From positions 1-34,637 of the forward strand of contig WJMF01000115.1 of the NCBI GenBank assembly GCA_014728085.1: 34,637 nucleotides of DNA. Reading direction: 5' to 3'. Of the stretch, positions 1 through 34,637 are shown in pieces. Under the pieces are notes generated by a model that did no database searches, was not told the origin of the DNA, and saw nothing but the letters and a program-made list of their open reading frames with translations. The translations under genes and the position numbers were made by a program. The stretch's first letter is position 1. Each line of letters opens with the position of its first letter. The DNA is from Candidatus Zhuqueibacterota bacterium (lineage in GTDB: Bacteria; Zhuqueibacterota; Zhuqueibacteria; Residuimicrobiales; Oceaniaggregativiventaceae).

Positions 1-1
1 C

Positions 2-622
2 GATGAATTGCCGGAATTCAAAAAAAACGTCCTTGAAGTGATGCGTCAACCCCTGGAGGACGGTCGCGTGACCATCGCCCGGGCGGCGCTCTCTCTGACC
101 TATCCGGCCGAGTTTATGCTGATCGCAGCGATGAATCCCTGTCCGTGCGGATACTATACCGATTCGCAGCATGAATGCACCTGTACGGTACCGCAGATCC
201 GCAAATACATGTCGCGTATTTCGGGTCCTTTGCTTGATCGCGTTGATATTCATCTCGAAGTGCCGGCGGTGAAATACAAAGAGCTGCGCAGCCAAAAAAG
301 CGGAGAGACAAGTCGCCAGGTTCGCGACCGGGTGGAAATAACGCGAAGGGTGCAACAGCAACGATTTAAAGATCATCCGTCCCTGTTTTGCAATGCGCGC
401 ATGGAGTCACGCGATATTCACAAATACTGCCAGATCGATGCGGCGTCGCATGATTTGATGAAACGGGCGATCAACAATCTTGGATTGTCGGCACGAGCCT
501 ATGACCGTATCCTGAAAGTGGCGAGGACCATCGCCGATCTGGAAAAGTGTCCCCACATTAGCGCTGAACACATCAGCGAAGCGATTCAGTATCGCAATCT
601 GGACCGAACCATTTCCACCTGA
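2..622 (+). CDS. comM: ComM/YifB-type Mg-chelatase-like AAA+ ATPase, 3' part only
   Basis: The frame is open from the left edge (Asp-Glu at bases 2-7), so the apparent TTG start at 8 is internal. The visible 207 residues begin at the Walker B region DELPEFKKNVLEV. They continue through the highly conserved AMNPCPCGY segment with its cysteine cluster and the sensor-like SGPLLDRVDIHLEVP, and end in the C-terminal Mg-chelatase domain (helical, SARAYDRILKVARTIADLE). In proteobacteria the family member ComM is a hexameric helicase promoting branch migration during natural transformation, but its role in this lineage is not established. The N-terminal Lon-like fold and the Walker A lie outside the window. 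It converges on the 6S-like RNA at 631-809. Confidence 0.9.
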   Translation, partial: DELPEFKKNVLEVMRQPLEDGRVTIARAALSLTYPAEFMLIAAMNPCPCGYYTDSQHECTCTVPQIRKYMSRISGPLLDRVDIHLEVPAVKYKELRSQKSGETSRQVRDRVEITRRVQQQRFKDHPSLFCNARMESRDIHKYCQIDAASHDLMKRAINNLGLSARAYDRILKVARTIADLEKCPHISAEHISEAIQYRNLDRTIST

Positions 623-630
623 GCAAAGAC

Positions 631-809
631 AAAAAAATGCCTGTAGCAAAAAGCAAGGCACTAGTGAACCCAAAAGGTCACGGTGGGCGCCGCCTGAGCA
701 TTTTTTACGTCCCCTGACATCCAAAGGATGGGGGCTTGTAATACACACTCAGAGCTAAGCTCCCTACTGTTAAGTGTTGGTTCAATGTTGCCGTACTTTT
801 ACTACAGGC
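631..809 (-). ncRNA. ssrS: Probable 6S RNA (RNA polymerase-binding regulatory RNA)
   Basis: Bases 639-809 form one long imperfect hairpin. The closing helix pairs 639-646 with 802-809 (8 bp perfect), 649-653 with 796-800, 657-660 with 789-792 and 665-670 with 779-784. An open central bubble follows, then a distal stem (694-698/748-752, 705-708/738-741, 711-714/731-734, 718-722/726-730). This closing stem, bubble and long apical arm is the 6S architecture. On the minus strand the 3' side of the bubble carries a small hairpin (GTGACC/GGTTCAC, 664-681), as 6S RNAs often do. The closing stem is followed by T7 (637-631), and a TTGACA lies about 37 nt before the predicted 5' end, so the minus strand is favoured. 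6S mimics an open promoter and sequesters sigma70-RNA polymerase. The identification rests on fold and context only. Confidence 0.65.
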
Positions 810-822
810 TAATGTCTTTGAA

Positions 823-851
823 AAGGTGTTAATTTTTGCTTTAAATGTCAA
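823..851 (-). promoter_or_regulatory. Promoter for the 6S-like RNA
   Basis: A perfect -35 hexamer TTGACA is read on the minus strand at 851-846, placing the expected start site near 811-809, exactly where the RNA helix begins. The -10 region is poor (CACCTT at 17 nt spacing, TAACAC at 14 nt), so the element is inferred mainly from the -35 and its position. Confidence 0.45.
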
Positions 852-889
852 GTGAAATCGCGATGAAACAGAATGCTATGTTAAAATAG

Positions 890-916
890 TTGCTTTTCTT
901 AAAGCGGTTTTATACA
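890..916 (+). promoter_or_regulatory. Possible promoter of the nfeD-slipin operon
   Basis: TTGCTT (890-895) and TATACA (911-916) are separated by 15 nt, a short but usable spacing. They lie about 50 nt upstream of the NfeD start, in the AT-rich stretch that diverges from the 6S-like RNA promoter. Confidence 0.35.
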
Positions 917-963
917 TTAACGTAGAAAATTTATCAAGGTTCCCTGATTTATATGAGAGCGTT

Positions 964-2268
964 ATGAACTTGAAAATATTACATATTCTTTTTTCATTAT
1001 TGTTGATTTGTTTTTTTCTGCCGCATCCTCTTCATTCCGCCCCGCCCCGCATACTCAAAATCGTTATCGACGCTGATATCAATCCGGCTGTGGCGGAGTA
1101 TATCGTCAACAATATCGAAAGAGCTGAAGAAGAGGGTTTTGAATGCCTTCTCATTCAAATGGACACACCGGGCGGTTTGCTGGAATCGACCAAGACCATT
1201 GTCAAGGGTATTCTGGCTTCGGACGTGCCGGTAATCATGTATGTTGCCCCCAGCAGTTCCGGTGCGGTATCGGCAGGAGTGTTCATCACCATGGCCTGTC
1301 ATGTTGCCGTGATGGCCGAGGGTACCAACATCGGTGCCGCTCACCCCGTGGGTATTGGCGGCCAGCAGGATACCTCGCAGGTCATGTCCGAAAAGGTCAC
1401 CAATTGGGCCTCGGCCTGGATGCGCGGAATTGCCGAAAAACACGGCCGCAACGCGGACTGGGCCGAACAGGCGGTACGCCGCAGCGTCTCCATCAACGAA
1501 CAGGAAGCGCTGGATAAAAATGTGATCGACTATATCTGTGAAACCGAGGCAGATCTCCTGAAGACCGTAGACGGCGTGACTGTCGAGCTGGGAAGCGGTC
1601 GCGATTATACGCTTTCCACCGCTGACGCCGTGGTGGTCGAAAACCGCATGAACTGGCGTTACCGGATTCTTTCAAAGATATCCAATCCCAATATCGCCTA
1701 TATTTTGATGATTCTGGGCATTTACGGTCTCTTTTTCGAATTGCAGAACCCGGGCACTCTGATTCCCGGCATCATCGGATCGATCTTTTTGATCCTCGCC
1801 TTTTTTGCCCTGCAAACCCTGCCGGTGAGCTGGGCCGGGGTTTTGCTCATTTTACTCAGTCTAATCTTTTTCATTCTCGAAGTCAAGGTGGCCAGTTTCG
1901 GCCTGCTGACGATAGGAGGGGTTGTTGCCATGTTTCTTGGATCACTGATGCTGTTCGAAAAAACGCCATCCTTTCCATCCGGTGTGGATTGGCGCCTGGC
2001 CCTGAGCGTAGCTCTTTTTACCGGTCTCTTTTTTCTCTTTGCCCTCGGTATGGTGCTGAAAACGCGGTTGACCAAACCCACCACCGGACGCGAAGGCCTG
2101 ATCGGAGCAAAGGGTTATGCGGTCACTGCCATCAAACCCAACCGTGAAGGCGACGTTCGCCTCAAGGGTGAATTCTGGAAGGCCACAAGCAGCGAAGAGA
2201 TTAAAAAAAGTGACAAAATCGAGGTCACCGATGTTGATGGCTTGATATTAAACGTAAAGAAGATATAA
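964..2268 (+). CDS. NfeD-family membrane-bound serine protease (ClpP-fold, long form)
   Basis: The protein has 434 residues. An N-terminal signal/anchor (about residues 5-25) precedes a ClpP-like domain with the characteristic MDTPGG and SSSGAVSAGVFI segments. The inferred catalytic dyad is Ser103 (in VSAG) and Lys144 (in SEKVTNW). The 41-residue spacing equals that of Ser97/Lys138 in the archaeal homologue PH1510. Four to five hydrophobic helices follow (about 240-370), then a C-terminal NfeD OB-fold (GLIGAKGYAVTAIKPNREG). In this family the protease cleaves the hydrophobic tail of its slipin partner, which is encoded immediately downstream (2306). The two genes form an operon ended by the terminator at 3098. 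Confidence 0.92.
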   Translation: MNLKILHILFSLLLICFFLPHPLHSAPPRILKIVIDADINPAVAEYIVNNIERAEEEGFECLLIQMDTPGGLLESTKTIVKGILASDVPVIMYVAPSSSGAVSAGVFITMACHVAVMAEGTNIGAAHPVGIGGQQDTSQVMSEKVTNWASAWMRGIAEKHGRNADWAEQAVRRSVSINEQEALDKNVIDYICETEADLLKTVDGVTVELGSGRDYTLSTADAVVVENRMNWRYRILSKISNPNIAYILMILGIYGLFFELQNPGTLIPGIIGSIFLILAFFALQTLPVSWAGVLLILLSLIFFILEVKVASFGLLTIGGVVAMFLGSLMLFEKTPSFPSGVDWRLALSVALFTGLFFLFALGMVLKTRLTKPTTGREGLIGAKGYAVTAIKPNREGDVRLKGEFWKATSSEEIKKSDKIEVTDVDGLILNVKKI

Positions 2269-2305
2269 AATTCATAAACAATATCTCTAAACAGGAGGAT
2301 AAATC

Positions 2306-3073
2306 ATGACTCCATCATTTGGTGTGCTAATTGTACTGTTGATCATTCTGCTCGCCAGTGCGATTAAAGTTACCCGGGAATATGAACGCGGTGTTATTTT
2401 TCGACTCGGTCGTCTGGTGGATGCCAAAGGTCCTGGTATCTTTTTCATTATACCCATCGTCGATCGCATGGTCAAGGTCAGTCTCAGAACCATTGCCATG
2501 GATGTACCGCCACAAGACGTTATTACCAAAGACAACGTTTCGATCAAGGTCAATGCGGTTCTCTATTTTCGTGTTATTGATCCCAGTAAAGCTATTGTTG
2601 AGGTTGAAGATTATCTCTACGCCACTTCACAGCTATCACAAACCACCTTGCGCAGCATTCTGGGGCAGGAAGAGCTCGACAGCCTGCTTACCGAGCGAGA
2701 CAAGATCAACCAGGAACTGCAAAACATTATCGACGCCCATACCGATCCCTGGGGCATCAAGGTCTCCCTGGTCGAGGTCAAACACGTAGATCTTCCCGCC
2801 GAAATGCAACGCGCCATGGCCAGGCAGGCAGAGGCCGAGCGTGAACGGCGGGCCAAAGTGATTCACGCCAAGGGTGAATTCGAGGCATCAAAAACATTGT
2901 CAGATGCCGCCGCCGTTATTGCCCAGAATCCCCAGGCTTTACAGCTTCGCTATCTGCAAACCCTGAACGAAATCGCTACGGAAAACAACTCGACCATTAT
3001 CTTTCCGCTTCCGATCGATCTGGTCAGACCTTTGCTTGAAGTAGCGAAAAAACTCGACGATGCCAAAAAATAA
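2306..3073 (+). CDS. Slipin / stomatin-like SPFH-domain membrane protein
   Basis: The protein has 255 residues. One N-terminal transmembrane helix (about 3-19) is followed by the SPFH/band 7 domain with hallmark segments [23 protein letters not shown] and a C-terminal coiled-coil ([20 protein letters not shown]). Translation starts at the ATG 8 nt after a canonical AGGAGG (2293-2298). Slipins form large membrane-attached ring oligomers that organise microdomains and act with NfeD proteases in membrane quality control. The 37-bp spacing after nfeD is the standard paired arrangement. The C-terminal sequence [12 protein letters not shown] resembles the hydrophobic tail region that NfeD partners cleave, by family knowledge. 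Confidence 0.93.
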
Positions 3074-3096
3074 ATTTTTGAACCATAAACTCTCAG

Positions 3097-3130
3097 AGGC
3101 GAGCTGATGCGACATCAACTCGCCTTTTTA
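3097..3130 (+). terminator. Rho-independent terminator after the slipin gene
   Basis: GGCGAG (3098-3103) pairs with CTCGCC (3119-3124), and the inner TGATG pairs with CATCA. A T5 tract follows at 3125-3129. The strong stem is followed only 9 nt later by the ATG of the aminotransferase gene at 3139. Confidence 0.88.
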
Positions 3131-3138
3131 TTGATTCT

Positions 3139-4266
3139 ATGGAAAAAGTAAACAACGATTATCGCGACTATTTTCCGGTGACCCAGACCCACGTCTATCT
3201 CAACCACGCAGCCACGGCACCGGTTTCGAAACCGCTGATGCAAAACGTGACGCAATTCATGACCGATTCGATTATCGGTAATCAGGGTGAACAGCGCTGG
3301 ATAGAGTATACCGAAAAGGTCAGACACCTTGCCGCAGCGTTGATTCATGTCGATGCCGATGAAATCGCCCTGGTCAATAATGTCAGCACGGGCGCCATGC
3401 TCATTGCAAACGGACTCTCGTTTAAAAAGGGCGACGAAATTCTGGTGCCGAAAAATCAGTTTCCGGCCAATGTCTATCCCTGGACCAATCTGCAGCAAAA
3501 GGGCGTTCGCGTCATTACCGAGGAGCTGCCGCACGCCTCCCATGCCATTGATGTACTTGAAAGCAGAGTCAGCGATAAAACCCGGCTGCTGTGTCTGAGT
3601 TTCGTAGAATACGATGATGGCTATCGCCACGCCATTGAGGAGATCGGACGTCTATGCCGGAAAAACAACGTACTCTTTTTCGTTGATGCCGTCCAGGGGC
3701 TCGGTGCCTTGCCGCTGGATGCCCGAAAAGCGGAAATTGATTTTCTCGCCACTTCGGGACATAAATGGCTGCTGGGACCGAGCGGGCAGGGATTTCTTTA
3801 CGTGCGCCGGGAACGATTGCAGGATCTCTATGTCCTCAGCAAGGGCTGGCTCAGCAATACCCTGCCGTTTGAATTTCAGAATTACCGGCAGCCCATCAAA
3901 GCAACCGCCGGCCGTTTTGAAGGAGGTACCTGGAATTTCCTCGGCATTGCCGGACTGGGCGCTGCCCTGAACTTGCTGCACAAGGTCGGCATCGATCGCA
4001 TTGAACATCACATCTTTCAGTTATCGGACCTTTTACGAAAGGAGCTGAGCCAAAGAGGCTACCAAATCGCCGGCAGCTCCAGCCGTAACGAGCGTTCCGG
4101 CATCACCGCATTCAGACACGAAAGCGTACCTGCTTCCGACATCTTTTCGCGATTGTTAGAGCAACGCATCATTGTCTCCGAACGAAACGATCATATTCGC
4201 GTCTCTCCGCATTTTTACAACAACGAAGATGATATTAAAAAATTGCTGGCCATTCTGCCGGTATGA
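3139..4266 (+). CDS. Class V aminotransferase-family PLP enzyme (NifS/CsdB-like fold)
   Basis: The protein has 375 residues. It begins FPVTQTHVYLNHAATAP, the typical entry of this subgroup. It has the PLP-Asp region FVDAVQGLGA and the Schiff-base lysine K209 in SGHKWLLGPSGQGFLYV, followed by FEGGTWNFLG. The fold is shared by cysteine desulfurases, isopenicillin-N epimerase-like proteins and kynureninase. No desulfurase active-site cysteine loop is evident, so the substrate is unknown. The start sits 9 nt beyond a terminator and shows no Shine-Dalgarno, so expression must come from readthrough, a near-leaderless message or a later start. The YLNHAATAP conservation argues against a start much further downstream. 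Confidence 0.85.
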   Translation: MEKVNNDYRDYFPVTQTHVYLNHAATAPVSKPLMQNVTQFMTDSIIGNQGEQRWIEYTEKVRHLAAALIHVDADEIALVNNVSTGAMLIANGLSFKKGDEILVPKNQFPANVYPWTNLQQKGVRVITEELPHASHAIDVLESRVSDKTRLLCLSFVEYDDGYRHAIEEIGRLCRKNNVLFFVDAVQGLGALPLDARKAEIDFLATSGHKWLLGPSGQGFLYVRRERLQDLYVLSKGWLSNTLPFEFQNYRQPIKATAGRFEGGTWNFLGIAGLGAALNLLHKVGIDRIEHHIFQLSDLLRKELSQRGYQIAGSSSRNERSGITAFRHESVPASDIFSRLLEQRIIVSERNDHIRVSPHFYNNEDDIKKLLAILPV

Positions 4267-4310
4267 TAAAACTGTTTTGATTTTGCCAAAAAATGGTTAC
4301 TTTTGAATTT

Positions 4311-4342
4311 GTATTCAACAGTATTCAACAGCATTCAACAGC
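4311..4342 (+). repeat. Three tandem copies of a 10-bp repeat upstream of the barrel gene
   Basis: The unit GTATTCAACA occurs at 4311-4320 and 4321-4330, with a third copy (GCATTCAACA) at 4331-4340. It ends 23 nt before the preferred GTG start of the outer-membrane protein. The unit is one helical turn and not a multiple of three, so copy-number change would alter promoter/leader spacing or, if translated, the frame. Confidence 0.85.
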
Positions 4343-4364
4343 TAAAAGAAATGGTGAGAATTTC

Positions 4365-5609
4365 GTGACCAGAAAGACCTTTATTCTATTTATCCTGATA
4401 TATTGCTCAACCGTAACAGCACAGGGCTTGCGCATCGACCGGTCGATTATTATTCCCACCGCAAATGGTGCCAAAGGTTCCGCTATGGGACAGGCCTTCA
4501 CAGCCATCGCCGATGACGGAAGCGCTCTGGCCTGGAATCCGGCCGGACTGGCCCAGCTGCAGGTCAATATGGCTGCGTTGTCCGGCAAGCTCGGTTTTGG
4601 TGCCATTGATGTGCAGCAATCTGAATCGTCAACAACCGATTACAGCGCTGAGCAGGGTACCGTTCCCAGTATGAATTATATCGGATTTGTCATCCCCATA
4701 CCGGCTGAATTGAAAAATCTTAATCCGGTTAGTTCATTTGCCATCCGCAATCTCTCTGATTTTGCCGATGAGATCAGCTGGTCGGAATCATCCGGCAACG
4801 ACAATACCGACTATCTCTACAAGCGGGAGGGAGGCCTCTTTTCGCTTTCCGGTGGGTTGGGAATCCGTCCGTTTAACTCCCTCTATATCGGCGGTTCTCT
4901 GAATTTTCTTTCAGGCAAACAGGATTCTTCTCTTTTGACCATTGCGAAACGCGCGGATGAAGACACACCGGACAGTTTGCGCCGTCAAACCAAAAATGTT
5001 TATTCCGGTTTTCACCTGGAAATCGGTCTGATCTGGAAACCATTTAAAGCGCTCTCTGCCGGCGGCAGGATCCGTTTGCCCCATATTCTGCATCTCAACA
5101 ATATAAAATACCAGATCAACGAAGAGGATGAACAATCCATTGATACGGAAATCGCTGTTAAGATGCCACTATCGATGACCTTCGGTCTGGCGCTCAATCC
5201 GGTGAAGGAATTTACCCTGGCGCTCGACTATGCCATCAAACCCTGGAGCGATATCGAGGTCAACTATGAAATTCCGAACCCTGACAAGCCTTTCAAAGAT
5301 GCGCATTCTTTTCATGTGGGCGCTGAATACAGAGCCCGCATACATTCCATCACTTTTCCCTGGCGAGTCGGATTTTTCAGCCAGCCGGAACAGGTCGGAT
5401 CGTTCAACATCGCTGGTGCGGCCGATCAGACGATTTCGCAAAATTTTACCGCCGGATTCGGTATTTATGGCAAAAATGTGCTTTTAGATTTTTCTCTCAT
5501 CTATAAATCGCTTGAATATGACAGCATTTCGTTGCCCTTTGATCAATCTCAATATCAAATTAAACGGGATATATTCAATTTGGTCGCTCAGCTACAGGTT
5601 TTCATTTAA
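4365..5609 (+). CDS. PorV/UPF0164-like outer-membrane beta-barrel protein
   Basis: From the GTG at 4365 the product has 414 residues with a signal peptide RKTFILFILIYCSTVTAQG. An ATG in frame at 4293 would add 24 unlikely residues across the tandem repeat, so I prefer the GTG. The mature N-terminus contains GAKGSAMGQAFTAIADDGSALAW followed by NPAGLA, split here only for length. This is the signature of PorV/PorQ and UPF0164 barrels. Alternating beta strands follow, ending in a hydrophobic strand (FNLVAQLQVFI). In T9SS bacteria PorV-type proteins shuttle cargo at the outer membrane, while others are FadL-like channels. Which applies here is not decidable, though the T9SS-tailed protein at 10839 makes a secretion link plausible. 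Its stop abuts the next ATG. Confidence 0.78.
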   Translation: MTRKTFILFILIYCSTVTAQGLRIDRSIIIPTANGAKGSAMGQAFTAIADDGSALAWNPAGLAQLQVNMAALSGKLGFGAIDVQQSESSTTDYSAEQGTVPSMNYIGFVIPIPAELKNLNPVSSFAIRNLSDFADEISWSESSGNDNTDYLYKREGGLFSLSGGLGIRPFNSLYIGGSLNFLSGKQDSSLLTIAKRADEDTPDSLRRQTKNVYSGFHLEIGLIWKPFKALSAGGRIRLPHILHLNNIKYQINEEDEQSIDTEIAVKMPLSMTFGLALNPVKEFTLALDYAIKPWSDIEVNYEIPNPDKPFKDAHSFHVGAEYRARIHSITFPWRVGFFSQPEQVGSFNIAGAADQTISQNFTAGFGIYGKNVLLDFSLIYKSLEYDSISLPFDQSQYQIKRDIFNLVAQLQVFI

Positions 5610-6521
5610 ATGCAGTGCCAACATAAAAACATTTATATCGGTCCTGCCGGCTGGTCCTATACCGACTGGCAGGGCGTTGTCTATCCGCCAAAGACTCCGC
5701 CTTCTTTTTATGCTCTCGATTACCTGATGCAATTTTTCAACACCATTGAAATCAATTCGACTTTTTACCGGATCCCCAATCCGGCATCGGTGATCAAATG
5801 GACCAAAACCGCTGAACAACAGAATGATTTTCTTTTTTCCGTCAAACTCTGGCAGAAATTCACCCACGAACGCGTTTTGGATAACAGCAGCATCACCGCT
5901 TTTAAAAAGGCGCTACTACCCATGCTGGAGGGGCAACGACTCGGAGTGTTGCTGGCACAATTTCCCTGGAGTTTTAAATTCAGCGATGCAAGCATGGTCT
6001 ATTTACAAAAGCTTGCCGGTCAGTTTACAGCCTTTCCTCTGGCCATCGAATTCCGGCATCAGAACTGGCAAAACGAGCGGGTTTTTGATTTTTTTAAAGA
6101 GCATGGCATTGCTTTTGTCAATATTGATCAGCCGCGGCTCAATGCCTGCCTGCCGCCTACGGAACGGGTGACGTCGGATATTGGTTATATCCGCCTTCAC
6201 GGCCGCAATCAGCAGCACTGGTTCAATGAAAAATCCGGACGCAACGATCGCTATAACTATTTATACAGCCAGGAGGAATTGGCACCCTGGCAGCAACATC
6301 TCGATAGAATTGCGGCAGCGGCACAGCGGACATTTGTCATATTCAATAACCATTTCCGCGGCCAGGCGGTCGTCAACGCCTTTGAATTTCAATACATGCT
6401 GGAACAAAAACCACTCGATATTCCCGCGCATCTGTTGCAGCATTTTCCCCACCTTGAACAGATCCACTCCGGCGATGACGGAAATGATCCGCCGCGTCAG
6501 AGATCACTGGATCTTTTTTGA
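5610..6521 (+). CDS. DUF72 (YecE-family) TIM-barrel protein
   Basis: The protein has 303 residues. Family hallmarks are near the start, IYIGPAGWSYTDWQGVVYPP, then FFNTIEINSTFYRIP and FLFSVKLWQKFTH, and late YIRLHGRN and FVIFNNHFRGQAVVNA. DUF72 proteins adopt a TIM-barrel fold of unknown biochemical function and are sometimes found near Fe-S or nucleic-acid metabolism genes. The ATG follows the preceding TAA with no gap (TAAATG), indicating translational coupling to the barrel gene, although the two products have no evident functional link. Confidence 0.9.
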   Translation: MQCQHKNIYIGPAGWSYTDWQGVVYPPKTPPSFYALDYLMQFFNTIEINSTFYRIPNPASVIKWTKTAEQQNDFLFSVKLWQKFTHERVLDNSSITAFKKALLPMLEGQRLGVLLAQFPWSFKFSDASMVYLQKLAGQFTAFPLAIEFRHQNWQNERVFDFFKEHGIAFVNIDQPRLNACLPPTERVTSDIGYIRLHGRNQQHWFNEKSGRNDRYNYLYSQEELAPWQQHLDRIAAAAQRTFVIFNNHFRGQAVVNAFEFQYMLEQKPLDIPAHLLQHFPHLEQIHSGDDGNDPPRQRSLDLF

Positions 6522-6566
6522 AACTTTTTGGTGTTTATAGCATCTAATAAATAAACAGGAGGATAC

Positions 6567-6728
6567 ATGGATATCATCGGATTGATTTTGATTTTTGTAG
6601 CCTGGTTTGTGGTTGCAAAATATATTTTGCCCAAACTGGGAATCCCGACTTGAATGTCCGGGTCTTGTGATCTTCCGGGTGAAGATCCTTTCAAATACAA
6701 AGCAAAAAAGGAAGAGGAGTCTGAGTAA
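6567..6728 (+). CDS. Candidate small membrane selenoprotein (in-frame TGA at 6651 read as Sec)
   Basis: A strong Shine-Dalgarno (AGGAGG, 6557-6562) precedes ATG 6567. The first 28 residues are one transmembrane helix (MDIIGLILIFVAWFVVAKYI) ending LPKLGIPT, then TGA at 6651. The same frame continues for 24 sense codons (MSGSCDLPGEDPFKYKAK, then an acidic end) to TAA at 6726, which overlaps the ATG of the next gene (TAATG). A perfect 7-bp hairpin with a G-rich loop (6669-6687) lies at SECIS distance. If Sec is inserted the product has 53 residues with a U-x4-C redox pair (U29, C34) just outside the membrane. The alternative is a 28-residue membrane peptide and a separate ORF starting ATG at 6654, but the latter has no ribosome-binding site. 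No homologue could be checked. Confidence 0.62.
6669..6687 (+). promoter_or_regulatory. SECIS-like hairpin downstream of the in-frame TGA
   Basis: GATCTTC (6669-6675) pairs perfectly with GAAGATC (6681-6687) around the loop CGGGT (6676-6680). The loop begins 23 nt after the TGA, within the range for bacterial SECIS elements, and contains guanines and GT as SelB-binding loops do. It lies inside the coding frame, as required in bacteria. Confidence 0.55.
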
Positions 6729-6931
6729 TGCCTATTTATGAATATAAATGCAACGAATGCGGTCATACATTTGAGGCTTTTCAGCGTCTGGGTTCTGACG
6801 GCAGCGAGCTGAAATGTCCGAAATGCGGCACAGCAAAACCGCAAAAGCTTTTTTCTGCGTTTGCCTCATCCGGTGGTGGAGGCGGATACCCGGGTGGTGG
6901 CGGTGCCTGCGGTCCCGCTGGCTTTACCTGA
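6728..6931 (+). CDS. FmdB-family zinc ribbon protein
   Basis: The protein has 67 residues. The N-terminus MPIYEYKCNECGHTFEAFQ and the second knuckle LKCPKCG form the four-cysteine zinc ribbon of the FmdB regulatory family. A glycine-rich tail ends ACGPAGFT, common in these proteins. The family name comes from a putative regulator of formamidase, and the general function is unknown. The ATG overlaps the TAA of the candidate selenoprotein, with GGAAGAGGAG (6709-6718) as ribosome-binding site inside that frame. This supports the upstream extension being translated and the two genes being coupled. Confidence 0.92.
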   Translation: MPIYEYKCNECGHTFEAFQRLGSDGSELKCPKCGTAKPQKLFSAFASSGGGGGYPGGGGACGPAGFT

Positions 6932-7166
6932 GGCGTCTAAACGCGAGCCGTGTGCTCTTATGCAGCAGGACTATTCTAATCCTGTCAAGACTGACAAAGG
7001 ATTAAAGATTAATGAACCGAAAAGATCGCTAAGAAAAAGCGTTTTATAACAATCAATGTACGCTCATTTTCTTCGCGACCTTTGACTCTGGCTAGCACAA
7101 GTCTGATGAAAAAAATGTTTTAATTGTTTTAACTTGACTTTAGTCATAATTACGGAATGGTTTAAA
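6932..7166. other. Intergenic stretch with a weak promoter-like and operator-like segment
   Basis: No gene is supported here. A weak 4-bp hairpin followed by T4 (7027-7045) could end the FmdB transcript. TTGTTT (7124-7129) and CATAAT (7145-7150), 15 nt apart, may drive the following gene. The palindrome TGACT-TT-AGTCA (7135-7146) lies between them and could be an operator, but I cannot assign a regulator. Confidence 0.3.
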
Positions 7167-7355
7167 ATGAAAAAGCTATCTATAAAAAATCTTGCCGGAC
7201 TGGCAGTCGGGGCAGCGCTGGGATACGCCTATTACCGTTTTATCGGCTGTAACAGCGGTCACTGTCCACTAACCAGTAATCCGGCCATCAGCACCTTTTA
7301 TGGTGCCATGATCGGTTTTCTATTTGTTTTTAAACCGAAACCAAAGAAACAGTAA
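7167..7355 (+). CDS. DUF6132 small membrane protein
   Basis: The ATG at 7167 gives 62 residues; the upstream TTG at 7134 in the same frame is unlikely because it would use promoter sequence. Two hydrophobic helices (about 8-23 and 41-56) flank the motif GCNSGHCPLTSNP, the conserved two-cysteine segment of DUF6132, followed by STFYGAMIGFLF. The function is unknown. In other genomes the family tends to sit near redox or sulfur-handling genes (general recollection, not checked), and here its neighbour is a multiheme cytochrome. A weak GGA precedes the start. Confidence 0.8.
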   Translation: MKKLSIKNLAGLAVGAALGYAYYRFIGCNSGHCPLTSNPAISTFYGAMIGFLFVFKPKPKKQ

Positions 7356-7399
7356 TCAAAATGAGCCATTGCCGCCCATTTGTTTCCCTATGATGCGAT

Positions 7400-7445
7400 A
7401 TAATGATTTGAAAAATTGATTTAATTTACTAGATTAAATCATTAT
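7400..7445 (+). promoter_or_regulatory. Nested inverted repeats over the cytochrome promoter region
   Basis: ATAATGATTT (7400-7409) is an exact inverted copy of AAATCATTAT (7436-7445). Nested inside, GATTTAAT (7418-7425) pairs with ATTAAATC (7433-7440) over a 7-nt loop. Promoter-like TTGATT (7416-7421) and CATTAT (7440-7445) with 18-nt spacing coincide with it. This looks like an operator or alternative-structure control for the cytochrome gene at 7465. Confidence 0.55.
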
Positions 7446-7464
7446 ATTGTCAACGGAGGTCAAC

Positions 7465-8577
7465 ATGCAGCGATGGTTTTTTTATTTAATTCTATATTTC
7501 TCCTTTCCTCTTTTCGCACAACCACTGGAAGAATCCCAAACCTGCAGGGAATGCCACCCAAATGCATATGCGGAATGGCAATCTTCCCGACATGCCAAAT
7601 CAGATCATCTCCTTGTTTATGGTCAGCTTTTAATTCAGAACAACAAGGAAAATTGTTATCCCTGTCATCAACCCGTCTATGCACTGGATCTTGATGAATA
7701 TGTCGAATCCAGTATAAACGAGACCTCCGTAAACTGCGATTTTTGCCATGCCGTTCGCATCGAACCCAAAGAACAGACCTATCGACTGGTTGCAGACAAC
7801 GTCAAATTCGGACCGATCAAAGACGCCATCGCCTATGCGCATCAATGCGACTATAAAGAACTTTACACCACGGCTGAATTTTGCATGACCTGTCACGATT
7901 ATAATCATTTGCCGCTAAAGCAGCATTTCTCCTCGGTCTATGATGAATGGAAAGAGAGCCGTTTTTATGAACAGGGCGTTGTTTGCCAGGACTGCCACAT
8001 GCCTGCCCGGGTAGGCAAGGCAGCCACTCTGGGCAAAATACGCGATACCATCCATTCACATCATTTTTACAACGGTGAATCCGAGGAATTTTTACATCAA
8101 TGCGCCGAGCTGCAGCTTACTGCCGTGCGCGCCGGGGAGAATATCAATATTGAACTCCTGATCACAAACCGGTCCGTCGGCCACAAGCTGCCGTCAGGCT
8201 CGCCGCTGCGAATGGTCATTTTGCAGGTCGAGGTTCAAAACGAACAGCTGCAGCCGCTGTGGAGAAACTGGTACAAGGATCCCCTTGCTGAAGATGACAA
8301 CGCGGTTTTCGGCAAACGCTTTTATTCTGCAGACAACAGGTTGGTTTTACCCTGGGAAGAGAGCGACCGGGTCATCGATAAACGCCTGATTCCGGACAGC
8401 ACCGTTACGCTGAACTATTTTATACAGGACTCTACCGCCTCATGGATAGAGGCCAAATTACTCTATCACATCCTGCCACCACCGTATGAAAACAGAATCA
8501 TCACCGGCCGCAGCACCGATTATCCGCCTCGCCAGATCAATGTCGTTAAGGAAAAAATCGAAGTGATTGCAGAATAG
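7465..8577 (+). CDS. Secreted pentaheme c-type cytochrome
   Basis: The start is ATG 7465, with CGGAGGT just upstream, giving 370 residues. A signal peptide (about 1-19, ending LFAQ) is followed by five CxxCH heme sites beginning at residues 27 (CRECH), 64 (CYPCH), 91 (CDFCH), 140 (CMTCH) and 174 (CQDCH). Additional histidines (SSRHAKSDH, HSHH) could be distal ligands. This is the arrangement of the cytochrome c554/NrfB-like multiheme family. The C-terminal half (from about 200) lacks hemes and looks like a beta-rich domain (NRSVGHKLPSGSPLRM). It is probably a periplasmic or surface electron-transfer protein. The partner is unknown. Confidence 0.88.
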   Translation: MQRWFFYLILYFSFPLFAQPLEESQTCRECHPNAYAEWQSSRHAKSDHLLVYGQLLIQNNKENCYPCHQPVYALDLDEYVESSINETSVNCDFCHAVRIEPKEQTYRLVADNVKFGPIKDAIAYAHQCDYKELYTTAEFCMTCHDYNHLPLKQHFSSVYDEWKESRFYEQGVVCQDCHMPARVGKAATLGKIRDTIHSHHFYNGESEEFLHQCAELQLTAVRAGENINIELLITNRSVGHKLPSGSPLRMVILQVEVQNEQLQPLWRNWYKDPLAEDDNAVFGKRFYSADNRLVLPWEESDRVIDKRLIPDSTVTLNYFIQDSTASWIEAKLLYHILPPPYENRIITGRSTDYPPRQINVVKEKIEVIAE

Positions 8578-8594
8578 CTGTAAAATGAGGATGC

Positions 8595-8623
8595 TTGATA
8601 AAATGTGATTCCTTTTTTATATT
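8595..8623 (+). promoter_or_regulatory. sigma70-like promoter of the M1 peptidase gene
   Basis: TTGATA (8595-8600), exactly 17 nt, then TATATT (8618-8623). The predicted start site is near 8630, 27 nt before the ATG, with GGAGAG as the ribosome-binding site between them. Confidence 0.65.
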
Positions 8624-8656
8624 TAAGCAAAAAATAAAATAGAGACGGAGAGATAG

Positions 8657-10816
8657 ATGAACAGATCGTATCGCTACATTATTTATACACTCGTGCTTTT
8701 CTGGCTCATTCTGTTGGGCTGTTCTCAACAGCAGGCTGAGAGAGTCAGAATTGTCGATCACAAACTCGTCGTTGAGCTCGATCCGGAACAGTCAAAAATT
8801 TTTGCGATCGATACCGTCCGGCTCGATACCGCCACGCTGGGAAGTGAATTTGTCTTTTTCCTTAACAAAAATCTCGACGTCGAGCAGGTACGGGTGGGTC
8901 AACAAGCTCTGAGCGTAAAAAGCGACCCCACTTTTAGCCTCTCACCATTCATCGGCGACGATGAGGAGTCGCTTTTCAGCCATTTCCATCAAAACGGCCG
9001 CCGCTATACCGTGCAATTTCCGCCCAGATTGAAACCCCAATACGTCGAAATACAATACAGCGGCACCATTATGGACAGCCTCAGCCAATCGGCATTCAGC
9101 CGCATGATGGTCGCCAATCAGACCAGCGGCTTGATTTCGCCAGACGGGGTTTTCCTCGGCGATGAAACCCTGTGGTATCCTACCATTCCCAATTCACTGA
9201 CCTCATTCGAGCTGGTCACAAAGAGTCCTGCCGGCTATCGCACCGTAACCTCCGGAGAGTTGATTTCCTGCAAGGAAACGGCTGATTCCACCTACAGCAT
9301 CTGGCAGGAAAAAAATCCCATCGATTGTATCTATCTCTGTGCCGGGGATTACCGGGTTAAAAGCGATACAACCAGCGGTATCGAGGTATCGACCTACTTT
9401 TTTGAAAATTCACAATACCTCGCAGATCAATATATCCAGGCCTGCAAATACTATCTCGATCTCTATAGCGATTTGATCGGTCCCTATGCATTCGCAAAAT
9501 TTTCGGTGGTGGAAAACTTTTTTCAAACCGGATACGGCATGCCCTCCTTTACGCTGCTGGGCAATCAGGTAATTCGCCTGCCCTTTATGACGCGAATTTC
9601 CCTGGGACATGAAATCTGCCACAACTGGTGGGGGAACGGCGTCTTTGTCGATATGGAGGAAGGCAACTGGTGTGAAGGTTTGACCACCTATTTTGCCGAC
9701 TATTACTACAAGGAACGCATATCGAAAGAGGGGGCAAAGCAGTACCGCTATGATATTTTAAAGGACTATGCCTCTTATGTCACCCACGATTCTCTTGATT
9801 CTCCCCTAAGTAGCTTCCAGCAGCGCTCAACACCTGCCTCGCGAACCGTCGGCTATGGCAAATCGATGATGGTTTTTCACATGCTGAGACAAAGGGTCGG
9901 GGACGAGCGTTTCTTTGCAACCCTGAAAAGTTTTTATCAGGATCATCTGTTCCGCTATGCCACCTGGAGCGATATACAGAACGCCTTTGGGGCCGCCTCG
10001 AACACGGAGATGCAGGAATTTTTTGACCAATGGCTGCAAAAAACCGGTGCGGTTCACCTCAATCTCGCTGAGGTTGAGCGGCAAAGCGAAGAACAAAAGC
10101 ATGTGCTTACTGCGGTTATTGAACAACAGGAGCCCTTGTTCACCGTTTCAGTCCCCATATGCATTGAACACAAAGAGAGCAGGGTGGATACACTGGTTAC
10201 GCTTGACGACAATGCGCTTGAGTTCCGTTATAAATCCGATAAACCGGTGACAAAATTCAGCGTCGATCCGGATTATTCCATTTTCAGGCGCCTGAACTGG
10301 CAGGAAATCACACCAAGCCTTTCCCAGTTTTACGGGGATGAAAATCAAATCATCGTCCTGCCGTCAACCGCAACGGATGAACAACTGGCAGCTTATCGGG
10401 CGTTGGCCAACGCACTCAACCGCAACGGTGAGGCCAGGGTTGTGGATGACGATACGGCTGTGGATTCGTTGCAATTAAGTGACGCATCGCTTATGCTGCT
10501 AGGTCATCCACAGGAAAATCAGCTTGTCGCAAAAATTAAAGATAAATTAACCGTTACATGGCAGCGAAATCTGCCCTTGCTTATGGGGCAGGAGGTATCA
10601 AAACCGGACGACTGTCTGGTTATCGCAGCAAGAAATCCCTATTTCAAACAAAAAAGCATGATCTGGCTGATGGGCAATTCACCGGCCGGCATTAAAGCCG
10701 TAAGCTCGAAACTTCCGCATTACGGCAAGTACGGATTTCTTGTTTTTACCAAGGGAAAAAATGTTTTAAAGGGAAACTGGCAGGTTCAAAGCCCGTTAAG
10801 CCGTTCATTTAAATAA
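8657..10816 (+). CDS. M1-family zinc metallopeptidase lipoprotein
   Basis: The protein has 719 residues. A lipoprotein signal ends at the lipobox LLGC (Cys about 22). The gluzincin site is HEICHNWW beginning at His318, with the downstream zinc-ligand glutamate in GNWCEGLTTYFADYY. This GNWCEGLTTY variant marks a bacterial M1 subgroup. The exopeptidase GxMEN motif of classical aminopeptidases is not present; the equivalent region reads ENFFQTGYGMPSF, so aminopeptidase activity should not be assumed. The N-terminal part resembles the M1 beta-saddle domain, and about 250 residues follow the catalytic domain. Its likely role is envelope-anchored peptide hydrolysis for nutrition. Confidence 0.88.
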   Translation: MNRSYRYIIYTLVLFWLILLGCSQQQAERVRIVDHKLVVELDPEQSKIFAIDTVRLDTATLGSEFVFFLNKNLDVEQVRVGQQALSVKSDPTFSLSPFIGDDEESLFSHFHQNGRRYTVQFPPRLKPQYVEIQYSGTIMDSLSQSAFSRMMVANQTSGLISPDGVFLGDETLWYPTIPNSLTSFELVTKSPAGYRTVTSGELISCKETADSTYSIWQEKNPIDCIYLCAGDYRVKSDTTSGIEVSTYFFENSQYLADQYIQACKYYLDLYSDLIGPYAFAKFSVVENFFQTGYGMPSFTLLGNQVIRLPFMTRISLGHEICHNWWGNGVFVDMEEGNWCEGLTTYFADYYYKERISKEGAKQYRYDILKDYASYVTHDSLDSPLSSFQQRSTPASRTVGYGKSMMVFHMLRQRVGDERFFATLKSFYQDHLFRYATWSDIQNAFGAASNTEMQEFFDQWLQKTGAVHLNLAEVERQSEEQKHVLTAVIEQQEPLFTVSVPICIEHKESRVDTLVTLDDNALEFRYKSDKPVTKFSVDPDYSIFRRLNWQEITPSLSQFYGDENQIIVLPSTATDEQLAAYRALANALNRNGEARVVDDDTAVDSLQLSDASLMLLGHPQENQLVAKIKDKLTVTWQRNLPLLMGQEVSKPDDCLVIAARNPYFKQKSMIWLMGNSPAGIKAVSSKLPHYGKYGFLVFTKGKNVLKGNWQVQSPLSRSFK

Positions 10817-10838
10817 AACCGAAGAGAACTATGCTGCA

Positions 10839-13169
10839 ATGAATATCAAATATACTCTCTTGTTTGTCTTTATTTTTATCGCTTCATGTTTGTCCGCTCA
10901 AATTGTAGATATCATCGATTTGCATCAAAACGACCAATATGGAGAACCCGCTGCGCCCTACAGTGTCGGCAGCCGGGTAATTGTTCAGGGGGTCATTACT
11001 GTGGGTGCCGGCATTTATACCAGATCTTATCTCGATATTTTCGTTCAGGATGAAACTGCCGGTATCAATATTTACGATCCCGGAAACGATCTCTTTCACC
11101 TCAAAAGCGGTAATTATGTAAGAGTTGCGGGAACCATCAAGCAATATCAGGGTCTGACGGAAATTGTCAATCCATCCGTGTCGGTATTGGCTGAAAACAG
11201 TCCCCTGCCGGAGCCCCTGGTTCTGACCTGCGATCAGCTATCCAGCTCTTTTCTCAGCGATTACAGCGAGCCGAACGAAAGCCGGCTCGTGCGTATCAAT
11301 CAGGTTCGGGTTACGGAGGCTGACCATCCTGAATACACCCTATCGGATACGAGCGGCAGCACCATACTCTATATACGCGATGCAACCGGTCTGCGCCCGC
11401 CGCCGGGAACCTTTGATGTCATCGGTATCGTCAAGCAATACGACCGCAGCCGGCCTTATACGAGCGGTTATGAAATCATTCCGCGTTACCCCGGCGATAT
11501 TATTTCCTCGGGAATCGTCTATCTGCAAGCGCCAAAAGTGACAGATCTGTCCGCGCAATCGCTGCAGGTTACCTGGACAACGGATATCGCCAGCGGTTCC
11601 GAGATCAGATGGGGCCAAACGCCTGCCATGGAGATGCCCGCGCTTACGGATACGACCAGGGTAACCGAACATAACATAACTTTGGAAGGGCTGTCTTCGG
11701 CAAGCCTCTATTTCATTCAGGCGGTATCGACAACCGCGGCTGGTTCGGCGCTTTCCGACACGATAAGAGCGATGACCGCTTCCGATGCCTCGACCGGACA
11801 AATCATTCCCTATTTTACCAAAACCATCAAACCGGAGCTGGCAGAGAATGAAATTGCCAGGGGATATACCGATCTCGCCCAAATTTTGCTGCGAAAAATC
11901 AACAATGCCACTTATAGCATCGACGCCTGTTTCTACAGCCTCACGCACGAATCGATTGCCGCTGCCCTGACTCAGGCCCATAACCGCGGTGTGCAGGTGC
12001 GTTTTATCTATGAAAAGGAGAATGAAAACAGCCTTATTCGTTCTCTGATCAACGATGAGAACATTACAGCGATCGCGGATGATTTTGGCGACAACGATGG
12101 ATCGGGATTGATGCACAACAAATTCGTCATTATCGATCACCGTGATTTCAGCAGCGCTACCGATGACTGGTTGTGCACCGGCTCTGCCAATGCCTCCTAT
12201 AACGGTATGAGCAAGAATGTGGAAAACATGATATTCATCCAGGATGAAACCCTCTGTGCCGCCTATACGACGGAATTCAATGAAATGTGGGGAAGCGACG
12301 ACAATTATCCGGACCCAACCCGATCCCGTTTTGGTGACCGTAAACGGGATAACACCCCGCACCAGTTCAAAATCGGCGATATATATATTGAACAGTACAT
12401 GAGTCCTTCCGATAACACCGAAAAAGAGATCATCGATGTGATTCAGAGCGCTGACCGGTCGATTTATTTCGCTATTTATGCCTTTACCAGCGATAATATC
12501 GCTGTGGAGATGCAGAAAAAATTCTATACTTTGCCCGAGTTGTGGTTGCGCGGGGTGATGGATTATGAAAATGCTGATTATGGTCTTTATGAAACCCTTA
12601 GCGGTGGTGGCGCTGACGGCTGGAAACCGCCGGCGGATGTGCATCTCGATCATTCGACTTTTTTGATGCACCATAAATATATGCTTGTTGACGCCTTTAT
12701 GGCGGATAGCGATCCTGTTGTAGTCACCGGGTCGCACAACTGGACAATTTCGGCCAATCGCTATAATGATGAAAATACCCTGATCATCCACAGTCCGGAA
12801 ATCGCAAACCTCTATTTGCAGGAATTTGCCTCATTGTATGAAATTTCCGGCGGACAAAATCCAATCGTCACCGGAATTAAGCAAATTGCTCAACATCCGT
12901 TACCGCAAACACCTCTTCTCAAAACAAATTATCCGAATCCATTCAATGGCAGCACCGTTATTCCGGTGCAATGGGTTGGGAATCTGACCGGGACAAGACT
13001 CGTTATCACCGATCTGCTGGGCAGGGAGGTTTATGAACGGACCATTCAGCAAAACCAGGCGGAAATTCACCTGGATTTGAGTCAGTTCGACCTTTCTTCC
13101 GGACTTTATTTCGCCAGAATTCACGCCGAAGAACTGAGTAATTCCATCAAACTATTATACATTAAATAA
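10839..13169 (+). CDS. Secreted phospholipase D/nuclease with OB, fibronectin-like and T9SS sorting domains
   Basis: The protein has 776 residues. A signal peptide ends about residue 20 (SCLSAQ). An OB-fold-like region follows (about 35-220, YLDIFVQDETAGINIY), then a fibronectin III-like module (about 230-315, VTDLSAQSLQVTWTTD). Two PLD domains carry HKD motifs, MHNKFVIID...TGSANASYNG and MHHKYMLVD...TGSHNWTISANRYN. The tail (about 685-776) is a type A T9SS sorting domain, with NYPNPFN, DLLGREVYE and SSGLYFARI. HKD pairs form one phosphodiester-cleaving site via a phospho-His intermediate. The OB-fold fits an extracellular nuclease (YhcR-like) as well as a phospholipase. T9SS would carry it across the outer membrane. 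Confidence 0.88.
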   Translation: MNIKYTLLFVFIFIASCLSAQIVDIIDLHQNDQYGEPAAPYSVGSRVIVQGVITVGAGIYTRSYLDIFVQDETAGINIYDPGNDLFHLKSGNYVRVAGTIKQYQGLTEIVNPSVSVLAENSPLPEPLVLTCDQLSSSFLSDYSEPNESRLVRINQVRVTEADHPEYTLSDTSGSTILYIRDATGLRPPPGTFDVIGIVKQYDRSRPYTSGYEIIPRYPGDIISSGIVYLQAPKVTDLSAQSLQVTWTTDIASGSEIRWGQTPAMEMPALTDTTRVTEHNITLEGLSSASLYFIQAVSTTAAGSALSDTIRAMTASDASTGQIIPYFTKTIKPELAENEIARGYTDLAQILLRKINNATYSIDACFYSLTHESIAAALTQAHNRGVQVRFIYEKENENSLIRSLINDENITAIADDFGDNDGSGLMHNKFVIIDHRDFSSATDDWLCTGSANASYNGMSKNVENMIFIQDETLCAAYTTEFNEMWGSDDNYPDPTRSRFGDRKRDNTPHQFKIGDIYIEQYMSPSDNTEKEIIDVIQSADRSIYFAIYAFTSDNIAVEMQKKFYTLPELWLRGVMDYENADYGLYETLSGGGADGWKPPADVHLDHSTFLMHHKYMLVDAFMADSDPVVVTGSHNWTISANRYNDENTLIIHSPEIANLYLQEFASLYEISGGQNPIVTGIKQIAQHPLPQTPLLKTNYPNPFNGSTVIPVQWVGNLTGTRLVITDLLGREVYERTIQQNQAEIHLDLSQFDLSSGLYFARIHAEELSNSIKLLYIK

Positions 13170-13184
13170 AACTCGGGGCAGAGT

Positions 13185-14219
13185 ATGAAAATGAAAGCTT
13201 TGGTCAAAAAGTCAGCAGAACCGGGCTTGTGGTTGCAAGAGGTTCCTGTTCCTCAAATCGGCAACAACGATGTGCTGATCAAAATCGATAAAACCGCGAT
13301 TTGCGGCACGGATCTTCACATTTACAACTGGGATGAATGGTCGCAGCGCACCATCAAGCCACCTATGACGATCGGACACGAGTTTGTCGGTCATATTGTA
13401 GACAAGGGACAAGATGTGGTCGGTTTTGATATCGGCGACCGAATATCGGGTGAGGGGCATATTGTCTGCGGCGTTTGCCGCAGCTGCCGGGCCGGCCGTC
13501 GCCACCTTTGCATGAATACCATCGGTATCGGGGTCAACCGGGATGGCTGTTTTGCTGAATTTCTGAGCCTGCCGGTTTCCAATGCCGTACATCTGCATCC
13601 GGATATTCCCTCTGAAATCGCAGCGTTTATGGATCCCTATGGAAATGCAACCCATGCAACGCTTTCCTTTAATCTGGTCGGCGAGGATGTGCTGATCACC
13701 GGTGCCGGTCCAATCGGCATCATGTCGGTGGCTATTGCCAAACATGTGGGTGCGAGAAATGTCGTTATTTCGGATATCAATGACTACCGGCTCGACCTCG
13801 CCCGCAAAACCGGCGCCACAATGGCCATAAATATCAAAAACAGTCGTGTCGAAGAGGCAATGGACGAGCTTGATATGATCGGATTTGATATTGGTCTGGA
13901 AATGTCGGGTAATGCCACGGCATTTGAATCGATGTTGGAAAACATGTATCACGGCGGCAGGATCGCTCTGCTCGGTATTTTACCCGGTTCTGCAAAGATC
14001 AATTGGGATGAAGTGATATTTAAAGGATTGATCATCAAAGGTATTTACGGCCGGGAAATCTTTGAGACCTGGTACAAAATGCAAACCATGCTGCAGAGCG
14101 GTCTCGATATTTCACCGGTATTGACCCATAAATTTCAATTCGAGGATTTCGAAAAAGGGTTTAAAATTATGAATGAAGGCAATTGTGGTAAAGTAATACT
14201 TGAACTTGATACGGAATAA
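13185..14219 (+). CDS. tdh: L-threonine 3-dehydrogenase
   Basis: The protein has 344 residues, the family's usual length. It is a zinc-dependent medium-chain dehydrogenase that oxidises L-threonine with NAD+ to 2-amino-3-ketobutyrate. The catalytic zinc site is in [14 protein letters not shown] and [12 protein letters not shown]. The structural zinc loop has four cysteines in [15 protein letters not shown], and the Rossmann motif is [32 protein letters not shown] is typical of Tdh. The partner kbl starts 18 bp downstream, completing the threonine-to-glycine plus acetyl-CoA route. It lies only 15 bp after the PLD gene, so readthrough from there is possible. Confidence 0.95.
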
Positions 14220-14237
14220 AAGCCGGAGGGTATTTAT

Positions 14238-15425
14238 ATGTATGGCGAGATGAAAGAATATTTGAAAGCTCAGTTGGAGGAAATCAAAAACGCCGGATTG
14301 TTCAAATCCGAACGCATCATCACCACGCCACAGGGAACGGATATCAAGGTTAAGAGCGGGGAGTCTGTTATCAATTTCTGCGCCAATAATTACCTCGGTT
14401 TGGCCAATCATCCCAGGGTGTTAGAGGCTGCACATAAAACCCTTGACCAGTGGGGATATGGTATGTCGTCGGTGCGATTTATCTGCGGGACACTGGAAAT
14501 TCACAGAGAGCTGGAGAAAAAAGTTTCTGAATTTTTACTGACAGATGATACTATCCTGTATGCGGCCTGTTTTGACGCCAACGGCGGGGTTTTTGAGCCC
14601 TTTCTCGACAAGGAATGCGCTGTCCTGACCGATGCACTCAATCATGCATCCATTATCGATGGTATACGTCTGACCAAGGCAGAGCGCTTTATCTTCAATC
14701 ACAGCGATATGAACGATCTGGAAGAAAAGCTCAAAGCTTCACAATCGAAAAAATTCAGGCTTGTCGTTACCGACGGTATCTTTTCCATGGATGGTGACAT
14801 GGCCAATTTGACGGATATATGCGATCTCGCGGATAAGTATGATGCTCTGGTCATGGTAGATGACAGCCATGCCACCGGATTTGTCGGAGAAAAGGGCAGA
14901 GGTACATTCGAAGCGCAGCAAGTAAAAGACCGCATCGATCTGATCACCACCACCTTCGGCAAGGCGCTGGGAGGCGCTTCAGGCGGATGTGTTTCCGGAC
15001 GCAAGGAGATGATCGATTATTTACGGCAAAAGAGCCGTCCCTATTTGTTCAGCAATACCGTACCACCGGTGGTTGTCGGCACGACGCTGGCGGTTCTGGA
15101 CATGCTGGTTCAGAGCGGGGAATTGCGGCAAAAATTGCGACAAAATACGCGCTATTTTCGGCAACAGATCACGGAAATGGGATATGACATCAAGAAAGGC
15201 GACCATCCCATCGTGCCGATTATGCTTTATGATGAACCGTTGGCGCACAAAATGGCGGATATGCTGTTGCAAGAGGGCATTTATGTGATCGGATTCAGCT
15301 ATCCCGTTGTTCCCCGCGGACAGGCGCGTATTCGCGTCCAGATCAGCGCTGCCCACAGCCAGGAGCAGCTGGAAAAGGCAGTGTCCGCATTTGAAAAAAC
15401 AGGTAAAGCGTTAAAGGTGATTTGA
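14238..15425 (+). CDS. kbl: 2-amino-3-ketobutyrate coenzyme A ligase (glycine C-acetyltransferase)
   Basis: The protein has 395 residues. It is an alpha-oxoamine synthase-family PLP enzyme that cleaves 2-amino-3-ketobutyrate with CoA to glycine and acetyl-CoA. The Schiff-base lysine is K242 in TTTFGKALGGASGG, and VDDSHATGFVGEKGRGT is the PLP-Asp/His segment. The N-terminal INFCANNYLGLANHP is diagnostic. A good ribosome-binding site (CCGGAGGG) precedes the ATG. The gene is paired with tdh and followed after 1 nt by ptsI, so the three are probably co-transcribed. Confidence 0.95.
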   Translation: MYGEMKEYLKAQLEEIKNAGLFKSERIITTPQGTDIKVKSGESVINFCANNYLGLANHPRVLEAAHKTLDQWGYGMSSVRFICGTLEIHRELEKKVSEFLLTDDTILYAACFDANGGVFEPFLDKECAVLTDALNHASIIDGIRLTKAERFIFNHSDMNDLEEKLKASQSKKFRLVVTDGIFSMDGDMANLTDICDLADKYDALVMVDDSHATGFVGEKGRGTFEAQQVKDRIDLITTTFGKALGGASGGCVSGRKEMIDYLRQKSRPYLFSNTVPPVVVGTTLAVLDMLVQSGELRQKLRQNTRYFRQQITEMGYDIKKGDHPIVPIMLYDEPLAHKMADMLLQEGIYVIGFSYPVVPRGQARIRVQISAAHSQEQLEKAVSAFEKTGKALKVI

Positions 15426-15426
15426 G

Positions 15427-17208
15427 ATGAAAAAATACAAAGGATTAAAAATATCTCCCGGTATCGCCGGCGGTCATCTTTGTATCATCAACTCGCATCA
15501 AAACATTGAACACAACAAGATTTCACACCGTGATGTAAAATCAGAGCTGGAGCAATTTCGCACAGCATTGAATGAAACTGAAAAAGAGCTTTCTCATCTT
15601 AGTGCCCAGGTCACCAAAGAGCTGGGAAAAGATGAAGCCGCTATTTTTCAGGTTCAGCAAATGATGGTCAAAGATCCTTATTTTCTCAATCAGATCGAAC
15701 ACAAGATATCTATTGATCTCAAGAGTTTGGGTTGGTCAATTGAAGAAACACTTGAAGATGCTTATCGAACGATGCAGCAACTGGATGACAGCTATTTCCG
15801 CGAACGGATCAATGATTTCCGCGATGTTACGCACCGTTTGCTAAAGCATATCCTGGCATCAGAGCGTCAAACATTTCTTGAAACACATAAAGATATCGTT
15901 ATTGCGGCGGAAAATTTACTGCCGTCACACACGGTATCGCTACCCAGGAATAAAATTGTTGCATTTATCACCGAACATGGCGGTTTAACCGGTCATGCGG
16001 CAATTTTGGCCCGGTCGCTGGGTGTCCCCCTGGTTTCCGGTATCAGCGAATTATTCAAAAAAGCGAAAATCGGAGATGAGGTCATCGTCAACGGTTATTA
16101 TGGTGAAGTGATCCTCAACCCAACCGCAAAACAGTATAAATCGCTGCAGCGAATAAAATCAATTATTCGGGAGCGTGTTAAAGAGCGCAAAAAGATCGCG
16201 CGTTTGGTGACAAAGACGAAGGATGGTGAGAAGGTATTGCTTTTGGCCAATATCGGTTCCTTTCAGGATGCAAAAGATGCCATGCAGATGGGGGCAAAGG
16301 GCGTCGGATTGTATCGCACTGAGATGTATTTTCTCAACCGCGAAGAGCCGGCAAGCGAGGACGAGCAATATCGGGATTATAAACGTATTGCGGATTACTT
16401 TTATCCGGATCCGGTGGTTATCCGGACAATGGATTTGGGAGGTGATAAATTTCAAGCCGGAAAACCGGGACAAAAAGAGCCCAATCCTTACCTTGGGTGC
16501 CGGGCGATACGCATATCCCTGCGGCAGCCCGAAATCTTTAAGACGCAAATTCGCGCCATCCTGCGCGCCGGTGTAAGCGGCAATGTCAAGATCATGTTTC
16601 CGATGATCACCTGCATCGAAGAAGTGCATGAAATCAAAAAAATCATCGATTCGGCAAAAAAAGAGCTAAAAAAATCGAATAAAAAGTATGATCAAAAGAT
16701 GCCTGTCGGTATTATGGTTGAAGTGCCGTCCGTGGCAATCGATATAGCGTCCTATCTACCCAACGTTGATTTTATCAGCGTTGGGACCAATGATTTGGTG
16801 CAATACACTCTTGCTGTAGACCGCGGAAATGAGAGCATCAGCAACTTGTACCAGCCTCTCAATCCATCGGTACTCTTTTTGCTCAACCATATTTCTCAAC
16901 AGGCCCGTCTTTTTAAAAAGGAAGCAAGCATATGCGGAGAAATGGCCGGCACCAGCCGTTATACAGATCTGTTGCTGGGAATGGGGTATAGAAATTTGAG
17001 CATGAGCGCCCCCTTTTTACTGCATGTCAAGATGCGCATACGATCAATCAATATGAAAGAGACCACTGATATCTGGGAAAAAATGAAAACACTGACATCA
17101 GCCAGCAAAATTGAAGATTTTATCGAAAAGCATTTTAGCGATTCACTTGATGCCATGATGCTCGATTCGGGAACGTCGGGCGAGGTTGAACAAAATGATA
17201 ATACTTGA
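15427..17208 (+). CDS. ptsI: Phosphoenolpyruvate-protein phosphotransferase (PTS enzyme I)
   Basis: The protein has 593 residues. The start ISPGIAGGHLCI, the phospho-accepting His190 in GGLTGHAAILARSLGVP (E. coli His189), the PEP-binding barrel segments LYRTEMYFLNR and NPYLGCRAIR, VDFISVGTNDLVQYTLAVDR and the catalytic cysteine in ICGEMAG are all present. It passes phosphate from PEP to HPr. The residue before the active histidine is Gly rather than the usual Ser. No HPr or EII genes lie nearby, so it may serve a regulatory or partial PTS. The ATG overlaps the end of kbl in a TGAGATG arrangement. Confidence 0.93.
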   Translation: MKKYKGLKISPGIAGGHLCIINSHQNIEHNKISHRDVKSELEQFRTALNETEKELSHLSAQVTKELGKDEAAIFQVQQMMVKDPYFLNQIEHKISIDLKSLGWSIEETLEDAYRTMQQLDDSYFRERINDFRDVTHRLLKHILASERQTFLETHKDIVIAAENLLPSHTVSLPRNKIVAFITEHGGLTGHAAILARSLGVPLVSGISELFKKAKIGDEVIVNGYYGEVILNPTAKQYKSLQRIKSIIRERVKERKKIARLVTKTKDGEKVLLLANIGSFQDAKDAMQMGAKGVGLYRTEMYFLNREEPASEDEQYRDYKRIADYFYPDPVVIRTMDLGGDKFQAGKPGQKEPNPYLGCRAIRISLRQPEIFKTQIRAILRAGVSGNVKIMFPMITCIEEVHEIKKIIDSAKKELKKSNKKYDQKMPVGIMVEVPSVAIDIASYLPNVDFISVGTNDLVQYTLAVDRGNESISNLYQPLNPSVLFLLNHISQQARLFKKEASICGEMAGTSRYTDLLLGMGYRNLSMSAPFLLHVKMRIRSINMKETTDIWEKMKTLTSASKIEDFIEKHFSDSLDAMMLDSGTSGEVEQNDNT

Positions 17209-17233
17209 TTTTTATTGTAAAAATGTTTATGAT
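17205..17233 (+). promoter_or_regulatory. sigma70-like promoter of ispG
   Basis: TTGATT (17205-17210) and TATGAT (17228-17233) are separated by exactly 17 nt. The -35 overlaps the stop codon of ptsI, and the predicted start site near 17240 precedes the ispG ATG at 17261. Confidence 0.65.
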
Positions 17234-17260
17234 GATGGCTTGAATCACGAAATATAGGCC

Positions 17261-18316
17261 ATGCGTAAAACAACCCGACAGGTAAAAATCGGTTCTATCA
17301 ATATTGGCAACGGCGCTCCGGTGACGATTCAGTCCATGACCAACACCCGCACCAGCGATATCGATGCCACGCTTGAACAGATATGGGCTTTACAGCAAGC
17401 CGGATGCGAGCTGATTCGCGTTGCCGTTCCCGACCAGCAAGCTGTGAAGGCGTTTGCCGCTATCAAGTCCAAAGTCAACGTGCCGCTGATTGCAGACGTA
17501 CATTTCAATCCGCAGCTGGCCCTGAAAGCGCTTGATGCCGGCGCGGACAAGATCCGCATCAATCCGGGAAACATCGGAAAGCGGACAGAGCTTGAAGCGA
17601 TCGCAAAAAAGGCTGTATCGTTCGGTATCCCCATCCGGATCGGCGTCAATTCCGGTTCTCTTGAAAAGGAATTGTTAAAACGGGAGGGAGGGCCGACGGT
17701 TAACGCCCTGGTTGAAAGTGCGGTGAGAAATATACGCCTGATGGAAGATTTTGGCTGTGAACAGTTGGTGGTTTCGATCAAATCCTCCGATGTGTTGAAA
17801 ACGATTTCCGCCTATGAGGCATTATCGAAAAAAACGCACTATCCGCTTCATCTGGGACTGACAGAAGCGGGGCCAATTAAAAGCGGTACAATCAAATCGA
17901 GTGTTGCCATGGGCGTTTTGCTTTATCAGGGAATCGGCGATACCCTTCGCGTTTCTTTAACGGGTGATCCGGTAGAAGAGGTTTTTGTTGCGCAACAGAT
18001 TTTAAAGGCTATGGGGCTGAAATCAAAGGGAATTACGGTAATATCCTGTCCGACCTGCGGACGTTGTGCCATTGACATTGTGCCCATTGCACAAAAGGTG
18101 GAAGACCATTTCCGATATACGGAGAAAACCCTGACAGTTGCGGTTATGGGGTGTGAGGTAAACGGCCCGGGCGAAGCCAGGGAAGCCGATATCGGTATTG
18201 CCTGTGGTAAAACCAGTGCTGTCCTGTTCAAAAAAGGCGAGGTTCTACGCAAAGTCCGGCAGGAGGACATTTTAACCACGCTGATTCACCAAGTTGATAC
18301 GTGGGATGGATCATAA
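17261..18316 (+). CDS. ispG: 4-hydroxy-3-methylbut-2-enyl-diphosphate synthase
   Basis: The protein has 351 residues. It performs the penultimate step of the MEP isoprenoid pathway, the reductive ring opening of MEcPP to HMBPP, using a [4Fe-4S] cluster. The start TRQVKIGSINIGNGAPVTIQ and the TIM-barrel segments LIADVHFNPQLAL and KIRINPGNIG are typical. The cluster ligands lie in SCPTCGRC (first Cys about 263) and in MGCEVNGPGEAREADIG. The length matches the bacterial short form without the insertion domain found in some Bacteroidota and Chlamydiae. It has its own promoter overlapping the end of ptsI. Confidence 0.96.
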   Translation: MRKTTRQVKIGSINIGNGAPVTIQSMTNTRTSDIDATLEQIWALQQAGCELIRVAVPDQQAVKAFAAIKSKVNVPLIADVHFNPQLALKALDAGADKIRINPGNIGKRTELEAIAKKAVSFGIPIRIGVNSGSLEKELLKREGGPTVNALVESAVRNIRLMEDFGCEQLVVSIKSSDVLKTISAYEALSKKTHYPLHLGLTEAGPIKSGTIKSSVAMGVLLYQGIGDTLRVSLTGDPVEEVFVAQQILKAMGLKSKGITVISCPTCGRCAIDIVPIAQKVEDHFRYTEKTLTVAVMGCEVNGPGEAREADIGIACGKTSAVLFKKGEVLRKVRQEDILTTLIHQVDTWDGS

Positions 18317-18429
18317 AGCGAAACCCCGCGTTTAAACAAACGCAGGAAGAACGTTTATACAGCGTTATGAATAGCAGACCTTTTTAGTAAAACATGAAAC
18401 AATAACGGACTAACCGTCGAGGAATGATT

Positions 18430-18954
18430 ATGAGAAACACGTGGTTTATGATCATGCTTTTCCTGTTGCCGCTGCTGAGTATGGCTCAGGAGTATCCGCA
18501 GCTTCAGTATGTCGGCATTGCTGAGGAAAATCTTCGTGCAGCGCCGCAGGGCAAGAAGATCGGCTCGGTATTACAGGGTCAACAGCTGGTGGTTCTGGAG
18601 GAATCGGGAAATTGGGCCAGAGTGCAGTTAACCGGCTGGATCTGGAAGCCCTCTTTATCGCTATACAATCCGGAAAGCGGCAAAGGCAAGTTGCGCGCCC
18701 TGCATATTTTGGTAGAAACGGAAGCAGAGGCCAAGCGCTGTTTACAGCGCATTCGCACTGGTGAGGATTTCTCCAAGGTGGCGCAAGATAAATCGATTCT
18801 GCCCAATGCAGAGCGCGGAGGTGATCTGGGATTTTTCGAAAAAGGCGACTTTGCGCCTGTGGTTGAAAACGCGATCCTGGCTCTTGATGTCGGTGAAGTC
18901 AGCGATATTATCAAAACGGAATACGGCTTTAATATTTTCAAGCGTCTGCAATAA
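18430..18954 (+). CDS. Secreted SH3b-parvulin (PpiC-type) peptidyl-prolyl isomerase
   Basis: I choose ATG 18430 (174 residues) over ATG 18424 because GAGGA at 18419-18423 is correctly spaced only for the second. A signal peptide ends about LSMAQ. A bacterial SH3 domain follows (YVGIAEENLRAAP ... GNWARVQLTGWIWKPSL), then a compact rotamase domain (LRALHILVETEAEAKRCL, GGDLGFFEKGDFAPVVENA, YGFNIFKRLQ). Parvulins isomerise prolyl bonds in exported proteins. The fused SH3b suggests peptidoglycan or protein binding in the periplasm. The rotamase domain is short and begins at its first beta strand. Confidence 0.87.
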   Translation: MRNTWFMIMLFLLPLLSMAQEYPQLQYVGIAEENLRAAPQGKKIGSVLQGQQLVVLEESGNWARVQLTGWIWKPSLSLYNPESGKGKLRALHILVETEAEAKRCLQRIRTGEDFSKVAQDKSILPNAERGGDLGFFEKGDFAPVVENAILALDVGEVSDIIKTEYGFNIFKRLQ

Positions 18955-18969
18955 AGCGCAAAAAAATCC

Positions 18970-18998
18970 TTGATAATATAAATCTATTTATCTATCTT
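18970..18998 (+). promoter_or_regulatory. Possible promoter of the glycosyltransferase gene
   Basis: TTGATA (18970-18975), 17 nt, then TATCTT (18993-18998). The predicted start site lies only a few bases before the tandem ATG codons at 19007 and 19010, implying a nearly leaderless transcript. Confidence 0.4.
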
Positions 18999-19006
18999 AA
19001 CAGATT

Positions 19007-19696
19007 ATGATGAGCAAAGATTCAGTTCTCATAACCCTTCCGGTGTTCAATGAGGCTGAATTTTTAGAGAGCGTGCTCTTTGAAATGTGTCGATATGTAT
19101 CGCCGGAGAATATTTTGGTGGTCGATGATGGCTCGACCGACGGTACATTGGAAAAGGCAGCGAACGGTGATTGGAACGTTATCAGCCACACATCCAATCT
19201 CGGCAAGGGAAAGGCCATACAAACGGCAATCACCTATGCAATAAAATCCGGTTATGATTGGATTGTGACGCTTGATGGTGATGGACAGCATCCACCGCGA
19301 TATATTCCGGATTTTATTCGATTTATACGAGGAAAATCCGATGCGGACGTGATTGTCGGCAATCGCTATGACCGTTATAAAAAAATGCCAGTCATGCGTA
19401 TCATGAGCAACGGAATCACGTCGGTGATCGTTTCTCTCTGCGCCGGCAACCAGAGGATAATGGACAGTCAGTGCGGATTCCGCGCCTTACGGCTGGCAGC
19501 GATCCCTTTACAGAACCTGCAACAGAGCGGTTTTCAGTTCGAATCCGAGCTCCTGATCCGAATCGGTAAAGCCGGTGGCAGAATTTACAGTTTGCCCATT
19601 GAAACCGTATACGGCAGTGAACGATCATCGATTCGAGCGGTAAGAGACACTCTGAAATTTATCGGTTTGATTTTTAATTCTTTTTTTTGGACATGA
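19007..19696 (+). CDS. Family 2 glycosyltransferase (DPM1/polyprenyl-phosphate type)
   Basis: The protein has 229 residues. It has the GT-A fold with the nucleotide-binding start LITLPVFNEAEFLESVL, the ILVVDDGSTDGT motif, SNLGKGKAIQTAI and the metal-binding VTLDGDGQHPP. DSQCGFRALRLAAI matches dolichyl/polyprenyl-phosphate sugar transferases. There is no C-terminal membrane domain, so it is a soluble or peripheral enzyme transferring a sugar to a lipid carrier or envelope glycan. The acceptor is unknown. ATG 19007 and 19010 are both possible starts. Confidence 0.86.
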   Translation: MMSKDSVLITLPVFNEAEFLESVLFEMCRYVSPENILVVDDGSTDGTLEKAANGDWNVISHTSNLGKGKAIQTAITYAIKSGYDWIVTLDGDGQHPPRYIPDFIRFIRGKSDADVIVGNRYDRYKKMPVMRIMSNGITSVIVSLCAGNQRIMDSQCGFRALRLAAIPLQNLQQSGFQFESELLIRIGKAGGRIYSLPIETVYGSERSSIRAVRDTLKFIGLIFNSFFWT

Positions 19697-19717
19697 TTCT
19701 GGAGATGGAACAGGCCC

Positions 19718-20215
19718 ATGGCAGATCAGATAGCGGAATGGTTTCATATTTTACCCAAAGAGCTGGTGACGGTTGTTATTGCCATGCTACCGATCGCGGA
19801 ATTGAGAGGCGCTATTCCCTGGGCTTTAACCCAACCGCCCATCGGAGGCGGATTGAACTGGGAGACAGCCTATATTTTTGCGGTTATCGGCAATTTGTTA
19901 CCGGTTGTGCCGTTGTTGCTTTTTTTTGAAAAAACGTATTTATTTCTCGACCGATATTCCTTTTTTCATCGTTTTTTTGTCTGGCTTTTCGCCCGCACAC
20001 AGCGTAGAAGCAAGATGGTGGAAAAATACAAAGCGGTTGGTTTGGTACTTTTTGTCGGCATACCGCTGCCGATTACGGGTGCCTGGACCGGTTCTCTGGC
20101 AGCTTTTTTGTTCGGCATTCGGTTCCGCTATGCATTTCCGGCTATCATTGCCGGTGTGCTTTTGTCCGGAACCATTGTTACTCTGGCGTCTTTGGGCGTC
20201 ATCGCATTGTTTTAA
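19718..20215 (+). CDS. COG2426 'small multi-drug export' family membrane protein
   Basis: The protein has 165 residues. It has about four hydrophobic segments and the family hallmarks VVIAMLPIAELRGAIPWAL near the start and GLVLFVGIPLPITGAWTGSL in the middle, followed by IAGVLLSGTIVTLASLGVI. The family name is historical and true substrates are not established. Similarity of the charged, proline-containing re-entrant motifs to SNARE-associated/DedA-like transporters is possible but not demonstrated. The 3' end is followed 7 nt later by the tRNA-Pro gene. Confidence 0.85.
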   Translation: MADQIAEWFHILPKELVTVVIAMLPIAELRGAIPWALTQPPIGGGLNWETAYIFAVIGNLLPVVPLLLFFEKTYLFLDRYSFFHRFFVWLFARTQRRSKMVEKYKAVGLVLFVGIPLPITGAWTGSLAAFLFGIRFRYAFPAIIAGVLLSGTIVTLASLGVIALF

Positions 20216-20222
20216 ACCTTTA

Positions 20223-20300
20223 CGGGGCGTAGCGCAGTCCGGTTAGCGCGCCTGCTTCGGGAGCAGGAGGTCGGTGGTTCAAATCCACTCGCCCCGACCA
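20223..20300 (+). tRNA. tRNA-Pro (anticodon CGG)
   Basis: The full cloverleaf is visible. The acceptor CGGGGCG pairs with CGCCCCG, the discriminator is A and CCA is encoded (20298-20300). The D-stem is GCGC/GCGC. The anticodon stem CCTGC/GCAGG has loop TTCGGGA (anticodon CGG at positions 34-36), and the T-loop is TTCAAAT. It reads proline CCG codons. A terminator follows at 20320. Confidence 0.95.
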
Positions 20301-20319
20301 TTCACTTACCATTGAGTTG

Positions 20320-20351
20320 AGGTCAGTCTATATCAGGCTGGCCTTTTTTAT
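20320..20351 (+). terminator. Terminator after tRNA-Pro
   Basis: GGTCAGTCT pairs with AGGCTGGCC (9 bp, including G-T pairs) around a short AT-rich loop and runs into a T-rich tract. A diverged copy with two mismatched pairs lies behind the pseudo-tRNA (about 20480-20512), showing that tRNA and terminator were duplicated together. Confidence 0.7.
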
Positions 20352-20381
20352 TTCGATCCGGGAAAACCAGAGACTCGCCCG

Positions 20382-20459
20382 TTAAGGCACCTGCTGTCCG
20401 CTTACCGCACCTGCTTCGGGAGCAGGAGGTCGGTAGTTCAAATCCACTCGCCCCGACCA
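20382..20459 (+). pseudogene. Decayed tandem copy of tRNA-Pro
   Basis: It lies at a constant offset of 159 bp from the intact tRNA. From the anticodon arm to CCA (20410-20459) the copy has only one base change, which breaks a T-stem pair (GGTAG opposite CCACT). In the 5' half only GTCCGcTTAcCGC still matches the D-arm, and the 5' acceptor strand is lost, so no closed acceptor stem can form. A further fragment of this 5' half recurs at 20551-20566. Confidence 0.8.
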
Positions 20460-20550
20460 TTCACTCGTTATTCAATTCAGGTGAGTCTCTGTGTGAGGCA
20501 GGCCTTTTTCTTTGTGTCATGGGTGGTCTTTCCGGAAACAATGATGATAG

Positions 20551-20566
20551 CCGTTAAGGCACCTGC
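20551..20566 (+). repeat. Third fragment of the tRNA-derived repeat
   Basis: The 16-bp string CCGTTAAGGCACCTGC is identical to 20379-20394, where the decayed tRNA begins, and is offset by 172 bp. The copy stops before the anticodon loop. It marks either a third truncated unit or the boundary of the duplication. Confidence 0.65.
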
Positions 20567-20678
20567 AGTTTGGATGAATCCAAATTTTTATCTATTTTTT
20601 CTTGTAATAGCGAATAATTTTATGTTTCTTGTATGAAATACATTCAATCAGGGACTATGGTCAACAGCAGGAGGAGAA

Positions 20679-21752
20679 ATGGAATCATTGGGCATTTTTT
20701 TTTCAAAAACGTTTTTCAACAATACCATTCAGCAGTATCTTTTGTTTTTTGGCGTCATTATCGTCGCGATTATTCTCGGTCGGGTGGTTTACTATTTCTT
20801 TAAAAATTATGTGCGAAAGTTGACCGCCAAATCGTCGACCAAGATCGATGATTATCTAATCGATATTATCGAAGAACCGATCGTACTGCTGATCGTCTCT
20901 ATTGGAGTTTGGCTGGGGGCGATGTTTTTATCCCTGAGTGCTGCCGGTGAAAAATTTTTCGAGAATGTCGTCGTCACGCTATTGACGTTGACGGTTGCCT
21001 GGTTTTTTGTTCGTTTTTTCGATATGCTGGTCACTGTCTATGTTGCTCCCATGGTGAAAGAGTCTGAAAGCAAACTCGATGATCAGGTATTGCCGATTAT
21101 TCGCAAATCGATTAAAATCGTGATCATATTGTTGGCTTTGATCATCGCCTTGGCAAATCTTGGCTATGATATTCTTTCCGTACTTGCAGGTTTGGGTATT
21201 GGTGGTCTGGCCATCGCTCTTGCTGCTCAGGATGCAGTCAAGAATATCATCGGTGGCCTGACTATTTTCTGGGATAAACCCTTTCAATTGAACGACTGGA
21301 TCGAGGTTTCCGGGAAATCCGGTTCCGTTTTGGAAGTCGGGTTGCGCAGCACTCGTATCAAAACGATCGGCGGTACGCATTTGGTAATTCCCAACAGCAC
21401 GGTCGTTGACACGATGGTGGAAAACTACTCTCCGCGCACGAAAAGGCGTCAGGTTGTCAATATCGGCCTGGTATATTCGATCACAGCCGATGAAATGGAA
21501 AAAGCATTTAATATTATTGAAAACACCATCAAATCTATTGCCGGCACCGATCCGGATGATATCATGATTCGCTTTACCAATTTCGGCGCCTACTCGCTGG
21601 ATCTTGAAATTGTCTACTGGATCGTGGATAACGATAACTGGAAAATGATCATTCATCAGGTCAATATGGGAATCAAGCGCAATCTAGATGATGCCGGCAT
21701 AGAAATGGCGTTTCCGACCGAAACCCATTATGTGATCAACCAAAACAACTGA
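20679..21752 (+). CDS. MscS-family mechanosensitive channel
   Basis: The protein has 357 residues. An AGGAGG ribosome-binding site lies just upstream. About four or five N-terminal membrane helices precede the pore-lining TM3 region GLGIGGLAIALAAQDAVKNIIGG, the family signature. The beta domain follows with LNDWIEVSGKSGSVLEVGLRSTRI and HLVIPNSTVVDTMVENYS, then the C-terminal alpha/beta domain. It opens under membrane tension to release osmolytes. Its length lies between E. coli MscS (286) and the YbdG-type channels, with extra N-terminal helices. Confidence 0.93.
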   Translation: MESLGIFFSKTFFNNTIQQYLLFFGVIIVAIILGRVVYYFFKNYVRKLTAKSSTKIDDYLIDIIEEPIVLLIVSIGVWLGAMFLSLSAAGEKFFENVVVTLLTLTVAWFFVRFFDMLVTVYVAPMVKESESKLDDQVLPIIRKSIKIVIILLALIIALANLGYDILSVLAGLGIGGLAIALAAQDAVKNIIGGLTIFWDKPFQLNDWIEVSGKSGSVLEVGLRSTRIKTIGGTHLVIPNSTVVDTMVENYSPRTKRRQVVNIGLVYSITADEMEKAFNIIENTIKSIAGTDPDDIMIRFTNFGAYSLDLEIVYWIVDNDNWKMIIHQVNMGIKRNLDDAGIEMAFPTETHYVINQNN

Positions 21753-21784
21753 TCTACCTGATCAGAATGGTTTTAATGGTTTGC

Positions 21785-21891
21785 GACGGCGTTCTGACGC
21801 GAAGGAAATAAATCCTGCTGGCCGGGGGTTGACCGCGGTCATTTTGGCCCCGCCATACCGTCGTATGGTGACCGGCAGAGCGAAAGCCGTT
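21785..21891. other. Structured intergenic element upstream of leuS, possible RNA
   Basis: Nested pairings are visible. GACGGC (21785-21790) pairs with GCCGTT (21886-21891), and CTGCTGG (21815-21821) pairs with CCGGCAG (21872-21878). Inside are GGGG/CCCC (21824-21827/21848-21851), enclosing the exact 12-bp palindrome TGACCGCGGTCA (21830-21841), and a 6-bp hairpin CCATAC/GTATGG with a tetraloop (21853-21868). No coding frame or known riboswitch core was recognised. Strand is undetermined. Confidence 0.45.
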
Positions 21892-22171
21892 GAACAAAAC
21901 GAAATATCATGCGGCCTGGTCAAAACGATATACCGCGGGCTCTAGGGTTAATTGGCTATTGAGGGAAAAGAGCTGATTCAGGCCGGTGAAATCGAATTCT
22001 TTTGGTGTTGACGTCGGAATCATATTCGAATCTGCAACAATAGACCCAAACACCGATAAAACGGTAAAAATGGTCTTGATTCTTAACTTTTCTTTCGATA
22101 AGTTGTGTGTTATTAATGACCCATCTGCGAACCAGCATCAAAAGCTGTTAATATCGACAAGAGGACGTACG
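21892..22171. other. leuS leader region
   Basis: The leuS frame is open back to 21986 but the upstream residues are unrelated to leucyl-tRNA synthetases, so this is treated as non-coding. The only supported element is the promoter-like pair at 22076-22104. Confidence 0.5.
22076..22104 (+). promoter_or_regulatory. Possible leuS promoter
   Basis: TTGATT (22076-22081), 17 nt, then TAAGTT (22099-22104). The predicted start lies about 60 nt upstream of the leuS ATG at 22172. Confidence 0.4.
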
Positions 22172-24631
22172 ATGAACGAAGAATACAATCACGAACATAT
22201 CGAATCCAGATGGCAAAAAACGTGGCAGGATACCGAATTATATAAAGTGGATATGCAAAAAGCGGAAAACAAGCTTTACTGTCTGGTAATGTTTATTTAT
22301 CCTTCCGGAGACAAGCTGCATATCGGTCACTGGTATAACTATGGTCCAACCGACAGCTGGGCCCGTTTCAAAAGAATGCAGGGATATGACGTTTTTGAGC
22401 CCATGGGATACGATGCATTTGGCCTGCCGGCAGAAAATTATGCCATTCAGAAAGGTGTTCATCCCGGAAAGAGCACTGAAGATAACATTCAATATATTCG
22501 TCATCAGCTCAAGGCGATAGGGGCCATGTACGACTGGAATAAAGAGATCAACACGAGTGCACCCGAATATTATCGCTGGACGCAGTGGATGTTTTTACAG
22601 TTATATAACAAGGGACTGGCCTACAGGCGCAAAGCGCCGGTAAACTGGTGTTCTTCCTGCGCCACGGTCCTGGCCAATGAGCAGGTCGTTGATGGTGAAT
22701 GCGAGCGCTGCGGTACTGATGTGATGACCAAAGACCTGGAACAATGGTTTTTTAAAATAACGGATTATGCCGAGCGTTTACTGGAAGGGCACGATCGTAT
22801 CGATTGGCCGGAAAAGACCATTCACATGCAGAAAAACTGGATCAACAAAAGCGTCGGCGCTACGGTTATTTTTAACCTGCAAAATCGCGATGAAACGATA
22901 TCGGTTTTTACCACCAGACCGGACACGTTGTGGGGTGTGACGTATATGGTGCTGGCCCCGGAACACCCGCTGGTGGAAGAGCTGACCATTGACGAGCATC
23001 GTCAAGCTGTACAAGAGTACGCTGCTCAGGCAAGACGCACAAAGGAAATCGATCGTTTATCGACCGAGCGGGAAAAAACCGGTGTTTTTACCGGCAGTTA
23101 TTGTATCAATCCCGTTAACAATGAAATCGTTCCGATCTGGGTGGCTGATTATGTTTTGATGACCTATGGAACCGGTGCGGTGATGGCTGTTCCGGGGCAC
23201 GATCAACGCGATTTCGAGTTTGCGACAAAATACGGACTGCAGATCAGACAGGTGATTTCCAGAGACGAGTCGTTGCAGGAAGAAGAGCTGGAGGAGGCCT
23301 ATGAAGATCCCGGCTATATGATAAACTCGGATCAGTTTAACGGTTTACCATCGCATGAGAAGGGCATCCCTGCGGTTATCGACTATTTGAAGGAAAAGGG
23401 CTGGGGCGATAAAAAGGTCAATTATCGTTTGCGCGACTGGCTCATTTCGCGCCAGCGCTACTGGGGCGCGCCGATTCCCGTGGTCTTTTGTGAGAAATGC
23501 GGCGAGGTGGCGATTCCTGAAGAGGATCTTCCGGTGTTATTGCCTGAAAAAGTCGAATTCACCGGCAAGGGAAAATCACCCCTGGGCACGAATCCGGATT
23601 TTGTCAATACCACCTGTCCAAAATGTCAGGGACCGGCCAGGCGGGAAGTCGATACCATGGATACTTTTGTTTGTTCATCCTGGTATTTTCTCCGTTTTCC
23701 CAATCCGCATCTCGGCGACAAGCCATTTGACAGGGAATTGGTCGACAAATGGCTTCCTGTGGATCAATATGTCGGTGGTGCTGAGCATGCCCATATGCAT
23801 CTTTTATATGCCCGTTTTTTAACCAAAGCGCTCTATGATATGGGGCACCTCAATTTTGACGAGCCGTTTACGCGGCTTGTGCATCAGGGCACTATTACCA
23901 ATTCGGGCGCCAAGATGTCAAAATCGCGCGGCAATGTCGTCAATCCCGATGCGTATGTACAAACGTACGGTTCTGATACCTTTCGCATGTATATGATGTT
24001 TATGGGATCATATGAGGAAGGCGGTGACTGGAGCGACGAAGGCATCGTGGGTATGAACCGGTTTCTCAAGCGGGTATGGAGACTCGTCTACCAGATGCTC
24101 ACAGAGCCGCCTCAAGGCAATGAAACGGATAAATTTAATGCCGTTGTGCGCCAGATGCACTATTCCATCAAATATATGACCATTGATCTGGAACGGTTTC
24201 ATTTCAACACATCGATCAGCCGCATTATGGAGCTGGTCAATGAAATGTACAGTTATACTCAAAACGTCGGGTCCTCAGAACAGAACAAGAAGCTGTTAAC
24301 CGTTGTGGGACAAAATCTGGTGAAAATGCTGGCACCATTTTCACCGCATTTGGCTGAAGAGTTGTGGGAGGCGCTTGGACAGTCTTACAGCGTTTTTAAC
24401 ACGGATTGGCCACAGCACGACGAGGCGATGCTGATGACGGATCAAATCAATTTAGGTGTACAGGTCAACGGCAAGATTCGTGCTCAGCTCGAAGTAGATC
24501 GCAATGCTGACGATCGCGACATTATTTCACAGGCGCTCGAGCTGGACAAGATTAAAAAGCACCTCGAGGGCAAAAAGATCGTCAAATCCTTTGTTGTGCC
24601 ACAAAAATTGGTCATACTGGTTGTAAAATAG
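22172..24631 (+). CDS. leuS: Leucyl-tRNA synthetase
   Basis: From ATG 22172, preceded by AGAGGA, the enzyme has 819 residues and starts MNEEYNHEHIESRWQ, matching the family. It attaches leucine to tRNA-Leu. Class I signatures are the HIGH-like KLHIGHWYNYGPTD and the KMSKS in AKMSKSRGNVVNP. The CP1 editing domain is present, with FTTRPDTLWGVTYMVLAPEHPLV and GTGAVMAVPGHDQRDFEF. CxxC zinc-type pairs occur at VNWCSSCATVLANEQV and at FCEKCGEV. The C-terminal domain ends in VQVNGKIRAQLEV and a short tail. The LYARFLTKALYD segment is canonical. The gene is followed by a strong terminator. Confidence 0.97.
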   Translation: MNEEYNHEHIESRWQKTWQDTELYKVDMQKAENKLYCLVMFIYPSGDKLHIGHWYNYGPTDSWARFKRMQGYDVFEPMGYDAFGLPAENYAIQKGVHPGKSTEDNIQYIRHQLKAIGAMYDWNKEINTSAPEYYRWTQWMFLQLYNKGLAYRRKAPVNWCSSCATVLANEQVVDGECERCGTDVMTKDLEQWFFKITDYAERLLEGHDRIDWPEKTIHMQKNWINKSVGATVIFNLQNRDETISVFTTRPDTLWGVTYMVLAPEHPLVEELTIDEHRQAVQEYAAQARRTKEIDRLSTEREKTGVFTGSYCINPVNNEIVPIWVADYVLMTYGTGAVMAVPGHDQRDFEFATKYGLQIRQVISRDESLQEEELEEAYEDPGYMINSDQFNGLPSHEKGIPAVIDYLKEKGWGDKKVNYRLRDWLISRQRYWGAPIPVVFCEKCGEVAIPEEDLPVLLPEKVEFTGKGKSPLGTNPDFVNTTCPKCQGPARREVDTMDTFVCSSWYFLRFPNPHLGDKPFDRELVDKWLPVDQYVGGAEHAHMHLLYARFLTKALYDMGHLNFDEPFTRLVHQGTITNSGAKMSKSRGNVVNPDAYVQTYGSDTFRMYMMFMGSYEEGGDWSDEGIVGMNRFLKRVWRLVYQMLTEPPQGNETDKFNAVVRQMHYSIKYMTIDLERFHFNTSISRIMELVNEMYSYTQNVGSSEQNKKLLTVVGQNLVKMLAPFSPHLAEELWEALGQSYSVFNTDWPQHDEAMLMTDQINLGVQVNGKIRAQLEVDRNADDRDIISQALELDKIKKHLEGKKIVKSFVVPQKLVILVVK

Positions 24632-24689
24632 TGTTTTGTTGTCACTGCTGCTGATTTTGTCGAGATCAAGAGTTTATATGTACCAGGGA

Positions 24690-24713
24690 GGGAGAAGTCA
24701 TTCTCCCTTTTTT
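24690..24713 (+). terminator. Rho-independent terminator of leuS
   Basis: GGGAGAA (24690-24696) pairs perfectly with TTCTCCC (24701-24707) over a GTCA loop, followed by T6. It separates leuS from the convergent microcompartment operon. Confidence 0.93.
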
Positions 24714-24823
24714 ATTCTAAAACCCGCAACTTGACATAACTAACATTATGCACATTTACACAGGCATGAATTAGATGACATTTTAAATATGATATGTTCC
24801 TTTTGGAATGCGTTTTTATACCC

Positions 24824-26194
24824 CTATAACGCTTCAAGCTCCTGACGAGCCTGCTCCTTGAGCGGTGAGTTTGATTTATTCCAGATGATCTCTTCCAAAT
24901 GCTGACGCGCACTGTCTGTCTGTCCCTGCGATTTTAACAATAACGCGTAATGAAAACGGGCATTGAGATTGTTGGGATTGGCGTGAATCGCTTCCTTTAA
25001 AAATCCCATCGCTTCAGTGATATTGCCCAACTCGTAATGATTCTTGCCGAGCAGGGTCAACGTGATGCTGTCTTCCTTGCCCAGTTCATAAGCCTTTTGC
25101 GCTGTTTGGATGACTTTTTGGGGATCCCGCGCCGCATCATGGATAATTGCCGCCTGTTTATAAAATGAAGACTTGCTGGGTTGAAGCTTTAAAGCCGTAT
25201 TTACCGATGTGAGCGATTCTTCCAGTTGTCCCAAATGTAATTGACAGGACGCCAGAGAGATCCATACATCAGCATCATCCTGATGAGTTTTGAGATAGTT
25301 TTTATAATGGCTCGCAGCCTTGTCGTAATTTCCCTTGATAAACGCCTGATAACCCGAATGATAGAACTCGTCAGCAACCTGATCATCAGAAACCTGGTTG
25401 TCCTGCTGACGATCATCGGCGGCTTTATCCGTTTTTATAGATCGCTTTGCCAGGTTTCCCAGTTTGCCGTCGGGATCGAGCTTGACCACAACTTTGAAGC
25501 AGCGATTGGCGTTTTCATGGTCACCCCGGGCCAGGTAAATTTTACCCAGACCGAAATAAGCCTTGATTTCCTTGGGTGAAAGCGCAATACTCCTTTCAAA
25601 AGCTGAAACCGCCTTATCATACTGTTTTGTAACGCTATAAATAGCCCCCAAGTTGACAAACAGAGTCGCATTCTGCTTTTCGAATTCCGCCGCCTTGAGC
25701 AATAACTGTTCAGCATCCTTAAAACGCCGCATCTTGGAATACAAATTACCGAGGAGAAATAACGCTTTTTTATAGACCGGGCAAATCTCCACGGTTTGTT
25801 CCAAATAGTTCAACGCGACTTGATATTCTTTAAGTTCAATATAAACAAGGGCTAAATGATAGTAAAAATCCGGATGATAGGGTTCCTCCTGGATCGCTTC
25901 TTTCCATAATGATATCGCGTTCGGAAAATTTTTCTGATTGACCTGAGAAATCGCCTGTTGATGCAGATTTTCAGCCTTGGGTGAGGAAAGTTCAATGCCC
26001 CATTCTATACTGGCAACATTCTTGTGAAAATTGGTATTGAATCGCGTCGCCTTGCCGCGATACCGCTTGCTCAGTACATTAGTAATAATCGTCGACTGCT
26101 CATCAGCGGTTAAGGCATGCGTTTGCTTAAAGTCAGCCAGCAAATCGGTGATATCGATGTTGGTTCGAATAATTTTTTCTTTTGTTTCCGGCAT
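24824..26194 (-). CDS. TPR-repeat protein at the end of the microcompartment operon
   Basis: The protein has 456 residues. No signal peptide or membrane helix is seen, so it is cytosolic. About residues 75-240 and 275-445 hold roughly eight to nine tetratricopeptide units (for example FVNLGAIYSVTKQYDKAVSAF and YHSGYQAFIKGNYDKAASHY), separated by a polar linker rich in Asp, Gln and Lys (about 245-275). The first 70 residues are charged and unassigned. TPRs mediate protein-protein contacts. The gene lies 115 bp after fucI on the same strand, so it may be co-transcribed and could be an accessory or scaffold, but nothing in its sequence proves a link with the compartment. Confidence 0.8.
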   Translation of the reverse strand: MPETKEKIIRTNIDITDLLADFKQTHALTADEQSTIITNVLSKRYRGKATRFNTNFHKNVASIEWGIELSSPKAENLHQQAISQVNQKNFPNAISLWKEAIQEEPYHPDFYYHLALVYIELKEYQVALNYLEQTVEICPVYKKALFLLGNLYSKMRRFKDAEQLLLKAAEFEKQNATLFVNLGAIYSVTKQYDKAVSAFERSIALSPKEIKAYFGLGKIYLARGDHENANRCFKVVVKLDPDGKLGNLAKRSIKTDKAADDRQQDNQVSDDQVADEFYHSGYQAFIKGNYDKAASHYKNYLKTHQDDADVWISLASCQLHLGQLEESLTSVNTALKLQPSKSSFYKQAAIIHDAARDPQKVIQTAQKAYELGKEDSITLTLLGKNHYELGNITEAMGFLKEAIHANPNNLNARFHYALLLKSQGQTDSARQHLEEIIWNKSNSPLKEQARQELEAL

Positions 26195-26309
26195 ATATCT
26201 TCTAAAGGCTTAAATATGTTGCTTGTTCTTTTACCGAGCCTCCCTCCTACCGTAACTTGAGAAAATTGCAACACAAAAACAACAGATAAATTTTCTGCTG
26301 CAAAAAATT

Positions 26310-28148
26310 CTATTGGTATAGAGGACCATACGTTTTACAGGCACGATAATCTGCGCCTTCGAGGTCGTGGGTACCAAAAGCACTCCACGCCTTGGGTCTG
26401 AAGATGCGCTCGTCTGCTATGTTGTGCATTGCAACCGGAATTCGCAACATTGATGCGAGCGTGATCAATGAATGTCCGATATGACCATAGGAAATAGAAC
26501 CGTGATTGGCACCCCAATTGTTCATCACCGAATAGACATCGCGAAAAGCGCCTTTTCCGGTGGTTAGCGGTACGAACCAGGTCGTCGGCCAGGTCGGATC
26601 GGTGCGTTCATTGAGCACGGGATGTATTTTCTTATCCAGGGTAACCGTGTGTCCTTCGGCGATTTGCAAAACAGGCCCGAGGCCTTTTACCAGATTTATC
26701 CGGCTCATGGTAACCGGCATATTGCCGACGGTCAGGAACTGGGAAGAAAAACCACCACCGCGAAAGTAGCCCAAATTTGCCGGACACCAGCGCGTCGCCT
26801 CAAGACATTTTTCCGCCTCAGACGCCTGGATCTGCCAGAACGGTTTCATCGCCGGCTTGCCGTTGTCTTGCATCTGTCCGGTCCCATCCAGGGTTGCCGA
26901 ACCCGAATTGATCAGATGAATAATACCATTTTCAGCAATACCGCTCAGGGTTTCACCGGTGACGCGTTTGACCGCATCGGGACTCCAATACGTTCTGACG
27001 TCGGCAAATATTTGTGCTCTGTCCGTAATCAGGTGGCCGAACAGCATGGCTGCACCGTTCAATGCATCATTTTCGGTGGCCATGACATATGGTTGCCTGA
27101 TACCGTTCCAGTCAAAGGAAGAATTGAGAATGGCTTCCATAAAATCGCCATTGGGAAAATGATCCGTCCATTGCCGCTGACCCTGAAATCCGGCTGCCAG
27201 GGCATTGTGTCCCAGCGCCTCCTCGGCATAGCCAATATGGTCCATAGCGGGATTTCCCACCATCAGATCACGGGCAATCAGCGTCATTTTTACGACGGTT
27301 TGCCAGTCCCGGTCCTTTTGCTGACGCGATCGCTGCTTTTCAGTCGGATTCGGGTCTATTCCCTCCTTACAGTAGCGCTTTATCCATTCCATAGCGCGAT
27401 CATATTCCTGTTTGTCGAATATTTCATTATTGATGCGGCGGACGAATTCACTCATGTCAACATATTCACAGCGCATACCGAGAAATTCTTCAAAAAACAA
27501 GGGGTCTACCATTGAACCGGCAATTCCCATCGATACTGAGCCGAGGGACAAATAGGATTTTCCTCGCATTTCAGCAACCGCAAGACCGCTCTTGACAAAT
27601 TGCAATATTTTTTCCCTGACATCAGCGGGAATCGTGGTGTCACCCGCATCCTGCACATCTCGACCATAGATCCCAAATGCGGGTAGTCCTTTTTGGTCAT
27701 GCGCGGCCAAAACCGCTGCAAGATAGACCGCTCCCGGACGTTCCGTACCGTTAAATCCCCAGATTGCTTTGGGAATATAAGGATCCATATCCATGGTTTC
27801 AGAGCCGTAACACCAGCTGGGTGTTACGGTTAAAGAGACGCCGACACCTTGTCGTTCAAATTTATCCTGTGCCTGAGCAGCTTCAGCCACACCGCCAATA
27901 CAGGAATCGGCGATAACGCATTCTACCGGTAAACCATTTGAGTGATGTAAATTCTTGCTGATCAGCTCACCTACAGCTTTGGCCAGATTCATGGTGATAT
28001 CTTCAAGAGATTCACGTACACCTTTTCTTCTGCCATCGATGGTGGGCCTGATGCCGACTTTGGGCATGGAGCCATTTAAACGCTGATGAGGTTGGTTTAC
28101 GGGAAAATCTAAATTTGTTACGTTTGATTCTTTGGCTGAATTCTTCAT
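26310..28148 (-). CDS. fucI: L-fucose isomerase
   Basis: The protein has 612 residues. It contains the family opening [38 protein letters not shown] and [21 protein letters not shown], and ends in a C-terminal half with [20 protein letters not shown] and [16 protein letters not shown]. It is a Mn2+-dependent ketol isomerase converting L-fucose to L-fuculose and sometimes D-arabinose to D-ribulose. Compared with typical FucI (about 590) it has some 25 extra N-terminal residues. No clear ribosome-binding site precedes ATG 28148, so the real start could be Met28. It lies 26 bp after ackA, and the presence of fucU makes fucose the probable substrate. Confidence 0.93.
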
Positions 28149-28174
28149 CGTATTTTCATTCTTTTGTTAAAAAT

Positions 28175-29362
28175 CTAATTATTTATCACTTTAAACGTTT
28201 CCTGAGCAACCACCCATTCTTCATTAGTATCTAGTATCAAAGCTCTTACATTTGAAGTATTACTTGAAATGATTTGAGCATGTTCTTTGTTCTTTTGCTG
28301 ATTTATTTCAAGGCCAAGAAAATGCAATGAGGACAAAACGCGCTGTCGCAGATCGGCGTCTTGTTGCCCGATACCGCCGGTAAAGGTAATTGCATCGACA
28401 CCCTCCATAAGAACGATATATTCACCAATGTATCGTTTAATGTCATAGATAAATTTATCGCGTGCCAGTTTTGCCCGCTTGTCTCCGGCTTTTTCTGCTT
28501 TGCGGATATCTCGCATATCGCCGCTGGTACCGGACAATCCGGCCAGACCGGCATTTTGGGAACATTCTTTCAGAGCGGTATCCAGATCAATGCCCTTCCG
28601 TTCCATAATATAGGGTAAAACGTATGGATCCATATCACCAATGCGCGTGCTTTGTAGCAGACCGGATTGAGGCGTAAAGCCCATTGAGGTATCTATCGAG
28701 CGACCGTTTTTAAAGGCACACAGAGAAGATGAACCACCCAGGTGACAGGTAATGATTTTATGATCATCCTCGTTGAGACCGAGGATGCGAACCGTCTCCC
28801 AGGTAACAAAACGGTGCGAGGCGCCGTGATAGCCGTATTTTTTAACACCATAGGTTTCATACCATTCGTACGGTGTACCGTAAACTTTGGCATATTCCGG
28901 TGCGTCGACGTGAAAGCCGGGTTCAAAAACACCGACCAAAGGGGTATTCGGCAAAAGTTCGCGAAACATATAGATCGCAGTCAGATACGGCGGATTGTGA
29001 GCCGGAGCCAGAGCCTTATAGTCCTCCATAGCGTTCAGGACATCCTGTGTCAAAAGAACGGAACCGTTCTTATCCCCGGCCTGTATCGTTTTAAAACCGA
29101 CTGCATCGATGGCTTTGAGATCCGGCAAGATGGAAAATTCAGCATCAACGAGAAAATCCAGAGCATGCTCCACCGCCTCGCGATGTGACGGTATACGTGT
29201 ATGTTCCTGCAGCAGCTCTTCACCCTCTTTCCAGTATGTGACGGCCGCATTTTCCGATCCTACCCTGTCCGTATGGCCTTTGGCGAGTACCTTTTGCGAA
29301 TCCATCTCGATCAATTGAAACTTGAGACTTGTGGATCCGATGTTGCAAACCATAATTTGCAT
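28175..29362 (-). CDS. Divergent acetate-kinase-family enzyme of the fucose microcompartment
   Basis: The protein has 395 residues, usual length. The ASKHA fold is intact, with VCNIGSTSLKFQLIEM, His122 in LAPAHNP, His179 in YGYHGASH, CHLGG, Arg240 in STRIGDMDP, FTGGIG and DTNEEWVVAQET. Residues conserved in bona fide AckA are changed. Arg91 is Lys and the HRVVHGG motif reads FKTIQAG; catalytic Asp148 is Glu147 in VFEPGFH; Asn211 is Gly210; and GIGEN is GIGQQ. It therefore belongs to a divergent clade, and its acyl substrate may be larger than acetate (propionate or lactate are possible), with ATP made from an acyl-phosphate. It sits in the operon between the BMC hexamer gene and fucI. Confidence 0.8.
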   Translation of the reverse strand: MQIMVCNIGSTSLKFQLIEMDSQKVLAKGHTDRVGSENAAVTYWKEGEELLQEHTRIPSHREAVEHALDFLVDAEFSILPDLKAIDAVGFKTIQAGDKNGSVLLTQDVLNAMEDYKALAPAHNPPYLTAIYMFRELLPNTPLVGVFEPGFHVDAPEYAKVYGTPYEWYETYGVKKYGYHGASHRFVTWETVRILGLNEDDHKIITCHLGGSSSLCAFKNGRSIDTSMGFTPQSGLLQSTRIGDMDPYVLPYIMERKGIDLDTALKECSQNAGLAGLSGTSGDMRDIRKAEKAGDKRAKLARDKFIYDIKRYIGEYIVLMEGVDAITFTGGIGQQDADLRQRVLSSLHFLGLEINQQKNKEHAQIISSNTSNVRALILDTNEEWVVAQETFKVINN

Positions 29363-29412
29363 ACGAATAACCTGTCTAATGTTTTACTTGAGGTGATTCT
29401 TTTAACATTAAT

Positions 29413-29437
29413 TATAACAATTTGATTGATTGTTATA
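29413..29437 (-). promoter_or_regulatory. Intercistronic hairpin between shell gene and kinase gene
   Basis: A perfect 9-bp inverted repeat (TATAACAAT 29413-29421, ATTGTTATA 29429-29437) surrounds a 7-nt loop. It is AT-only except for one pair and has no T tract, so it is not a standard terminator. It may stabilise or process the message downstream of the shell gene, which is needed in excess. Confidence 0.5.
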
Positions 29438-29459
29438 GTACTATTGAATCAACCTGTTA

Positions 29460-29735
29460 TTATCGCTTTGGCAGGATGAGCTCAACATCATCGTGAGGTC
29501 TGGCAATAACGTGCACGGAAATTAATTCTCCTACTTTTTCAGCAGCCGCGGCGCCGGCATCGGTAGCAGCTTTAACGGCACCGACATCACCTCTTACCAT
29601 AACCGTTACAAAACCACCGCCAATTTGTATTTTACCGATCAGTTCGACCTGTGCCGCTTTGACCATTGCATCCGCTGCTTCGAGCGAGGGTACGAATCCG
29701 CGGGTTTCAATCAGACCAATTGCTTGTAGTGCCAT
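29460..29735 (-). CDS. BMC-H microcompartment shell protein (PduA/EutM/CcmK type)
   Basis: The protein has 91 residues, one BMC domain (Pfam BMC fold). It starts [24 protein letters not shown], given here as the family opening, with [21 protein letters not shown] and ending [18 protein letters not shown]. Such proteins form hexamers tiling the shell facets, with a central pore. The typical pore-region segment is [29 protein letters not shown] lies at ribosome-binding distance upstream. It is the only single-domain shell protein in the window. Confidence 0.96.
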
Positions 29736-29776
29736 TGTTTGTTCTCCTTTGGGTTTACTGTATATGCATTGACGAT

Positions 29777-31195
29777 TTAAACAATTTGCAGGGATTTATA
29801 AATCGATAATCTTCTGACCCGGGCGAAATTCCTCGGTGTACAAATACCTTCTCCGGTTGGACTGGAGATGGTATGGGAAAAATAGCCTTCCCCTGCACGC
29901 GGGCCATTTCCGGCCAGGCTGGGACCGTTAACGACAACAATATCGGTATCGATCGCTTTTGTAAAGCGGGTGATGGTCTCCAGATGGTTGGAATAGATTA
30001 CCGCGGTATGGCCGAACTTGTGTTCCGCTTTTACGGCCAATCGTATACCTTCCTTCCGGTCGCTGACCTTTACCACAGGCAGAAAGGGCATCATTTGCTC
30101 TTCCTGCACAAAGAGATGGCCGAATTCCGTCTCTCCGAACAGAACGCGAACATCATCAGAGAGGTCGAGTCCGGCTGCGCGCCCCAGAACATTTGCATTT
30201 TTGCCGATATAGTGACGGCTGGGATAAAAATGACCATCCTTGCCTTTTTCGAATGCTTTTTCCGTCAGCATCTCGATCTGCCGGCGGTTCAACCTCACGG
30301 CACCAACCCGGCTCATGGCATTCATAAACGCATCAAAAACAGAGGCGACAACAAAGATCTCCTTTTCAGCGATACAGAGAATATTATTATCAAAAGCTGC
30401 GCCTTCGATGATATGGTTGGCTGCGAGATTCAAATCAGCGGTATCATCAATAAAGACCGGCGGATTACCCGGTCCGGCGGCAATCACCTTTTTCCCGGCA
30501 TCGAATGCGGCTTTGACCACGGCCGGTCCGCCGGTGGCGGCGATAATAGGAATATTCGGGTGTGTCATCAGGGTATTGAGGCTTTGCAGAGTCGGTTCCC
30601 GCACCATGGTGATCAAGTCGGCTGGTCCGCCGTTGTTTTGAATGGTTTTATTAAAAATTTCCAAAGCAAATGCAGAAACCTTTTTGGCGGCAGGATGAAC
30701 ATTGAACACAACCGAATTTCCGGAGGCGATCATGATCACGGTGCTGTTAAAAAGCACCGGAATCGGATGGGTGGACGGTGTGATGCCGGCAATAACACCG
30801 TAAGGGGCATAATCCTCCACCACGAGTCCCTTATCGCCGCTCCAGGAACGCGTTTCCAGGTCTTCCATGCCGGGGGTAGCGTCTGCGGCGTTGTGATGTT
30901 TGATGATTTTACACTCGACACGTCCCATCCCGGTTTCCTCATGCGCCCGGTGGGCGAACGCTTCGGCATGCTCGTGCATGGTTTCGCGTAAAGCACAAAT
31001 CACCTTTTCACGCGTCTCTTTCAGGGTATTGTGCCAGATTTTTTGCGCTTCTTTGGCCGCGAAGATGGCTTTTTCTATATCATCATATACACCGGTGCTG
31101 GTACCGATGCTCTGTGCGGAAACAGACTGTTTATTCAATTCTTCAATAACTTTACGGGCGATTTCTTTGACGAGTTGCCGGTCGATATCAGACAT
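29777..31195 (-). CDS. pduP: CoA-acylating aldehyde dehydrogenase, microcompartment type (PduP/EutE-like)
   Basis: The protein has 472 residues. Residues 1-20 ([20 protein letters not shown]) form an amphipathic helix followed by a flexible Ser/Gly/Thr linker, the classic encapsulation peptide that targets enzymes to BMC lumens. The ALDH core follows, with [19 protein letters not shown] and the catalytic cysteine C274 in [11 protein letters not shown]. It oxidises an aldehyde to acyl-CoA with NAD+. In PDU the substrate is propionaldehyde and in EUT acetaldehyde; here, from the fucose context, lactaldehyde or propionaldehyde is likely. It lies 9 bp after the tandem-BMC gene. Confidence 0.93.
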
Positions 31196-31204
31196 TGCAA
31201 GGTC

Positions 31205-31756
31205 CTATAAATATTCTTTAAACAGTTCTTCGCTCGGCGCCGGGATCACCACTTTGTTGACCAGGAGTCCTTTTTCAGAAACAACAGCAGCACCAGATTC
31301 GACAGCAGCAGTAACAGCGGAAACATCTCCGGTAAGCGTGACAAATGCTTTGCCGCCCAATGCCATCGCCAGCCGGATTTCAACGATTTCGACGCTGGCA
31401 GCCTTGGCGGCAGCGTCAGCCGCTTCCAGCAGAGAGGCCACGGAAAATGATTCGATAATGCCGAGAGCACCCTTGTTTTTCACCACATTGGCTCCGCTGA
31501 TCGCCGGAAAAATAGAGTTGTGAACATTGGCAATGACGAGAGAATCGATGATGGATGATTGCGATTGCATTGCATTCAATCCTGCATCCACGCTGGACTG
31601 GACGCTATCGACCCCGCCGCCGATGATAACCATATATTTACCGGAACAGATCGATCGCGACACCAATAGCTCTACATCAGCGGTCTTTAACAGGACATCG
31701 GTAACCTGAATTCCGGATGCAATACTGTTCAGTTCGATTAATCCTATTGCATTCAT
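31205..31756 (-). CDS. pduT: Tandem-domain BMC-T shell protein (PduT-like)
   Basis: The protein has 183 residues with two BMC domains (about 1-88 and 95-178). The second reads ALGIIESFSVASLLEAADAA, with EIRLAMALGGKAFVTLTGDV. Cys37 in SRSICSGKYM corresponds to the pore cysteine (Cys38) of PduT, which in PduT trimers ligates a [4Fe-4S] cluster at the three-fold pore. Its gene follows the PduS-like gene with the ATG adjacent to that gene's stop. This fits an electron relay across the shell, with PduS reducing cofactors inside. Confidence 0.92.
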   Translation of the reverse strand: MNAIGLIELNSIASGIQVTDVLLKTADVELLVSRSICSGKYMVIIGGGVDSVQSSVDAGLNAMQSQSSIIDSLVIANVHNSIFPAISGANVVKNKGALGIIESFSVASLLEAADAAAKAASVEIVEIRLAMALGGKAFVTLTGDVSAVTAAVESGAAVVSEKGLLVNKVVIPAPSEELFKEYL

Positions 31757-33082
31757 TTAAATCCTCTCAATGGTTATGCCTTCAGGTGTAACCCTGGTGA
31801 CGTGGCCTGAAATGCTGGCGTGATATGCAGCACTTAACGGAGTGTCCGGTACCGCCTCGGCGATGAGCCGGCCTTTTTCGACGGTTTGTTTTTCCTGCAC
31901 CACGGGACGGGCGGGAACGCCGATATGCTGATCGAGCAATATACGAACATATGGAGGTTCATAAGCGGTTTCTTTATAATGCGCCCCGGCTTCATACGGC
32001 GTCAGGCCGAGCTTGTTATTCAACAGCTTCATAGGAACGCGCCGTTCATTTTTCATCGGATGCGCTTTGACCTCTGTGGGTCCCTCCCATTTGGTAACAC
32101 CGATCTCTTTTAGATTGTCAATGCTCTGCACGCAGGCTTCCCGCGGATAGAGGTCTTCCGGACAGGCATAGAGCGTACAGATACCGCATTGACAGCAGAG
32201 CTGGGCATAACGGTTCCACATCTCTTTGGAAGTAAGGGTAAATCCCAGACTTCGCATCACCTTGTGTGGCTGGATATCATAGCCGAGCAGATAGCGGGGA
32301 CAGAGTTCGGTACAATAGCTGCACTGATCGCAGGCAGAGTGGCCGATCTTGTTCATCTGACTTTTGGTCATGGAATAGCGCTGTATCAGTCGGTGTTCTT
32401 TGGGCAACACAATAAGGCCGCCGGTGGTTTTGCCGATCGGCTGGTCCAGGTCTTTAATCAGCTTGCCCATTAAAATACCGCTGTTCATGACAGCAAAGTC
32501 GTCGATAAGGCTCCCTCCTGCCACCTCGAGGGCGTGACGAACGCTTGTGCCGATGGGCAAAAAGAGGGTGACGGGTTGTTTGACTTTGCCGGTAATGGTC
32601 AAAAAGGTATTGATTACCGGTTTGTTTTGATGCGCCTGATAAATATTATAAAAGGTTTCGACATTATTGACAATGGAATCGACCTGAAGCGGAATACCGC
32701 CGGCGGGCACGAGCTTGCCGGTGATTTCATAGACCAGTTCGTATTCATCGCCGGCGGGATAAAAATCGCCGAATTCCCTGATTTTCAAATCGATATTCTT
32801 TGCAGCGTCTCGAATGGCCTGAATGGCGCCTGAATTCTTTGATTTGATACCGATCCAAAGCTCTTTGGCCGCCACCGGAGCGGCTGCGAGGGCAATGCCA
32901 TTAACGATTTCCGGGGCAAAGTTAACCATCAGCTCCCTGTCTTTGTGCATCAGCGGTTCGCATTCGGCACCGTTGGCCAACAACCAGCGCGTTTGCGATT
33001 TATATTTAACATGGGTCGGAAATCCGGCCCCACCGGCACCGATAACGCCGGCATTTTTAATTTTTTCAACAATATCAGGCAT
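31757..33082 (-). CDS. pduS: PduS-like RnfC-family Fe-S flavoprotein
   Basis: The protein has 441 residues. The NADH/FMN-binding glycine-rich start is GAGGAGFPTHVKYKSQTRW, followed by LLANGAECEPLMHKDRELM (family motif). A SLBB-type segment is next, and then two [4Fe-4S] motifs, CDQCSYCTELCPRYLLGYD and CCQCGICTLYACPEDLYPRE. The C-terminal domain is barrel-sandwich-like (residues about 395-441, ISGHVTRVTPEGITIERI). PduS is a cobalamin reductase in the B12-dependent propanediol BMC, but no B12 enzyme is seen here, so a general NADH-recycling or electron-export role is possible. It is directly followed by the PduT-like shell gene. Confidence 0.93.
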   Translation of the reverse strand: MPDIVEKIKNAGVIGAGGAGFPTHVKYKSQTRWLLANGAECEPLMHKDRELMVNFAPEIVNGIALAAAPVAAKELWIGIKSKNSGAIQAIRDAAKNIDLKIREFGDFYPAGDEYELVYEITGKLVPAGGIPLQVDSIVNNVETFYNIYQAHQNKPVINTFLTITGKVKQPVTLFLPIGTSVRHALEVAGGSLIDDFAVMNSGILMGKLIKDLDQPIGKTTGGLIVLPKEHRLIQRYSMTKSQMNKIGHSACDQCSYCTELCPRYLLGYDIQPHKVMRSLGFTLTSKEMWNRYAQLCCQCGICTLYACPEDLYPREACVQSIDNLKEIGVTKWEGPTEVKAHPMKNERRVPMKLLNNKLGLTPYEAGAHYKETAYEPPYVRILLDQHIGVPARPVVQEKQTVEKGRLIAEAVPDTPLSAAYHASISGHVTRVTPEGITIERI

Positions 33083-33151
33083 GTTTAATATTCGTTAAAG
33101 GTTCAAAAGATCAATCATCATTATATAAAAAATCCAAATCAAAATCAATAA

Positions 33152-33595
33152 TTATGTCGCGTTTTCAAGCGGTACAACGCCTTTTTTGACAATAATATTG
33201 CCATATTTGGCCGTTTCTCCGGTCATGACAATGGCAAAAGCTGATTTGGAGCGTTCGTAAAATGCAAATCTGTCGATATGTTCCGGCGCAGCGGTTTTCG
33301 GCCAGTGACGGTCGATAACCTCCCGATAGCGTTTTAGCACCGACGCATCCAGTGTATCGCCTTTAACTGCCTGCATCATGGTCACAGGATGGGTAACATA
33401 GGTATCCGGAACAAACAGCGGCAATACCGCATCAAGCAAATCAGCGATTTTCAGACCATCGGCGCGGACGAGGCGATGGGCCAGCGATTCTCCGGGGAAA
33501 TGGGCATCAGCAAAGACGATCTCGTCGCCGTGCCCCATGCGGTATAGAATACTGAGCAACTCCGGACTTAAAAGCGGTGAAATTCCGACAAGCAC
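33152..33595 (-). CDS. fucU: L-fucose mutarotase, RbsD/FucU family
   Basis: The protein has 147 residues. It starts at GTG (33595) with GGGAGGT at the correct distance upstream. Motifs are ILYRMGHGDEIVFADAHFPGE, here the catalytic His/Asp region, and the C-terminal RFAFYERSKSAFAIVMTGET with YGNIIVKKGV. FucU interconverts the alpha and beta anomers of L-fucose so that FucI can use them. It is the first gene of the microcompartment operon, 69 bp before pduS, and its sequence supports fucose as the pathway substrate. Confidence 0.92.
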   Translation of the reverse strand: MLVGISPLLSPELLSILYRMGHGDEIVFADAHFPGESLAHRLVRADGLKIADLLDAVLPLFVPDTYVTHPVTMMQAVKGDTLDASVLKRYREVIDRHWPKTAAPEHIDRFAFYERSKSAFAIVMTGETAKYGNIIVKKGVVPLENAT

Positions 33596-33890
33596 GTTTG
33601 ACCTCCCAGATGTTTATCGTTTAGAAAAGGTACACAAAAATAGTATGATTTGCGAGAAAAAAAAAGATGACAGGTCTCGTTATGGGGGCGGTATTTATCC
33701 CAAGAGATAAAATAAACATATTAATTTGGCACTATTCAGCGAATCAGCAGAAGGTAATACGATAACACCCTTTTGCCAATCGCCTCTTCCTGATGCCCGC
33801 GAACCTCTGCGGCAGCAAATCCGGCGATAACATTAAAAGCCGCGGACTATATTTTAAAAATAACCAGCAAATCAAATTCCACGCGGCAAG
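33596..33890. other. Intergenic region upstream of the microcompartment operon
   Basis: No gene is recognised. On the minus strand TATTTTTG (33644-33637) matches the Bacteroidota -7 consensus TAnnTTTG, but no matching -33 TTG is seen at proper spacing, so the operon promoter is unresolved. The rest shows no convincing structure. Confidence 0.35.
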
Positions 33891-33968
33891 TTACTTTATC
33901 AGTACCAGTTTCCGGACGCTTGTAAAGGTTCCGGCTCTTACTCGGAATAGCATTGAATTGAATATTCT
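33891..33968 (-). pseudogene. Eroded T9SS C-terminal sorting tail
   Basis: On the minus strand 25 codons run to a TAA (33893-33891) and end in RVRAGTFTSVRKLVLIK, the typical final strand of a type A T9SS sorting domain. They follow directly, in frame, after the TAG stop (33971-33969) of the DUF4384 gene. No NYPNPFN part is present, so it is a remnant of a secreted protein or of an extension cut off by the TAG. Confidence 0.6.
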
Positions 33969-34637
33969 CTAAAAATGATTCAAAACAATCTTGCGAACAA
34001 AGAGCCCCTTCCCCTTTAACATACGTTTAAACGCATCCTCTTCAGCATCCTCCTCTTGAGGTTGCGTTATGGCCGAAAAGCCCCGGGAGGCAATATTTTC
34101 CAGCATTTGAATCCTGGATTGAGAGTTCATTTCCGCCAAAATCCGGTCCAGCTCATACCCCAAAAAATCAAGCGGATAGTGCGATGCCACCACATAGATG
34201 ATTTCCTTGCCGATCTGTGCATCCGCCTTGTAGTATTGAACTTTGGACGGGATAAAGATTTCCGAGTGAGCTGCAATAAAATGATCCTTGCCTTTGAAGG
34301 GATAGAGCACATAGAGATTGCCACCGGCATCCAGGTTTAAAAGATAAAGATAGCTATCCTGCCGTGCTTTCAGGCCGATCTGCAATTGATCGCCGGTGTA
34401 GACCGTATCGCCGCTTTGCACTTCCCGGCGCCGGCCATTGTGCAGAATGTGAAAGGTAAAATCGATCAGGATACTATCCGATTGCGCCAAGGCGTCTTGA
34501 TATAAAGGGTCATCCGGTGAATATTGCAAAATATGGCCTTTGAGATTCTGCAGCAGATGATCATCTGGTTGCAGCGCCAATGCTTTCTCGACCAAAACAT
34601 AGGCTTCGGCCCAAAAGCCGGCGTTATGCAGATAGAG
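33969..34637 (-). CDS. TPR and DUF4384-domain protein, 5' end beyond the window
   Basis: The frame is open to the right edge (LYLHNAGFWAEAYV before the apparent TTG start at 34595), so 222 residues are seen and the N-terminus is missing. The first 40 residues are TPR-like (VEKALALQPDDHLLQNLKGH). A DUF4384-type beta domain follows, with VQSGDTVYTGDQLQIGLKAR and SYLYLLNLDAGGNLYVLYPF, then a helical C-terminus ending GLFVRKIVLNHF. DUF4384 modules occur in envelope or signalling proteins of unclear function. It runs into the TAG-separated T9SS-like remnant. Confidence 0.75.
   Translation of the reverse strand, partial: LYLHNAGFWAEAYVLVEKALALQPDDHLLQNLKGHILQYSPDDPLYQDALAQSDSILIDFTFHILHNGRRREVQSGDTVYTGDQLQIGLKARQDSYLYLLNLDAGGNLYVLYPFKGKDHFIAAHSEIFIPSKVQYYKADAQIGKEIIYVVASHYPLDFLGYELDRILAEMNSQSRIQMLENIASRGFSAITQPQEEDAEEDAFKRMLKGKGLFVRKIVLNHF

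Follow-up and report, generated by a model that had tools for sequence, protein, structure and literature searches.

The window, as the whole 34,637-nucleotide stretch analyzed here is called, contains a small gene on the plus strand (positions 6567 to 6728, including the TAA stop codon) with a TGA codon inside its reading frame. The frame opens with an ATG at 6567, which is preceded at a distance of 4 nt by the Shine-Dalgarno sequence AGGAGG (6557 to 6562, plus strand), and runs for 28 codons to the TGA at 6651 to 6653, after which 24 sense codons lead to TAA at 6726 to 6728. Translated with TGA as selenocysteine (Sec), the product is MDIIGLILIFVAWFVVAKYILPKLGIPT-U-MSGSCDLPGEDPFKYKAKKEEESE-stop, a protein of 53 residues comprising 52 standard amino acids and Sec29. 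A membrane helix is predicted for residues 3 to 23 (6573 to 6635), where the AlphaFold2 model has a pLDDT of about 87 and the aligned relatives are hydrophobic. The downstream half carries a cysteine, Cys34 (codon at 6666 to 6668), which would form a U-x4-C motif with Sec29. The same half contains the hairpin GAUCUUC-CGGGU-GAAGAUC (6669 to 6687, plus strand), whose first base is the 16th beyond the TGA and which has 7 base pairs and the loop CGGGU at 6676 to 6680.

The last A of the TAA stop (6728) is also the first base of the ATG of the next gene, which encodes an FmdB-family zinc-ribbon protein (6728 to 6931, plus strand; TIGR02605 and PF09723). On the same strand follow genes for a DUF6132 small membrane protein (7167 to 7355; PF19628) containing the motif GC-x-[ST]-G-x-C-P-[IL]-T and for a multiheme c-type cytochrome with five CXXCH motifs (7465 to 8577; PF13435 and others), and the upstream neighbor encodes a DUF72 protein (5610 to 6521, plus strand; PF01904). 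The 28-residue open reading frame with its strong ribosome-binding site, the 24-codon continuation that overlaps the next start codon, the hairpin, and the DUF6132, cytochrome, and DUF72 neighbors all lie where a preliminary description of this DNA had placed them. Elsewhere in the window, a run of minus-strand open reading frames (26310 to 33595), judged from translations only, resembles a microcompartment sugar degradation cluster, with an isomerase, acetate kinase, shell-like proteins, aldehyde dehydrogenase, and a PduS-like protein.

Reading of the TGA codon

An initial search found matches at an E value of 0.1 or better in 65 of 147 sampled genomes, most of them with exactly one in-frame TGA, and a profile built from 30 members (A1) together with a broader profile (A3) gave matches in 85 of 388 genomes. 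From the stretches retrieved, 92 family members were extracted (the window counted in), mostly 43 to 72 residues in length, in which the codon aligned with the TGA is TGA in 83, Cys in 7, TAA in 1, and Arg in 1. The Sec forms span several phyla and come from about 42 genome families, 15 of them in the phylum of the window and 27 outside it (labeled "same domain"). Contigs of named genomes were scanned with a pattern that specified Cys at the Sec position, which yielded Cys forms and one chance match that was dropped (L054). The six named Cys forms are in metagenome-assembled genomes of a Deltaproteobacterium, a Chloroflexi, a Cyanobacteriota, a Planctomycetales bacterium, and two Kuenenia. A weak, nonhomologous match (L118, in genome G041) was also dropped, a search of plasmids for the family returned no matches, and phylum-wide searches around two distant genomes covered 1 and 5 genomes.

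Several members are unusual at or around the Sec site. L103 (G040:C54) has TAA in place of TGA, keeps the frame and the downstream Cys (GIPT*MNPDACRVPP), and lies in a genome with matches to tRNA-Sec and selA; it may represent a recent loss or an error of assembly. L154 (G335:C168), with Arg at the site (GISTRMSDGCK*), is likely to be decaying or to contain a sequencing error. The open frame of L150 (G361:C118) continues for about 90 residues beyond Sec, a possible C-terminal fusion, and L116 (G002:C25) combines in one short gene a TGA for Sec with a TGA TGA double terminator, which makes it a natural internal control for the specificity of recoding. In L161 and L163 there is no Cys after Sec, and the gene sits directly 3' of rpoA-rplQ-like and tpiA-secG-like genes, respectively, as judged by inspection of translations.

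The machinery for Sec insertion is present in the genome from which the window comes. The preliminary description took the absence of selB or selC as an argument against its reading; selA (563 bits), selB (352 bits), and tRNA-Sec (68.5 bits) were all found, each above the curated cutoff. Across the 147-genome sample, selA was found in 56 of the 59 genomes with a TGA form (Fisher P = 5e-12 for co-occurrence, a value to be read with the relatedness of the genomes in mind, since the counts are not independent). The other three genomes (G035, G049, and G057) have tRNA-Sec matches above the cutoff, which the tRNA-Sec model also exceeds in some control genomes. A selA match is absent from four of the six named genomes with Cys forms. 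Two Cys forms in genomes with selA (L049 and L050) retain a SECIS-like hairpin, which suggests a recent change from Sec to Cys.

The simplest competing account is that the TGA is an ordinary stop, so that the locus would encode a 28-residue membrane peptide followed either by a second small open reading frame starting at the next ATG or by a noncoding spacer before the FmdB gene. An ATG does lie immediately 3' of the TGA in the window. Among the 83 Sec forms, however, the residue after Sec is M in 54, L in 11, A in 10, I in 3, V in 2, and T, G, or S in 1 each; a second start therefore cannot be general, because 18 of the 83 have neither M nor L at this position. In addition, a Cys codon takes the place of the TGA in seven relatives, which read as one protein, and the extension beyond the equivalent of residue 28 is kept among the homologs, which do not uniformly end there. 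Amino acid changes in the downstream stretch are constrained as well: for 11 close pairs taken together, pN/pS is 0.44 downstream of the TGA versus 0.21 upstream of it, indicating that the stretch after the TGA is under constraint, though less so than the helix.

Hairpin downstream of the TGA

Bacterial SECIS (bSECIS) elements have been modeled as hairpins with a loop of 3 to 9 nt, a stem of 4 to 16 bp, a G in the first two loop positions, a distance of 16 to 37 nt from the TGA to the loop, and a minimum free energy at or below -7.5 kcal/mol (PMC13188914). The window fits this geometry with its 5-nt loop CGGGU, 7 bp, and distance of 22 nt; the hairpin alone has an energy of -6.4 kcal/mol and the region from the TGA to +54 has one of -8.4 kcal/mol, so that the energy limit is reached by the region only. 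A hairpin of bSECIS geometry was found in 81 of the 83 Sec forms, with the loop starting 17 to 31 nt after the TGA, mostly at 22 to 23 nt, within the published range of 16 to 37 nt.

A single hairpin of this strength is common, a point in favor of the TGA being an ordinary stop, and the fold of the window region is by itself unremarkable (z = -0.51; equaled or bettered by 50 of 200 shuffles). The hairpin in the window accordingly stands out from chance only through its relatives. In the 48 members that align in register without gaps, six column pairs (20 to 25 with 31 to 36, counting the T of TGA as 1) are paired in 93.1% of cells, and sliding the stem by 1 to 3 columns lowers the pairing to 37 to 54%. 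The covariation score of these members is 0.672, compared with 0.267 +/- 0.021 after shuffling, and cells with changes on both sides of a pair number 67, compared with 18.7 after shuffling, with double changes in all six pairs. Of the members with a stem outside this register, most form a shifted one.

Because the hairpin lies inside codons, the energy control was made by redrawing synonymous codons: 77% of Sec forms, compared with 13% of the redraws, contain a hairpin of bSECIS geometry at -5 kcal/mol or lower. The folding energy of the whole region is weak evidence for a SECIS element (mean z of -0.84 for 58 Sec forms against synonymous redraws), and the argument therefore relies on covariation and on the positioned hairpins. 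The RNA hairpin appears in turn to influence which residues follow Sec in the protein.

Together, the Cys forms, the variable residue after the TGA, and the covariation led us to reject the reading of the locus as two genes separated by a stop codon, which we consider highly improbable. The conserved anatomy of the locus argues instead that it almost certainly encodes a genuine selenoprotein, in which SelB with Sec-tRNA would read the TGA as Sec by means of the hairpin, with its loop some 17 to 24 nt farther downstream. The selenoprotein proposed in the preliminary description is thus strongly supported computationally by the Sec machinery, the conserved TGA, the Cys forms, and the covarying hairpin.

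Predicted membrane layout, gene neighborhoods, and possible function

The AlphaFold2 model consists of one helix (residues 3 to 23) followed by a low-confidence tail. Of the 27 residues read upstream of Sec, the N-terminal six include a mean of 0.94 acidic and 0.06 basic residues; for the 12 residues before Sec, the means are 1.63 basic and 0.01 acidic. By the positive-inside rule, this charge pattern and the model would place the N terminus outside and Sec with its tail on the cytoplasmic side. The helix would then anchor the protein and hold the conserved motif LPxxG[VI]PT-U a few residues from the cytoplasmic face of the membrane, with a short charged tail following on the same side. The term "envelope selenoprotein" used in the preliminary description suits this layout if the inner membrane is meant, but the charge pattern points to a cytoplasmic location for Sec itself.

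Within the motif preceding Sec, position -1 is T in 81 and position -4 is G in 82 of the 83 Sec forms, and none of the 83 has a Cys in the 27 residues upstream of Sec. A Cys at +5 is present in 64 of 83, and 79 of 83 have a Cys somewhere downstream, leaving four without any. Sec is thus the constant element of these sequences, and the second Cys, though usual, can be dispensed with. The pairing of U29 with C34 that had been put forward for the window is in keeping with a spacing common in the family, but it is not universal and, because of the four Sec forms without a downstream Cys, cannot be essential everywhere.

The U-x4-C spacing equals the C-x4-C spacing of PrxQ, and one explanation that was weighed is a peroxidase-like activity in which Sec attacks peroxide, the +5 Cys resolves as in PrxQ/BCP, and thioredoxin is the reductant. 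Three members have a weak PrxQ match (best E value, 0.021), and rubrerythrin and OsmC genes adjoin two members. A single helix with a low-confidence tail, however, offers no fold for a peroxide pocket, and four members lack a downstream Cys; we regard such an activity as rather unlikely.

The neighborhoods of the 92 loci provide indications of function, the usual companion being a gene for a zinc-ribbon protein or for thioredoxin-type redox proteins. In 44 of the 92 loci an FmdB match lies less than 1 kb away, and in no locus is there a match beyond 1 kb only, even though the outer flank searched was 2.6 times larger; the FmdB gene is nearly always just downstream of the selenoprotein gene on the same strand. 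Matches to the DUF6132 pattern lie near the selenoprotein gene in 24 loci. The links to FmdB and DUF6132 drawn in the preliminary description are thereby borne out. Its link to the cytochrome, which adjoins the gene cluster in the window and has homologs in a cluster of 14 loci, stands as a local one; a DUF72 pattern match was found upstream in 14 other loci, and the heme protein and DUF72 are conserved in a subset of loci only. Genes for thioredoxin-fold proteins, detected with three home-made profiles, also cluster within 1 kb, with a thioredoxin-profile match only beyond 1 kb in a single locus. These association counts are not independent trials, as the genomes are related and proximity was the reason for choosing some of the seeds for the neighbor profiles.

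The sets of neighbors vary between lineages and include thioredoxin, a DsbD_TM-thioredoxin protein, a rhodanese with a metallo-beta-lactamase fold, YgaP-like transmembrane proteins, OsmC, rubrerythrin, a pyridine nucleotide-disulfide oxidoreductase, and ArsR. Among the Cys forms, one (L048) lies in a row of genes for thioredoxin, DUF6132, the Cys form, and a DsbD_TM-thioredoxin protein, and others adjoin a rhodanese-YgaP protein and a metallo-beta-lactamase-rhodanese protein. Handling of persulfides or disulfides at the membrane would best fit these Cys-form neighborhoods, a possible but doubtful assignment.

The frequency of FmdB leaves room for a different view, namely, that Sec is real but serves in binding or transport of metals or metalloids (Hg, As, Zn, or Se) with FmdB and ArsR-type partners rather than in thiol redox chemistry. 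Selenols bind soft metals strongly, the FmdB zinc ribbon is the commonest partner, and ArsR-family regulators are found within 1 kb in six loci. On the other hand, the ArsR family also includes sensors of thiols and persulfides, thioredoxin-fold partners are more frequent, and no metal pump, reductase, or metallochaperone recurs in the conserved neighbor clusters and neighbor tables examined. A metal-related role is therefore considered unlikely. An accessory or scaffold subunit of an unrecognized membrane complex, in which Sec would serve as a ligand or form a cross-link and not act catalytically, would agree with the adjacency of DUF6132 and YgaP-like transmembrane proteins in many loci, and proteins of a single short helix frequently act as subunits. 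Proteins seldom retain Sec for a structural role, however, and no single partner is common to all lineages, which makes this explanation quite improbable.

The overall explanation that we prefer, at a probability of roughly three in four, is a widespread family of tiny single-helix membrane selenoproteins in which a tethered selenol works with thioredoxin-like partners. As a best guess, function is read here from gene neighbors, by guilt by association. The selenol would act as a membrane-tethered nucleophile that passes electrons or sulfane sulfur to or from a thioredoxin-fold partner, and in most members the Cys five residues on would resolve Sec as a selenenylsulfide. The neighbors and the motif modestly favor this exchange with a thioredoxin-fold partner and the resolving role of the +5 Cys in most members. 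More tentatively, the family may form a selenol relay at the membrane surface with FmdB, DUF6132- and YgaP-type proteins, and thioredoxins, a redox or sulfane sulfur module that would be new to description.

Comparison with known systems

The family is absent from the catalogs searched. Scanning 30 members against Pfam and NCBIfam gave no match above the curated cutoffs, the best matches being weak and scattered, and comparison of the family profile with sequences of solved structures gave no meaningful match. None of the 119 families in a review of bacterial selenoproteins from May 2026 fits by name, domain, or motif entry (PMC13188914), and a text search of papers for the motif returned unrelated words only. 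There is a small chance that the family has already been described in papers outside the literature searched. Standard gene calling would break the gene into a 28-residue open reading frame, which may explain its absence from Pfam, NCBIfam, and the May 2026 inventory. The family is small in size and has kept Sec in most of the relatives found. If confirmed, it would extend the known bacterial uses of selenium by a selenoprotein that lacks an evident enzyme fold, provide a testable redox context for FmdB and DUF6132, both of unknown function, and imply that further short selenoproteins of the membrane still await discovery.

DUF6132 (PF19628), on which a literature search returned no paper and one unrelated text match, resembles the selenoprotein in being a small membrane protein, often in the same cluster, and the spacing of its C-x-[ST]-G-x-C motif equals that of U-x-S-G-x-C. 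It differs in having two hydrophobic stretches that flank the motif, as judged by inspection, and Cys rather than Sec; the likeness is one of spacing. PrxQ/BCP peroxiredoxins have two cysteines spaced C-x4-C and so share the spacing of the redox pair, but the selenoprotein, according to the AlphaFold2 model, has no peroxiredoxin fold. In eukaryotes, SELENOK and SELENOS are small selenoproteins that cross the membrane once and carry Sec in a short disordered tail. They differ in that Sec adjoins the C terminus and that the SECIS element of eukaryotes lies in the 3' untranslated region; the resemblance to the bacterial family would be one of layout alone.

Like the selenoproteins with bSECIS elements, the family combines a TGA and a downstream hairpin of the published geometry within the coding sequence with Sec machinery and Cys homologs, whereas its U-x4-C and LPxxG[VI]PT-U motifs and single-helix architecture occur in none of the 119 families by their listed descriptions (PMC13188914). 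An FmdB-family selenoprotein from the GOS survey, in which Sec lies inside FmdB itself in a CxxU motif (PMC2398784), likewise involves both FmdB and selenium, but in the present family FmdB is encoded by a separate neighboring gene and has ordinary cysteines.
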